Program-made: the position numbers and the translations under genes
Part shown: piece after piece, positions 1 through 64,000 of the stretch
Numbering within the stretch: position 1 is the stretch's first letter
How the letters are laid out: each line of letters opens with the position of its first letter
Source of the DNA: Glaciimonas sp.
GTDB lineage: Bacteria > Pseudomonadota > Gammaproteobacteria > Burkholderiales > Burkholderiaceae_D
Length of the DNA stretch: 64,000 nucleotides
NCBI GenBank assembly: GCA_012927625.1
Contig: JABBOV010000022.1
Location: forward strand, 124,001 to 188,000
Direction: 5' to 3'
The notes under the pieces: generated by a model
Databases searched by the model: none
What the model saw: the letters and a program-made list of their open reading frames with translations, nothing else
Told to the model about the DNA's origin: nothing

Positions 1-1
1 T

Positions 2-2422
2 TGCCCGCTGGAAGCAAAAGCCATACTGCCGACCATGGCCGCCACGCGGGCCGGTTTCAACCGTCTGGAGCAGGAACTGGTAACCAGCCTGGTGCGTGAA
101 AAAGTGGCGACCGTTCTGAGTGAAATCGGCACCAAGGCCCAGTACGTGATCGACATCGTGGTACGCAATCTGTATGAACGTACCGCCGACGTCGGTTTTC
201 TTGCTACCGATAACGCGTTGTGCGCATTCGCCGCCGGGCTGCATGAAAACCAGGATATGATCCGGGCCCGGTTGCGTGCCTACCGCAACAAGTACACCGT
301 CTACGACGAGATCATTTTGCTCGATGTCGCCGGGAACGTTCTGGTGCAGATCGACGACGCCACGCCGCTCGAAGGCAGTGCCGATGCGCTGATTGCACTG
401 ACGTTAGCGTCGGACAGCTATGTTGAAACTTTTCGCGCTAGCGACCTGCGTCCCGGTAAGCGGCAAGCACTGATCTACTCGCGTCGGATGCTGCATCCAG
501 ACACTGGTGCGGTAGTCGGCGTGCTGTGCCTGTGTTTTAACTTCGAGCAGGAAATGGCTGGTATTTTTGCATCGCATCGCGATCCTGCGGGGTGTTCCAA
601 CATGCTGTTGCTGGATGGCGATAATCGCGTCATCGAAAGCGCAGATCCAATCTGGATTCCACTCGGCGCGAAGGTTCCGACCAATCAAAATGGGGTGCCC
701 GAGCTGATGATGTTTGGCGGCCGCGAATACCTGGTGCGAACCTTTGCCGCTAACGGCTATCAGGGTTACATGGGGCCAATCGGTTGGCAGGGGCAAGTCA
801 TGATTCCGGTCGAAATCGCATTTACCGGCGGCGCCAGCAATGCGCTGGAGGGACTAGCCCCGGCAATTTCCGAAGGACTGTTGTCGCATGCCCAATCGTT
901 TTGTCCGCCGCTGTATGAAATCATGACTGCCGCAGAAACGATACGGCGCGTAGTCTGGAACGGTCAGGTAATGACGACCGGTCAGCACGGCGAGTTGCTG
1001 AAACTGAAAACAGTACTGGAGCAGATCAGCGAAACCGGCGTCCGCAGCAACGAGTTGTTTGCCAAGTCCATTAACGACCTGTACCAGACCGTGCTGACAT
1101 CCCGTCTGCGCGATTCCGAGTTCGTCTCGCATCTGCTGGTTGACCTGCTGGATCGCAATTTATTTGAGCGCTCGGATGATTGCCGCTGGTGGGCACTGAC
1201 GCCGGAATTGCGGGCAGCACTGGCCGGCCCCGAGTGCGACTGGGAAACAAACGAGCGCATCAACGGCATTCTGGAATATATCAATCGTCTGTATACGGTG
1301 TACACCCGGATCTTTGTCTATGACGTCAGCGGCTGCATCGTAGCCTGTACCCACCCGCAGCAGGACGGCAGTTCGGTGATTGGCACCAGCATAGATGCCG
1401 TAACGCTGGAACAGGTACGCGCACTACGCACCGAACAGGATTATCACGTCTCGCAATTTACGCCGACGCCGCTGTATGGCGATGCATCGACCTATATTTA
1501 CCATGCCGCGATTCGGGCCCCCGAAGATGAGCGGCTGGTAGTGGGCGGCATTGGCATTGTGTTTGACGCAGCACCTGAATTTTCAGCCATGTTGCACGGC
1601 GCACTGGCGGGCAAAAAAGACACCACCGCATTCTTCATTGATCGCCAGGGCATGGTAATTTCCAGCACAGACCCGAGCCGTCCGGTTGGCGCCAGACTAG
1701 AAATTGACCCAGCCTTGCTGGCGCTGCCGAACGGGGCTAGTGCATCGCGTATCGTGATTCATGATGGGCATTACGCGATCCTGGGCTGTACGGCGTCTTG
1801 CGGTTACCGCGAATTCAAGGTCTCCGATGGTTACCGCGAGGATATGCTGGCTATCGTGTTCGATGCGTTCGGCACCGTGCGCGAACGTAACGGAATGAGC
1901 AGCAAGGCAGAGATCGCAATGACGCCTGATTCGATGGCAAGCAGCGGCCACGAGTTTGCCACTTTTTTTATCGATGGCGCCTTGTTTGGGCTGCCGGCCG
2001 AGTATGCGATGGAGGCATTGCCGGCGTCTGAAGTGTCACCGGTGTCGATGCATGGTCGCGCCGAGCGTATCGGTCTGCTGGCACCGCAGCGGGATAACGA
2101 AAACAAGAATTTCGTGTGGGTGTTCGATCTTGGCCATTTGATTCGCGGCATACCATCGGTGATTGATAACGGTAGTCATGTCATTATCGTGCGCTACGGC
2201 AATCAGACGCTCGGCTTGCTGGTGAGTGAACTGCATGCTGTGCCGCAGTTCAGTGCTGCACAGATTACTCCCACTCCATTTGGCGGCCACGCCGATGGCA
2301 TGCTGGTGACGCAGGTGATCAAGGCCAATGGCGGTCAACTGCTGATTCAGGCGATAGATGTTGCTTATCTATTTAGCAAATTGATGGATAGCGAAAAACC
2401 GGAACCAGCAATTGTTGTCTGA
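2..2422 (+). CDS. CheW-domain chemotaxis protein with two N-terminal Cache-like sensor modules (probably 5' partial)
   Basis: ORF 35..2422; frame stays open to the window start. C-terminus FATFFIDGALFGLPAEYAMEALP...FVWVFDLGHLIRG is CheW-like; two internally similar segments (DRNLFERSDD / RNLYERTADV). Confidence 0.7.
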   Translation, partial: CPLEAKAILPTMAATRAGFNRLEQELVTSLVREKVATVLSEIGTKAQYVIDIVVRNLYERTADVGFLATDNALCAFAAGLHENQDMIRARLRAYRNKYTVYDEIILLDVAGNVLVQIDDATPLEGSADALIALTLASDSYVETFRASDLRPGKRQALIYSRRMLHPDTGAVVGVLCLCFNFEQEMAGIFASHRDPAGCSNMLLLDGDNRVIESADPIWIPLGAKVPTNQNGVPELMMFGGREYLVRTFAANGYQGYMGPIGWQGQVMIPVEIAFTGGASNALEGLAPAISEGLLSHAQSFCPPLYEIMTAAETIRRVVWNGQVMTTGQHGELLKLKTVLEQISETGVRSNELFAKSINDLYQTVLTSRLRDSEFVSHLLVDLLDRNLFERSDDCRWWALTPELRAALAGPECDWETNERINGILEYINRLYTVYTRIFVYDVSGCIVACTHPQQDGSSVIGTSIDAVTLEQVRALRTEQDYHVSQFTPTPLYGDASTYIYHAAIRAPEDERLVVGGIGIVFDAAPEFSAMLHGALAGKKDTTAFFIDRQGMVISSTDPSRPVGARLEIDPALLALPNGASASRIVIHDGHYAILGCTASCGYREFKVSDGYREDMLAIVFDAFGTVRERNGMSSKAEIAMTPDSMASSGHEFATFFIDGALFGLPAEYAMEALPASEVSPVSMHGRAERIGLLAPQRDNENKNFVWVFDLGHLIRGIPSVIDNGSHVIIVRYGNQTLGLLVSELHAVPQFSAAQITPTPFGGHADGMLVTQVIKANGGQLLIQAIDVAYLFSKLMDSEKPEPAIVV

Positions 2423-2488
2423 GACCTGGGAAAATGGTCGGAAACCCTCCCAAGCGTCTCACAGCGCTGCGTATTATATAAAAATAGC

Positions 2489-2550
2489 GGGAGTATCATT
2501 AAAAAAACCTTGTTTTGCGCATATAAATAAAGCGGTATTGTAAAATACAG
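2489..2550 (+). repeat. GGAGTAT-family intergenic repeat, copy 1
   Basis: GGGAGTATCATTAAAAAAACCTTGTTTTGCGCATATAAATAAAGC...TAAAATAC. Confidence 0.6.
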
Positions 2551-2771
2551 CGGCCTGTACATTGAGCGCACTGCAGCCTGCAAGACTGTCCCAGCGGCCA
2601 CCTTGATAAACCTGCCTGCCATCCCAAAATACTATCGAAGCCAAGCAATTCCGCTGACGCGGGAATGTCTGACTCCCGCTAGAATTAGTGACAGTCATGC
2701 ACTCGTGCGTTTTACTGCAAAACACGCGCCGCACAATTTACGCTTTGCCCAGACAAGAAAAAAGGTTTTAT

Positions 2772-4070
2772 ATGGTCCCGCACCTCGTCACCGCACTGAA
2801 TGGTCCTCTGCTTGAACTGGAGAAGAAAATTCTGGAAGCCACTCCGGCCATTGAACGTTGGTTCCGGCTCGAATGGCAAGAGCACACGCCACCGTTTTAC
2901 TGCTCGGTCGATTTGCGCAATTCTGGCTTTAAGCTGGCACCGGTAGATACCAATCTGTTTCCTGGCGGCTTCAACAACCTCGCCACTGAAATGCTGCCGC
3001 TGGCGGTGCAAGCGGCGATGGCGGCGATCGAGAAGTATTGTCCAGACGCGAAAAACCTGCTGCTGATTCCCGAGCGCCATACTCGTAACACCTTTTATCT
3101 GCAAAACATCGTGCGGTTGATCCAGATTTTCCATCAGGCCGGTCTGAATGTGCGCTTGGGCACCTTTGCCGAGGACGTCACAGAGCCGACCCCGATTGCG
3201 CTGCCGGACGGTACCATGTTGATGCTGGAGCCGCTGGAGCGCACCCATAACGGGCGCCGGGTCGGCCTGAAGAATTTCGATCCATGCACGATTTTGCTCA
3301 ACAACGATCTGTCGGCCGGCCTACCGGCTATCCTGGCCGATTTGCATGAACAGACTCTGCTGCCGCCATTGCATGCCGGCTGGGCAGTGCGGCGCAAAAC
3401 CAACCACTTCGGCGCCTATAACGATGTTGCCAAGAAGTTCGCCAAGCTAATCGACATCGACCCGTGGATGATCAACCCGTATTTTGCCAAGTGTTCCAAC
3501 ATCAATTTTCATGAGCGCATCGGCGAAGACTGCCTGGCCACTAACGTCGATGCAGTACTGGCTAAAATTCGCAAAAAGTACAAGGAATACGGCATCAAAG
3601 ACAAGCCGTTCGTGATTGTAAAGGCTGATGCCGGTACCTACGGTATGGGCATCATGACCGTTACCGACGCCAGCGAAATCGTCGGCTTGAATCGCAAGCA
3701 GCGCAACAAGATGTCGGTTGTCAAGGAAGGGCTGGAAGTATCCGACGTAATCATCCAGGAAGGCGTGCATTCGTTCGAGAACATTAACGAAGCGGTTGCC
3801 GAGCCGGTGGTCTACATGATTGACCGCTATGTGGTCGGCGGCTTCTACCGGGTTCACGCCGAGCGTGGCATCAATGAAAATCTGAATGCGCCGGGCGCGC
3901 ATTACGTGCCTCTGGCGTTCGAGCAACAACACAGCTTGCCGGACTTTTCGGCCAAACCGGGCACTACGTCGCCGAACCGCTTCTACATGTACGGTGTAGT
4001 GGCACGGCTAGCCTTGCTGTCGGCCTCGCTCGAGCTGGAACGAACCGACCCCAACCCAGAAATCTATTAA
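2772..4070 (+). CDS. gshA: Glutamate-cysteine ligase (proteobacterial GshA type)
   Basis: MVPHLVTALNGPLLELEKKILEATPAIERWFRLEWQEHTPPFYCSVDLRN; immediately upstream of gshB; internal ATG preferred over the track start. Confidence 0.88.
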   Translation: MVPHLVTALNGPLLELEKKILEATPAIERWFRLEWQEHTPPFYCSVDLRNSGFKLAPVDTNLFPGGFNNLATEMLPLAVQAAMAAIEKYCPDAKNLLLIPERHTRNTFYLQNIVRLIQIFHQAGLNVRLGTFAEDVTEPTPIALPDGTMLMLEPLERTHNGRRVGLKNFDPCTILLNNDLSAGLPAILADLHEQTLLPPLHAGWAVRRKTNHFGAYNDVAKKFAKLIDIDPWMINPYFAKCSNINFHERIGEDCLATNVDAVLAKIRKKYKEYGIKDKPFVIVKADAGTYGMGIMTVTDASEIVGLNRKQRNKMSVVKEGLEVSDVIIQEGVHSFENINEAVAEPVVYMIDRYVVGGFYRVHAERGINENLNAPGAHYVPLAFEQQHSLPDFSAKPGTTSPNRFYMYGVVARLALLSASLELERTDPNPEIY

Positions 4071-4095
4071 TTTACTGGCTGATTAACTTACACAA

Positions 4096-4147
4096 TAGTG
4101 TAGGCCTCCGTGCCTGCGCCGGGCTGCAGGCACGGAGGCCTACACTA
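4096..4147. repeat. 22-bp perfect inverted repeat (hairpin) TAGTGTAGGCCTCCGTGCCTGC
   Basis: Left arm 4096-4117, right arm 4126-4147, loop GCCGGGCT; near-identical element at 27947-28000. Confidence 0.85.
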
Positions 4148-4190
4148 CTGAAAACATTGTTTTGCGTTGTATAAATAATTCTGGAACCTC

Positions 4191-5129
4191 ATGAAAATCG
4201 CTTTCCTCGCCGATTCGCTCGACAGCTTCAAGACTTACAAGGACACCACTTACTCCATGATGATTGAGGCCGGGCAGCGCGGCCACAGCGTGCATGCATT
4301 CGATCTGGCCGACATGGCGCTCGACGGCGGTGTGGTGGTAGCAAACATTGCGCCGGTCACACTGACGGGCGACCCTGACGACTGGTATCGGCTGGAGCTG
4401 CGCGCGCCGCAGCAACTGGATACTTATGATGTGATCGTGGTGCGCAAGGATCCGCCATTCGACATGGAATACGTGTACGCGACTTATCTGTTGGAACTGG
4501 CGCAACAGACCGGCGCACGTATCGTCAACCAGCCGCAGGCGATTCGCGACCATAACGAAAAGCTGGCGATTGCGCGTTTTCCACAATTCATCGCGCCAAC
4601 TCTGGTCTCGCGCGATATGGCGCGGCTGCGCGCGTTCCACACTGCGCATCAGGATGTAATCTTCAAACCGCTGGACGGCATGGGCGGCACCGGAGTGTTT
4701 CGCATCGGGACAGACGGTCAAAACCTCGGCACGGTGCTGGAAATGTTGAGCGACAATGGCCGCCGCACCATCATGGCGCAACGCTTCATTCCCGAAATTA
4801 CGCAAGGCGACAAACGCATCCTGCTGATCGGCGGCAAAGTGGTGCCGTTTGCGCTGGCGCGCATCCCGCAAAACGGTGAAGTGCGCGGCAATCTGGCCGC
4901 CGGCGGGCTCGGCGTGGCGCAAGCCTTGTCGGCACGCGACCTCGAAATCGCCGAAACACTGGCGCCAATTTTGTTCCAGCGCGGCTTGTTGCTGGTAGGA
5001 TTGGATGTGATCGGCGGTTATCTGACCGAAGTCAACGTCACCAGCCCGACTTGTTTCCAGGAAATCCGGCAGCAGCAAGGCTTTAACGTGGCGGCGATGT
5101 TCGTCGATGCGCTGGAACAGGCCGTTTGA
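4191..5129 (+). CDS. gshB: Glutathione synthase
   Basis: MKIAFLADSLDSFKTYKDTTYSMM...VFKPLDGMGGTGVFRI...LTEVNVTSPTCFQEI. Confidence 0.95.
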   Translation: MKIAFLADSLDSFKTYKDTTYSMMIEAGQRGHSVHAFDLADMALDGGVVVANIAPVTLTGDPDDWYRLELRAPQQLDTYDVIVVRKDPPFDMEYVYATYLLELAQQTGARIVNQPQAIRDHNEKLAIARFPQFIAPTLVSRDMARLRAFHTAHQDVIFKPLDGMGGTGVFRIGTDGQNLGTVLEMLSDNGRRTIMAQRFIPEITQGDKRILLIGGKVVPFALARIPQNGEVRGNLAAGGLGVAQALSARDLEIAETLAPILFQRGLLLVGLDVIGGYLTEVNVTSPTCFQEIRQQQGFNVAAMFVDALEQAV

Positions 5130-5159
5130 TGCGATTCCCTGCAATGACGCTGACGACCT

Positions 5160-5221
5160 GGAGTATTTTTTAGGACGCCTTATAATCATGCGAGAAACAC
5201 TATGTTTTTAATCATACTCCC
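5160..5221 (-). repeat. GGAGTAT-family repeat, copy 2
   Basis: Terminal inverted GGAGTAT (5160-5166) and ATACTCC (5214-5220). Confidence 0.65.
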
Positions 5222-5237
5222 GTATTAAATCACATAC

Positions 5238-5645
5238 ATGATTGGAATTCTGCTCTTGACGCATGCTCCGCTGGGCCAGGCTTTTATCGAAGCTGCCGCC
5301 CACGTATTCCGTGGTCGGCCCGACCGGATCGAGGCAATTGATGTCGTGGCCGATCAAGATCCGCTGGAAATCAATCGCTTGGCCGAGCGTGCTATCGCAC
5401 GCCTGGACGATGGCTCCGGCGTTTTGGTGATCACCGACGTGATGGGTGGGACGCCTTCCAATTGCTGTAACAAACTCAGTCTGCCGGGGCACATCGATGT
5501 GATTGCCGGCATCAGCCTGCCGATGCTGCTGCGCGCACTGACTTACCGCCAGGACACGCTCGATGTCGTGGTTGAGATGGCGCTGGCGGGCGGGCAGAGT
5601 GGCGCAGTTCGCGTCGATAATCGTATTCGCCTTTCTCCACAATAA
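5238..5645 (+). CDS. PTS EIIA, mannose/fructose family
   Basis: MIGILLLTHAPLGQAFIEAAAHVF...VITDVMGGTPSNCCNKL. Confidence 0.9.
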   Translation: MIGILLLTHAPLGQAFIEAAAHVFRGRPDRIEAIDVVADQDPLEINRLAERAIARLDDGSGVLVITDVMGGTPSNCCNKLSLPGHIDVIAGISLPMLLRALTYRQDTLDVVVEMALAGGQSGAVRVDNRIRLSPQ

Positions 5646-5647
5646 AA

Positions 5648-5917
5648 ATGATCCAGCAAGATATTGAAATCGTTAATAAACTCGGGCTGCACGCGCGGGC
5701 CTCGGCCAAACTGACTCAACTGGCCGGCAAGTTCCAGAGTGAAGTCTGGCTGATCCGCAACGGCCGCCGCGTGAATGGCAAATCGATTATGGGCGTGATG
5801 ATGCTGGCGGCTGGCAAAGGCGCTAAAGTGACGCTGGAAATCGACGGTGAAGATGAAGACGCATGCCTGCAGGCAATCGCGGCTATGATCGCCAATAAAT
5901 TCGACGAAGGAGGGTAA
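5648..5917 (+). CDS. ptsH: HPr phosphocarrier protein
   Basis: IVNKLGLHARASAKLTQLAGKF...VNGKSIMGVMMLAAGKG. Confidence 0.95.
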   Translation: MIQQDIEIVNKLGLHARASAKLTQLAGKFQSEVWLIRNGRRVNGKSIMGVMMLAAGKGAKVTLEIDGEDEDACLQAIAAMIANKFDEGG

Positions 5918-6029
5918 ACAGTACGTATTAAGCTAGTAAGCCAGGACGCGCCAGAAAGACCGCCGGCGATTGCGCCGGTGACTTGAATACTGGCGCAATA
6001 CATAAATAAAACTACGCAGAACCACTCTA

Positions 6030-7793
6030 ATGGCATCTTTTTCGCTCCACGGCTTTCCGGTTTCCCGCGGCATTGCCGTGGGCCGTGCCCACTTGCTCAC
6101 GCCCGCTGCGCTGGACGTAAAACATTATCTGGTCGGCCAGACTCAGGTGGAAGCCGAAGTACGGCGCCTGCAAAACGCGTTTGCCGTGGTGCACCAGGAA
6201 CTGCGCACTATTTGGGAAGAACTGCCGGCGGACGCGCCGGCCGAGCTGGGCGCGTTCATCGATATCCATATTCTGATCCTGTCCGACCCGATGCTGGCAG
6301 AAGAGCCGCTGGATATCATCCGCAGCCGCCACTACAACGCCGAATGGGCGCTGGTGACCCAGATCGACGAGTTGATCGACCAGTTCAATGAGATTGAAGA
6401 CCCCTATTTGCGCGACCGCAAAGCCGATATCTGGCAAGTAGCAGAGCGCGTCTTGAAAGTATTGACCGGCACCGCCCAGATATTGCCGGCGCCGGGTGAC
6501 GACGACGAAGCACAGGCCCGCCTGATCGTGGTCGCACATGACATTTCGCCAGCCGACATGCTGCAGTTTCGCAATCACGCCTTCAGCGGCATCGTCACCG
6601 ATGTCGGCGGGCAGAATTCGCATACGGCGCTGGTGGCCCGTAGTCTGGACATTCCGGCCGCAGTCGGCCTGTCGAATGCCTCGCTGCTTATCAGGCAGGA
6701 TGACTGGCTGATCATCGATGGGACTACCGGCGTGGTTATGGTCAATCCGAGCCAGATGATGCTGGATGAGTATCGCGACACGCAGGCCAAAATCCAGCGC
6801 GAACGTAAAAAACTCAGCAAACTCAAGAAAACCCCGACCGTCACTCTCGACGGCACTGTTGTTACCTTGTTAGCCAACATCGAACTGCCGGAAGATTGCG
6901 CGGCGGCGATGGAGGTCGGCGCCAACGGCATTGGCCTGTTCCGCTCCGAGTTTTTGTTCATGGAGCATAGCGGCCACGCCAGCACGCTGCCATCCGAAGA
7001 ACAACAATTCGACGCCTATCGGCGCGCTGTAGGCGCAATGAAGGGCCGGCCGGTAACGATACGCACGCTCGATATCGGGGCTGACAAACGATTGGCCGGC
7101 TTCGAGCAGAGCGCGATCAATCCGGCGCTGGGCCTGCGCGCGATTCGCTATTGCATGGCCGAGCCGCAATTGTTCCTGACCCAGTTGCGCGCGATCCTGC
7201 GCGCCTCCGCTTTTGGCCCGGTCAAATTGTTGATTCCAATGCTATCGCACAGTTTCGAGGTGACCCAGACTTTGGCCATGATCAACCAGGCCAAAGCGCA
7301 ACTAATCAAGGCCGGCCAGAAATTCGATGCCGATCTCCAGATCGGCGCCATGATCGAAGTGCCGGCGGCAGCGCTGACGCTGCCGACGTTCATCCGGCAC
7401 CTGGATTTCCTGTCGATTGGCACCAACGACCTGATCCAGTACACGCTGGCGATCGACCGCTCAGACCACGAGGTGGCTCATCTGTATGACCCGATGCATC
7501 CTGCCGTGCTAATGCTGCTGGCAATGACGGTGGCGGCAGCCGCCAAGGCTGACATCCCGGTCTCGATTTGCGGCGGCATGGCGGGCGACGCCAAGCTGAC
7601 CCTGCTGCTGTTGGGCATGGGTTTTCGTGAATTGTCGATGCCGGCGGCGCAACTGCTGTCGGTCAAGCAGGAAGTGCTGGGCTGCGATCTGGAGCGCGTC
7701 ACGCCGCTGGTCAGAAAAATTCTGCGCAGCGACGACCCCGCGGCCATCAAGCAGATGATTAGCCAGCTGGCCGATGCGACAGCCGTCGTTTGA
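6030..7793 (+). CDS. ptsI: Phosphoenolpyruvate-protein phosphotransferase (EI)
   Basis: GIVTDVGGQNSHTALVARSLDIPAAVG; SIGTNDLIQYTLAIDR; ICGGMAGD. Confidence 0.95.
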   Translation: MASFSLHGFPVSRGIAVGRAHLLTPAALDVKHYLVGQTQVEAEVRRLQNAFAVVHQELRTIWEELPADAPAELGAFIDIHILILSDPMLAEEPLDIIRSRHYNAEWALVTQIDELIDQFNEIEDPYLRDRKADIWQVAERVLKVLTGTAQILPAPGDDDEAQARLIVVAHDISPADMLQFRNHAFSGIVTDVGGQNSHTALVARSLDIPAAVGLSNASLLIRQDDWLIIDGTTGVVMVNPSQMMLDEYRDTQAKIQRERKKLSKLKKTPTVTLDGTVVTLLANIELPEDCAAAMEVGANGIGLFRSEFLFMEHSGHASTLPSEEQQFDAYRRAVGAMKGRPVTIRTLDIGADKRLAGFEQSAINPALGLRAIRYCMAEPQLFLTQLRAILRASAFGPVKLLIPMLSHSFEVTQTLAMINQAKAQLIKAGQKFDADLQIGAMIEVPAAALTLPTFIRHLDFLSIGTNDLIQYTLAIDRSDHEVAHLYDPMHPAVLMLLAMTVAAAAKADIPVSICGGMAGDAKLTLLLLGMGFRELSMPAAQLLSVKQEVLGCDLERVTPLVRKILRSDDPAAIKQMISQLADATAVV

Positions 7794-7825
7794 CGATACC
7801 GGCAGAGTTGGTTATTCTTGTTGCC

Positions 7826-7917
7826 GTTGCGCCGATTTGATGTCAGCTTGCGGGCGCAGGGGAAAATCAGCCGAGCAAACTCTCGGCGCGCCTCTCCAAA
7901 TACGGCTAAAGCTGCTT
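7826..7917 (+). promoter_or_regulatory. SAM-II-like riboswitch with extra internal hairpin, upstream of metX
   Basis: P1 TGCGCC(7828-7833)/GGCGCA(7853-7858); conserved-looking GATTTG...CTTGC loop; hairpin GCCGAG(7870-7875)/CTCGGC(7882-7887); 3' GGCTAAAGCTG with AGCTG complementary to loop CAGCT. Confidence 0.72.
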
Positions 7918-7941
7918 GCAGAAATCCATGAGCGATGATTT

Positions 7942-7975
7942 AGCCCGATGAGCGGATTGCTATCGGGCTTTTTTG
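7942..7975 (+). terminator. Intrinsic terminator between the riboswitch and metX
   Basis: AGCCCGAT (7942-7949) / ATCGGGCT (7962-7969) followed by a T run. Confidence 0.8.
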
Positions 7976-8046
7976 TATCTGAAATTTTTTTGACCCACGG
8001 CGTCAGGCTGCAACACACTGCAAACTGCGCCCTAATATTGCATACC

Positions 8047-9174
8047 ATGTCATCCCTTGGAATCGTTACCCCGCAATCGATGCACTTTGCCGCGCCGCTC
8101 GCCTTGCAGAGCGGCGCGGCGATTGCCGAATACACCCTGACCTATGAAACCTACGGCAGCCTGAATGCCGCACGCTCGAATGCGGTGCTGGTCTGCCACG
8201 CGCTCAACGCTTCGCACCATGTGGCCGGCGTGTATGCCGACCAGCCAAAAAACGCCGGCTGGTGGGACAACATGGTGGGGCCGGGCAAGGCGCTCGACAC
8301 TAACCAGTTCTTTGTCATCGGTGTCAACAATCTGGGCTCTTGCTTCGGCTCGACCGGCCCGATGCACACCAATCCGGCCACCGGCAGGCCGTACGGCGCG
8401 GCGTTCCCGGTGGTCACGGTGGAAGACTGGGTCAATGCGCAGGCGCTGCTGGCCGACGCGCTCGGCATCAGCCAGTTTGCGGCGGTGATGGGCGGTTCGC
8501 TGGGCGGCATGCAGGCGCTGGCCTGGAGCATCATGTATCCGGCCCGGCTGCGGCACTGCATCATTATTGCCTCCACCCCGACATTGTCGGCGCAGAATAT
8601 CGCGTTCAACGATGTGGCGCGGCAAGCGATTCTGACCGACCCCGATTTTCACGGCGGCGATTATTACGCGCACGGCGTGGTACCCAAAAACGGCCTGTCG
8701 GTAGCCCGCATGATCGGCCACATCACCTATCTGTCGGACGACGACATGGCCGAGAAATTCGGCCGCGGCTTGCGTAATGGCGCTTACCAGTTCAGCTTCG
8801 GCGTCGACTTCGAGATCGAATCCTATCTGCGCTATCAAGGCTTGAAGTTTTCTGAATACTTTGATGCCAACACCTATCTGTTGATCACCAAGGCGCTCGA
8901 TTATTTCGACCCAGCGCGTTTGTGCGGCGGCGATTTGACCTGTGCGCTGGCAAACACCCAAGCGCAGTTTCTGTTGGTGTCATTTTCGACCGACTGGCGC
9001 TTTGCACCCGCACGCAGCCGCGAAATGGTGCAGGCGCTGGTCAACAACAAGCGCCGCGTGATCTATGCCGAAATCGATGCGCCGCACGGCCATGACGCTT
9101 TTTTGCTGGAAGATCCGCGCTACCACGATCTGGTGCGCGCCTATTACGAGCGCGTCGCCCGGGAGTGCGCATGA
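8047..9174 (+). CDS. metX: Homoserine O-acyltransferase MetX
   Basis: [26 protein letters not shown]...[19 protein letters not shown]; metW follows; start set to ATG 8047. Confidence 0.95.
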
Positions 9175-9773
9175 ATTTCAATCAACTCAGCGTACTGCGC
9201 CCCGACCTGGCCTTCATTGCACATTGGATCAAGCCGAGCGCGCACATTCTCGACGTCGGTTGCGGCGATGGCGTGATGCTGGATTATTTGCAGACCGATA
9301 AAAAGTGCAGCGGCTACGGCATTGAAATCGCCGACGACAAGATTTTAGCCAGCACCCAGCGCGGCATCAACGTGATCCAGCAAGACATGGAAAACGGCTT
9401 GGCGATTTTTGCCGACAAAGCCTTCGATACCGTATTGTGCCTATCGTCGCTGCAGATGATGGTCAATGTGGAGGCCATCTTGCGCGACATTGCCCGGGTC
9501 GGGCGCGAAGCGATCGTCTCCTTTCCTAATTTCGCCTATTGGCCGCATCGCCTGGCCCTGATCGGCGGGCGCATGCCGGTTTCCAAATTATTGCCGTACG
9601 AATGGTATGACACCCCGAATATCCGTTGCGCCACTATTGTTGACTTCGAAGCACTGGCCGACCAGGTCGGGCTGCAAGTAATCGAATGCGTGGCGCTGCA
9701 CGATGGCAAACCGGTGACTTTTCTGCCCAACTGGCGCGGCAATCTGGCAGTGTTCCGGCTCAAGAAAAAATGA
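9171..9773 (+). CDS. metW: Methionine biosynthesis protein MetW
   Basis: [27 protein letters not shown]; overlaps the metX stop. Confidence 0.94.
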
Positions 9774-9777
9774 ATCC

Positions 9778-11040
9778 ATGACGGGCAATTCCCCTCCCGC
9801 CGCCGTCGGCTGGCACAGCTACCTCAACCGGCGCATGCTGATCTGCATGTTCTTCGGCTTCAGTTCCGGCCTGCCGCTGTTCATCCTGCTCAGCCTGATG
9901 CAAGCCTGGCTGGCCAAATCGGGGCTGAACGTCAAGACGCTCGGCCTGTTCGCGCTGGTGATGTTCCCCTACACCTGGAAATTTCTGTGGTCGCCGCTGA
10001 TGGACCGCTACAGCTTCGGCTCGCTGGGCCGACGCCGTGGCTGGATGGCAATCACGCAAATCGCGCTGTTCTTCGGCATCGGTGCGATGGGCATGCTCGA
10101 CCCGCTGACGCAATTGCCGGCCATTGCCGCCGCCGCCGCGTTGGTGGCGTTTTTGTCGGCCAGCCAGGACATCGTGATCGATGCCTACCGGCGCGAAATT
10201 CTACCCGACAACGAGCAGGGATTGGGCAGCGCGGTGTATGTCAATGCCTACAAGGTGGCCGGGATGGTGCCGGGCGCGCTGTCGCTGATCTTGGCCGATT
10301 TGATGGCGTGGCAGCCGGTATTCTGGATCACTGCCGCCTTCATGTTGCCGGGCTTGGTCTGCACGCTGCTGATCTCGGAGCCAGTGGTATATGGCACGCC
10401 GCCGAAGAATATGCGTGAAGCGGTGCTGCTACCGTTTCGCGAATTCATACATCGCGACGGCTGGCGCGGCGCACTCTGGATACTCGGCTTCATTTTTTTG
10501 TACAAGTTGGGTGACAGCATGGCCACTGCGCTGGCAACTAAATTCTATCTCGACCTCGGTTTTTCGATGACGCAGATCGGCGCAGTCGCTAAAACTACCG
10601 GATTTTGGGCCAGCATCGGCGGCGGCATCATCGGCGGCGTATGGATGGTACAACTCGGCATCAACCGTGGTTTGTGGGTTTTCGGTGTCGCGCAGGCAGT
10701 TGCGATTCTGGGCTTCGCCTGGCTGGCGCAGACAGGCGCCAATGTCATCGTGCTGGCGGCCGTGATCGGTTTCGAGGCGTTCGGGGTCGGTCTCGGCACT
10801 GCAGCTTTCGTCGCCTACATCGCCAAGACCACCGATCCGCGCTACACCGCGACCCAGTTCGCGCTGTTTACCAGCCTGGCCGCCGTGCCGCGCACTTTCA
10901 TCAATGCCTCGGTCGGCTTCATCGTCAGCGAGACCGGCTGGCCCCTGTTCTTCATCCTGTGTTTCGTGCTGGCGCTACCAGGCATGCTGATGCTGCCGCG
11001 CGTGGCGCCGTGGAACGGCGATCAACCGGCCAGTCGATAA
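9778..11040 (+). CDS. AmpG-like MFS permease
   Basis: FGFSSGLPLFILLSLMQAWLAKSGLNVKTLGLFALVMFPYTWKFLWSPLMDRY. Confidence 0.85.
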   Translation: MTGNSPPAAVGWHSYLNRRMLICMFFGFSSGLPLFILLSLMQAWLAKSGLNVKTLGLFALVMFPYTWKFLWSPLMDRYSFGSLGRRRGWMAITQIALFFGIGAMGMLDPLTQLPAIAAAAALVAFLSASQDIVIDAYRREILPDNEQGLGSAVYVNAYKVAGMVPGALSLILADLMAWQPVFWITAAFMLPGLVCTLLISEPVVYGTPPKNMREAVLLPFREFIHRDGWRGALWILGFIFLYKLGDSMATALATKFYLDLGFSMTQIGAVAKTTGFWASIGGGIIGGVWMVQLGINRGLWVFGVAQAVAILGFAWLAQTGANVIVLAAVIGFEAFGVGLGTAAFVAYIAKTTDPRYTATQFALFTSLAAVPRTFINASVGFIVSETGWPLFFILCFVLALPGMLMLPRVAPWNGDQPASR

Positions 11041-11052
11041 TTTATACAGCGC

Positions 11053-11114
11053 ATAGTATGACAAATAACATGCCATTCACCGCATATAAATTATGCGGTG
11101 AATGAAAATACTCC
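11053..11114. repeat. GGAGTAT-family repeat, copy 3
   Basis: AGTATG...CATTCACCGCATATAAATTATGCGGTGAATG...ATACTCC; strong internal hairpin. Confidence 0.65.
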
Positions 11115-11358
11115 ATCGTTTTTATATTATTCGTAGCTATTCAGCCAGCAAGACAATTAAGAGCGAAATGGTGCGATGTTGTAGGAGCGCAGGCACGGAG
11201 GCTTGCATTGCGAGGTCCGCATTATTCATACAGCCGTATTTTGCGTAAGTCCCAGGCCTTTCGGCCCGGTGACGTTTTTTGGGAATGATGGCGTGCGTTA
11301 TGCTATGCCCTTGCGCATAGCGCGTGCCCATGCACTTTTTTCCTCAAAGCGAACCCAC

Positions 11359-12213
11359 ATGAACAAAACCACCCGATGGCTAATTGCCATTGTCCTGTTG
11401 AGCGGCGCTGCAATCGGCTTCTATTTTTGGCAGCAACGCACCGTACCCGCGCCGCAATTGCTGCCTCCAATCGAAGCGACTATCCCGCCTGTCGCAGTCG
11501 TCGCTGAAAATGCGCCCGAAGCCGAAACAAAAGTCGATTCCGTCATCCGTTATCCGATTCTGGAAACCTTGGTTACACCCGCCGAGCCGCAGGCACTTCC
11601 TGCGCTGGCGGCCAGCGATCCAACGATATGGGATGCGCTCGTCGCGCTGATCGGGCCGACACCACTGAAACAGCTATTTCATTCACAGGAAATCGTCCGC
11701 CATATCGTGGTGACAATCGATAATCTGCCGCGCCAAACTGCTGCGGTACGGCTGCATCCGACTAAACCCGTCGAAGGAAAATTTCTCACGGCAGGTCCAG
11801 CGGAAAGTCGTTTCATCGCAGCGGAAAATGCCGCGCGCTATGCGCCGTATGTGCGCCTTGCCGAGACGACGGACGCCAAAAAAATCACGGCGCTTTATGT
11901 GCATTTCTATCCGCTGTTTCAGCGCGCATATCAAGAACTGGGATATCCGAACGGCTATTTCAATGATCGCCTCGTAGCGGTTATCGACCATCTGCTCGGA
12001 GCGCCTGAATCTGCCGCGCCGCTGGCCTTGGTGCAGCCGCATGTGCTCTACCAATTTGCCAATCCGGCATTGGAGGCGCAGTCCGCAGGGCGCAAAATAT
12101 TGCTGCGCATGGGCAGCGAGAATGCGTCCAAGATCAAGACCAAGCTACGGGAAATTCGCGCCGAACTGATCGGCGGAATATCGAATCAGCCCGTAAATCA
12201 GCCTGTGAATTAG
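11359..12213 (+). CDS. DUF3014-like membrane-anchored protein
   Basis: N-terminal TM MNKTTRWLIAIVLLSGAAIGFYFW; YPILETLVTPAEPQALPALAASDPTIWDALVALIG. Confidence 0.65.
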   Translation: MNKTTRWLIAIVLLSGAAIGFYFWQQRTVPAPQLLPPIEATIPPVAVVAENAPEAETKVDSVIRYPILETLVTPAEPQALPALAASDPTIWDALVALIGPTPLKQLFHSQEIVRHIVVTIDNLPRQTAAVRLHPTKPVEGKFLTAGPAESRFIAAENAARYAPYVRLAETTDAKKITALYVHFYPLFQRAYQELGYPNGYFNDRLVAVIDHLLGAPESAAPLALVQPHVLYQFANPALEAQSAGRKILLRMGSENASKIKTKLREIRAELIGGISNQPVNQPVN

Positions 12214-12324
12214 CCCGCTATGGTGATGCAAGCATGTACGCTGGAGATTCCCTCCCTGGAAATGGGAAGGAAAAACCATTCCACTCTGCTGGCAATAAAT
12301 AATTTCTAGTTATATAACATATAT

Positions 12325-12385
12325 GAGTATGGCAAAAAATATGCTATTCCTCGCATATATAATATGTATAAAATTAAAATACTCC
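12325..12385. repeat. GGAGTAT-family repeat, copy 4
   Basis: GAGTATGGCAAAAAATATGCTATTCCTCGCATATATAATATGTATAAAATTAAAATACTCC. Confidence 0.65.
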
Positions 12386-12771
12386 TACATACTGATGCTG
12401 AATAAGGCGAAGTCCAGCATGTGACCGCAAAAATTCATGATTGCTAGATAATGAGGATGTTTTCCCGCGAAGAAATACAATTATCAACTGATGTTACGTA
12501 CCAAAAATTCGGTCCACAAAGACACGAAAAACTGCATGACACCATTTTTTTGCAATTGTTTATCAGTTTGCAGGCAGGAGGCCTGCACTACTTAGAGATT
12601 GCTTACTGTTTTCGTGCTTTTCGTGTCTTTCGTGGAGAATGCTTTTCCTATTTCGCATAGGCACTGCGTAACATCTTTTATTAATGAAACGTGGCGCAAA
12701 TAAATACAGCCTTTGCAGCCAACGCTACAACAGCGCTGAAACACAAGTTGATATAGAGCACACCCAAAACC

Positions 12772-14034
12772 ATGAATACTTTCCAAAAGCGCACCGCTAT
12801 CCGTATTGCTGCCGTCAGCGTTTTACTGGCAACTTTGGCTAGCCCCGTGGCATGGTTTGTCGCACGCGAAAGCGCGGAAGGAAGCATTGTTTCCCTGGCC
12901 ATTGAAGAATCGGGCCGATTGCTGCATCACTTCGATGCAATCAATCTGGCCGGGCCGAATGCCGTTGAACACGCCTCCCTTGCGGCGAAAACTATTTCTG
13001 GCGGCTTGTTTGATATTGCTGAGATTTACGACCGCAGTGGCAGCAAGCTTGCCGAATCAGTGACCACAGAGGGCCATACGGTTGAGTCGTCGATACCCCA
13101 CCATGGCTCGCCGAACTATACCGTGGCGTCATACCAAAGCATCAAACTTCCTGCTGGGCTGTGGGTCTTGCGGGTTTTTGTACCCTTGCGCGATTCGGCC
13201 ACCGATATGCGCTTGCCCATTACAGGCTATTTCGAGGGCGTGCGTATTGTGCCAACCTGGCAACAAGAGCAAATTTTCGCCAGTTCCCTGGCCGTGGCGT
13301 TAATGGTCTGCCTGGCATCTTTATTGTGCGGTGCTGCGCTGTATCCAGTCGTGATGCATCTGTCAGCGGACAATGAACGCAAAGCGCGCGAGGTACTCGA
13401 TTCCCATATTTCCATGATGGAAGCGCTTGGTCGGGCCATCGCCAAGCGTGACTCCGATACTGGCGCCCACAATTATCGAGTCGCATGGATCGCCGCCAGC
13501 ATTGCGGAGCGCATGGGCCTCAAGGGCAGTGCGATGCAAGCGCTGATTCTAGGCAGCTTTTTGCACGATGTGGGCAAAATCGGGATTCCCGATGCCATTC
13601 TGCTTAAGCCCGGCAAGCTCGACGATGCGGAATTCGTCATTATGCGTACCCACGTAGAACAGGGCGAGAGCATTGTCAACGGCATCGGTTGGCTCAGTGG
13701 CGCCAGCGCAGTAGTAGCCGGCCATCACGAAAAATGGAACGGCTCCGGCTATCCGCGCAAACTCGCGGGCGAGGCGATACCGCTTGCGGCGCGCATTTTT
13801 GCCGTGGCCGATGTCTTTGATGCCCTTTGTTCAAAACGTCCCTACAAAGAGCCCATGGGCTTTGATGCAACCATGGCAATACTGGAGCAAGACACCGGGA
13901 GCCATTTCGATCCCTCGGTGATGGCGGTGTTCCGCACCATGGCGCTGCAGACTTTCAATCGCCTCGCCAATATCAGCGAAAGCGATGCCCGACAACTCCT
14001 GGAAGACCGCGTGCGGCAGCACTTTGAACTCTAA
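12772..14034 (+). CDS. HD-GYP-type phosphohydrolase with N-terminal membrane/sensor region
   Basis: GSFLHDVGKIGIPDAILLKPGKLDDAEFVIMRTHVEQGE; GHHEKWNGSGYPRKLAGEAIPLAARIFAVADVFDAL. Confidence 0.9.
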   Translation: MNTFQKRTAIRIAAVSVLLATLASPVAWFVARESAEGSIVSLAIEESGRLLHHFDAINLAGPNAVEHASLAAKTISGGLFDIAEIYDRSGSKLAESVTTEGHTVESSIPHHGSPNYTVASYQSIKLPAGLWVLRVFVPLRDSATDMRLPITGYFEGVRIVPTWQQEQIFASSLAVALMVCLASLLCGAALYPVVMHLSADNERKAREVLDSHISMMEALGRAIAKRDSDTGAHNYRVAWIAASIAERMGLKGSAMQALILGSFLHDVGKIGIPDAILLKPGKLDDAEFVIMRTHVEQGESIVNGIGWLSGASAVVAGHHEKWNGSGYPRKLAGEAIPLAARIFAVADVFDALCSKRPYKEPMGFDATMAILEQDTGSHFDPSVMAVFRTMALQTFNRLANISESDARQLLEDRVRQHFEL

Positions 14035-14313
14035 TTGGCGGTGCGCGTAGGCCAGGTTATATGCCGCTATGCTAACCAAGGCTTGGTCACGGTCTTTTTT
14101 CGATCAGGCTCCCGATCAATTTAAGCTGCTCCTGCTGGATTGCCAACAGTTCGCTCCACTGGCCTGCTCTCAACTGATTAGCGATCAACTGAGGTTTTCA
14201 GGAAAAGACGTATTTGATTCGCGATTTACCGTAGTCTTTGCCTTTTTTGCATTAAATTCAGGTTAAGATAGTGCTCAGAAAGACTATTTCCCCGATTCAA
14301 CCAAGGAGCAAAA

Positions 14314-14562
14314 ATGCAAATAGAACACCATCCGCTGTCTGTAGAATTTCCAGAATTCAAGAATGAGATTCACACATTAAAGCTGGGCAATCCGCATTTT
14401 GCTAAATTGTTTGTTGAGTACGATGACACCGATAAGGCAATCAACCAAGCCGAGAATGGCGTAGAAAATCTAGCTGGTGACACACTTGAAAATCTGAAGA
14501 AAGTACGCGTTACGCTGAAAGATCAACTGTTCCAATTGCTTCAGACTGAGGCCCAAATTTAA
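14314..14562 (+). CDS. DUF465 (YdcH-like) small protein
   Basis: 82 aa; FKNEIHTLKLGNPHFAKLFVEYDDTDKAINQAE...LKKVRVTLKDQLFQLL. Confidence 0.75.
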   Translation: MQIEHHPLSVEFPEFKNEIHTLKLGNPHFAKLFVEYDDTDKAINQAENGVENLAGDTLENLKKVRVTLKDQLFQLLQTEAQI

Positions 14563-14651
14563 ATTAGGCTGGGTATAAGACGGCGATGATCATGTGGCAT
14601 CTTCTGACTACCGCATTCTTGCTGCCCAGCGTTGCGCCCAAGAGCGCTCTT

Positions 14652-15163
14652 GCTGCTGCGTTGGTTTACATGCAAAAATATTGAAGCTGTCTCACACGCT
14701 ACACTAAACGCGGCGATCTGCCGATCGACAACAATCGCTGCTCAAAAAGTCTAAGGCACTCATATCCGGCCCTTCAACCGGATCGCCGGTTGCACTGCGT
14801 ATTTGAGCATGCTATCGCGTCACATTCCCAGTTTTGGCATGAGTTGAAGTTTGCTTAGGAAATGCGGGGTCTCGGATAACAGGAGAATAATGACCTGAAG
14901 CTCTGACGCTGCTGCGTTGGTTTACATGCAAAAATATTGAAGCTGTCTCACACGCTACACTAAACGCGGCGATCTGCCGATCGACAACAATCGCTGCTCA
15001 AAAAGTCTAAGGCACTCATATCCGGCCCTTCAACCGGGTCGCCGGTTGCACTGCGTATTTGAGCATGCTATCGCGTCACATTCCCAGTTTTGGCATGAGT
15101 TGAAGTTTGCTTGGGAAATGCGGGGTCTTGGATAACAGGAGAATAATGACCTGAAGCTCTGAC
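14652..15163. repeat. Two tandem copies of a 256-bp unit, including the 3' end of acxR
   Basis: 14652-14907 versus 14908-15163; three differences noticed by eye (ccggat/ccgggt, cttagg/cttggg, tctcgg/tcttgg). Confidence 0.92.
14697..14741 (+). pseudogene. IS66-type transposase C-terminal remnant (also at 14953-14997)
   Basis: cgctacactaaacgcggcgatctgccgatcgacaacaatcgctgc = RYTKRGDLPIDNNRC, resembling the IS66 TnpC motif. Confidence 0.6.
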
Positions 15164-17188
15164 GCCATTTAAAATCTGATCCAGCCCATATTTTTTGAGC
15201 TTAATGTACAAAGTGCTCTTTGCAATGCCAAGATGCTTGGCCACCAAGGTTAGATTACCGCGATCCGCTTCGAGAGTCTCACGGATGAACTCCAGTTCCG
15301 CGTCTTCCAGCTTTCCCATGGTCGCAGAAGGTCGCAGCTTAACTTTCCAGCAGTCGGAAGCCAGTGGTAATTCGATTTCAGGGGGCAGCGCATCCAAACC
15401 CAACGATTCGCCGCTGGCCATCAAAAACATGCTTTCGATCACGTTGCGGAGTTCTCGCACATTACCCGGCCAGGGATGGTTTTCCAGTGCAGTGATTACT
15501 TCCGGCTTGATTTGCTTAGAGTCGACGCCGTACTGCCCGGCAAATTTATGGAGAAAATGCTCCACCAGCGGCCGGATATCCTCTCTGCGTTCCCGCAACG
15601 GGGGAATGCGGATACTGGTCACCGCTACTCGGTAATAGAGGTCCATGCGAAACCTGCCCTCGGCAACCTCATCCCGGATTTCCCTATTGGTAGCCGCGAT
15701 CAACTTGAAGCATATTTTTCGTGGCGTAGTTTCACCGATGCGGTAAATTTCCCCTTCTTCCAGAACCCGCAAGAAATGCGGTTGTAGCTCCAACGGCATT
15801 TCGCCGATCTCATCGAGAAATAGCGTGCCGCCATTCGCTGCTTCGATCTTGCCGATCATGCCGCCGCGACGCGATCCAGTGAAGGCTCCCTCGCAATGGC
15901 CAAAGAGCTCGCTGGCCAATAGATCCTTGGAAAGGCCGCCGCAGTTGAGCGCAATGAATGGGCGTACCTCGGGGCGTCCCCCGGGACGTTCTCCAGTCTG
16001 TGCGGAAAGATGGATTCCTTGCGCAAAATTTTCTTTGCCAACTCCGGTTTCGCCGAGTAACAGCACCGGGACATTGGTTTTGGCAAGCAGCTTTGCCTTT
16101 TTCACCGCTTGCGTCAAGGCGTCGCTATTGCCCACCATGCCGGCGAAACCTTTGATGTCGGCAGTTATCGCAGTTTTCGCGGTGATTCCCTTTCTGGTCG
16201 CGTGTAAAGACATGCCAGTTTGCGGTAGCCCTGGAATCGTCAACAACGTTCCGATCCGTTCACCTGCATCGATAATGGGCTCAAGCCAGTCCGCACAGAG
16301 CCATTCGGGAGCCTCGGCGCGCGTAGGGGGCGCGAATGTCCCCATGCTCAAGGTCGGAATCTGGGTGGTTTTTTTGAGATCGAAATCTATGCCGCGTGCC
16401 AGCAGAACTGTTGCTGCGCGCTCATTTACCTTGATCGGATAGCCGCGCCGGTCGCAGATGATCACACCGTCTGTCGCGCTGGACATTTTCGCGATGCCCC
16501 GTTCCAGCAATTGATACCGAAAATCCAACTCCAGCTTGGCCAGTTGGCCCTCGATTCGGCTGGCCGTGGTAACGGCTAACGCCAGGCTATGCGGGCTGAA
16601 TGTCTTGCCCAGTCCCGAAACATCAACCGCGCCCAAGATCTTTCCGTCATAGGGATCGCGGATGACGGTCGCTGAACACGTCCACTGTTGGATCCCGGCG
16701 CAAAAATGCTCTGCTGCATGGATCTGTACCGGCTGGCCAATTGATAGGGCGGTACCGATCGCGTTGGTCCCGCAAATCAGCTCGTTCCAACTGCTGCCGG
16801 TAAACAAGTGAATACTCTCGGCAGATCCCAACGCGCGCGGATCCCCCTCCACCCCCAGTATCATTCCGTTCGGGTCGGAGAGGATCATGATGGTTCCGGT
16901 TTCGGCCAGGAAATCCTTGGCCATTGCCATGACCTGTTTGCCGGCGCTTAACAACTCACGATGCTGATATTGCAGAGAATTAAGCGTGTCCTCATTGACA
17001 GGCGGCAATGCCTGTTGGCGAGTGGGATCCACCTGCACCTCCAGGCAGCGCCGCCAGGAATCATCGACTAAACAACGTAATGCATTGGCTTGGGGCACCT
17101 GCCCGCTCAGAAACCCTTCCCAGGCAGCCATGATTTTCCGGTTGTTTTGCGGATTGGATAGGCGCTGGTTTGGCTCGTTGGCAATCAT
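15068..17188 (-). CDS. acxR: Sigma54-dependent activator, AcoR/AcxR type, divergent to acxABC
   Basis: LLLGETGVGKENFAQGIH; GAFTGSRRGGMIGKIEAANGGTLFLDEIGEMP; C-terminal Fis-type HTH; placed opposite acxABC. Confidence 0.88.
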   Translation of the reverse strand: MIANEPNQRLSNPQNNRKIMAAWEGFLSGQVPQANALRCLVDDSWRRCLEVQVDPTRQQALPPVNEDTLNSLQYQHRELLSAGKQVMAMAKDFLAETGTIMILSDPNGMILGVEGDPRALGSAESIHLFTGSSWNELICGTNAIGTALSIGQPVQIHAAEHFCAGIQQWTCSATVIRDPYDGKILGAVDVSGLGKTFSPHSLALAVTTASRIEGQLAKLELDFRYQLLERGIAKMSSATDGVIICDRRGYPIKVNERAATVLLARGIDFDLKKTTQIPTLSMGTFAPPTRAEAPEWLCADWLEPIIDAGERIGTLLTIPGLPQTGMSLHATRKGITAKTAITADIKGFAGMVGNSDALTQAVKKAKLLAKTNVPVLLLGETGVGKENFAQGIHLSAQTGERPGGRPEVRPFIALNCGGLSKDLLASELFGHCEGAFTGSRRGGMIGKIEAANGGTLFLDEIGEMPLELQPHFLRVLEEGEIYRIGETTPRKICFKLIAATNREIRDEVAEGRFRMDLYYRVAVTSIRIPPLRERREDIRPLVEHFLHKFAGQYGVDSKQIKPEVITALENHPWPGNVRELRNVIESMFLMASGESLGLDALPPEIELPLASDCWKVKLRPSATMGKLEDAELEFIRETLEADRGNLTLVAKHLGIAKSTLYIKLKKYGLDQILNGVRASGHYSPVIQDPAFPKQTSTHAKTGNVTR

Positions 17189-17553
17189 GTTGTCTCCTAC
17201 TGGCTATTTGCCTTATTTCCAAAGACCTTTGCTTTGCTGCCAGGTTTTTCTTGGAAAATTTATTAACATTTCTTTATGACTATACACCTCTGCACAACGC
17301 GAATTTGCCGTTGTAGTGCAACGCCGTTTTAAGAACGGCCCTGGACAGTAGCCTCGTTTCGACTTGTCTTTAGCGTATCAGTCACAAATTTTTATTTCCC
17401 ATGTTGAGGCCGAACAGCGTTCGATTTCCGGCCGTGTTCGATGTTGCTGTATGAAAAACACACGTTCCGTCAGACCTCGCGGCATTTGGATTGGCCCATT
17501 CTTTTATTGTCTTTCATAGGAGGAAATGATTTTTTCAAGCCTGCTTCAAGTCA

Positions 17554-17570
17554 TTGGCATGCTCCTTGCG
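17554..17570 (+). promoter_or_regulatory. Sigma54 -24/-12 promoter of acxABC
   Basis: TTGGCATGCTCCTTGCG matches TGGCAY-N5-TTGC; about 120 bp upstream of acxA, downstream of the divergent activator. Confidence 0.8.
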
Positions 17571-17687
17571 ATATTCGGTGTGCGGACTTTTAATTTCATC
17601 GCCAAATACGGTCACCAACGGTTGCCACTGTTATATCAAAGGTCGATGACTGGATTTGAAAACTAATTATTCATTGAGGAGACACAT

Positions 17688-19850
17688 ATGCAAGTTCAAC
17701 AATCGCCAGTGCAGGTGATGGGCATCGATGCCGGCGGCACGATGACTGACACCTTCTTCGTCAGGGAGGATGGGTCCTTCGTGGTCGGCAAGGCGCAGAG
17801 TAATCCTGAGGACGAATCCCAGGCAATTTACGAATCGTCGATCGACGCTTTGGCCGAATGGCAGCGTAAGGTGGATGATGTTTTCCCGGAACTATTGACC
17901 TGTGTCTATTCAGGTACTGCCATGCTGAACCGCGTGGTGCAGCGCAAAGGCCTGGATGTGGGGCTGATGTGCAACCGGGGTTTTGAAGATATCCATTCAA
18001 TGGGTCGTGCCGCGCAGAGCTACCTCGGCTATGCGCTGGAAGAGCGGATCCATTTGAATTGCCATCATTACGATGCACCGTTGGTGCCGCTGTCGCGCAC
18101 CCGTGGCGTCACCGAGCGGACCGATGTCCAGGGTCAAGTCGTGATTCCGCTACGCGAAAAGGAAGTGCGCGTTGCCACCCGCGAGTTGGTAGCGCGCGGT
18201 TCCAAAGCGATTGTTATCAGTCTGTTGCAGTCGCACAAGAACGAACAGAGCGAACTGCGTGCACGCGATATCTGCCGTGAAGAATTGCAGAAATTAGGCG
18301 TGGAGATCCCGGTCTTCGCGACCGTCGATTATTATCCGTCGCGCAAGGAAACTCACCGTACTAACACCACCATTCTGGAAGCTTATGCGGCCGAACCTTC
18401 ACGCGCAACGCTGAAAAAAGTAAGTGACCGCTTCAAGAAGCATGGCGCTAAATTCGATTTGCGCGTGATGGCAACCCACGGCGGCACCATCGGCTGGAAA
18501 GCCAAGGAGCTGGCCCGCACCATCGTTTCCGGCCCGATCGGTGGCGTGATCGGCTCAAAATTCCTAGGCGAGAAACTGGGCTACGACAATATTGCCTGTA
18601 GTGATATTGGCGGCACCAGTTTTGACATGGCAATCATTACCAAGGGCAACTTCGCGATTCAATCCGACCCTGATATGGCGCGCCTGTTACTTTCCTTGCC
18701 ACTGGTCGCGATGGATTCAGTGGGCGCTGGCGCCGGCAGCTTTATCCGCATTGATCCTTACAGCAAAGCGATCAAACTTGGGCCCGACAGCGCAGGCTAT
18801 CGGGTTGGCATGTGTTGGGCGGAGAGCGGTCTAGACACTGTGTCGGTGTCCGATTGCCACGTCGTGCTGGGTTATCTCAATCCAGACAATTTCCTTGGTG
18901 GCGCCATCAAGCTCGACGTCAACCGGGCCCGTAAGTATCTGAAGGAACAAATTGCCGATCCACTCGGCCTCTCGGTCGAAGATGCTGCCGCCGGCGTGAT
19001 CGAGCTACTCGATTTGAACCTGCGTGAATACATGCGCTCCGTAATCAGCGCCAAGGGTTATAACCCGGCCGACTTCGTTTGCTTCTCGTATGGCGGCGCC
19101 GGTCCGGTTCATACCTATGGCTATACAGAAGGGCTGGGTTTCAAAGACGTAGTGGTGCCCGCATGGGCGGCTGGTTTCTCCGCTTTCGGTTGTGCCTGTG
19201 CTGAGTACGAATACCGCTATGACAAGAGTGTCGATATCGGCGTTGGGCCGAATGCCACCGACGCAGAGAAAGTACAAGCCTGCAAAACAGTGACTCAGGC
19301 ATGGGCTGAATTGAGCGAAAAGGTCATCGAGGAATTCATCATTAACGGATTCAAGCCGGAAGATGTATTGCTACGACCTGGCTATCGCATGCAGTTCATG
19401 GGCCAGCTCAATGACCTCGAAATCAATTCGCCGGTCACCAATGCTTCCACGTTGGCCGACTGGGAAAAGATGGTGCTGGCATTTGACGAGACGTATGCCC
19501 GGGTCTATGCGGCTTCTGCCAGTTCACCCGAGTTGGGCTTTGGCGTGACCGGTGCAATCATGCGCGGCAGTGTTGTTTCAACCAAGCCGGAACTGCCTGA
19601 AGAGTCGGATGCCGGTCCGATTCCTCCTAAAGAAGCGCATATCGGCAGCCGTCCTTTCTATCGCCAGAAGCAATGGCAGGATGCCAAAATCTGGTCGATG
19701 GAGGCACTCAAGGCAGGTAACCGGGTAGTTGGCCCGGCCATTATTGAATCGCCTTCCACTACATTCATAGTGCCGTTAGGGTTTGAAACCTATTGTGACA
19801 AGCACCGCCTGTTTCATCTCAAAGAAGTTAAAAAAGGAGACCAATCATGA
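17688..19850 (+). CDS. acxA: Acetone carboxylase beta subunit (HyuA-like)
   Basis: 720 aa; MGIDAGGTMTDTFFVREDGSFVVGKAQSNPEDE; RBS gaggagacacat. Confidence 0.9.
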   Translation: MQVQQSPVQVMGIDAGGTMTDTFFVREDGSFVVGKAQSNPEDESQAIYESSIDALAEWQRKVDDVFPELLTCVYSGTAMLNRVVQRKGLDVGLMCNRGFEDIHSMGRAAQSYLGYALEERIHLNCHHYDAPLVPLSRTRGVTERTDVQGQVVIPLREKEVRVATRELVARGSKAIVISLLQSHKNEQSELRARDICREELQKLGVEIPVFATVDYYPSRKETHRTNTTILEAYAAEPSRATLKKVSDRFKKHGAKFDLRVMATHGGTIGWKAKELARTIVSGPIGGVIGSKFLGEKLGYDNIACSDIGGTSFDMAIITKGNFAIQSDPDMARLLLSLPLVAMDSVGAGAGSFIRIDPYSKAIKLGPDSAGYRVGMCWAESGLDTVSVSDCHVVLGYLNPDNFLGGAIKLDVNRARKYLKEQIADPLGLSVEDAAAGVIELLDLNLREYMRSVISAKGYNPADFVCFSYGGAGPVHTYGYTEGLGFKDVVVPAWAAGFSAFGCACAEYEYRYDKSVDIGVGPNATDAEKVQACKTVTQAWAELSEKVIEEFIINGFKPEDVLLRPGYRMQFMGQLNDLEINSPVTNASTLADWEKMVLAFDETYARVYAASASSPELGFGVTGAIMRGSVVSTKPELPEESDAGPIPPKEAHIGSRPFYRQKQWQDAKIWSMEALKAGNRVVGPAIIESPSTTFIVPLGFETYCDKHRLFHLKEVKKGDQS

Positions 19851-22171
19851 ATAAAATGTCACGGAAAGAAATGGGCTTGTCCGATTTGCTGGGCAACGGC
19901 AAGACCCTCAAGCAGCATCGCGATGCGATTTTGGCGCGCACCAAAGAGACCGGTTTCTACAACGGCCTCGAAAAGCTGGAGTTCAAGGAAGCAGATCCGA
20001 TTACCTATGAAAAGCTGTTTTCCAGAATTCGCGGCGGCCTGGTGCATGCTCGCGAGACGGCGAAAAAAATTGCGGCATCGCCGATCGTGGAACAAGAAGG
20101 CGAACTGTGCTTCACCCTGTATAACGCAGCAGGTGACTGCATACTGACTTCCACCGGAATTATCATTCACGTCGGCACTATGGGCGCGGCGATCAAGTAC
20201 ATGATCGAAAATGCATGGGAAGTCAATCCAGGCATCAACCCTGGCGATATGTTCACCAACAACGATTGCTCCATCGGCAATGTGCATCCTTGCGATATTT
20301 GCACCATCGTACCGATCTTCTGGGAAGGCAAGCTGGTGGGTTGGGTCGGCGGTGTCACCCACGTAATTGACCTCGGCGCGATGACGCCGGGTTCGATGTC
20401 GAGCGGTCAAGTCTCCCGCTTCGGCGACGGCTTGCAAATAACCTGCCGCAAGACCGGCATCAACGACACGCCGCTGCGTGACTGGTTGCACGAAAGCCAG
20501 CGCAATGTGCGTACCGCCAAATACTGGATTCTGGACGAACGGACCCGGATTGCCGGTTGCCACATGATCCGCACGATGGTGGAGGAAGTTCTGGCGGCCG
20601 AAGGGATCGAGAATTACACCAAATTTGCCCACGAAGTGATTGAAGAAGGGCGTCGCGGCCTGCAATTACGGCTCAAGGCAATGACCGTTCCGGGGATTTA
20701 CCGCAGGGTTTCCTTTGTCGATGTTCCGTATGCGCATGAGGACATGAGTCTTGCTTCATCGTATGGAAAAATGAATAGCATCATGCATGCGCCGTGTGAA
20801 ATGACGATACGGCCTGACGCTACTTGGCGACTCAACTTTGAGGGCGCCAGCCGCTGGGGCTGGCATTCCTACAATGCCAATCAAGTCGCGTTTACCAGCG
20901 GAATCTGGGTCATGTTGACGCAAACCCTGGTGCCGACTGCGCGCATCAACGATGGCGCCTACTTCGCGACTGAATTCAAGATTCCCAAAGGCACCTGGAT
21001 GAATCCGGATGACCGTCGTACCGCGCATGCAAATGCATGGCACTTCCTGGTTTCGGCCTGGAGCGGCATCTGGCGCGGCATGAGCCAATCCTTCTATGCC
21101 CGCGGTTATCTGGAGGAAGTCAATGCCGGCAATGCCAATGCCTGCAACTGGCTACAGGGTGGCGGTATCAATCAGGATGGCGAAGTACATGCGGTCAACA
21201 ATTTTGAAACTGCCGCATGCGGTACCGGCGCTTGCGCAATCAAGGATGGACTGAACCACAATGCCGCAGTGTGGAATCCTGAGGGCGATATGGGCGATAT
21301 CGAAATTTGGGAAATGGCGGAACCGCTGCTGTACATGGGCCGCAACGTCAAGACCAACTCCGGCGGTTACGGCAAATTCCGTGGCGGCTGCGGTTTCGAA
21401 ACCCTGCGCATGGTGTGGAAAGCGCAAGACTGGACCATGTTCTTTTCCGGGAATGGTTACATGAACAGCGACTGGGGTTTGATGGGCGGTTATCCATCGG
21501 CTACCGGCTATCGTTTTGAAGCCCACAAAACCGATCTCGAAGCACGTATCAGAACTGGTCTTTCGCTGCCCTTGGGCGCCGATCGCAATCCGCAAGATAC
21601 CGAATACGAGCGTCACATCAGCGCCACTGCAGAGGTCAAGCGTGATAAGCAATGCACCACCACGGAAGCTATTTTTGACAACCATGACCTGTATTTGAAC
21701 TACTTGCGCGGTGGCCCGGGCTTTGGCGATCCACTCGACCGTGATTGCGCTTCGGTCGAAAATGATCTTAACAATCACTTCGTGTTACCCGAGTTCGCGG
21801 TCAAAGTCTACGGCGTCGTGATTGCGCAAGATGACAATGCCGTGTGGAAAGTCGATGTTGCCAAAACTGCCGCCCGGCGCAAGGAAGTTCGTAAAGAACG
21901 TATCGCAAGAGCTGTTCCAACCCGCGAGTGGATGAAGGAAGAGCGGGCACGGATCATCACCAAATCCGCATCGATTCAGGTACGTCACATGTTTGCAACC
22001 AGCTTCGACCTCAGCGTCAAGTTCAAGAATGAGTTCAAGACGTTCTGGGATCTCCCGGCGGATTGGGAGCTACTTGAGTCCGAATTAGGCGTTCCTTCAT
22101 TCGGTTCCAAATATCGGATGGATCTGTCGAAATTGCCGGATGTGCGCACTGTGACCTTGGTTGAAGAATGA
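19847..22171 (+). CDS. acxB: Acetone carboxylase alpha subunit (HyuB-like)
   Basis: 774 aa; GDMFTNNDCSIGNVHPCDICTIVPIFWEGKLVGWVGGVTHVIDLG. Confidence 0.9.
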   Translation: MNKMSRKEMGLSDLLGNGKTLKQHRDAILARTKETGFYNGLEKLEFKEADPITYEKLFSRIRGGLVHARETAKKIAASPIVEQEGELCFTLYNAAGDCILTSTGIIIHVGTMGAAIKYMIENAWEVNPGINPGDMFTNNDCSIGNVHPCDICTIVPIFWEGKLVGWVGGVTHVIDLGAMTPGSMSSGQVSRFGDGLQITCRKTGINDTPLRDWLHESQRNVRTAKYWILDERTRIAGCHMIRTMVEEVLAAEGIENYTKFAHEVIEEGRRGLQLRLKAMTVPGIYRRVSFVDVPYAHEDMSLASSYGKMNSIMHAPCEMTIRPDATWRLNFEGASRWGWHSYNANQVAFTSGIWVMLTQTLVPTARINDGAYFATEFKIPKGTWMNPDDRRTAHANAWHFLVSAWSGIWRGMSQSFYARGYLEEVNAGNANACNWLQGGGINQDGEVHAVNNFETAACGTGACAIKDGLNHNAAVWNPEGDMGDIEIWEMAEPLLYMGRNVKTNSGGYGKFRGGCGFETLRMVWKAQDWTMFFSGNGYMNSDWGLMGGYPSATGYRFEAHKTDLEARIRTGLSLPLGADRNPQDTEYERHISATAEVKRDKQCTTTEAIFDNHDLYLNYLRGGPGFGDPLDRDCASVENDLNNHFVLPEFAVKVYGVVIAQDDNAVWKVDVAKTAARRKEVRKERIARAVPTREWMKEERARIITKSASIQVRHMFATSFDLSVKFKNEFKTFWDLPADWELLESELGVPSFGSKYRMDLSKLPDVRTVTLVEE

Positions 22172-22227
22172 TTTGAATTTGCTGTCGGGGCCAGGCCCCG
22201 ACCAGTAACCATTATTGGAGAGTTAAA

Positions 22228-22734
22228 ATGTCTGTTTATACACAAGAGCAAGTGAACTATCTGGTGGAAGGCAAGCTGGACTGGGAAACCACCATGCGCA
22301 TGCTTTCCTTGCCGAAGGATCAGGATCGGTTTCGCATGTATTTGAATGCGCTGCAGTCCAAGTTGTCATGGGATGACAAGGTGATTTTGCCGATCAGTTT
22401 GCATCTATACATCGCGCAAAACAAAAAGACCAAGGAGTGGGTCACCAAATGCAGTTGCGGTCACGAGTTTGGCGACTATCGCAAAAATTGGAAGCTGGAA
22501 GCCCTGGTATACGTTCGCGATACGCCGGAAGCCATGCAGGAAGTCTATCCTGAGTTGATGGCGCCGGACACTACGTGGCAGGTATACCGTGAGTACTATT
22601 GCCCAGAGTGCGGAACCATGCATGACGTCGAAGCGCCCACGCCGTGGTACCCGGTGATTCATGAATTCGAGCCGAATATCGAAGCTTTTTACAACGACTG
22701 GGTGCATTTGCCATTGCCGGAAAAAGCCAACTAA
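22228..22734 (+). CDS. acxC: Acetone carboxylase gamma subunit
   Basis: 168 aa; C-X-C and C-P-E-C motifs (KCSCGHEFGDYRKNWK...YCPECGTMHDVEAPTPWYPVIHEFEPN). Confidence 0.9.
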   Translation: MSVYTQEQVNYLVEGKLDWETTMRMLSLPKDQDRFRMYLNALQSKLSWDDKVILPISLHLYIAQNKKTKEWVTKCSCGHEFGDYRKNWKLEALVYVRDTPEAMQEVYPELMAPDTTWQVYREYYCPECGTMHDVEAPTPWYPVIHEFEPNIEAFYNDWVHLPLPEKAN

Positions 22735-23014
22735 GATCGATTGCAATTATTTGACGATCTTTTTCGCTTATAGCATTTGTCTAGGCGCAATCGGTTGTAC
22801 CTGGCACGGCTGGGCTAATAATGATCTGAACTCTTGGTTCGGTAGGTACTTGATGATTACATTCAAGCCCACCGAACCAATCTATGCGCCAAATACGGTC
22901 ATCATCTGGAAATTCTCTTATCCTTGGAATCAAACGACTCGTAGTCATGCTTCAATAGCGTTTAGCGTTGTTGAGTACTATTTAGCGCTAGCGAGCGGTC
23001 ATTAGCGTTGTGAT

Positions 23015-24016
23015 TCACATCACGCCAGCGCCATGCGCTTGTTGATCGGCGTGGTAACTTGAGCGCACCATCGCTCCGACGGCGGCGTGGTCGAAACCCA
23101 TCTTGTAGGCTTCCTGTTCGAACATCTTGAAGGTATCTGGATGCACATAGCGGCGCACCGGCAAGTGGTCTCCGGACGGCATCAGGTACTGGCCGATGGT
23201 CAGCATGTTGACGTTGTGGGCGCGCAGATCTTGCATCACCTGCAGGATTTCTTCGTCGGTTTCGCCTAGACCTACCATGATGCCGGATTTGGTCGGAATG
23301 TTCGGGTGTTGCTGTTTGAATTGCTTGAGCAAGTTCAGCGAGTGCTGATAATCGGAGCCGGGCCGGGCCTCCTTATATAGGCGCGGCGCGGTTTCCAGAT
23401 TGTGGTTCATTACGTCCGGTGGCATGTCATTGAAAATTTCCAGTGCGCGCTCCAGGCGGCCGCGGAAGTCGGGCACCAGCACTTCGATGCGGGTGTTGGG
23501 AGACAGTTCCCGTATCTTGCGGATGCAGTCGGCAAAATGGCCAGCACCGCCGTCGCGTAGATCGTCGCGGTCGACCGAGGTGATGACGACGTAATTAAGC
23601 TTCAGCGCGGCGATGGTTTTGGCCAGTTTTTCTGGTTCGCTGGCGTCCAGCGCATCCGGGCGGCCGTGGCCGACATCGCAAAATGGACAGCGCCGGGTGC
23701 ATTTGTCACCCATGATCATGAAGGTTGCGGTGCCCTTGCCGAAGCATTCGCCGATGTTTGGGCAGGAGGCTTCTTCGCACACAGTGACCAGCTTGTTTTC
23801 GCGCAGGATGTCCTTGATTTCGTAGAAGCGGGTGTTGGGCGAGCCAGCCTTGACCCGAATCCAGTCCGGCTTCTTGAGCCGTTCGGCAGGGATGATTTTG
23901 ATCGGGATGCGCGCGGTTTTATCGGCGCCTTTTTGCTTGTCGCTGGGGTTATAGGCGGAAGAGGCGAGCGGTAGCGGTTGCTTGGTTTCAGAGGTCATTC
24001 CATGTCCTGGTGGCAA
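23015..24016 (-). CDS. lipA: Lipoyl synthase
   Basis: [39 protein letters not shown]. Confidence 0.97.
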
Positions 24017-24071
24017 TTAGTGCTGCAGAGGTGCGCAGGGCGCAGCGGAGTTTTCGCTGTGCGCTGCGCAT

Positions 24072-24716
24072 CTAGGTTGAACGAATAAGATTTTTAATGA
24101 GTGCGTGCGCAAGTGCGGACTGCACCTCTTGCAATGGTATATGCGCGCCTTGCGAGCGCATGTCTACCGTTTTCAGGCCGGCGTAACCGCAAGGATTGAT
24201 CCACGAAAATGGCGTCAAATCCATCGCTACATTCAGTGCTACGCCGTGATAGGTGCAACCGTTGGCGCGAATCTTGAGGCCGAGGGCGGCAATTTTTGCC
24301 CCAGCCGAGGCGCCGCTTGCCAGGTAAATACCGGGCGCGCCTGGCTTGCGTTCACCGGCTAAATTATACGTGGCGAGTACCTCGATGACCGACTGTTCGA
24401 TGGTGCGCACGAATTCGCGCGCGAACATGCGCGCACCCGTTCGGCGGTGTAAATCCATCAGCAGGTAAATTACTACCTGACCTGGCCCGTGATAAGTGAC
24501 TTCACCGCCGCGATCGGTTTGCACAATCGGGATGTCGTGCGCATCGAGCACGTGGGCGCGGTCGGCAGCTAGCCCGAGCGTAAATACCGGCGGGTGTTCG
24601 ACAATCCAAAATTGGTCTGGTGTGGTGGCATCGCGACTGTCAGTGAAGGCGCGCATGGCGTCAAAGCTGACATCGTAAGACTCAATGCCGCGTTGAATAA
24701 GAAAAGGAGCTTGCAT
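24072..24716 (-). CDS. lipB: Octanoyltransferase
   Basis: [47 protein letters not shown]; start trimmed to MQAPFL. Confidence 0.95.
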
Positions 24717-24927
24717 AGTCGCCAGTGTACCTAAATAGTGCGGCTGGCGCGTCAACAAGCTTGAATGCAATGTGGGTATTGCGCTGGTCGGCTGGCTGCA
24801 GCGTGGCAAAAAAGCGCAGTGCGCAAATTGGGTATCGCTCTTCTTGGGGCCGGTGTGTGTAACGCATTTTCGGCAACTTTCGACCTGCTGCTCAAAAGGT
24901 TGTAGGCACTCGCATTTGGCCTAAGCG

Positions 24928-26070
24928 TTAGCCCAAGCGACGATAGGCACCATCCGACAGTCGCTCCACCAGCCCGTCCAGTTCAAGTACCAATAGGTGG
25001 GCGCTGAGGGTGGCAATATCGAAACCGCTGCGCTGCGCCAGCAGATCCACCGGCACCGGGTCGAAGCCCATTGCGATGAGCAGCCGGCTGACGAGCGGGT
25101 CTTTCGGGTTGGCATTGGCTGGCGCTGGGCTGGCAGTACTTATCGCTGCCGCTGAGTTAGGGGCCGGATTGAAATCACGCAATTCTTCCAGTATGTCCTG
25201 GGCCGACTCGACTAATTTTGCTCCTTGCTTGATCAGCAGATGGCAGCCTTTCGACAGTGGGGAATGGATCGAGCCCGGGATCGCAAACACCTCCCGATTC
25301 TGATCGGCTGCCATTCGGGCGGTGATCAACGAACCCGATTGCAGTGCAGCCTCGATTAGCAGAACGCCGCGTGCCAATCCTGAAATGATGCGGTTGCGGC
25401 GTGGGAAATTGGCGGCGATTGCCGGCATTCCGAGCGGGTACTCGGTGACGATGCAGCCGCAATCGGCAATCTGGTGCGCCAGGCTGCGATTGCGGGCCGG
25501 ATAGACGATATCAGCGCCGGTGCCGATCACGGCTACCGTCGATCCGACGCCGCGCAGGCCGCCTTGATGGGCGGCAGCGTCGATTCCCAGTGCCATACCG
25601 GAAATGATGGTCAGCCCAGCCTGGCTCAGTGCTTGCGAAAACCGGTCGGCATTGGCAAGACCTTGTACGGTGGCATTGCGGCTGCCGACTACCGCCAACG
25701 CTGGAGCCGACAGCAGCGCCAACCGCCCTTTCGCATACAGCATCAGCGGCGGGTCGGCAATATTCAGCAGCGCTTGCGGATAGCCTTCATCTGCCAGCGT
25801 GAGCACATGATTGTCGGCCTGCGCACTCCAGTCCAACGTTTTCTCAATCAGAGCCAGGGTGGCGTCAGACGGCGTTGCCAGCAACGCTTGCGCCACACGC
25901 TGCGACACTACTTTATTTAATGCCGAAAAGTTGGTCGAAAAAATGTTCTCGGGCAGACCGAACGCGGCCAGCAGTTTGCGCGCAGTCTCAGGGCCGACGC
26001 CGGGTGTTTGTTCCAGTCGCAACCAGAGCGCCAGTTCCTTGGGCCGCAGTGTGATTGCGGTATCTGTCAT
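24928..26070 (-). CDS. dprA: DNA-processing protein DprA
   Basis: VVGSRNATVQGLANADRFSQALSQAGLTIISGMALGIDAAAHQGGL. Confidence 0.95.
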   Translation of the reverse strand: MTDTAITLRPKELALWLRLEQTPGVGPETARKLLAAFGLPENIFSTNFSALNKVVSQRVAQALLATPSDATLALIEKTLDWSAQADNHVLTLADEGYPQALLNIADPPLMLYAKGRLALLSAPALAVVGSRNATVQGLANADRFSQALSQAGLTIISGMALGIDAAAHQGGLRGVGSTVAVIGTGADIVYPARNRSLAHQIADCGCIVTEYPLGMPAIAANFPRRNRIISGLARGVLLIEAALQSGSLITARMAADQNREVFAIPGSIHSPLSKGCHLLIKQGAKLVESAQDILEELRDFNPAPNSAAAISTASPAPANANPKDPLVSRLLIAMGFDPVPVDLLAQRSGFDIATLSAHLLVLELDGLVERLSDGAYRRLG

Positions 26071-26114
26071 AGTCGAATTGATGTCGGTTAGCTGGTTAGT
26101 TGTTTAGTTGGTGG

Positions 26115-27191
26115 TTACTCGGGCGACTTGACCACGTCACCGACCTGAACCGAGTCGGTGACCTGCATAATCAGGCCGTAAGAAATTTTGTTGAAGACCC
26201 GGAAAATAAACAGCGAACCGTATTGTTCATCAGGCAGTTTAATGGTCTTGCTCTTGTCACCCGGATCCTTGATGATTTGACCGTAGCGTGATAATTCAAG
26301 CACGGTGCCGATATCGATGCCGTCGTTTTTGCCGCGATTGATCGACACCACCTGATTCTGGCCGGCATGGGTTACGCCGCCGTAGATTGACACGATGCGC
26401 GCAGCGATTAGGGTTTCCGGCGGATGCGGCATGTAATTCAGAATCGGCGTTGGCGGTACTGGCAATAGACGGTCGCCGACTCCAATTTCCTGCTTTGATG
26501 TGACCACTGTAAAAGTGTGTGCTTCGTTTTCTGTACTGGCTGCACGCTGCAGCTTCAGGGTGCCGAGATAGACTGCTTCAAAGCCGATGACAGCCTGGGT
26601 TTCCGGGTCTTTTAACGGTTTGCCCGGACGAAATGCCTGGAATGATGTGCCGCCCTGCAGATCGCCCCGGACATAGGCCTTGTCATTTTTGCCAAGGTAC
26701 ACGCGTCCTTCCTGGGTCGCGACAATACGGGGTGTATTGTTGAACTGATCTTCTTCAATGACCAGCGGTTGCGATAAAAACGGATCGATTATGCTGGCAG
26801 AAATCGCCGGTATTGCATCCAGGCCCAAGCCTTCGGTGCGAATTCCGGGCGCCAGGCGTACGTTCGGCGAACCGCCAAGGCCGGCCGGCGACCCCAGCCG
26901 CAGGCGGCCTGCGGCTCGGTCAAAGTACACAATCTGGCCGGGATAAATCCAGTGCGGATTACGGATCTGGTCGCGATTCAAGCCCCAAACTTGCGGCCAA
27001 CACCACGGATGTTGCAGAAATTTTCCAGAAATATCCCACAAGGTGTCGCCGCGCATAACCGTATGCTGATCTGGGGCGTTCGATAGAAACGTGCACGAGG
27101 CTGCCTGCGCACTCGGTATTGCTAGTAAAGCCAACGCAGCAAAAATAGGTGCAGCGGTCAATTTCAGAGCGATTGTGCTAAACTTTTTCAT
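26115..27191 (-). CDS. LysM-domain peptidoglycan-binding protein with signal peptide
   Basis: HTVMRGDTLWDISGKFLQHPWCWPQVWGLNRDQIRNPHWIYPGQ; start trimmed to MKKFSTIALKL. Confidence 0.85.
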   Translation of the reverse strand: MKKFSTIALKLTAAPIFAALALLAIPSAQAASCTFLSNAPDQHTVMRGDTLWDISGKFLQHPWCWPQVWGLNRDQIRNPHWIYPGQIVYFDRAAGRLRLGSPAGLGGSPNVRLAPGIRTEGLGLDAIPAISASIIDPFLSQPLVIEEDQFNNTPRIVATQEGRVYLGKNDKAYVRGDLQGGTSFQAFRPGKPLKDPETQAVIGFEAVYLGTLKLQRAASTENEAHTFTVVTSKQEIGVGDRLLPVPPTPILNYMPHPPETLIAARIVSIYGGVTHAGQNQVVSINRGKNDGIDIGTVLELSRYGQIIKDPGDKSKTIKLPDEQYGSLFIFRVFNKISYGLIMQVTDSVQVGDVVKSPE

Positions 27192-27408
27192 GGTTTTATC
27201 CAATGTATGTGGCGGAAGTTGGTGTTGATGCGCGGTGTTCGGCGCGTTGGTGTCGGTTCTAGTCGAATGCAGTGCCACAAATGTGGTGTGTGTGCAAAAG
27301 TGGATGCACGGCAATAATTGCCAAATTGAATCAAATTTTGCCCATAAAACCTTGAACTAGCAAGAGAAAATCCTTTTCGGCACTTGCGTGCCGCTATGTA
27401 AAAACCGT

Positions 27409-27921
27409 ATGCCACTATTAAATATTCTGCTGTATCCCGATCCGCGCCTGCACAAGATCGCCAAACCGGTGACTGTCTTTGATGCGCGCTTGAAAAAACT
27501 CATCAAGGATATGGCCGACACCTTGTATGACGCCCCCGGCGTCGGCTTGGCCGCGTCGCAAGTCGACGTCCATGAACAATTGGTGGTGATCGACACCTCG
27601 GATACACAAGACGACTTACAGGTATTCATCAATCCGGAAATCCTCTGGGCCAGTAGCGAAACCAAGCTGTATGACGAAGGCTGCCTGTCGGTGCCGGGCG
27701 TCTATGATGGCGTCGAGCGTCCGGCACAGATCAAGGTGCGGGCGCTGGACGCGGATGGAAAAGCGTTCGAAGTCAGTGCCGATGGCTTGCTGGCGGTCTG
27801 CATCCAGCACGAAATGGATCACCTCAAGGGCAAGGTATTCGTCGAATATCTGTCGCCGCTCAAGCGCAACCGCATCAAGGCCAGAATGCTGAAGGAAGAG
27901 CGCCAGCAGCGCCGCGGATAA
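27409..27921 (+). CDS. def: Peptide deformylase
   Basis: [32 protein letters not shown]. Confidence 0.95.
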
Positions 27922-27946
27922 TTTCTTAAAACTTACGCAATACCCA

Positions 27947-28000
27947 GTAGTGCAGGCCTCCGTGCCTGCGCCGGGCCGCAGGCACGGAGGCCTGCACTAC
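27947..28000. repeat. 24-bp perfect inverted repeat GTAGTGCAGGCCTCCGTGCCTGCG
   Basis: Left 27947-27970, loop CCGGGC, right 27977-28000; outer flanks ACTTACGCAATAC / GTATTTTGCGTAAG are also inverted. Confidence 0.85.
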
Positions 28001-28022
28001 AGGTTCTGCACTACTTAACTAC

Positions 28023-29003
28023 TTATACAGCCGTATTTTGCGTAAGCCCTGTCTCTATTTCCCTGCTGCATACATTTTGATCAAGTCCCTGGCGATATGA
28101 TTTCGCCTCGTTCTCAAGCCAGTCGCGGAATTGTTTCAGGACTGCGCTTTCGGCTCTCTTTTCAGGGTAGACCAGGTAATACGACTTGTTGTTGACGAAA
28201 TAATGGTCGGCGGGAATGATCAATTGGCCGCTTTTCAATTCGGCTTCAATCAAAAAGCGCGGGATCAGCGCGATTCCCATAGTGTGCATTGCCGCTTGCG
28301 TGAGCATCGAAAACAGTTCATAGCGCGGCCCGGTCATGTCATGTTCCACCTGCAGGTCGAATGATTCGAACCAGGTATGCCAAGCGTACGGCCGCGTGGT
28401 TTGCTGCAGCAATGGATATTCCTGCACCTGCTTCGGGGTCAGCTTTTTGCGCGGGGCGATCAGACCCGGGCTGCACACCGGGACGATATCTTCCTGCATC
28501 AGAAAACACGCTTCGGTCCCCGGCCAGTGGGCATCGCCGCAATGGATTGCTGCATCGAAGCCGGTTTCGTTGAACAGAAACGGACGGGTGCGGGTGGTCA
28601 GGTTAATTGAAATATCCGGGTTTGCCTGATGAAATCGCGCCAATCTGGGCATCAGCCACTTGGAGGCAAAAGTCGGCACGATGGCCAGTTCCAGGTTGCC
28701 GCCCAGCCCGCGCCGCGCCATCAGTTCCAGCGTGTCGCGTTCGATTGCATCCAACCGCAGCGCCACTTGGCCACCGTAGGTTATGCCGGCTTCCGTCAGC
28801 GTTACGCCGCGCTTGCTGCGATGGAACAGAGGTACGCCTAAAAATTCTTCCAGACCGGCAATCTGCCGGCAAATTGCACTCTGGGTTTGGCTCAGCTCCA
28901 GCGCCGCCTGGGTGAAACTCTGGTGTCTGGCAGCGGCTTCAAAAGCCATCAGAGCTTTGGTGTTAGGAATTTTTCTGCGCATGTTGAATGCCATTGGCAC
29001 CAT
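28023..29003 (-). CDS. LysR-family regulator (GcvA-like)
   Basis: IPNTKALMAFEAAARHQSFTQAALELSQTQSAICRQIAGLEEFLGVPLFHRSKRGVTLTEAG. Confidence 0.9.
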   Translation of the reverse strand: MVPMAFNMRRKIPNTKALMAFEAAARHQSFTQAALELSQTQSAICRQIAGLEEFLGVPLFHRSKRGVTLTEAGITYGGQVALRLDAIERDTLELMARRGLGGNLELAIVPTFASKWLMPRLARFHQANPDISINLTTRTRPFLFNETGFDAAIHCGDAHWPGTEACFLMQEDIVPVCSPGLIAPRKKLTPKQVQEYPLLQQTTRPYAWHTWFESFDLQVEHDMTGPRYELFSMLTQAAMHTMGIALIPRFLIEAELKSGQLIIPADHYFVNNKSYYLVYPEKRAESAVLKQFRDWLENEAKSYRQGLDQNVCSREIETGLTQNTAV

Positions 29004-29076
29004 TTAAAAATTATTGTCCACGAAAGACACGAAAATCACGAACCAAAATCACAATACAACGTGCTTAGTAAAATAG

Positions 29077-29135
29077 GGAGTATCTTTATTTTTATGGCAT
29101 TTTCCGCATATATTTCGTGCGTACGCTAAATATAC
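29077..29135 (+). repeat. GGAGTAT-family repeat, copy 5
   Basis: GGAGTATCTTTATTTTTATGGCATTTTCCGCATATATTTCGTGCG... Confidence 0.55.
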
Positions 29136-29351
29136 AAATATCAGTATATGGAATTTTCCTAATTTTTTCCTGAATCTGTACCGTTCCTGCGCACGCCATT
29201 TCCAACTTTTTATGTGGGCCAGCTTGGCATGAACTTAACTCTCTCGACGCGTGCGTAAAACGCACAAGCTGATGCATATTACGCGTTTGCATACGGCCAG
29301 TCATTCTCGTACAGTGGTTGACATTACTATCAAATTCATCAGGAGAACAAA

Positions 29352-30533
29352 ATGCATCAAAAAACGCGATTTCATTGGGACGATCCTCTTTTACTAGACC
29401 AGCAATTGAGCGACGAAGAACGCATGGTGCGTGACGCTGCCAGCGCCTACAGCCAGGATAAACTGCAACCGCGCGTGCTGGAAGCGTTCCGCAACGAGCA
29501 AACCGACCCCGCGATCTTCCGCGAAATGGGCGAACTCGGCCTGTTGGGGCCGACCATTCCAGAGCAATACGGCGGCCCCGGCTTGAATTACGTCAGCTAC
29601 GGTCTGATCGCACGCGAAGTGGAGCGCGTTGATTCCGGCTATCGCTCGATGATGAGCGTGCAATCCTCACTGGTGATGGTACCGATTTATGAATTCGGCA
29701 CCGAAGCGCAAAAGCAAAAATTCCTGCCCAAGCTGGCGACCGGCGAATGGATCGGTTGCTTCGGCCTGACCGAGCCGAACCACGGTTCCGACCCCGGTTC
29801 GATGATCACCCGCGCCAAGAAAGTGCCGGGCGGTTACAGCGTGTCCGGCAGCAAAATGTGGATTTCCAACTCGCCGATCGCCGACGTGTTCGTGGTCTGG
29901 GCTAAAGACGACGAAGGTGCGATTCGCGGTTTCGTGCTGGAAAAAGGTATGAAGGGCCTGACTGCTCCTGCAATCCACGGCAAATTCGGCCTGCGCGCCT
30001 CGATCACCGGCGAGATCGTGATGGACGGCGTGTTCTGCCCGGAAGAAAATGCCTTCCCTGACGTGCGCGGTCTGAAAGGCCCGTTTACGTGTCTCAATTC
30101 CGCTCGTTACGGCATCGCCTGGGGCGCGCTGGGCGCGGCCGAGGATTGCTTCCATCGTGCGCGCCAATATGTACTGGACCGCCAGCAGTTCGGCCGTCCG
30201 CTGGCCGCCAATCAATTGATCCAGAAAAAATTGGCCGACATGTTGACCGAAATCACGCTCGGCTTGCAGGGTTGCCTGCAATTGGGACGGATGAAGGATG
30301 CCGGCACCGCATCAGTCGAAGCCACCTCCATCATGAAGCGCAATTCTTGCGGCAAGTCGCTCGATATTGCCCGCATGGCGCGCGACATGTTGGGCGGCAA
30401 TGGCATCTCTGACGAGTACGGGGTGATCCGGCACATGGTGAATCTGGAAGTGGTGAATACCTATGAAGGTACGCACGATGTCCATGCGCTGATTCTGGGA
30501 CGTGCGATTACCGGCATCCAGGCGTTTTCCTAA
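29352..30533 (+). CDS. gcdH: Acyl-CoA dehydrogenase, glutaryl-CoA dehydrogenase type
   Basis: [73 protein letters not shown]. Confidence 0.88.
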
Positions 30534-30548
30534 CATTGGGGTGATGCC

Positions 30549-31766
30549 ATGAGCCTGCTTCCCGATATCAAGGTGCTGGATTTGACGCGTGTGCTGGCAG
30601 GTCCGTGGTGCACGCAAATCCTGGCTGATTATGGCGCGACGGTCATCAAGATCGAAAAGCCGGGTGTCGGCGACGATACCCGGCACTGGGGGCCGCCGTT
30701 TGCCAAAGATGCAGACGGCAACCTGACCAGCGAAGCCGCCTATTACCTGTCAGCCAACCGCGGCAAGCAATCGGTCACGCTGGATTTCGCCAAACCGGAA
30801 GGCGCGGCATTGCTACGCCAACTGGTGGCGCAAGCCGACGTGTTGATCGAGAATTACAAGGTCGGTAGCCTGCGCAAATACGGCCTGGATTACGCCTCGT
30901 TAAAGGCGCTCAATCCGCGCCTGATTTATTGCTCGATCACCGGTTTCGGCCAGACCGGCCCGTATGCGTCGCGGCCCGGTTACGATTTTGCGATCCAGGC
31001 TGTCGGCGGCTTGATGAGCATTACCGGCGAGCGCGATGCGTTGCCCGGCGGCGGCCCGCAAAAAGCCGGTGTCGCGGTGGTTGATGTCATGACCGGCATG
31101 TATGCCAGCACCGCAATTTTGGCGGCGCTGGCGAACCGCGAACGCACCGGCGAAGGCCGCTATATCGATGTCGCGCTGCTCGATGTGCAAGTGGCGATGC
31201 TGGCCAATGTCGGCATGAATTATCTGGTCAGCGGCACCGTGCCGCAGCGCTGGGGTAATGCGCATCCGAATATCGTGCCGTATCAGGCGTTTGATACTGG
31301 CGACGGACAAATCGTGATTGCGGTCGGCAATGATAGCCAGTTCGCCAGCCTGTGCGGTGTGCTCGGCAAGGAATGGAGTTCGGACCCGCGTTTTGCCAGC
31401 AATCCGGCCCGTGTCCAACACCGTGATCTGCTGTTGCCGCTGCTTGCTGAAGCATTGCAAGTGTGGCGCGGGCCGCAACTGGCGGCAGCGCTGGAAGCGG
31501 TCGGCGTACCCTGTGGGCCGATCAATAATCTGGCGCAAGTGTTTGCCGACCCGCAGGTGCAAGCGCGGGAAATGCGGGTCGATGTGCCGCACCCGAGCGC
31601 CGGCAGCGTGCCGCAGATACGGCACCCGGTGCGTTTTTCCGGCGACGCGACAGTGGCCATGCAAGCACCGCCAACGCTGGGCCAGCATACCGATGCGGTG
31701 CTGGGTGAGATGCTGGGCTTGCCAGCGCACGAGATTGCCGCGTTGCGGCAACAAGGGCTGGTGTAA
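30549..31766 (+). CDS. CaiB/BaiF-family CoA-transferase
   Basis: IKVLDLTRVLAGPWCTQILADYGATVIKIEKPGVGDDTRHWGPP. Confidence 0.92.
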   Translation: MSLLPDIKVLDLTRVLAGPWCTQILADYGATVIKIEKPGVGDDTRHWGPPFAKDADGNLTSEAAYYLSANRGKQSVTLDFAKPEGAALLRQLVAQADVLIENYKVGSLRKYGLDYASLKALNPRLIYCSITGFGQTGPYASRPGYDFAIQAVGGLMSITGERDALPGGGPQKAGVAVVDVMTGMYASTAILAALANRERTGEGRYIDVALLDVQVAMLANVGMNYLVSGTVPQRWGNAHPNIVPYQAFDTGDGQIVIAVGNDSQFASLCGVLGKEWSSDPRFASNPARVQHRDLLLPLLAEALQVWRGPQLAAALEAVGVPCGPINNLAQVFADPQVQAREMRVDVPHPSAGSVPQIRHPVRFSGDATVAMQAPPTLGQHTDAVLGEMLGLPAHEIAALRQQGLV

Positions 31767-31859
31767 AGCACCTTCGCCCGCTATGAATACCCCCTCGCCC
31801 GCTTGCGGGAGAGGGTTGGGGAGAGGGTGACTGCAAAGTCGATGGCTTTATTAATCTCT

Positions 31860-32150
31860 GTACTCTTCGTGGATGCTTTGTCGGGGGTAGCCCGACGGCC
31901 ACTCACTTTTCTTTGCTTCGCCAAAGAAAAGTAAGCAAAAGAAAGGCGACCGCAGACTTGCCCTTCGGGTACCCGTTTGTCTGCTGCAAAAAATGGGAAA
32001 TGAAGGAACTCGCTTCGCTCAGACAGCCTTCATTTCTGATCCATTTTCTGCAGCACACAAACGGCTGCGGTGCAGCAGGGGTTTCGGATTGCATGCAATC
32101 CGCCTGCGTAACGACATTGCCCTGAAAGGCAATGTTCCCTCCCTATAGGG
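31860..32150. repeat. Non-coding repeat element with nested inverted repeats
   Basis: TTTTCTTTGCTTCGCCAAAGAAAA hairpin; cgtttgtctgctgcaaaaaatggg...ccattttctgcagcacacaaacg imperfect long inverted repeat. Confidence 0.55.
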
Positions 32151-32273
32151 ACATAGGGCCCGAGCGGCCTAACAACAAAAACAGCGTCAATACAACCGCC
32201 AATGACATAAAGCAGTCACTGGGATATCAATTGCATAGCAGGCTGAATAGATACTGATATTTCACAATAACGC

Positions 32274-32331
32274 GGAGTATCAGTAAAAATAGGCATTCTT
32301 ACGCATGTTTTTATTGTATTTTTAAAAATAC
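32274..32331 (+). repeat. GGAGTAT-family repeat, copy 6 (extended form to about 32430)
   Basis: GGAGTATCAGTAAAAATAGGCATTCTTACGCATG...AAAATAC; downstream GGCGCTTGATACTGATCCGTTATT...GGTGCGCCGAGCGGCAGCAC shared with 44420 copy. Confidence 0.65.
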
Positions 32332-32670
32332 GTACTGCTGTATACGCGATTAGCCGGCGCTTGATACTGATCCGTTATTTCGTGAATGCGGAGGTGCGCC
32401 GAGCGGCAGCACCCGGCCACAAGTGGACGTCCGGTGATGCGAGATCACCGCATTTAAATGACTGTCAATAACCTTTACGCGCCGATCAAGGACTGCCTTG
32501 ATTAATGTCGTTCTGAGATCGACCTGATGGAATCTAGCGTCGTCTCAATGTCGGAATTGACTCGCATCCAAATGAGTGACCGCACGAACTTGCCCCCCCG
32601 GACTTGAATCGTCCCGGAACCGGGAGACACCTTTGAGCCTAGAATTGAGGCCGGGAATGAGGAGCTTATT

Positions 32671-32876
32671 ATGAGCAGCAGACGGTACCCGGAAGAGTCA
32701 AGATTGAACCGGTAAAGCAAGTTAGCGAATGCGCTAACGCGGTCGCTAATGCTTGGGCCCCCCTCGGTGTTTCGCAAAAATATAGCCTCTATCCTTGGAT
32801 CGAGCATTTGCGGCGGCCACGGGCTGAATTGAGACGCGTTACTGAGGAGCGCGATATCCTCCAGTAGCCGCTTAAT
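32671..32876 (+). pseudogene. IS3-family OrfA remnant, frameshifted
   Basis: MSSRRYPEES|KIEPVKQVSECANAVANAW.PLGVSQKYSLYPWIEHL...AELRRVTEERDILQ across frames. Confidence 0.6.
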
Positions 32877-32981
32877 CCGTCGGACTCCTTGCTGACAACT
32901 GACCGCAGCTTGCCGTCGAGGCTAAAGTTCCAGCAACCGTTGCCGATGTAAAAATTACACTTTTTTTATCGGGGAGCTCTT

Positions 32982-34523
32982 GTGTCGGTTTCTGGAATTA
33001 GCAACTCAGGCGTAGCCAGTGTCTTGTTGAACGCATCGATCACCAGGGACAAGCCGGCCAATGCGGTGGCGTCACTTGCCGCGACAACGATCCGTGGCGC
33101 GACTGCTGCGTTTTCGCATGTTGATTCGGCAAGTACGAATGCGAGTTGGACTACGCTCGGCGGCGTTGTCGAAGCCAAAGTCGTTTACGCCAAACCATTG
33201 GCGGTCTACTCCTTTGACATGGCTTGGGCATCATCGCCGACCGACAACACCAGTGCACTCATGCAAAAAAATATAAAGGGCAATTCAACGGCCTCCTGGA
33301 ACGCGTCGTCCTTACTGGACGGCTTGGGTGCCAAGCTGCTCGATCGGTTTTCGACGACCCAAAGCGATTTTTCGCAAACGGTGGCGATCTTTCTCCAGGA
33401 CAGCTCGAAATCGCCAGATGTCGCCCGTGCCGCGTCTGCCCAAGCTCTGACTGCGGCCAAAGTGGCACCGAATAGCATCGATTTTACAATTGCCACCATT
33501 TCGGGCAAGAAGGTCAAGATCTCCATTTCGTTCGGCGGCGACGGCGATACGATCACCAACACGCTCTCGATTGATGTGCAGGTCGAGGGGGTGTTGACAG
33601 CCGATGAGCAAAAGGCGGTCGCGCAATTGTCCGAAGGATTTGAGGCAGCGCTTGACGGCCTGGGCAAAGTTCCGCCAACCGTCGATCTCTCCGGTCTTAT
33701 CGGCTACGATGCCAGTGTTCTATCAGGCGTCGATCTGAGCGTTCGCGAGACGCCGCGACTGAACTCTGAGCTTAGATCGTTTAATTTCCATGCCAACGCG
33801 ACACAGCGAAGCTTCTCAATGGAAAGCATTGGCGGAAAAGTCGCGGTGAATGTCGATTTGTCGCAGCCCGAAATCCTTGGTACCGCCGTGCAGCAAAAGG
33901 AAGCGTTAAACGACTATCTCAGTCGGTTCGACGCCGCCAATCAACGTGGTCATGGCGACTCCAAGTTGATCGCGCAATTCAAGACGGCCTTTTCACAGCT
34001 CAATTCGAATTACCCGGTGGCGGACGAGTTGTCTGTCCCCCGTTTGTACGGCAAGGATCGTTCGGTGCTTTCAGGTCTGGCCGACTTCAAGGTCAGCATG
34101 AGTGGCGATTTTACGGACGCGGCGGAGGGCCGCGTCACGACAGAGGAGGGGCATATTGAATATCGCGCATCGCAAAGTACGAAGATATTGGGCCGCGACA
34201 AGTACTCGGGACTCACGCTTACCCAAACACAGAGCGCCAGCCTCAAATCAGATTTCGTCAAGAGTCGCAACGGCGCCATGCTCGACACCAGCACCGGCAA
34301 TTACGATACTTACAGTATTGGCGACGAGAGTTCGACTACGACCTCGTTCACCTACGCCAAGGACAAGTTGAAGAGTGCGTCGATCCAGCGACTGGTCAAG
34401 CAATTCGAACACTACCAAAAACTCGTCGATCACAAAGTCGTCGAACAACGAGACACCCCGCGCAACGAAGCGACGCTGCTAGACATCTCGGCGAAACTGC
34501 TACCGTCCTATAAGGAAAACTAG
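32982..34523 (+). CDS. Hypothetical protein, 513 aa, unrecognised family
   Basis: Long ORF with GTG start; MSVSGISNSGVASVLLNASITRDKPANAVASLAATTIRG...; coherent coding composition. Confidence 0.7.
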   Translation: MSVSGISNSGVASVLLNASITRDKPANAVASLAATTIRGATAAFSHVDSASTNASWTTLGGVVEAKVVYAKPLAVYSFDMAWASSPTDNTSALMQKNIKGNSTASWNASSLLDGLGAKLLDRFSTTQSDFSQTVAIFLQDSSKSPDVARAASAQALTAAKVAPNSIDFTIATISGKKVKISISFGGDGDTITNTLSIDVQVEGVLTADEQKAVAQLSEGFEAALDGLGKVPPTVDLSGLIGYDASVLSGVDLSVRETPRLNSELRSFNFHANATQRSFSMESIGGKVAVNVDLSQPEILGTAVQQKEALNDYLSRFDAANQRGHGDSKLIAQFKTAFSQLNSNYPVADELSVPRLYGKDRSVLSGLADFKVSMSGDFTDAAEGRVTTEEGHIEYRASQSTKILGRDKYSGLTLTQTQSASLKSDFVKSRNGAMLDTSTGNYDTYSIGDESSTTTSFTYAKDKLKSASIQRLVKQFEHYQKLVDHKVVEQRDTPRNEATLLDISAKLLPSYKEN

Positions 34524-34794
34524 ACTTGAGGCTCCCTGGCGCGCCAAGGGGCGGATCGCCGCGTCATGCGAAAATTCCGCTGACTGCGCTGAGGCATTGC
34601 AACAGGCCCTGATCTGGTTCGTTACCGCTCACGTTTCAATCCCCCAAAAATCCCTTGCAGCGAGCATCGCCTCGACATCGGCAAGCTCGTACCGTATAAA
34701 GCTAACCCCAGGACCAAGTCAAGACTCGTTGAGCGACTGCTTTAGTCAGAAACCTCACGTTGAGGTCGTGGAGATGTGGATGACCGCTGAGGGT

Positions 34795-35252
34795 CGATTG
34801 CCGCCATTCAACCAGCATGGCGCTTCAAAAACACAAGATCCCTGCTGCACAACAAGATGACCGGCCTGCAAGACATCCGCATTGGCAGCAGCCTGCAGCT
34901 TAATGCGTTTTATTGTTTTTCCTGCTTCCCGTTTTCAGACATTTTTGCGCTGGGCGATTTTGAATGAACTTACGCCGGCCAGTGCTTCTTGATAATGCCG
35001 GCCAGCTTGTCGAACGCAGGCGCTATTTGCGCATCCGGCACGAAGGCATAACCCAGCATCAGGCCGCGCCTGGCGGCCTCTGCCTGCATGTAATAGCCCG
35101 ATAAAGGGCGAGTGATGATGCCGGCTGCGCGTGCTTCGCGGCTGATCGCCAGGTCGTCGCAGCCGGGCGGCAGATGCAAGGCCAGATGCAGGCCGGCATC
35201 GCCATCGGAAAAACCGATGGCATTCAATCGCCTGTTGCAGCAAGCTCAGGGC
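34795..35252 (-). pseudogene. Truncated 3' end of a MocR/GabR-type regulator gene
   Basis: 85-aa ORF GLHLALHLPPGCDDLAISREARAAGIITRPLSGYYMQAEAARRGLMLGYAFVPDAQIAPAFDKLAGIIKKHWPA matches the C-terminus of 45756..47249, including 3' flank. Confidence 0.85.
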
Positions 35253-35264
35253 GGAGCCGCCGGA

Positions 35265-35629
35265 TGCGCGCGAGCGCGCCGGCCTGTTGCGCTCGGCCAC
35301 CGTGCGCCTGGAGGACGCACGACAAACTACGCTCGCATTGGAAAGTCGCTTTGACCTGGCCTACAACGCCGCGCATACGGCAGCGTTATCTGCCTGCCCT
35401 GCATGCGCATGGCTATCGCAGCGAAAACCGTTATCTGGTGTTTCAGTGTCTGGAGCACACGCTGGGCTTCACGCCGCAACAGTGGCTGTTGCTCAATCAG
35501 GCCCACACCAAACGCAGCCTGGCTGAATACGAGGGCGAGCTCGATGTCACAGTGGGCTTTGTCGACGAGCTGATCGAACATGCTGCGTCCCTGATTGCGG
35601 CAGCGCACGCGCTGGAGAGCCCATCGTGA
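35265..35629 (+). pseudogene. Frameshifted small protein gene, possibly HEPN-like
   Basis: Frame 1 LEDARQTTLALESRFDLAYNAAHTAALSA continues in another frame as LHAHGYRSENRYLVFQCLEHTLGFTPQQWLLLNQAHTKRSLAEYEGELDV. Confidence 0.5.
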
Positions 35630-35948
35630 CCAAAAACACAGCACCCCGGACGACCACTGCACACAACGGCACCGAACCAGACCTAATTGAAGAAGGAGAG
35701 CTTTTCACGATTCGCCTTTTTCGGTAAATGACGGTCTTTTTTTGAGCCTAGGCATGTTGCGCAGCGATCTGAGAAAAGAGGTGACTGGTGTTACGCACTC
35801 TCCAATGAAGAAAGAAATTCGCCTAAGCGCCTCTTCATTGGAGAACACTGCGTCCTCTGCGTAGCATCAGTTAAGACAATTGAGCCGAAACTCTGAGACC
35901 AATTCATGGCTTTGACTGTCGGGCTCTGGCTACTCCACACGCTTGCGC

Positions 35949-37148
35949 TCAAAGTGACAAATAATTCGCCACGAAATCCGCATCCTTGTCGCCCCGGCCG
36001 GACAGGTTGACCAGGATGGTCTGCTCGGGCGCCATGGTTTTGGCGATTTTCATCGCGTAGGCCACCGCATGGGCGCTTTCCAGCGCCGGAATGATGCCCT
36101 CGGTGCGCGAGAGCGTCATGAAGGCGTCCAGGCATTCCGCGTCGTCAATCGCTTCGTATTGCACGCGGCCAATGTCTTTGAGGTAGCAATGCTGCGGACC
36201 GACGCCGGGGTAATCGAGCCCCGATGCGATCGAATAGACCGGCAACGGATTGCCCTGCTCGTCCTGTAGCGTGTAGCAGGAAAAGCCGTGAATCGCGCCC
36301 TTGCTGCCCAGCGTCAGTGTGGCGGCATGGTCTGGTGTGTCCAGACCCTTGCCGCCCGGCTCGACTCCGACGAGTTTTACTGCCTCATCGGGCAGGAACT
36401 CGGTGAACATTCCCATCGCATTGGAGCCGCCGCCCACGCAGGCCACCACCATATCGGGCAGCTTGTTTTCCAGCTTCAGAAATTGCGCCCGCGCCTCGCG
36501 CCCGATGATGCTCTGGAAGTCGCGCACCATCTTTGGAAACGGATGCGGTCCTACCACCGAACCGATGGCATACAGGAAGTTCACGGGATCTTTCATATAT
36601 TCTTCGAAAGCGCTGTCGACCGCGTCCTTCAGGGTGCGGGTGCCGCGCGAGACCGGCACCAGCTTGCAGCCCAAGATTTTCATCTTGACGACATTGGGGT
36701 GCTCCTTGGCGATGTCGATCTCACCCATGTGGATTTCGCAGTCGATGCCGACTAACGCACAGGCCGAGGCCAGCGCCACGCCGTGCTGGCCAGCGCCGGT
36801 TTCGGCCAGCACTTTGGTTTTGCCCATGTGCTTGGCCAGTAGCGCCTCGCCCAGGCAATGATTGATTTTGTGCGCGCCGGTATGGTTCAGATCTTCGCGT
36901 TTCAAGAAGATGCGGGCGCCGCCTTGGCGCGCCGACAATCGCCGCGCGTGAAAGATAGGGCTGGGGCGCCCCACGTAATTGGTGTACAGGTCACTCAACT
37001 CTTCCTGGAAAGCGGCCGTCTTGCGCACTTCTTCATAGGCATCGTTGATGCCGTCCATGATGGCTTTTAGTTCTGGCGGAATCAGTTGGCCGCCATATTC
37101 GCCAAAGTAGCCTTGGTTGTCCGGCATTTCCAAAAAATTTCTTTGCAT
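35949..37148 (-). CDS. trpB: Tryptophan synthase beta chain (no trpA alongside)
   Basis: [68 protein letters not shown]. Confidence 0.92.
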
Positions 37149-37380
37149 GTTTATTTCCTGTCTGCGAATAAAAGTAGGGGGTAAGAGGATGGTGTATTCA
37201 GGCACGCGAGCCAAGGCGTCGTGGCGCTTCAGTTGCCATCGCCCCAGTAGGATGCGCCAGGTTGGGGCCGTTGAATAGCCAGTTTTCAGAAAAATTCGCG
37301 CGCTACCGGACTGGTGATACTCAGTTGCCGCGTTGCGGCCTCCATCATGCTCGCCAGGCTGCGACGCCAGCGATTTGACA

Positions 37381-37448
37381 AAAATAGAGGACAGACCACG
37401 TTTAATAGAAGATCAAAAAAAATTGAAAACGTGGTCTGTCCCCTATTC
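37381..37448. repeat. REP-like palindrome GGACAGACCACGTTT...AAACGTGGTCTGTCC, copy 1
   Basis: Inverted repeat; copies at 39965-40033 and 44110-44178. Confidence 0.8.
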
Positions 37449-37524
37449 GCGCCGATCGGATTCGCGCGTGCTGCGCAGCGCTTTTCCGGGCTTCTAAAGA
37501 TTTACCCGTGTTTTAAAATAATGT

Positions 37525-37583
37525 GGAGTATCAGGAATAATATGCATTATTACGCATGTATTTAATGCATACAACAAAAATAC
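37525..37583 (+). repeat. GGAGTAT-family repeat, copy 7
   Basis: GGAGTATCAGGAATAATATGCATTATTACGCATGTATTTAATGCAT...AAAAATAC. Confidence 0.65.
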
Positions 37584-37906
37584 ACATGGCGGTATACGTA
37601 AATAACCGGCGCTTGATGCTGAACTATTATTTTCGTGAATTCGAAGGCGTGATCGGCGGCAGTGTTCGGCCAAAAACAGATGGTCAAACGTTCAATGCCG
37701 AACGTCTGCTTCAGACTGAAAACGGCCATGCAGTTTTGTGAGCAGCCGACAGCCGCCGACCCAATCCGGCCGGGCGATTCTCTCCAAAGAAGAGATTCAT
37801 GCGGAGTTCATCAGGCCGCAAAAAAAGCAGCTCTTGTGGACATACTGGGAAATACTGTTGGATGGAATCGGCAATTGGAGAATAAATATCGCGCTCGTCA
37901 TGCCTT

Positions 37907-38018
37907 GAACATGGCGCTAAATTCCTGATAGCTTACCGCTTCATTTGCGAAATCGAAGGTGCCGTGCTCGCGCATCTCGCGGCCAGCGCGGGAGAGTGCA
38001 CTGCCAACGTTAATGCGC
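37907..38018 (-). pseudogene. Fragment of the isocitrate lyase/PEP mutase-family gene 3' end
   Basis: Near-identical to the 3' end of 39127..39948, with a ~22-bp internal deletion; fused to the intI fragment. Confidence 0.8.
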
Positions 38019-38142
38019 GTTTAACCCAGTCCGTATAAGCCTGCTCAGTACGGATGCTGTAATGATTCAAGCGGATTTTTCCCCTGACTTGATCGAGCAA
38101 CTTAGGTTCTTGCCTAAGTAATCGTTCTGATGGGTTTTGCAT
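38019..38142 (-). pseudogene. intI: Truncated integron integrase N-terminus (copy A)
   Basis: MQNPSERLLRQEPKLLDQVRGKIRLNHYSIRTEQAYTDWVKR, integron-integrase-like N-terminus, divergent from cassettes. Confidence 0.72.
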
Positions 38143-38159
38143 TTATTTTAGGAGGTGCT

Positions 38160-38269
38160 AAATTTCGCTACGTGGATGAATTTAAAATCATCTTATATTT
38201 TTATAAATAATTAGACAGACGTTTGATGCAATGTTTTGCGTTTATTAGGATGTCTAATATTAGTTAGGT
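38160..38269 (+). other. Probable attI region (copy A), core GTTAGGT at 38263-38269
   Basis: Lies between intI start and first cassette; about 90% similar to 40300-40413. Confidence 0.55.
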
Positions 38270-38280
38270 TTCTGCAGCCC

Positions 38281-39036
38281 ATGTCATCTCTACGAATCGC
38301 TGCTGCGCAGTCTGTATCTGTTCCAGGCGATATTGCTGCCAACGTTGCCGCGCACTGCAACTTCATAGTTGAGGCATCAGCCTGCGATGTTGATATCGTT
38401 GTTTTCCCCGAACTATCGCTTTGTGGCTATGAATTGTCGTTGATTGGTGCTTGCGCTCTTCATCCTCATGATGAAGTTCTAGCCCCCATCCGCGAGCTTG
38501 CCTCTGGCAAAGCTATTTCAGTGGTCGTCGGGGCTCCCATCCTGTTCGCATCAAACAACATCCACATAGGCGCCATAACGTTTCTTCCCAACGGTGAAGC
38601 TTCGATTTACTGCAAACAGCATTTGCATCCCGGCGAAGAACGCTTCGCGAGTGCTTGTGCCTCGCCATGCAGTACATACCTGGTCGGTGGCGAGACTATC
38701 GCACTGGCAATTTGCGCTGACACAGCGCACGAACAACATCCACAAGCTGCCGCAGCTGTTGGCGCGTCCCTGTATTTAGCAAGTGTTCTCGTTTCTGACG
38801 CAGGTTACGCAACCGACGCTGGCAATCTTCAGCGCTATGCTGAGTGCTATTGCATGGCCACACTTATGGCAAATCACGGTGGCACCACTGGAGGTTACGT
38901 GTCTGCTGGCAAGAGCGCGTTTTGGTCACAGGAGGGCAATTTGGTTGTGGTAGCACCAAGTGCCGGCCAGTACCTCGTCATTGCTTCAAAAAGTTCGGAG
39001 GGTTGGGCTGGTGAGCTCCGTAAAATCGAAACCTAA
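38281..39036 (+). CDS. Carbon-nitrogen hydrolase (nitrilase superfamily), integron cassette
   Basis: MSSLRIAAAQSVSVPGDIAANVAAHCNFI...VVFPELSLCGYE; YCKQHLHPGEERF; LAICADTAHEQHP; stop overlaps attC. Confidence 0.88.
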   Translation: MSSLRIAAAQSVSVPGDIAANVAAHCNFIVEASACDVDIVVFPELSLCGYELSLIGACALHPHDEVLAPIRELASGKAISVVVGAPILFASNNIHIGAITFLPNGEASIYCKQHLHPGEERFASACASPCSTYLVGGETIALAICADTAHEQHPQAAAAVGASLYLASVLVSDAGYATDAGNLQRYAECYCMATLMANHGGTTGGYVSAGKSAFWSQEGNLVVVAPSAGQYLVIASKSSEGWAGELRKIET

Positions 39037-39117
39037 CCCGGCGCGCAACCTCGCTCTCTTCGGTCGCTGGACGCTGCGCTATAAAGCCGCGTAGCGCCGG
39101 TTACTTCTACGTTAGGT
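39031..39117 (+). other. attC site
   Basis: R'' ACCTAAC and R' GTTAGGT perfectly complementary; inner CGGCGC/GCGCCG. Confidence 0.85.
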
Positions 39118-39126
39118 TTTTACCAG

Positions 39127-39948
39127 TCAAGGAGTGAACATGGCGCTGATTTCCTGATAGCTGACCGCTTCATTTGCGAAATCGAAGGTGCCGTGCTCGC
39201 GCATCTCGCGGCCAGCGCGAAGAAAGGCACCAAGGGCAGCGCGGGAGAGTGCACTGCCAACGCTAATGCGTTTTACGCCAATATCCGATAGTTCCGCAAG
39301 ACTCAGTTGAGCGCCTTGCAATCCCATCACAACATTCACCGGCCGATCAACAGAGCTGACAAGTGCAGCGATGTCATCCTTACTGGTAAGGCCGGGCGCA
39401 TAGAGAACATCCGCGCCTGCCTCTTGATAGGCCTGGAGCCGCTTGATCGTGTCTTTGAGGTCGGGGCACCCGACCAGGTAATTTTCCGCTCGGCCGGTCA
39501 ATGTGAAAGGAAAGGGCAGCGTGCGCGCCGCCTCCGCCGCCGCACGGATTCGCTCAACCGCAAGCTCATGCCCATAAATTGGATCGGCAGGGCGATTGGT
39601 TGCGTCTTCGATCGAGCCGCCAACCAAGCCCGCTGCCGCCGCAAGCCGGATAGTGTGCGCCACCGTCTCAGGGGTATCGCCAAAACCGTTCTCAAGATCG
39701 GCGCTTACCGGCAGCTCGGTGGCTGACACAATAGCGGCCACATGCGCCATCATTTCGTCGCGACCAATCGTATTGTCGCGCTGCCCGACAGAAAATGCAT
39801 AGCCGGCGCTAGTGGTTGCCAGCGACTCAAAACCGAGGTACCCAAGCAACCGTGCGGTGCCGATATCCCATGGGTTGGGAATGATGAACGCGCCCATTTT
39901 TTGATGAGGCGCACGAAAAGCTATTCCTTTTTCCGCCTGAGTCAACAT
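39127..39948 (-). CDS. Isocitrate lyase/PEP mutase-family protein
   Basis: FRAPHQKMGAFIIPNPWDIGTARLLGYLGFESLATTSAGYAFSVG; GSIEDATNRPADPIY. Confidence 0.88.
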   Translation of the reverse strand: MLTQAEKGIAFRAPHQKMGAFIIPNPWDIGTARLLGYLGFESLATTSAGYAFSVGQRDNTIGRDEMMAHVAAIVSATELPVSADLENGFGDTPETVAHTIRLAAAAGLVGGSIEDATNRPADPIYGHELAVERIRAAAEAARTLPFPFTLTGRAENYLVGCPDLKDTIKRLQAYQEAGADVLYAPGLTSKDDIAALVSSVDRPVNVVMGLQGAQLSLAELSDIGVKRISVGSALSRAALGAFLRAGREMREHGTFDFANEAVSYQEISAMFTP

Positions 39949-39964
39949 TTTCTTCCTTCAATGA

Positions 39965-40033
39965 AAAATAGGGAACAGACCACGTTTAATAGAAGATTGC
40001 AAAAAATGGAAAACGCGGTTTGTCTCCTATTTT
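39965..40033. repeat. REP-like palindrome, copy 2
   Basis: ATAGGGAACAGACCACGTTTAATAGAAGATTGCAAAAAATGGAAAACGCGGTTTGTCTCCTAT. Confidence 0.75.
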
Positions 40034-40157
40034 TCCGGGTAAATTATTTTTCATTTAGTAGCATCTAAATGCGATCCCAACAGGACTAATTCATGCCATA
40101 AAGTAACATATCTTAAAAAACCGCCTTCCCGACAATCCGTCACCCCGATTTTAATCA

Positions 40158-40275
40158 GTCGCGTTTAACCCAGTCCGCATAGGCCTGCTCAGTACGGATA
40201 CTGTAATGTTTCAAGCGGATTTTTCCCCTGACTTGATCGAGCAGCGTAGGTTCTTGCATAGGTAAATTTTTTGAT
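40158..40275 (-). pseudogene. intI: Truncated integron integrase N-terminus (copy B)
   Basis: cgcgtttaacccagtccgcataggcctgctcagtacggat... is the copy-A intI fragment, ending at the same codon. Confidence 0.65.
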
Positions 40276-40299
40276 GGGCATTGCATTTATTTTAGGAGG

Positions 40300-40413
40300 T
40301 GCTAAATTTCGCTACGTGGATAAATTTAAAATCATCTTACATTTTTATAAATAATTAGACAGACGTTTGACGCAATGTTTTGCGTCTATTCGGATGTCTA
40401 ATATTAGTTAGCC
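40300..40413 (+). other. Probable attI region (copy B), core GTTAGCC at 40407-40413
   Basis: About 90% identical to copy A; followed by the cassette array. Confidence 0.55.
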
Positions 40414-40439
40414 CTCAGTAATTTCTATCGCGAGGCTCC

Positions 40440-40922
40440 ATGTCCGAAATGAAAACTCCAGCCGCCGTAATCGCGTCCGAAGTACCCCCGAGAAACAAGC
40501 CGTCTGTATATCCCGAGCCGTTCGCCGCACAGATGTGCGGCCGAACGAAGAGCCAGCTTGGCGAGATTTTCGGTCTTGCAAACTTCGGCGTGAACCTCAC
40601 GCGCTTAGCCCCAAATTCAGTTTCAGCTCTGCGTCACGCCCATACCAAACAAGACGAGTTCGTTTACATACTTCAAGGGCACCCCATGTTGCACACCGAC
40701 GAGGGTCACAGCAAACTCGGCCCTGGAATGTGTGCAGGCTTCAAGGCTGGCACAGGCAACGGACATCGCCTGATAAATGAAACTTCCGAAGAAGTCGTGT
40801 ACCTCGAAGTCGGCGACAAATCGCCGGGGGACGAAGGTAGTTATCCAGATGATGATCTCAAGGCTGTACTTGTAGATGGCAAATGGAAATTCACCCGCAA
40901 AGATGGAACCCCATATGAGTAG
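40440..40922 (+). CDS. Cupin-domain protein, integron cassette
   Basis: LRHAHTKQDEFVYILQGHPMLHTDEGHSKLGPGMCAGFKAGTGNGHRLIN. Confidence 0.85.
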   Translation: MSEMKTPAAVIASEVPPRNKPSVYPEPFAAQMCGRTKSQLGEIFGLANFGVNLTRLAPNSVSALRHAHTKQDEFVYILQGHPMLHTDEGHSKLGPGMCAGFKAGTGNGHRLINETSEEVVYLEVGDKSPGDEGSYPDDDLKAVLVDGKWKFTRKDGTPYE

Positions 40923-40942
40923 GCAAGGGCCACCCAGCTGAG

Positions 40943-41011
40943 GGCTAACCCTTCAATTGAGAGGACGTGCCCCGGCAAGCCGGATCACGCCTCTCATCTC
41001 AAACGTTACGC
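40943..41011 (+). other. attC site
   Basis: GGCTAAC...GTTACGC with internal TTGAGAGGACGTG / CACGCCTCTCATCTCAA inverted arms. Confidence 0.75.
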
Positions 41012-41023
41012 CTCAAACTGAAT

Positions 41024-41149
41024 ATGCTGAAACGATTATTGAAAGGTAAATCTCGCTTCTACATCGCGGTAGCTACGGCCAGCCTGTTGAGGCACTTTGG
41101 AAAGTATGGCTGTCCTCAACTACCAAAGCATAACCCGGCAGTCAAGTGA
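41024..41149 (+). CDS. 41-aa ORF in its own cassette
   Basis: MLKRLLKGKSRFYIAVATASLLRHFGKYGCPQLPKHNPAVK; lies between attC sites; stop overlaps the downstream attC. Confidence 0.4.
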   Translation: MLKRLLKGKSRFYIAVATASLLRHFGKYGCPQLPKHNPAVK

Positions 41150-41192
41150 GGGACTGCGCAAAAGCGCGTAGCCCCTTACCTTTAAGTTCGGT
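41128..41192 (+). other. attC site
   Basis: GCATAAC...GTGAGGGACTGCGC AAAA GCGCGTAGCCCCTTAC...GTTCGGT. Confidence 0.7.
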
Positions 41193-41211
41193 ATCTCGAA
41201 TCGGAATCCAT

Positions 41212-41736
41212 ATGCATATCGACACAAATATCGCAGGTTGCAGTCTTCGCGCATGGGAGAAGGAAGACAAACCAGCCTTGGCTCGCAACGCAAATAACCG
41301 AAAGGTCTGGCGAAACTTAACTGATGCTTTCCCACATCCCTACACCGAGGCTGATGCTGATTTCTGGATAACCACTGCCAACCAAGCTACACCAAGCATT
41401 CATTTCGCCATTGCCCTTGAAGGCGCTGCCGTTGGTGGCATTGGCATCATCGCTGATGAAGGCATTGCTCGCCACACAGGCCAGTTTGGTTATTGGCTTG
41501 GTGAAACGTATTGGGGTAAAGGCATTGCTACTGCGGCTGCTCGTGCAATGGTTGCTCACGCATTTTCTGGCTCATTATTTCAAAGGCTTGAAGCGCCCGT
41601 GTTTGCTTGGAATCCTGCTTCGATGCGCGTCCTTGAAAAGCTGGGTTTCATTCGAGAAGGCGTTACAAAACGGAGCGTATTCAAGGACGATCAGTTTACC
41701 GATAGTGTTATTTACGCGCTCACAAAAAATGCATAA
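41212..41736 (+). CDS. GNAT-family N-acetyltransferase (RimJ/RimL-like), integron cassette
   Basis: CSLRAWEKEDKPALARNANNRKVWRNLTDAFPHPYT; FGYWLGETYWGKGIATAAARAMVAHAF; NPASMRVLEKLGF. Confidence 0.9.
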   Translation: MHIDTNIAGCSLRAWEKEDKPALARNANNRKVWRNLTDAFPHPYTEADADFWITTANQATPSIHFAIALEGAAVGGIGIIADEGIARHTGQFGYWLGETYWGKGIATAAARAMVAHAFSGSLFQRLEAPVFAWNPASMRVLEKLGFIREGVTKRSVFKDDQFTDSVIYALTKNA

Positions 41737-41799
41737 TCCATCATTCAACACGGACTGGCGCGATAATCCCACGCCAGTTGGTTAATTTAAACGTTAGGC
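41731..41799 (+). other. attC site
   Basis: GCATAAT...ACTGGCGCG ATAATC CCACGCCAGT...GTTAGGC. Confidence 0.78.
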
Positions 41800-41804
41800 C
41801 GCAC

Positions 41805-42203
41805 ATGACAGATATTGGACTCACCCACATTGCATTGCCTGTGTCCTCGCTCAAGGCGAGCATCGCGTTCTATGCGCAGTACGCAAACATGAGCGTCGTA
41901 CACAGCCGGCCGGGTGTTGTATGGGTTAGCGATCGCACAAGGCCGTTCGCCGTCGTGCTCATCGAGACCTCCGGCGAGATCAAACCGCTTTTGCCAATGG
42001 CGCACCTTGGTGTAGGCGTTTCCTCCCGACAGGAGGTTGATCGTCTATGCCAGTTGGCAAACCAGAACGGTTGCCTGGTCCGCGAAGCGGAGCAAATGGA
42101 GCCACCTATTGGATACTGGTCCCTAATTAGGGATCCAGATGGGCACACTCTCGAGGTTTCGTATGGCCAAGACATCGGCATGGTCGCGGGGTGTGCGACC
42201 TAA
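41805..42203 (+). CDS. VOC/glyoxalase-family protein, integron cassette
   Basis: MTDIGLTHIALPVSSLKASIAFYAQYANMSVVHSRPGVVWVSD; LIRDPDGHTLEVSYGQ. Confidence 0.88.
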   Translation: MTDIGLTHIALPVSSLKASIAFYAQYANMSVVHSRPGVVWVSDRTRPFAVVLIETSGEIKPLLPMAHLGVGVSSRQEVDRLCQLANQNGCLVREAEQMEPPIGYWSLIRDPDGHTLEVSYGQDIGMVAGCAT

Positions 42204-42254
42204 CAATTCGTTCAAGGCGGACGGCTACGCTACCGCTTAACTCCAGCTTTAGGC
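42198..42254 (+). other. attC site
   Basis: ACCTAACAATTCGTTCAAGGCGGACGGC...CCGCTTAACTCCAGCTTTAGGC. Confidence 0.8.
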
Positions 42255-42278
42255 CTCACAAGAAAGGAAGTCGATGCC

Positions 42279-42491
42279 ATGGTTCTTTTCAGGTTCTGGT
42301 TGCGACGCTTCACCATCGTGTTCGCGATTGCATGCACAGTGCTGGTACTTTTGGAATGGCTTCGGCACGGCAACAACCCGTCGTACCTCAGCGCACTTGG
42401 TTGGGCCAGTGCTACAGGGTTGGTAGCAGCCTCAATCGCCACTTATTGGGCGCACAAGCATAATTGTGCTGCTCCTCGCCAAGTACCGTAA
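42279..42491 (+). CDS. Small (70 aa) membrane protein, integron cassette
   Basis: Two hydrophobic segments; flanked by attC sites. Confidence 0.65.
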   Translation: MVLFRFWLRRFTIVFAIACTVLVLLEWLRHGNNPSYLSALGWASATGLVAASIATYWAHKHNCAAPRQVP

Positions 42492-42500
42492 TGGTGTGGG

Positions 42501-42557
42501 GCCTAACCACTCGTTCAAGGTGGACGGCTTCGTCGCCGCTTAACTCAAGCGTTAAGC
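42501..42557 (+). other. attC site
   Basis: GCCTAACCACTCGTTCAAGGTGGACGGCTTCGTCGCCGCTTAACTCAAGCGTTAAGC. Confidence 0.88.
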
Positions 42558-42577
42558 GGCACCAATAGGAAACCACC

Positions 42578-42970
42578 ATGCGTAACGATGAAATCAAAGC
42601 CATCTTCGATCAGCAAGCTTCAAGTTATGACGAGCGATGGGCAAAAACTGCCCCCATTCGGGAGGCATTGCATTTCTTCTTGGAGGCGGTATTCGCCGAG
42701 CTCCCTGCCAATGCGCGAATTCTTAGCGTCGGAGTTGGCACCGGCGAAGAAATGAGTTATCTCGCAAAGCGATTTCCTCAATGGACTTTTGTAGCAGTAG
42801 AACCCTCTGGCGCCATGCTTGATGTTTGTCGCAACAAAGCGGAGAAGGAAGGATTTATTTCTCAGTGTTCTTTTCATGAAGGATACACGTCACGTCCTTC
42901 TGCCATTTCAACGTGCATCGCGCTACAACGCCCGTTACCTCATGCGGGGCTTCACGGGTGGCGCATCTAA
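42578..42970 (+). CDS. SAM-dependent methyltransferase, likely truncated/frameshifted, integron cassette
   Basis: YDERWAKTAPIREALHFFLEAVFAELPANARILSVGVGTGEEMSYLAKRFPQWTFVAVEPSGAML; C-terminus loses the family pattern. Confidence 0.7.
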   Translation: MRNDEIKAIFDQQASSYDERWAKTAPIREALHFFLEAVFAELPANARILSVGVGTGEEMSYLAKRFPQWTFVAVEPSGAMLDVCRNKAEKEGFISQCSFHEGYTSRPSAISTCIALQRPLPHAGLHGWRI

Positions 42971-43007
42971 AAAACTGTGCTAAAACAACGCTTTCTTCAA
43001 ACCTTCG

Positions 43008-43076
43008 CTTTAACACGGTGCTCAACCGGGCGCTGCGCGATAAACCCGCGCCGCGTTGGCTGGCTCTACGTTAGCT
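43008..43076 (+). other. attC site
   Basis: CTTTAACACGGTGCTCAACCGGGCGCTGCGCGATAAACCCGCGCCGCG...GTTAGCT. Confidence 0.75.
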
Positions 43077-43090
43077 TTTAGAAATACGCA

Positions 43091-44050
43091 ATGAACAATC
43101 TATCCCTAATGAGAAAGGCTACTGGCAATCGGTATGTTGAGCGCGTCAATCTTGCCTTGCGTTTTATTCATGAGAATCTGGATCGCCCGCTTGATTTAAA
43201 GGAAATTGCAGAAGCCAGCAGTTTTTCAATTTATCACTTTCATCGAATATTCCTTGCCATAGTGGGAGAAACGGTTAATGCCTATGTAGGCCGCAAACGC
43301 CTTGAGTGCGCTGCCAATCTGCTCATTTTTAAGAAAGATCTGAGCATTACTGAAATTGCCGTTGCCACCGGTTTTTCGTCTAGCGCTAATTTTGCGAAAT
43401 CATTCAAGTTGTATTTCGGGGTTAGCCCAAGCCAGATAAGAAAGCCTGTAAGTACAGAAAACAGCAAGCTTGGAAAGCTATTTAGCAAGTATGGAAAGGC
43501 TTTCAATATCAAAGATATATATCCTCAAATTGTTGCCAATGGGGCGACAAATAACTTAGGCCAATTTGAGGAGATACCTATGAACGTGAAAATAGTGGAA
43601 GTCAAAGAACAAGTAGCCTGCGCGCTGGCATCGCCGTCGGGCTATGAATCAACATCGCTATTCAAGACCTGGGATAAGTTGATCGCATGGGCACGCAACA
43701 ACGGCATTGAAGATGAGAAACAGAAACGCTTTGCTTTCTGTCATGACAACCCAACGATTACGCCTATTGAAAAATGCTGTTACGAGGCGGTTGTTGTCGT
43801 GAGCCCCACCACACGGATTGTAGAACCGTTTTTTAAGGTAGTCATTCCGTCGGGAAAATATGCTGTTGCACACTACAAAGGTACCCCAGAAGGAACCACT
43901 AATTTTCACATGTCGCTGTATTCTAATTGGTTCCCAAATAGTGGATTTGAACCGGATGGTTTTCCACTAATGGAACACTATCTCAATGACGTAAGGAAGG
44001 ATGGTTACGTGGAGATGGAGGCTTACATTAAGGTGAAAAATGTCATATAG
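43091..44050 (+). CDS. AraC-family regulator with GyrI-like effector domain, integron cassette
   Basis: ALRFIHENLDRPLDLKEIAEASSFSIYHFHRIFLAIVGETVNAYVGRKRLECAANLL; C-terminal VKIVEVKEQVACALASPSGY. Confidence 0.9.
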   Translation: MNNLSLMRKATGNRYVERVNLALRFIHENLDRPLDLKEIAEASSFSIYHFHRIFLAIVGETVNAYVGRKRLECAANLLIFKKDLSITEIAVATGFSSSANFAKSFKLYFGVSPSQIRKPVSTENSKLGKLFSKYGKAFNIKDIYPQIVANGATNNLGQFEEIPMNVKIVEVKEQVACALASPSGYESTSLFKTWDKLIAWARNNGIEDEKQKRFAFCHDNPTITPIEKCCYEAVVVVSPTTRIVEPFFKVVIPSGKYAVAHYKGTPEGTTNFHMSLYSNWFPNSGFEPDGFPLMEHYLNDVRKDGYVEMEAYIKVKNVI

Positions 44051-44109
44051 AACTCGCATTAACGGTGGCTAGAAAGCTAACCCTACGCTCAAGCGGGACT
44101 GCGCAAAAG

Positions 44110-44178
44110 AAAAAATAGGAGACAGGCCACGTTTAATAGAAAATCACAAAAAATGGAAAACGTGGTCTGTTTTCTATT
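44110..44178. repeat. REP-like palindrome, copy 3
   Basis: ATAGGAGACAGGCCACGTTTAATAGAAAATCACAAAAAATGGAAAACGTGGTCTGTTTTCTAT. Confidence 0.75.
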
Positions 44179-44277
44179 CGTTAAGTAGACAGTCCATCTT
44201 GACGCTCAACCGTGGATTACGCCAAACACGGTAGCGGTCAAGACATCAAACGACAACTTACCGGCCTGGACACCGTT

Positions 44278-44391
44278 TTAACCTAGGGCCGTGAGGTAAT
44301 GCTCGTGCAGCATGGCGGCCAATTTATCCGGTTGCTCAAGCGGAATCAAATGACCACAGTCCTCGATTTTACGATGGACTAAGCGATTTGA
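44278..44391 (-). pseudogene. Remnant of an alpha/beta-hydrolase C-terminus
   Basis: VHRKIEDCGHLIPLEQPDKLAAMLHEHYLTALG. Confidence 0.5.
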
Positions 44392-44419
44392 CATAGATAC
44401 AGGTATTTCACAATAAAGT

Positions 44420-44476
44420 GGAGTATTAGTAAAAACAAGAATTTTCCGCATGTATTTAGTACATATTTTAAAATAC
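44420..44476 (+). repeat. GGAGTAT-family repeat, copy 8 (extended form 44395-44580)
   Basis: GGAGTATTAGTAAAAACAAGAATTTTCCGCATGTATTTAG...AAAATAC; flanks shared with copy 6. Confidence 0.65.
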
Positions 44477-44840
44477 GCAGGGCTGTATGCGAGAATAGCC
44501 CGCGCTTGGCACTGATCCGTTATTCTCATGAATTTGGAGGTGCGCCGAGCGGCAGCACGCGGCCAACAGCAGTCGGTCGAGTTCCGTCTCCTAAGCCGAC
44601 ATTCGCACAAATCAAATTTACTTATTTAGCGAATATTACGGCGAGAAAAAAATTAATATTATGGAAATAAATAGCAGTGACGTTTTTCACAGAATATTCA
44701 ATACCGTATGAATGCACGGTATATCGCTTGAGAGTCTAGCCGCACAAGGGTTTCACACGATTTTCCGAGAAACGTTATACGACAACGGTCCGTTAATGCG
44801 ACGTACGCGTTCGGACATATCTAGTTAGCCACTTACCACT

Positions 44841-45482
44841 ATGAGCGCAGGATTCGTTTACATCATGACCAACCCGGCAATGCGAGGGTTAGTGAAGATT
44901 GGGCTGACTGAGCGTACCCCCAAAGAGCGAGCCAAAGACTTGCGAGGCACAGGGGTTCCGGACGACTTCATCATCGTCTATGACGAACTTGTAACGGACT
45001 GCAAGTTCGTTGAAAAGCGCCTCCATGCACGTTTTGATGATTACCGTTATCAGCCGAATCGAGAGTTCTTTCAAATTCCGATCCGAGAAGCGGTTCGCGG
45101 TTTGATGGAAGAATCCGTTGGATTCCTAGTTCCTCGTATCGGGGCCAATAGCGGTGTGGAAATTCTTCCCGATCTAAAGAAGAAATATCCGGACTACCTT
45201 ATGTCGGACTTTCATTCGATCAAGATCACACACAGTGATGGAATCGTGTATCTCGAGTCAGTGCGTTACCGTCACTTAGGCTTAAGAGACGAAATAATCG
45301 AGCGAACTGATCTTGGTTTTATTACTGACCGAACAGGCGAGATGTTTTTGGCATCGAGAAATCCGGAAGACAATGCCCGTCTATTCGTGCACCAGCTTGA
45401 CGAGTATTCAATGATTCACTGCACCGATCTATTTACTCACGAGGCGTGTGTAGAAATTGATCGAAGGCACGAATGTGGCTAA
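44841..45482 (+). CDS. GIY-YIG-like (T5orf172/Mug113-type) domain protein, integron cassette
   Basis: MSAGFVYIMTNPAMRGLVKIGLTERTPKERAKDLRGTGVPDDFIIVYDELVTDCKFVEKRLHARFDDYR; stop overlaps attC. Confidence 0.78.
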   Translation: MSAGFVYIMTNPAMRGLVKIGLTERTPKERAKDLRGTGVPDDFIIVYDELVTDCKFVEKRLHARFDDYRYQPNREFFQIPIREAVRGLMEESVGFLVPRIGANSGVEILPDLKKKYPDYLMSDFHSIKITHSDGIVYLESVRYRHLGLRDEIIERTDLGFITDRTGEMFLASRNPEDNARLFVHQLDEYSMIHCTDLFTHEACVEIDRRHECG

Positions 45483-45543
45483 CCCATCATTCCACCGGAC
45501 CTGCGCGAAAAGCCGCGCAGGCCGGTGAGTTCAGACGTTGATC
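45477..45543 (+). other. attC site
   Basis: GGCTAAC...CACCGGACCTGCGCG AAAA GCCGCGCAGGCCGGTGA...GTTGATC. Confidence 0.85.
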
Positions 45544-45755
45544 GTCCGCTTTCGCTAATTGCGACCGACGGCAAGGGGTTGATTGCCGCCATTCAACCAG
45601 CATGGCGCTTCAAAAGCACAAGACCATTGCAACACGACAAGATGTCCGACCTGCAGGGCACCAGCAGCGGCGGCTGATTGCCGCTCACCGCGTTTTATTG
45701 CCATTTCCACTTTTCCGTTTTCAGACATTTTTACGCTGGGCGTTTTTGAATGAAC

Positions 45756-47249
45756 TTACGCCGGCCAGTGCCTCTTGATGATGCCGGCCAGCTTGTCGAA
45801 GGCAGGCGCAATTTGCGCATCCGGCACGCAGGCATAACCTAGCATCAGGCCGCGCTTGGTGCTGGCGGCCTGCATGTAATAGCCGGACAAGGGGCGGGTG
45901 ATGATGCCGGCCGCGCGTGCTTCGCTGCTGATGGCCACGTCGTTGCACTCGGGCGGCAGGTGCAGGGCTAAATGCAGTCCTGCATCGCCGTCGGAGAAAT
46001 CGATGGCGTCGCCGAAATGGTGCTCGATGGCCTGTTGCAGCAAGCGCAGGCGCTCGCCGTACAACACGCGCATGCGCCGGATGTGCGAAGCAAAATAACC
46101 TTCTGTCATGAAGTCGGCCAGGATTGCCTCGGTAAAAACTTGGCCGCCGCGATACAGCTCGGAGTGCCCGGTAGCGAAGGCTGCCGACAATCCTTCCGGC
46201 ACCACCAGGAAACCGATGCGCAGTCCAGGAAACATGGTCTTGCTGAAGGTGCCCATATACAGCACGCGCTCGTGCGTATCGAGGCCCTGCAACGACGCCA
46301 GCGGCCGGCTGCCATAGCGGAATTCGCTGTCGTAATCGTCTTCCATAATCCACGCCTTATGGGCTGCCGCGTATTCCAGCAGCAGGCGACGGCGCGACAG
46401 GCTCATCACAGTGCCGAGCGGATATTGGTGCGACGGCGTGACGAATATGAAGCGCGGCGGTTGCGCTGGGTGCGACGCATCGGTCTGGTACACCTGCATC
46501 CCTTCGGCATCGACCGGAATCGGTACCGGCTCGATGCCCAGCGAGTGGCAAACGCTGCGGGTGCCCCAGTAGCAGGGTTCTTCAACCCAAGCCCGGTCGC
46601 CATGCTCGCCTAGCAATTTGGCAGCCAAGTCGATTGACTGGTGGATGCCGGTGGTAATGATGATTTGGTCGGTGCGGCAATTGACCGAACGCGCCACTCG
46701 CAGATATTCGGCAATCGCTTCCCGCAACGGCAGGTAACCGCCGCCCTGGCCGTAACTCAGCAGCTCGGCGCGTGAACGGCGCCAGTGTTTATTTTGCAGG
46801 CGGCTCCATACCTTGCTGGGGAATTGCGTGACATCCGGCACTCCCGGCATGAACGCGCCCCATTGCAAGGCACTCACGCCGGCGCGCTGGATCAGTTGCG
46901 CGCCGCGGTTGGACAAGCCGACCTGGCCCAGATGGTCGGTGTCGCCGCGGCTGTTCCGGCAGATATCGACAATCTGGTCCGGCACCGTATCGGCAATAAA
47001 AGTGCCGGCACCGGCGCGCGTTTCCAGATAACCCTCGGCGATCAATTGTTCGTAGGCGTGGGTTACGGTATTGCGCGACATCGCCAACTCGCGCGCCAGT
47101 TCGCGCGAGGATGGCAGCTGCAATCCGGCCGGTAATTGATGCGATAAGGTGGCTTCGCGCAGCACTTGATAAATCTGGCGATTGACCGGCTGACCGGTGG
47201 CACGATCAATGCGCTGCAATAAAAAATCCGGTAACGAGGCTATACGCAA
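45756..47249 (-). CDS. MocR-type regulator (GntR HTH + aminotransferase fold; GabR/PdxR-like)
   Basis: QIYQVLREATLSHQLPAGLQLPSSRELARELAMSRNTVTHAYEQLIAEGYLETRAGAGTF; EDDYDSEFRY; GTFSKTMFPGLRIG. Confidence 0.92.
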   Translation of the reverse strand: MRIASLPDFLLQRIDRATGQPVNRQIYQVLREATLSHQLPAGLQLPSSRELARELAMSRNTVTHAYEQLIAEGYLETRAGAGTFIADTVPDQIVDICRNSRGDTDHLGQVGLSNRGAQLIQRAGVSALQWGAFMPGVPDVTQFPSKVWSRLQNKHWRRSRAELLSYGQGGGYLPLREAIAEYLRVARSVNCRTDQIIITTGIHQSIDLAAKLLGEHGDRAWVEEPCYWGTRSVCHSLGIEPVPIPVDAEGMQVYQTDASHPAQPPRFIFVTPSHQYPLGTVMSLSRRRLLLEYAAAHKAWIMEDDYDSEFRYGSRPLASLQGLDTHERVLYMGTFSKTMFPGLRIGFLVVPEGLSAAFATGHSELYRGGQVFTEAILADFMTEGYFASHIRRMRVLYGERLRLLQQAIEHHFGDAIDFSDGDAGLHLALHLPPECNDVAISSEARAAGIITRPLSGYYMQAASTKRGLMLGYACVPDAQIAPAFDKLAGIIKRHWPA

Positions 47250-47378
47250 AGTGGCTCCATCAAATAAATCAAACTGGCTCTAAAGTATAACGCCAGAATC
47301 CTATTAATATAGATCCACAGAATCACCAGCGGAGTCGATAAGATGCTGGCCACAAGCCAGTTGCCATAACAAATGCAT

Positions 47379-47437
47379 GGAGTATGCTTAAAAACACCAT
47401 GTTCGCCGCATTATTAATATGCGCAATTAAAAAATAC
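47379..47437 (+). repeat. GGAGTAT-family repeat, copy 9
   Basis: GGAGTATGCTTAAAAACACCATGTTCGCCGCATTATTAATATGCGCAATTAAAAAATAC. Confidence 0.65.
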
Positions 47438-47552
47438 AGGCGCTAGTGTAGATAAAGTCCACATCGTTTCTACGCGAAAATACGGGCTTCACGGGCTCTA
47501 CACTAGCTCCGCAGGTTACGCCTTAGTTAAAAATAAAATTACTGGAGAAATC

Positions 47553-48824
47553 ATGGAATTGAGCAACCAAGCCCTGCATCAGCGTAAAGAAGCCGCCACC
47601 GTGCGCGGCGTCGGTGTGATGACCCAGATCTATGTCGATCATGCCAAAAATTCCGAATTATGGGATGTCGAAGGCCGCCGCTATATCGACTTCACCGGCG
47701 GCATCGGCGTGCTCAATACCGGTCATTGCCATCCGAAAATCATCGCTGCGGTAGAAGCCCAACTGAAAAAATTCACCCATACTTGCTATCAGGTATTCCC
47801 CTATCAAGGCTATGTGGAATTAGCCGAAAAGCTCAATCAGCTGACACCCGGCAGCCATGCAAAACGCACCGCGCTGTTTTCGACCGGTGCCGAAGCAGCC
47901 GAAAATGCAGTCAAGATCGCCCGTGTCGCCACCGGCCGCAGCGGCATCATCGCTTTTTCCGGCGCGTTTCACGGCCGCACCATGATGGGCATGGCGCTGA
48001 CCGGCAAGGTGGTGCCGTACAAAGTAGGTTTCGGCCCGTTCCCGTCCGACGTTTATCACGTGCCGTTTCCAGTGGCGCTGCATGGCGTCAAGGTGGAGGA
48101 TTCCTTGCAGGCGCTAGACCGCTTGTTCAAGGCCGACATCGATCCGAAACGGGTCGCCGCGATTATTATCGAGCCGGTGCAGGGCGAGGGCGGATTCTAT
48201 CCGACGCCGCCGGAATTCATGCGCGAACTGCGCGCAATCTGCGACTTGCACGGCATTCTGCTGGTAATCGATGAAGTGCAAAGCGGCTTTGCCCGTACCG
48301 GAAAAATGTTCGCCATCGAGCATTACGACGTAGTGCCGGACATGCTGATGATGGCGAAAAGTCTGGCTGGCGGTTTCCCGCTGTCGGCCCTGACCGGCCG
48401 TGCAGAAATTATGGATGCGGCAAATCCGGGCGGTCTGGGCGGCACCTACGCCGGCAATCCGCTGGCAGTGGCGGCGGCGCTGGCAGTGATCGACGTGATC
48501 GAGGAGGAAGGCTTGATAGCGCGTGCCAACCAGCTCGGTACGCAGTTGCGCAGTACGCTGGAAGGCTTGCGTTCGCAAGTGCCGGAAATCGCTGAAGTGC
48601 GCGGTCTGGGTGCGATGATCGGAGTCGAATTCAATTATCCTGAAAGCAAGAAGCCGAACCCGGAATTCACCAAGAAAGTACAAGCCAGGGCGCTGGAGCT
48701 TGGCTTGGTATTGCTGACCTGCGGTACTTACTACAATGTAATTCGTTTTCTGATGCCGCTTACGATTCAGCCGGAAGTGTTCGAAGAAGGTTTGCAGAAA
48801 CTAGCGCTTGCGATAAAGGCATAA
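47553..48824 (+). CDS. gabT: 4-aminobutyrate aminotransferase
   Basis: YIDFTGGIGVLNTGHCHPKI; IIIEPVQGEGGFYPTPPEFMRELRAICDLHGILLVIDEVQSGFARTGKMFA. Confidence 0.93.
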   Translation: MELSNQALHQRKEAATVRGVGVMTQIYVDHAKNSELWDVEGRRYIDFTGGIGVLNTGHCHPKIIAAVEAQLKKFTHTCYQVFPYQGYVELAEKLNQLTPGSHAKRTALFSTGAEAAENAVKIARVATGRSGIIAFSGAFHGRTMMGMALTGKVVPYKVGFGPFPSDVYHVPFPVALHGVKVEDSLQALDRLFKADIDPKRVAAIIIEPVQGEGGFYPTPPEFMRELRAICDLHGILLVIDEVQSGFARTGKMFAIEHYDVVPDMLMMAKSLAGGFPLSALTGRAEIMDAANPGGLGGTYAGNPLAVAAALAVIDVIEEEGLIARANQLGTQLRSTLEGLRSQVPEIAEVRGLGAMIGVEFNYPESKKPNPEFTKKVQARALELGLVLLTCGTYYNVIRFLMPLTIQPEVFEEGLQKLALAIKA

Positions 48825-49460
48825 GCAACAGCGGCTGAGGCGGTGTGGTGCATCAAAAACCATACCGCACCGCCAGCAACATCGAACAAGCCCTGTGATA
48901 GGGCAAGCAACACGATCACAAAATTACAATCCGGTTAACCGGAGAGAATGCAGGGAGAGAGCAATTGCAATTGCCCACCTTGCCTTACTTATAAATGGAG
49001 ACGACGCTCATGCAAATTAAAACATCCCACCTGCAATTAGCCATATTCATGGCAACGCGTCTCCCTTTGCCATCGATCCGACGCAGCACCAAGAATTAAA
49101 CGTTTAAATTTAATGTACTGCAATGTTTCACGTCAGATACAGAGTCTTGCATCCGAGCAGATCGGTCGCACCAAAATGGCAATCTGGCATAGGCGGCAGA
49201 ACCATTCAGTCCTATTTATGGCTCTGGTTTTCCCTTAAATGGCGTTAGCTCCAAGATTAATGCTGGCATATTTTTTGCTGTGTACTATGTGCTTAAGCAG
49301 TAAAGTAAGATTGAGTCGCAGCATGGTGCAGTATTAGTAGTGTGCTTTTTTGCTGCTAAAAGTGGTAGTGCGGTCGGGTAGGCACTCAGGTTAAAAACGT
49401 GCGTAATTTTTAATTGATACATAAAATTCTATAGAGTTCTGGTGCCATGGAGGTCCAATT

Positions 49461-50609
49461 TTGAATCAGGCAAATACAATAGCAGAGACAGCAAATCCTG
49501 CATTTCCAGCGGGTGGGGTGCGCGACACGCTGGTCGCTTTTAAAGGTGTCCAAAAAACCTACGATGGCGAAAATTTGGTAGTCAAACATCTGGATCTGGA
49601 TATTCAACGCGGCGAATTCCTGACCTTGCTGGGACCGTCCGGCTCCGGCAAGACCACTTGCCTGATGATGCTGGCCGGCTTCGAGTTTCCCACCGGCGGC
49701 GAAATTCTTCTGGACGGGCAATTGCTCAATAAAGTGCCGCCGCACAAGCGCAACATCGGCATGGTGTTCCAGAACTACGCGTTGTTTCCGCACATGACGG
49801 TGGGGCAGAATGTGGCTTACCCGCTGCAAGTGCGCGGCATGGCTGCCAGCGCCCGCGCTGAAAAGGTCAAGCAAGCGCTCGACATGGTGCAGATGGGTAA
49901 TTTCGCCGAACGCTATCCGGCTCAACTATCCGGCGGTCAGCAGCAACGCATTGCACTGGCGCGCGCACTGGTGTTCGATCCAAAACTGGTGCTGATGGAT
50001 GAGCCGCTCGGCGCGCTCGACAAGCAGTTGCGCGAGCACATGCAACTGGAATTGAAGGCGCTGCACAAGCGACTTGGCGTCACCTTCGTGTATGTCACTC
50101 ACGATCAAAGTGAAGCGTTGACGATGTCGGATCGGGTCGCGGTATTCGATCAGGGCATCATCCAGCAATTGGCGGTAGTGGATCGACTGTACGAATACCC
50201 TGAAAACCAGTTTGTGGCCGGCTTCATTGGCGACAACAACCGCTTTGTCGGCACGCTTGAATCGGTGTCCGGCCCGTTGGCTAATGTGCGCCTGCCGGAT
50301 GGCTCGGTGCTTACCGGCACCAACGCCAATGCGGCCTCGGTCGGACAAGCCGCAGTCGCTTGTATCCGCCCTGAGCGCATCCGCTTGGTAGCGCTGGATG
50401 CGGCCGGTTCGGCCACGCCAAATGCGCTGCGCGTGAGTGTTGCTGGGTTGATTTATTTCGGCGACCACGTGCGGGTGCGTTGTGCACTGGCGCATCAGGA
50501 TGATTGTTTCGTCAAGTTGACTCTGGGTGACCCGGCGCTGTCGGGATTAACCGAGGGAACGCAGGTGGCGCTGGAGCTGAGCCCGGAGCGTTTGCGTATT
50601 TTTGTTTAA
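49461..50609 (+). CDS. ABC transporter ATP-binding protein, polyamine (PotA) type
   Basis: LLGPSGSGKTTCLMMLAGFEFPTGGEILLDG; LSGGQQQRIALARAL; C-terminal TOBE region. Confidence 0.92.
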   Translation: MNQANTIAETANPAFPAGGVRDTLVAFKGVQKTYDGENLVVKHLDLDIQRGEFLTLLGPSGSGKTTCLMMLAGFEFPTGGEILLDGQLLNKVPPHKRNIGMVFQNYALFPHMTVGQNVAYPLQVRGMAASARAEKVKQALDMVQMGNFAERYPAQLSGGQQQRIALARALVFDPKLVLMDEPLGALDKQLREHMQLELKALHKRLGVTFVYVTHDQSEALTMSDRVAVFDQGIIQQLAVVDRLYEYPENQFVAGFIGDNNRFVGTLESVSGPLANVRLPDGSVLTGTNANAASVGQAAVACIRPERIRLVALDAAGSATPNALRVSVAGLIYFGDHVRVRCALAHQDDCFVKLTLGDPALSGLTEGTQVALELSPERLRIFV

Positions 50610-50822
50610 TAGCAGTACGTAGCAGTACGTTGTTGTAGATGGAAGCAGTAAGCAATAAATAAGCAATCAGAAATAGGCAGTAAGAAATAGGCAGTAAGAA
50701 ATGGAAAGAGGCAGGGCGCGCCACGCTCACCAATGCAGCCGTCAGCGGTAATGATGGGCATGGTGCACCCTACTTCTGTCCCGTTTGTTCCACCCCAAAC
50801 CATAAAATAATGAGGAGTTGCA

Positions 50823-51872
50823 ATGAGACTGTTATTCAAACCTATCCTGGCGTCAGCAGCATTGTCCGTTGGTCTGGTCGGCCTGGTCGGCCAGACACAA
50901 GCAGCGGAAATCACGGTCGTGAATTTTGGCGGCGCTAACGGCGCCGCACAAAAAACAGCATATATCGAGCCGTTCGAAAAAATGACAGGCAATAAAGTGG
51001 TGGCGGTGGCATACAACAGCGAACTGGCCAAACTCAAGGCCATGGTCGAAACTAAAAACGTCAGCTGGGATGTGCTGGAAATCGAAGCCGGCGTTATTGG
51101 CCGTGCTTGTGAAGAAGGCTTGCTGGAAAAAATCGACTTCAGCAAAATCGGCAAGAAAGCGGACTTTCTGCCGGAAGCGATTCAGGAATGCGGCGTTGGT
51201 ACTTTCGTCTGGTCTACCGTACTGGCATATAACGCTGACAAGCTAAAGACTGCGCCTACCGGCTGGGCCGATTTCTGGAACGTCAAAAAATTCCCTGGCA
51301 AGCGCAGCATGCGCAAGGGCGCTCGTTATAACCTGGAATTCGCTTTGATGGCCGATGGGGTACCGACCAAGGATGTCTACAAAGTACTGGCAACCAAGGC
51401 CGGGGTGGAACGGGCATTCAAGAAACTCGATGAACTCAAACCGAATATCCAATGGTGGGAAGCCGGTGCGCAGCCGCCGCAATTCCTGGTGGCCGGCGAT
51501 GTGGTGATGACCACTGCCTACAATGGCCGGATTGATTCCGCTCAGCGCGAAGGCAAGAACCTGAAAGTCGTCTGGGCCGGCAGCATCTATGACCTCGATT
51601 ACTGGGCGATCCCGAAGGGTTCGCCAAATAAGGCAGCCGCTGAAAAATTCATCGCCTACGCCAGTTCACCGGAAGCGCAAAAAAACTATGCCAGCAAAAT
51701 TGCTTACGGCCCTACCAACAACAATGCGTTGAAGCTGCTGGATGCAAAAACGCTGGCAGGTCTGCCGACTTCGGCAAAAAATTCAAAGGATGCGGTCGGG
51801 AATGATTTGAAATTCTGGACCGATCATGGCGAAGATCTGGAGCAGCGTTTCACTGCTTGGGCAGTTCAATAA
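50823..51872 (+). CDS. ABC transporter periplasmic binding protein, polyamine-like
   Basis: Signal peptide; ITVVNFGGANGAAQKTAYIEPFEKMTGNKVVAVAYNSELAKLKAMVE. Confidence 0.9.
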   Translation: MRLLFKPILASAALSVGLVGLVGQTQAAEITVVNFGGANGAAQKTAYIEPFEKMTGNKVVAVAYNSELAKLKAMVETKNVSWDVLEIEAGVIGRACEEGLLEKIDFSKIGKKADFLPEAIQECGVGTFVWSTVLAYNADKLKTAPTGWADFWNVKKFPGKRSMRKGARYNLEFALMADGVPTKDVYKVLATKAGVERAFKKLDELKPNIQWWEAGAQPPQFLVAGDVVMTTAYNGRIDSAQREGKNLKVVWAGSIYDLDYWAIPKGSPNKAAAEKFIAYASSPEAQKNYASKIAYGPTNNNALKLLDAKTLAGLPTSAKNSKDAVGNDLKFWTDHGEDLEQRFTAWAVQ

Positions 51873-51984
51873 AGAGTCTCCTCGCTCGTCGCGCAATTCC
51901 TGCAAGGGTGATGCGTGACGGGTTTCGATGCTGCCCATGGCGGCTTTATGGGCAGCATTTTTATTAACATTGGCGTCTTGAATT

Positions 51985-53277
51985 ATGACTTTACTGGCAT
52001 CGGGCATTGCGCCGAACCGTGCGCTAAACGCGGCATTAATTGTCCCATCTGCGCTGCAGCTCAAACGCGACTTGCGCAAGGAGCAAATGCGCAAGCGCAC
52101 CATGGCGCTGGCGCTGATAGCGCCGCTGGCAATTTTTTTGATGATCACTTTTGTGGTGCCGATCGGCGTCTTGCTCAAGCGTGCAATCGATAACCCGGAA
52201 GTGGCGACCATTTTGCCGCACACGATTGCCGCGCTGTCGCAATGGGACCGTAAAGCGGTGCCGGGCGACGCCGCTTTTGTTGCGCTGGCGCAGGATTTGA
52301 CGCTAGCCAAGGAACAAAATACTGCCGGTACGCTGGCCCGGCGCATGAATAGCGAGCTTCCCGGTGCGCGCTCGATCATCATGAAGACGATGCGCGCAAT
52401 GCCGCCAGTCGATGCCGACGGCAAGCCAATACCCGCTGCCGGCATTCGGCAAGCTCTGATCGAACTCGACGAACAATGGGCCGAGCCGGAATACTGGCGC
52501 GTGATCGCCAAAAACGGTTCGCAATATTCGCCGTATTACCTATTGGCTTCAGTCGATATGCGACAGGACAGCATGGGAAATATCGAGAAAAAACCGGCAG
52601 ACCAATCCGCCTATCAAGAGATTTTCGGCCGTACTTTCATGATCAGTCTGGTCGCCACTGTATGCTGCCTGTTGATCGGCTATCCGCTCGCCTACTGGAT
52701 CTCGACCATGTCGGAGCGGCGCTCCAATCTGTTCATGATTTTAGTGCTGATCCCGTTCTGGACCTCGATCCTGGTGCGGGTCGCATCCTGGATTGTGCTG
52801 CTGCAGTCCGAAGGTTTGGTCAATACGGCGCTGATGGCGCTGGGCGTCACGCATGCGCCGCTGGAGTTGCTGTTCAACCGTCTCGGCGTGTATATCTCGA
52901 TGACGCACATCCTGCTGCCGTTCATGATTTTGCCACTGTACAGCGTGATGAAATCGATTCCGCCAACCTATATGCGCGCCGCCATCTCGCTCGGTAGCCA
53001 TCCGTTTGCTGCATTTTGGCGCGTGTATGTACCGCAAACTTTTCCCGGTGTTGGCGCCGGCAGTTTGCTGGTCTTCATCATCGCGCTCGGCTACTACATC
53101 ACGCCGGCCTTGCTGGGCGGCCCGAACGAACAGATGGTCAGCTATTACGTAGCCTACTTCACCAACGTGACCCTGAACTGGGGCATGGCCTGCGCGCTCG
53201 GTGCGCTGCTGTTTGCGTCAACTTTGGTGCTTTACAGCATATATCGACGTTTCGCCAAAATTGAAGTCAGTATGTAA
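51985..53277 (+). CDS. ABC transporter permease (PotB-like)
   Basis: MILVLIPFWTSILVRVASWIVLLQSEGLVN; AAISLGSHPFAAFWRVYVPQTFPGVGAGSLLVFI EAA-type loop. Confidence 0.9.
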   Translation: MTLLASGIAPNRALNAALIVPSALQLKRDLRKEQMRKRTMALALIAPLAIFLMITFVVPIGVLLKRAIDNPEVATILPHTIAALSQWDRKAVPGDAAFVALAQDLTLAKEQNTAGTLARRMNSELPGARSIIMKTMRAMPPVDADGKPIPAAGIRQALIELDEQWAEPEYWRVIAKNGSQYSPYYLLASVDMRQDSMGNIEKKPADQSAYQEIFGRTFMISLVATVCCLLIGYPLAYWISTMSERRSNLFMILVLIPFWTSILVRVASWIVLLQSEGLVNTALMALGVTHAPLELLFNRLGVYISMTHILLPFMILPLYSVMKSIPPTYMRAAISLGSHPFAAFWRVYVPQTFPGVGAGSLLVFIIALGYYITPALLGGPNEQMVSYYVAYFTNVTLNWGMACALGALLFASTLVLYSIYRRFAKIEVSM

Positions 53278-53291
53278 TTGAGAAAATTGCC

Positions 53292-54128
53292 ATGAAAACT
53301 TCCTTGCCCTTATTTCCGCCTTACGTATCGACCATAGAACGCATCTGGTTCTTTTTCTTGCGCGGCTTCAACGCGCTGGCACTGCTATTTTTGGTGTTGC
53401 CGATTCTGGTGATTATTCCGTTATCGTTTTCGGATAGCACTTTCCTGTCGTATCCGATGCCAGGCTATTCGCTGCGCTGGTACGAGAATTTGATTTATTC
53501 CGAAGCCTGGATACGTGCTGCCAAAAATAGTTTCATCGTCGCGCCGCTGGCCACTCTGATCGCCACCGTGCTCGGTACCCTGGCAGCGGTTGGCCTGAAC
53601 AAGGCTGAGTTTCCCGGCAAAGGTTTGCTGATGGCGGTGTTGATTTCGCCAATGGTAGTGCCGGCGGTGGTGGTTGGCGTTGGGGTGTATATCTTCTTTG
53701 CGGAAATCGGCCTGGCCGACAGCTATACCGGCCTGATCCTGATACATGCGGCGCTTGGGGCACCATTCGTGGTGACCACGGTATCGGCCACTTTACAGGG
53801 ATTTAACCAGAATCTGGTGCGAGCCAGTCTGAGCTTGGGTGCCGGCCCGCTGAAGACGTTTTTCCGCATCACGCTGCCGGTGATTGCGCCGGGACTGATT
53901 TCCGGCGCACTATTTGCTTTTGCGACCTCGTTTGACGAAGTGGTCATCACCCTGTTTGTGGCCGGCCCTAACCAGACCACCTTGCCGCGCCAGATGTTCA
54001 CCGGTATCCGGGAAAACATCAGCCCGACCATTGCCGCGCTGGCGACAATATTGATCATCTTTTCCACCTGTTTGCTACTGGTTCTCGAATGGCTGCGCGG
54101 CCGCAATAAAGCTGCTGCCAAAATTTAA
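53292..54128 (+). CDS. ABC transporter permease (PotC-like)
   Basis: VRASLSLGAGPLKTFFRITLPVIAPGLISGALFAFATSFDEVVITLF. Confidence 0.92.
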   Translation: MKTSLPLFPPYVSTIERIWFFFLRGFNALALLFLVLPILVIIPLSFSDSTFLSYPMPGYSLRWYENLIYSEAWIRAAKNSFIVAPLATLIATVLGTLAAVGLNKAEFPGKGLLMAVLISPMVVPAVVVGVGVYIFFAEIGLADSYTGLILIHAALGAPFVVTTVSATLQGFNQNLVRASLSLGAGPLKTFFRITLPVIAPGLISGALFAFATSFDEVVITLFVAGPNQTTLPRQMFTGIRENISPTIAALATILIIFSTCLLLVLEWLRGRNKAAAKI

Positions 54129-54266
54129 CGGTCATGGCAGCCACACTCGATTTTAAAATTCGCCATGACCGTTTCCCCCACCCCCAACCCTCCCCCGCGA
54201 GCGGGAGAGGGGGCCGAAGGCTCGCTGCGCGAGTTCCTCATTAATTCACATTACGGAGATTTCTGC

Positions 54267-55721
54267 ATGCTGCAATTAAAAGACCCATCGCTGCTGCGAC
54301 AACAAGCGTACTTGGATGGCACATGGTGCGATGCTGACGATGGCAGCACGATCGCCGTCACCAATCCGGCCACCGGTGAAGTATTGGGCACGGTGCCGAA
54401 GATGGGCGCGGCCGAAACCAAGCGCGCAATCGATGCCGCCAACGCCGCTTGGCCCGCTTGGCGCAAAAAAACTGCCAAGGAGCGCAGCGCCATCTTGCGC
54501 AAGTGGAACGACCTGATGCTGGCCAATGTCGATGATCTGGGCTTGCTGATGACCGCCGAGCAAGGCAAGCCGTTGACCGAAGCCAAGGGCGAAGTCGCGT
54601 ACGCTGCCTCGTTCATCGAATGGTTTGCCGAAGAAGGCAAACGCATCGCCGGCGAAACCCTGCAATCGCCGTGGCCGGATCGCCGTCTGGTGGTGATCAA
54701 GGAACCGATCGGTGTTTGCGCCGCGATCACACCGTGGAATTTTCCATCCGCGATGATTACCCGCAAGGCTGGTCCGGCGCTGGCAGCAGGCTGCCCGATG
54801 GTAGTCAAACCAGCCGAATCGACTCCGTTTTCGGCGCTGGCGCTGGCAGCGCTGGCTGAACGTGCCGGTATTCCAGCCGGTATTTTCAGCGTCATCACCG
54901 GTTCATCGCGCGCCATCGGCGGCGAAATGACCGCGAACCCGATTGTGCGCAAACTGACATTTACCGGCTCCACCGCGGTCGGTCGCTTGTTGATGGAACA
55001 AAGCGCACCGACCATTAAGAAGCTATCGCTGGAACTGGGCGGCAATGCACCGTTCATCGTGTTCGATGACGCCGATCTGGATGCTGCGGTTGAAGGCGCG
55101 ATGGTTTCCAAATACCGCAACGCCGGCCAGACCTGCGTCTGCGCCAACCGGATTTACGTGCAAGATGGCGTGTACGATGCGTTTGCCACCAAATTGGTGG
55201 CGGCGGTAGCCAAGCTGACCGTCGGCAACGGTACTGACGCGGGCATCACGCAAGGGCCTTTGATTGATGTCAAGGCGGTGGAAAAAGTCGAGCAGCATAT
55301 CGCCGACGCGCTGGCCAAAGGCGGTCGTCTACTCGCCGGTGGCAAGCGCCATGCACTAGGCCACAGCTTCTTTGAGCCGACCATCATCGCCGATGTCACC
55401 TCCGAGATGCAGGTAGCCAAGGAAGAAACCTTCGGCCCGCTGGCACCGCTGTTCCGCTTCAAGACCGACGCAGAAGTCATCGCCCTGGCCAACGATACCG
55501 AATTCGGCCTGGCCAGTTATTTTTATTCGCGCGACATCGGTCGCATCTGGCGCGTCGCAGAGGCGCTGGAGTCCGGCATGGTTGGTATCAACACCGGCCT
55601 GATTTCAAATGAAGTCGCGCCGTTCGGCGGCGTCAAGCAATCCGGTTTGGGACGCGAAGGTTCAACCTACGGCATGGATGACTATCTGATCATCAAGTAT
55701 TTGTGCATGGGCGGAATTTAA
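54267..55721 (+). CDS. gabD: Succinate-semialdehyde dehydrogenase
   Basis: LELGGNAPFIVFDDADLDAAVEGAMVSKYRNAGQTCVCANRIYVQ; start trimmed to MLQLKDPSLL. Confidence 0.93.
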   Translation: MLQLKDPSLLRQQAYLDGTWCDADDGSTIAVTNPATGEVLGTVPKMGAAETKRAIDAANAAWPAWRKKTAKERSAILRKWNDLMLANVDDLGLLMTAEQGKPLTEAKGEVAYAASFIEWFAEEGKRIAGETLQSPWPDRRLVVIKEPIGVCAAITPWNFPSAMITRKAGPALAAGCPMVVKPAESTPFSALALAALAERAGIPAGIFSVITGSSRAIGGEMTANPIVRKLTFTGSTAVGRLLMEQSAPTIKKLSLELGGNAPFIVFDDADLDAAVEGAMVSKYRNAGQTCVCANRIYVQDGVYDAFATKLVAAVAKLTVGNGTDAGITQGPLIDVKAVEKVEQHIADALAKGGRLLAGGKRHALGHSFFEPTIIADVTSEMQVAKEETFGPLAPLFRFKTDAEVIALANDTEFGLASYFYSRDIGRIWRVAEALESGMVGINTGLISNEVAPFGGVKQSGLGREGSTYGMDDYLIIKYLCMGGI

Positions 55722-55731
55722 TTTTTACGGC

Positions 55732-55824
55732 AGCGGGTGCTTTAAGTGCTCGCTGTTTTTACCTATACTGAAATAGGTATTTTTTTTATACCCTTTAAGA
55801 ACATGCGGACAAGCATGTTTTTTC
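55732..55824 (+). terminator. Three consecutive hairpin/T-tract terminators after gabD
   Basis: AGCGGGTGC..GTGCTCGCT-TTTTT; ACCTATACTGAAATAGGT-A-T8; ACATGC GGACAA GCATGT-T5. Confidence 0.7.
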
Positions 55825-55880
55825 TTGGTACTCCTGTTTTTCATTTTTCCTGAAAATGCCGCGGAGATTCTCGATCAAGC

Positions 55881-57071
55881 TTATGTTTCCGACTCGCTTG
55901 GATAATTTAGCGCGCTGTCACCGCTTAATTTTTCAAGTCTAGCCACCAGTTTCGGTATTGAAGTCCCATAGTTGGTCTTTTGGTAGCCCAAGTGCGCGCC
56001 ATTCTCAGACACGCCAGTTCTGGCGGTTTTTTGCAGCGTCTTGTCAAATAATACGATGGCGCAAATCACGTCGTAGGACCTTTTGGAGAAATCCGTGCTC
56101 AATATTTTACCCAGTCGACCGGTGAGCGCATCGTACGCATGATCCGGCTGACCAAATGCGTCAAATCGCTCTGCTCCCAGCAATTCCACCGCGACGATTA
56201 ATGGTTCCATTTTCGTGCGCAGTTCGACGGGCGGAGAACGCAAATCCTGCCACCAACGATGGGCTTCGCTGGCATCCTTCGCACCAACGAATTGCGAAAG
56301 TGTGGCGAGATACGATGCAGCATGGTCAATCGACCGTCCCAGGGTAATCAAATCGTTGCAAGCGTTTCGCATCGAAGGCAGATGCAGCACCAGTGCCGAT
56401 TGAGTTGACGCTTGCAGTGCCTGTATCAGCGCGGCGTCAGGTGGCACGCTGATCTTGTGCGCGCCATCTCTGGCCACCCGCTGCAAAGTTTCATGAATGG
56501 ATTCCAGAGTTTTGTTCTCATCCATGTCGATCAGGGTGCCCTGATCGAGGTTAATCCACAAGACGCGCTGGTGGCGCAGGATAGTTAGCAGGCGTATCTC
56601 CAGCGCCAATGGAGCGGGTGGTCGGGGCGGAATTTTGAATTGATTTGCGGCGGCGTTGAACGTGTAATTGAAAATATTTCGAATGGTTTTTTCATCCAGT
56701 CCAAACGTTTTCGATAGCGTGGTGAATGGTTGGCGCAAGGCCATTTTCCAAACGTTTTGCACCAATCGCGTGGTTGCGCGGTGCTGTGCGGAAATCTGCG
56801 ATACCGGTTCATTGAATGTCACCAGGCAATCGCGGCAACGCAGACGCCGCCGCTTTATTTCCAGGAACACGGCTTTCTTCCTGATCGGCAGATCCCGGAT
56901 GCGCCAGTTCATTTTGCCATATCCGACCACTGCGGCAGAGCCGCAGCAAGGACAGATAACCGCTTTTTTCTCGGTTTCGAGCCCAATCAAAATCTCAGCA
57001 TCGGTTTCGTGCATATAGAGTAATCGCACGCCTTTTAAAGGCATGCTCCACGTTGCTGCTGGTGCCGACAT
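55881..57071 (-). CDS. ISL3-transposase-derived protein, apparently without DDE catalytic motifs
   Basis: Zn-finger CPCCGSAAVVGYGKMNWRIRDLPIRKKAVFLEIKRRRLRCRDC and HTH GLDEKTIRNIF typical of ISL3; LALEIRLLTILRHQRVLWINL where IDE is expected. Confidence 0.65.
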   Translation of the reverse strand: MSAPAATWSMPLKGVRLLYMHETDAEILIGLETEKKAVICPCCGSAAVVGYGKMNWRIRDLPIRKKAVFLEIKRRRLRCRDCLVTFNEPVSQISAQHRATTRLVQNVWKMALRQPFTTLSKTFGLDEKTIRNIFNYTFNAAANQFKIPPRPPAPLALEIRLLTILRHQRVLWINLDQGTLIDMDENKTLESIHETLQRVARDGAHKISVPPDAALIQALQASTQSALVLHLPSMRNACNDLITLGRSIDHAASYLATLSQFVGAKDASEAHRWWQDLRSPPVELRTKMEPLIVAVELLGAERFDAFGQPDHAYDALTGRLGKILSTDFSKRSYDVICAIVLFDKTLQKTARTGVSENGAHLGYQKTNYGTSIPKLVARLEKLSGDSALNYPSESET

Positions 57072-57377
57072 AACGCCATCCCCGAGCTAAAGTTGTTAAA
57101 AAAATTACGGATTATATTATGTAAATAATTAGGCTTGAATCATCTCATGAAAACACCATTTATGCGATTTATAAGGGGCTATTTCGGTAAAATTCAGCGC
57201 CTAAAAAAATCAATCAATTTTTAAAACTATAAGTTAATCCGCAATGTTTTGAGTGCGACTATTTTTTAAAATCGATTGGATGTGATACTCTTGACCGCAA
57301 TTCAGAGATTCATTGGTTGCAAAAATAACGTGCAACGTCGTTTTTTCATACTTTATATCGATCGTTAGAAAGCCAGC

Positions 57378-58433
57378 ATGCAGCATTTCAGGATGTCATT
57401 TTTAGTTACTATTATTCTGCTCGGCCTCGCGGCATGGTGGGGTTACAGCATCGGTGGTCCGGCCGGCGCAGTGCAGGGCCTCTTTGTTGCGAGCATCCTG
57501 GCTGTCATGGAGGTTTCCCTCTCTTTCGATAACGCAGTCGTGAATGCATCCGTGTTGAAAAACTGGGATCCGTTCTGGCAAAAGCTGTTCTTGACGCTCG
57601 GCATTATTGTTGCGGTGTTCGGCATGCGTCTGGTGTTTCCGATTCTGATCGTGTCCATTGCGACCGGCCAGGGGCTGGTCGATGTGATGACTATGGCTTT
57701 GAATACGCCCGAAGAATATTCGCGACATCTGACTGCAAATCATGCACAGGTCGCTGCGTTCGGCGGATCTTTCCTGCTTCTGGTATTTCTAAATTTCCTC
57801 TTTGATGAGGAAAAAAAGTTGCATTGGCTGGGCTGGATTGAAGAAAAATTAGGCGAGCACGGCAATGAGGGTTTGTCGACCTTGCTGGCTCTGCTGGCGG
57901 TGTTCGGCTGCGTGGCGCTGGTTCCGGAAGTGCAGAAGCTGTCGGTTCTGATGGCGGGTGTCGGCGGTATTGCGGTGTACCTGGCAGTAAGTTTTCTCAG
58001 CGGTATGCTGGGCAAGGAAGTAGGCGATCCGGCGGTCGGCAACGTGGTCAAGCGCGGCAGCATCGGCGGCTTCCTGTATCTGGAAGTGTTGGATGCCTCG
58101 TTCAGTTTCGATGGCGTGATCGGTGCCTTTGCAATCACTAGCGACGTCGTCATCATCATGTTAGGCTTGGCAATCGGCGCAATGTTCGTGCGTTCGATGA
58201 CCGTATTCCTGGTGCATAAAGGCACCCTCGAAGAATTCGTTTTCCTGGAGCACGGCGCGCATTACGCGATCGGTATCCTGGCGTTCATCATGCTGGCAAG
58301 TGTGAAGTTCCATATTTCAGAATGGTTCACTGGCTTGTCGGGCGTTGCCTTCATCGGTTTGTCTTTGTGGTCTTCTGTTCGATATAAACGTAATCAAAAT
58401 ACGGATGCGGGTGTATTGGAATCCTCTAAATAG
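57378..58433 (+). CDS. DUF475 / TerC-like integral membrane protein
   Basis: GLFVASILAVMEVSLSFDNAVVNASVLKNWDPFWQKLFLTLGIIVAVFGMRLVFPI. Confidence 0.9.
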   Translation: MQHFRMSFLVTIILLGLAAWWGYSIGGPAGAVQGLFVASILAVMEVSLSFDNAVVNASVLKNWDPFWQKLFLTLGIIVAVFGMRLVFPILIVSIATGQGLVDVMTMALNTPEEYSRHLTANHAQVAAFGGSFLLLVFLNFLFDEEKKLHWLGWIEEKLGEHGNEGLSTLLALLAVFGCVALVPEVQKLSVLMAGVGGIAVYLAVSFLSGMLGKEVGDPAVGNVVKRGSIGGFLYLEVLDASFSFDGVIGAFAITSDVVIIMLGLAIGAMFVRSMTVFLVHKGTLEEFVFLEHGAHYAIGILAFIMLASVKFHISEWFTGLSGVAFIGLSLWSSVRYKRNQNTDAGVLESSK

Positions 58434-58461
58434 TTGTATTCATCGAAAGGGATAATCAAGC

Positions 58462-59040
58462 ATGGCAATCAGCTTACAAAAAGGCGGTAACGTCAATCTC
58501 TCCAAAACAGATCCGAATCTGAAGCAGGTTCTGCTCGGTCTTGGATGGGATGCGCGTGCTGCCGATGGCGCCGATTTCGATCTCGACGCGAGTGTGTTCA
58601 TGGTCACTGAAAACGGCCGCGTTCGCGCCGATAGCGACTTCATATTTTATGGTCAACTGCGCTCGTCGTGCGGCTCGATAGAACACACCGGCGACAACCG
58701 TACCGGTGCCGGAGATGGCGACGATGAAGCGCTCAAAATCAAACTGGATCAGGTACCGCTGGTTATTACCAGGCTGGTGGTGGCAGTCACAATTCACGAA
58801 GCGCAACAACGTAAGCAAAACTTCGGCATGGTGCATGGCGCTTTCATCCGTCTTGTAAATCTCGAAACGGGCGTCGAAATTACCCGATTCGATCTCTCGG
58901 AAGATTATTCAACCGAAACGGCGATGGTCTTCGGCGAAGTGTATCGCTACGGCGCTGAATGGAAATTCAAGGCAGTAGGGCAAGGCTATGCGGGCGGTCT
59001 GCGCGCGCTGGCCATTCATCACGGCGTGGATGTACAGTAA
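58462..59040 (+). CDS. terD: TerD-family protein
   Basis: [69 protein letters not shown]. Confidence 0.95.
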
Positions 59041-59082
59041 AACTGTCGCCACGGTAGTTAACTTTCTCAAGGAGCATATTTC

Positions 59083-59658
59083 ATGGCAATTAGTCTGCAA
59101 AAAGGCGGCAACGTCAATCTGAGTAAAGAAGCGCCCTCCCTCACGAAAATGGTGATCGGGCTCGGCTGGGATCCACGTGCAAGTGACGGCACGGAGTTCG
59201 ATCTTGACGGCAGCGCGTTCTTGCTGAAAACGGATGGCAAGGTGCGTTCCGACGCTGACTTTATTTTTTACAACAATCTGAAATCCACCGACGGCTCGGT
59301 CACCCACGCTGGCGACAATAGAAGTGGCGAAGGTGCTGGCGACGACGAAAAAATCATGATCGACTTGACGATGGTTCCGGCTGAGGTGGATAAAATCTCC
59401 ATCGGCGTCACCATTCACGAGGCCGAATCACGCAAGCAAAACTTCGGCATGGTTGCCAAGGCTTACATCCGCTGCCTCGACGCCAATGGCGACAAGGAAA
59501 TCGCGCGCTATGACTTGTCGGAAGATAGTTCGACTGAAACGGCGATGATCTTCGGTGAAATTTATCGTGCCGGCGCCGAATGGAAATTCAAGGCGGTCGG
59601 ACAAGGTTTCACAGGTGGCCTCGGCCCTCTGGCACGCTCTTTCGGTATCAGCGCCTAA
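59083..59658 (+). CDS. TerD-family protein (TerD/TerE paralog)
   Basis: [48 protein letters not shown]. Confidence 0.95.
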
Positions 59659-59684
59659 GACTCAAACCGGACAAACCGGATGAC

Positions 59685-59726
59685 GTAGGCTGGGCTGATA
59701 ATGCGTTAGCCCAGCCTACTTTTTTT
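59685..59726 (+). terminator. Hairpin plus T tract after second terD
   Basis: GTAGGCTGGGCT/AGCCCAGCCTAC followed by TTTTTTT. Confidence 0.8.
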
Positions 59727-59776
59727 CGTGCTTTTGGTGTCTCACCCAAACATTTCCACAATAGAGAATTCTCGAT

Positions 59777-60478
59777 ATGACAGTGTTCACTTCAACCGGC
59801 GAGGTTGATCCTTTTCTGCACGTTGCGCTGACAAAAGGCGACAAGATCTATTGCGAGTCGGATGCGATGGTGATGATGGAAACCGCGCTCGACCTCAAAG
59901 GACGCATGAACGGCGGCATCGGCAGCGCTCTCATGCGCCGGTTCGCCAATGGCGAGTCTTTCTTTCAGCAACATATCGAAGCGGTGCGCGGCGATGGTGA
60001 TTGCCTGTTGTCACCGGTGTTGCCTGGTGCGCTGGAAATTATCGACGTCGGTAAGCGCCAGTATTTATTAAACGATGGTGCCTTCCTGGCCGCTACATCG
60101 GGCACCGAAATGAAGGTGCGCACGCAAAATATCGGGAATGCCTTATTTGCGCAGTCCGGCGGTTTCTTTGTGATGGAAACATCCGGTGCCGGTCAAGTTG
60201 TCGTGTCTGGCTTTGGTTCGATATTTGAACTCGAAGTTGCCTCCGGCAAAGATGTGATCATCGATAACTCCCACGTCGTGTGCTGGGATAGTACTTTGCA
60301 CTACGAAATTTCCGTGACCACCGGCACTGCCAGCGGGGGTGGCATTGGTGGCATGCTCGGCAACCTGGTCAACAGCACCACCAGCGGCGAAGGCATCGTG
60401 CTGCGCTTCAGTGGCTCAGGCAAGGTTTTCGTATGCTCGCGCAATCGCAAGGCTTTTGCCGGATTGATGCAGAAATAA
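59777..60478 (+). CDS. AIM24/TIGR00266-like protein
   Basis: KIYCESDAMVMMETALDLKGRMNGGIGSALMRRFANGESFFQQHIEA. Confidence 0.85.
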   Translation: MTVFTSTGEVDPFLHVALTKGDKIYCESDAMVMMETALDLKGRMNGGIGSALMRRFANGESFFQQHIEAVRGDGDCLLSPVLPGALEIIDVGKRQYLLNDGAFLAATSGTEMKVRTQNIGNALFAQSGGFFVMETSGAGQVVVSGFGSIFELEVASGKDVIIDNSHVVCWDSTLHYEISVTTGTASGGGIGGMLGNLVNSTTSGEGIVLRFSGSGKVFVCSRNRKAFAGLMQK

Positions 60479-60521
60479 GCATCGGATGTTGCCTCTGCTC
60501 ATCATGGCGCAAAGCTTTGTC

Positions 60522-60645
60522 CACGAAATACACGAAATACACGAAATACACGAAATACACGAAATACACGAAATACACGAAATACACGAAATACACGAAA
60601 TACACGAAATACACGAAATACACGAAATACACGAAATACACGAAA
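60522..60645. repeat. 9-bp minisatellite (CACGAAATA) x13 plus a partial unit
   Basis: Uninterrupted from 60522 to 60638, partial unit to 60645. Confidence 0.97.
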
Positions 60646-60685
60646 AAAGGGCGGAGGCTGGCGGCGCATTACGCTATTAATGTAC

Positions 60686-60745
60686 GGGTATATTTATATA
60701 CGCAATTAAAATGTGCGCGAAATGCCATAAAAATTCCAATACTCC
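60686..60745 (-). repeat. GGAGTAT-family repeat, copy 10
   Basis: Reverse complement GGAGTATTGGAATTTTTATGGCATTTCGCGCACATTTTAATTGCGTATATAAATATAC. Confidence 0.6.
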
Positions 60746-60848
60746 ATAGTTTAACGAAAAAACTTGGTCATTGATTCTGTTCGTGATTTTCGTGTCTTTC
60801 GTGGACAATTTTTTAGTATTAGTAACGCAATCATTCAAGGAGAGCCAC

Positions 60849-61430
60849 ATGGCTATCAATCTGCAAAAAGGTCAAAAAATATCCCTCGATAAAGAGGCTG
60901 GCGTCAAATTAACTAAAATCATCATGGGGCTTGGCTGGGATGCCATGAAGACCAAAGGTTTCCTGGGCTTTGGCGGCAAGGCGCAGGAAATCGATCTTGA
61001 TGCATCTTGCATCATGTTCGACGGGCAGGGCAACCAAACCGATGCAGCATGGTTTCGACAATTGAAGTCGAAGGATGGCTCGGTCGTTCACACCGGCGAC
61101 AACCGCACCGGCGACGGAGATGGCGATGACGAGCAAATTATTGTCGACTTGACGACAGTGCCTGCCAACGTCAAGAGCCTGGTGTTTACGGTCAACAGCT
61201 TCACCGGCCAAAATTTCTCGCAAATCGAAAACGCAACTTGCCGCATCGTTAATGCAAACGATAACAAGGAAATTGCGCGCTTCAATTTGTCCACACTGGG
61301 AGCACATAACGCACAAATCATGGCCAAGATCTATCGCCATGACACTGAATGGAAAATGCATGCCATCGGCGAAATCGGCAATGGCCGCACCTTCGAAGAA
61401 CTGATGCCGCAGATCACTCCACACCTTTAA
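60849..61430 (+). CDS. TerD-family protein
   Basis: MAINLQKGQKISLDKEAGVKLTKIIMGLGWDAMKTKG...EIDLDASCIMFD; start trimmed to ATG 60849. Confidence 0.93.
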   Translation: MAINLQKGQKISLDKEAGVKLTKIIMGLGWDAMKTKGFLGFGGKAQEIDLDASCIMFDGQGNQTDAAWFRQLKSKDGSVVHTGDNRTGDGDGDDEQIIVDLTTVPANVKSLVFTVNSFTGQNFSQIENATCRIVNANDNKEIARFNLSTLGAHNAQIMAKIYRHDTEWKMHAIGEIGNGRTFEELMPQITPHL

Positions 61431-61450
61431 CTTGTAACTATAAGGAAGCC

Positions 61451-62482
61451 ATGCAGCGCGTCTGGTTTAATAAAACTTTTTCATCGGTTGCGGCAGCAAT
61501 CCGCCTCATTCGTGAGGCGGACGCTGCCAATGATATTGTCGATTATCACATCGTGTGCAGCAGCACCAATCCGCATGCTCTGGGGTTTCTCGCCGCGCAT
61601 GAATCAGCGATTGAACCCAGCGGACTGAAAGGCGAAGCCTACCTGGACTGGTGTCTGCATTTTTGCCGCACACAAAATATCGGTATTTTTGTGCCCGGCA
61701 AGGAAGCCAGCCTGGTCAGCGCCGCACGCCAACAGTTTGCTGCGCTTGGCACCCGCGTGTTGTGTGCCGGGACACAGGAGGTGCTGCATCTACTGCATGA
61801 CAAGGCGCGTTTTTATCAAACAGTGGATTTGAAGCTGGCGCCGCCTGCCGCGTTTCGCGTGGTGGAAAATGTCGAACAGTTCGACGTTGCCTATCGCGAA
61901 TTAAGACAATCGCATGCGAAGCTATGCGTCAAGCCGTCGGTCTCCGTGTATGGGTTAGGTTTCAGCGTGGTAGATGAAGAGCGCACTAGCGCGCAACTGT
62001 TGCTTGAAGGCGTTCAATACCATATCGGCCTGGACGATCTGCGGCGCGGATTCGCCGCGATGGACGGCTTCCGTACCATGCTGGTGATGGAGTATCTGGA
62101 TGGACATGAATACAGTGTCGATTGCGTCGGCGACAACGGGCGGCTGGTGTGTGCGATTCCACGCAAAAAAGCGCTGGTCGCCGGTCAGGGACAAATAATC
62201 GATATGCGTGAGGATATTCTGGAAAGCACCCGACAGCTCACCGCCGCCTACGGATTGAACGGCGTATTCAATGTGCAATTCCGCGAAGGCCAAAACGGAC
62301 TCGGCTTGCTGGAAATTAATCCTCGCATGTCGGGCGGTATTGCAATGGCCTGCCTTGCCGGCCCCAACTTGCCATACTTGGCATTGCGTGGATTTGATCG
62401 CGGTTTTGACGGTCTGGAAATACCGGTAATTCGCAACGGCATCCGTGTCGTGGAGCTAGCGCGTGCGACGGAACTGCAGTGA
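61451..62482 (+). CDS. ATP-grasp-domain protein of the ter biosynthetic module
   Basis: KLCVKPSVSVYGLGFSVVDEE; MLVMEYLDGHEYSVDCVGDNGRLVCAIPRKK; LGLLEINPRMSGGI. Confidence 0.85.
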   Translation: MQRVWFNKTFSSVAAAIRLIREADAANDIVDYHIVCSSTNPHALGFLAAHESAIEPSGLKGEAYLDWCLHFCRTQNIGIFVPGKEASLVSAARQQFAALGTRVLCAGTQEVLHLLHDKARFYQTVDLKLAPPAAFRVVENVEQFDVAYRELRQSHAKLCVKPSVSVYGLGFSVVDEERTSAQLLLEGVQYHIGLDDLRRGFAAMDGFRTMLVMEYLDGHEYSVDCVGDNGRLVCAIPRKKALVAGQGQIIDMREDILESTRQLTAAYGLNGVFNVQFREGQNGLGLLEINPRMSGGIAMACLAGPNLPYLALRGFDRGFDGLEIPVIRNGIRVVELARATELQ

Positions 62483-63675
62483 GTGCAATCATGCAGGAAC
62501 CGCACAACATTCCGGTAGAAGTGCGCAGCGTCGTGCTGCCGACCGGTCTGATGGAGCTCAAGATCGAAGCCGGTGCGTTCCGGCTGGATGATTTGATCGG
62601 GTTTGCCGCGCGTGCCAATGCCAAACGCGGCTTTCTGTTCTTGAGCAAGGTGTTGGGCAAGCATTGGCCGGTGACGCCGCAGACGATGCGCGAGATTCAT
62701 GTCGCGCTGGCGACTCAGGTGCCGGAAAATTTGCCGGGCCCGGTGGTATTCATCGCGATGGCCGAAACAGCAATCGGACTGGGGCAGGGTGTTTTTGAAG
62801 CATACAAGGACGCCAACCCCGATCAAGCGGCGCTGTTCCTGCATACCTCGCGCTATCACGTAGGCGATACGCCGATCATCGAATTTGAAGAAGCACATAG
62901 TCACGCGCCGCGGCAGTTTTTGCATATACCCACGACGGCGCACTTGCACGATCTTTTACTGCGCGCGCGCTCGCTGGTGCTGATTGATGATGAAGCCAGT
63001 ACGGGTAACACATTCCTGAATTTGACCGCAGCCTGTCGTGCGCTCAATCCGGCCATCGAGCGCGTGCATTTATCCACGATTACCAACTTCATGGGGCCGG
63101 CTGCCAATGATGCCTTGTCGCAGCGATTCGGCATTGCGGTCACGACTGGCGCGGCACTCAGCGGCGAATATACATTCACTGCAGGTCAATTGCAGCGGGC
63201 AACCGACGCCGCCCAGGTATTCGAGGCGTATGCTGACCGCGGTGCCAGCGCTGCATTCGGCCGGTTGGGCTTAGATCGTAAGCTCGCTGTTCCGGCCGAT
63301 TTGGCGAACTGTTTGTGCGCTGAGATCAGCACTGGCGAGCGCACGCTGGTGCTTGGTACCGGCGAATTCATGCATATGGCTTTTTTGCTGGGACTGGCAC
63401 TGGAGCAACGTGGTGTCGATGTAGCGGTGCAATCGACCACCCGCTCTCCCATCTTGGAATGGGGCGCGGTCGGCCACGCGCTGACCTTTCCCGATAACTA
63501 CGGCGAAGGCGTGGCTAATTTTATCTATAACGTCGCGCCCGGCCAGTACGATCACATTTTTATTTGCCACGAAACGCCGCCTGGCCCCGCGCTGCATCAT
63601 TTTGCGCAAGCCGTTGGCGGCCGCCTGTTTTACTTTTTGTCCGAGAAAAATATTGAAGAAATTTCTGTTTATTGA
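62479..63675 (+). CDS. Phosphoribosyltransferase-like protein of the ter biosynthetic module (PRTase-TRSP type)
   Basis: SLVLIDDEASTGNTFLNLTAACRALNP (PRPP-loop-like); ERTLVLGTGEFMHMAFLLGLALEQRG; overlaps ATP-grasp stop. Confidence 0.8.
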   Translation: MSAIMQEPHNIPVEVRSVVLPTGLMELKIEAGAFRLDDLIGFAARANAKRGFLFLSKVLGKHWPVTPQTMREIHVALATQVPENLPGPVVFIAMAETAIGLGQGVFEAYKDANPDQAALFLHTSRYHVGDTPIIEFEEAHSHAPRQFLHIPTTAHLHDLLLRARSLVLIDDEASTGNTFLNLTAACRALNPAIERVHLSTITNFMGPAANDALSQRFGIAVTTGAALSGEYTFTAGQLQRATDAAQVFEAYADRGASAAFGRLGLDRKLAVPADLANCLCAEISTGERTLVLGTGEFMHMAFLLGLALEQRGVDVAVQSTTRSPILEWGAVGHALTFPDNYGEGVANFIYNVAPGQYDHIFICHETPPGPALHHFAQAVGGRLFYFLSEKNIEEISVY

Positions 63676-64000
63676 TCTGGATGACACCTTGTTCCAAACG
63701 CCGGGCAAATGCGGAAAAGAAGAAGATTTGCGTCCTGCTGCGTATTTGAAAGACGGCGCAGCCTGTTCTTTCACGACGGCGCGCCAGCGTGCTTTCTTTG
63801 CGCTGGTGCAGCGCGACATGACGCTGATTCCCACCACTGCACGTAATCGCGACGCCTTGAGTCGGGTAGATTTGCCGTTCTCCAGTTATTCCATTATCGA
63901 TTACGGTGGTGTCGTCTTGGAGCCAGATGGCGCTGTCGATCCGGTATGGCTGGCGCTGATGCAAGCGGACATGGTGCAGGCGCTGGTCGGCTTGCGGGAA
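63653..64000 (+). CDS. HAD-superfamily hydrolase, 3' partial (TTG start; absent from ORF track)
   Basis: Reading from TTG 63653: LKKFLFIDLDDTLFQTPGKCGKEEDLRPAAYLKDGAACSFTTARQRAFFALVQRDMTLIPTTARNRDALSRV; DxDDT motif. Confidence 0.78.
   Translation, partial: MKKFLFIDLDDTLFQTPGKCGKEEDLRPAAYLKDGAACSFTTARQRAFFALVQRDMTLIPTTARNRDALSRVDLPFSSYSIIDYGGVVLEPDGAVDPVWLALMQADMVQALVGLRE

Follow-up and report, generated by a model that had tools for sequence, protein, structure and literature searches.

The DNA analysed here (the window) is a 64-kb stretch of a 3.8 Mb genome from the GTDB order that holds the former Betaproteobacteria. Within it, a leader on the forward strand sits between ptsI, which ends at 7793, and metX-metW (8047-9773), and carries a SAM-II-type H-pseudoknot at 7828-7914 followed by an intrinsic terminator. 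Both downstream genes passed their NCBIfam cut-offs, in agreement with the initial annotation, which had named metXW as the target gene pair. Read 5' to 3' on the plus strand, the leader consists of the promoter, P1, L1, the P2 5' strand, the P3 hairpin, AAAU, the P2 3' strand and the terminator. The individual features are as follows:

7790..7818, +, sigma70-like promoter TTGACG-N17-TATTCT, overlapping the ptsI stop codon
7828..7833, +, P1 5' strand TGCGCC, pairing with 7853-7858
7834..7843, +, L1, with G8 at 7834 and U10, U11 and U12 at 7836-7838 (SAM-II crystal numbering)
7844..7851, +, P2 5' strand CAGCTTGC, with U20, U21, G22 and C23 at 7848-7851, pairing with 7905-7914
7853..7858, +, P1 3' strand GGCGCA, read directly
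7859..7897, +, P3, hairpin inserted in L3 as found by folding, with an outer and an inner stem between P1 and AAAU
7898..7901, +, AAAU of L3, conserved in most relatives
7904..7910, +, candidate antiterminator strand 1, GGCTAAA, overlapping the P2 3' strand and forming seven perfect pairs with 7939-7945
7905..7914, +, P2 3' strand GCTAAAGCTG, with G42, C43, U44, A45, A46 and A47 at 7905-7910
7939..7945, +, candidate antiterminator strand 2, TTTAGCC, overlapping the terminator 5' arm, a 7-mer that recurs in relatives
7942..7974, +, intrinsic terminator, stem AGCCCGAT (7942-7949) with ATCGGGCT (7962-7969), and six T at 7969-7974
8047..9174, +, metX, homoserine O-succinyltransferase type, the putative controlled gene (NF047916 MetX_succinyl, 672.8 bits, cut-off 560)
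9165..9773, +, metW, overlapping the end of metX (TIGR02081 metW, 238.5 bits, cut-off 189.5)

The promoter is the only promoter-like site in 7700-8100, with none 3' of the terminator. It ends 9 nt before P1, which implies a transcription start at the 5' edge of P1. The same spacing is common among related elements: 82 of 142 have a promoter-like site matching at least 9 of 12 positions, with the -10 end most often 5-9 nt 5' of P1, and SAM-II was described with a promoter just ahead of P1 (Corbino 2005, PMC1273637). No Shine-Dalgarno-like sequence was evident on direct reading of the DNA ahead of metX.

The aptamer core

A SAM-II-like aptamer had been proposed at this position, and the nucleotides of its core bear the proposal out. 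P1 was found exactly as described earlier (TGCGCC/GGCGCA); it is 94% paired over 89 distinct sequences and covaries, with double changes at four of its six pairs. Both motifs of the loop that follows were also as first noted (GATTTG at 7834-7839 and AGCTTGC at 7845-7851), the spacer between them being five nucleotides (ATGTC) and not six. The pseudoknot pairing AGCTG/CAGCT stands as well, with a P2 longer than originally given: CAGC (7844-7847) pairs with GCTG (7911-7914), TT (7848-7849) with AA (7908-7909), and GC (7850-7851) with GC (7905-7906). Read directly, the sequence from AAAU to the end of P2 is AAATACGGCTAAAGCTG (7898-7914). In the same 89 sequences P2 is 91.5% paired, and its outer part covaries. 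P1 and P2 together gave 129 double-change cells in these 89 sequences versus 52.9 in shuffles, and versus 6-28, where any occur, when the partner strand was slid by up to three columns; relatedness among the sequences inflates these shuffle and covariation statistics.

In SAM-II, the nucleotides U10, U11, U12, U20, U21, G22, C23, G42, C43, U44, A45, A46 and A47 are completely conserved, U11 and U21 contact the sulfonium, and A36/A37 of L3 make A-minor contacts with P1 (PMC3764141). All 13 pocket nucleotides are present in the metX copy (7836-7838, 7848-7851 and 7905-7910) and are invariant across the alignment of 23 relatives; GCTAAAG is invariant in alignment A2 of compact relatives. The AAAU at 7898-7901 lies at the distance from G42 expected for SAM-II and, judging by its position, would be expected to make A-minor contacts with P1. 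Single-sequence folding of 7826-7980, which was done without the pseudoknot, was unremarkable (z of -0.53), so the SAM-II case rests on comparison and not on folding energy.

Covariance-model searches

Rfam models run at their own cut-offs gave no match in the whole 64-kb window. With permissive settings, RF00521 (SAM-II) aligned only with P1 and its loop (16.6 bits, E=0.33, cut-off 36); it misses the metX copy because of the extra hairpin between P1 and the AAAU of L3. The best Rfam match at this locus was given by RF02424 on the minus strand (30.2 bits, E=6.5e-5), below its 70-bit threshold. RF01726, the model for SAM-II with long loops that the initial annotation had suggested as a check, produced no match in 7600-8200 up to E=10 and none in the other scanned loci up to E=1, and the element does not belong to that family.

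RF02424 matched in 29 of 150 genomes of the order, and these matches were the route to the first relatives. Most relatives are compact, with the arrangement GCGCC-GATTTGA-N-CAGCTTGC-GGGCGC-~11 nt-GCTAAAG, and such compact forms scored 44.3, 43.1, 41.8, 41.7, 41.7, 40.5 and 36.9 bits with RF00521 (cut-off 36), the best reaching 52.5 bits. The RF00521 cut-off was passed in 26 of 150 order genomes, the genome of the window not among them. We built a covariance model (R1) from 23 relatives with the window copy left out, and it found that copy at 44.1 bits (E=5.3e-9) in a search of the whole genome. Taken alone, the RF00521 score had gone against the proposed family; the compact relatives and R1 overturn that failure. 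By topology, pocket and descent, the predicted element is a SAM-II riboswitch, in a hairpin-insert form that Rfam's model rejects.

R1 matches were obtained in 304 of 399 genomes of the order, 59 of 60 of the family and 134 of 274 of the class. A near relative of the window's leader occurs in an Oxalobacteraceae assembly (L226). One genome of the class (G694) has ten R1 matches, several of them scoring alike, where one to three are usual; the element may have spread there with a repeat. Two weak model matches in the window's own genome (L093 and L094) were discarded since the core is absent, and the first entries of L047 and L002 in the scripted element list are chance or offset matches.

A hairpin inserted in L3

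The initial annotation had noticed an extra hairpin, GCCGAG-CAAACT-CTCGGC. It is present and larger than reported: to the inner stem (GCCGAG 7870-7875/CTCGGC 7882-7887) is added an outer stem, GGGGA 7859-7863/TCTCC 7893-7897, that directly abuts P1. The L3 of the window copy is thereby about 45 nt long versus about 11 nt in compact SAM-II. Among 96 metX-type elements, L3 measures 6-13 nt in 66 and 21-45 nt in 30, and a pattern scan for long L3 across 84,980 species genomes returned at least 115 stretches. Among the matches listed, these came from Undibacterium, Methyloversatilis, Legionella, Piscirickettsia, Hydrogenovibrio, Thiomicrospira and many uncultured Betaproteobacteria.

Among the same listed matches, 79 distinct inserts (78 from relatives and that of the window) all fold as hairpins starting 0-3 nt after P1. 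Their mean folding z is -3.22, with 67 equalling or surpassing 95% of their own shuffles, and the hairpin is maintained while the insert sequences are strongly divergent. The window's own insert taken by itself is only mildly better than its shuffles (z -1.74); the hairpin claim is thus carried by the comparison. On this comparative ground, the form with an L3 hairpin is a recurring SAM-II variant. Separately, a second insertion site was seen, with hairpin-like expansions of L1 between GATTTGA and CAGCTTGC (L114, L117, L127, L128, L135, L136 and L146).

The first nucleotides of L3 leave P1 at its end away from the pocket (PMC3764141), so a hairpin there could stack on P1 with the binding site untouched. 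P3 would replace the first few nucleotides of L3 and abut P1, leaving the pocket and the A-rich stretch of L3 intact. To judge by its sequence and placement, P3 is most likely a tolerated expansion; it may also aid folding or timing.

Terminator and candidate antiterminator

The strong terminator placed earlier between the aptamer and metX is indeed there, at 7942-7974, with a hairpin of -16.3 kcal/mol. Its loop exceeds 8 nt, which puts it outside the automated terminator scan, and it was found by reading and with a custom script. Terminators follow 92 of 96 metX-type elements. In the window, the P2 3' strand overlaps one strand of a candidate antiterminator and the terminator 5' arm overlaps the other, and we looked for such complementarity in the 92 terminator regions. 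At least 6 nt complementary to the P2 3' strand occurred in 30 of them (shuffles: mean 7.1, max 16) and at least 6 nt complementary to the P2 5' strand in 25 (shuffles: mean 5.9, max 13); complementarity of this length to either P2 strand was limited to 49 of the 92. In addition, the base preceding GCUAAA and that following UUAGC covary, being complementary in 21 of 34 cases versus 11.3 when permuted. The P1 strands were rejected as antiterminator partners, their complementarity being at or below the shuffle expectation. The recurrence of the candidate pairing across species supports the earlier proposal that metXW is controlled by termination.

In stepwise folding of the growing transcript, without pseudoknot or SAM, the probability of the antiterminator pairing was mostly 0.7-0.9 for ends at 7945-7965, dipping to 0.32 at 7963, and that of the terminator exceeded 0.95 from 7969 on. 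At equilibrium, on the other hand, the terminator was favoured whether the aptamer was held or free, which requires the switch to act kinetically. A kinetic choice is usual for such riboswitches.

Under the mechanism that we propose, transcription would start at the 5' edge of P1 and the aptamer would form from P1 and the pseudoknot P2 (CAGCUUGC with GCUAAAGCUG). SAM would be bound between L1 and P2, in the pocket recognized by nucleotide identity. With SAM, GGCUAAA would be held in P2, the emerging UUUAGCC would stay unpaired with it, the terminator at 7942-7974 would form, and metXW would be off. Without SAM, pairing of GGCUAAA with UUUAGCC would block the terminator 5' arm long enough for the polymerase to pass, a step derived from sequence, conservation and stepwise folding. 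The sequence, its homology and covariation, the terminator, the promoter and the gene context are established here, whereas SAM binding, the direction of control, the kinetic switching and the role of P3 we infer.

A different arrangement was observed in Undibacterium (L158, L160, L166, L170, L173, L182 and others), where the aptamer with an L3 hairpin has no clear terminator. After UUUAGCC these leaders have UUCC, which is complementary to the GGAAG ahead of the start codon. This UUUAGCC beside a stretch complementary to the Shine-Dalgarno sequence suggests that one switching helix may serve both platforms, transcriptional and translational.

Related leaders and their genes

As judged by signature motifs, the elements precede metX, metZ, metH, metY, metK and metN; the gene identities were checked with NCBIfam for the window and for the two further copies in its own genome:

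L091, 502-568 (G000:C25), +, metH (methionine synthase) leader with a different L3 hairpin and its own terminator
L092, 1501-1557 (G000:C14:355699-355755), -, metK leader with U10 changed to G (GAGUUAA) and no terminator seen

The U10-to-G change is shared by L092 and 33 other metK-type leaders (e.g. L103, L110 and L137), in which P1 covaries and no terminator was seen. For 19 of these 34 metK leaders of the family, versus 1.7 in shuffles, the stretch after GCUAAA is complementary over at least 6 nt to the Shine-Dalgarno region, which points to control of translation. Four metK-type leaders scanned with Rfam gave no match up to E=1, and the affinity or the ligand of the U10-to-G form may differ. 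The change is not confined to metK: two metX-type elements, L076 and L124, one of them before metH, also have it (GAGTTGA).

Near metK, an SAH riboswitch (RF01057) occurs at 2934-3012 (+) of L006 and at 72-158 (-) of L092, with the SAM-II-type leader in the same gene neighbourhood. Tandem SAM-II elements were seen at six loci (L003, L008, L013, L024, L058 and L109). Behind the first element comes a terminator, and near a start codon lies the second, which is of the GATTTAA / GATTTAT..TTGC[GA]G type; this suggests that one ligand could control transcription and then translation.

Comparison with known elements

With SAM-II (SAM_alpha, RF00521; PMC1273637; structure 2QWY via PMC3764141), the window element shares P1 and the H-type P2, the 13 pocket nucleotides and G8, the A-rich end of L3, a promoter just before P1, a terminator after P2 and met genes downstream. 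It departs from that family in its L3 of about 45 nt, with a two-part hairpin abutting P1, and in its score below the Rfam cut-off. SAM-II long loops (RF01726), known from Bacteroidetes and marine samples (Weinberg 2010, PMC2864571), are by name also SAM-II variants with enlarged loops; the lack of a match to their model up to E=10 sets the window element apart. Among the relatives, the SAM-II/SAM-II pairs recall the tandem SAM-II/SAM-V of Candidatus Pelagibacter, for which action at transcription and translation was proposed (PMC11508383), whereas the window copy is single and no SAM-V match was seen.

The passages of Leyn 2014 (PMC4239095) drawn on here describe a metXZ element upstream of metXW or metZ in Betaproteobacteria, presented as new and with its ligand unknown. 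It has six conserved regions, a pseudoknot between regions 1-4 and 2-6 and a downstream terminator, and occurs once per genome in most genomes studied. The same passages give terminator-antiterminator control, with regions 3 and 4 proposed for the antiterminator, and place SAM_alpha only in Rhizobiales and Rhodobacterales. Compared with this text description, the architecture, target and lineage agree, and the metXZ element and the window element are, on that description, almost certainly the same RNA. What differs from the described metXZ element is that ours is identified with SAM-II and that the switching strand in the window copy is the P2 3' strand.

The locus has also been listed as the sRNA candidate Bp2_Cand287_SIPHT, for which a cis-acting role in methionine metabolism was suggested (Khoo 2012, PMC3521395). 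The Rfam family derived from it, Bp2_287 (RF02424), coincides with our element in locus and in conserved sequence, close to metZ or metX in Burkholderiales, and differs in lying on the opposite strand and in being typed as an sRNA gene. Its match covers 7795-7973 (-) of the window. The family represents a SAM-II leader and the terminator behind it in reverse complement, and both its strand and its typing as an sRNA look mistaken. The metXZ element and RF02424, two orphan annotations, both seem to be accounted for by this one element. No SAM-II variants from Betaproteobacteria came up in a literature search, and within the incomplete coverage of that search no paper was found that joins SAM-II, the metXZ element and RF02424 or that describes the L3 hairpin.

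Alternative explanations

The terminator might do nothing more than end the upstream ptsI operon, with metX transcribed from a later promoter of its own and an aptamer-like RNA exerting no control over it. Indeed ptsI, ending 150 nt upstream, needs an end, and with no evident Shine-Dalgarno sequence before metX its transcript is not fully explained. However, the sole promoter-like site of the region precedes the element, element and terminator are retained together at many loci before different met genes, and complementarity to the pseudoknot strands is found in the terminators more often than chance would give, which leaves this explanation unlikely. Alternatively, the fold could be that of SAM-II with a changed ligand, for instance S-adenosylhomocysteine or another adenosyl compound. 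Ligand changes by a few substitutions are known in other riboswitch classes, and the metK paralog does have U10 replaced by G. The metX copy, in contrast, has a fully canonical pocket, including the sulfonium contacts U11 and U21 as well as U44 and A47; a separate SAH riboswitch lies beside metK in the same genome; and the SAM-II of A. tumefaciens showed no structure modulation at 1 mM SAH (PMC1273637). We consider a changed ligand very unlikely for the metX copy.

Another reading, the one modelled by RF02424, places the functional RNA on the minus strand, where it would be a small RNA acting in trans or as antisense. That family is the best Rfam match here and has matches in 29 of 150 order genomes, and an RT-PCR product was obtained for Bp2_Cand287 (Khoo 2012). 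That experiment, though, used oligo(dT)-primed cDNA and ordinary PCR, so that the strand was not established, and its authors themselves proposed a cis-acting element of methionine metabolism. The RF02424 model takes the entire unit in reverse complement, starting with AAAAAGCCCG, the complement of the terminator 3' arm and T-run, which gives it a 5' run of A, while the promoter and the T-run are on the plus strand. Furthermore, the G-U pairs of P1 (15 of 89 sequences at the outermost pair) would become A-C mismatches on the minus strand. A minus-strand RNA is in our estimation very improbable. Against these three, we hold it to be highly probable that the element is a cis-acting SAM-II variant which turns metX-metW off by transcription termination.

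Implications

The small RNA ahead of metX-metW is very probably a sensor of S-adenosylmethionine that halts transcription at high levels of this compound. As predicted from their sequences, many related bacteria carry similar switches, and the extra hairpin keeps the window copy from being recognized by the standard RNA database. Many of these switches escape annotation with the current Rfam model: the RF00521 cut-off is passed in 26 of 150 order genomes, compared with R1 matches in 304 of 399 of the same order.

A more far-reaching reading, which we put forward tentatively and hold to be rather doubtful as a whole, is that P3 is a functional component found again and again across an extensive, largely unannotated SAM-II branch in Gammaproteobacteria (in GTDB including the former Betaproteobacteria), where it would tune co-transcriptional folding or bind a second partner. 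The same branch would have given rise to the U10-to-G metK version, perhaps with a shifted affinity or ligand, and so to graded SAM sensors on metX, metH and metK in one genome.

A hairpin of any sequence in L3, a loop whose strand lies in the P1 groove, gives a measure of how far the fold can be extended with the pocket untouched, and its site would lend itself to the attachment of engineered switches. If the metXZ element and the mis-stranded RF02424 were merged into SAM-II, many Betaproteobacteria and Gammaproteobacteria would gain a SAM-controlled methionine regulon that can be tested.
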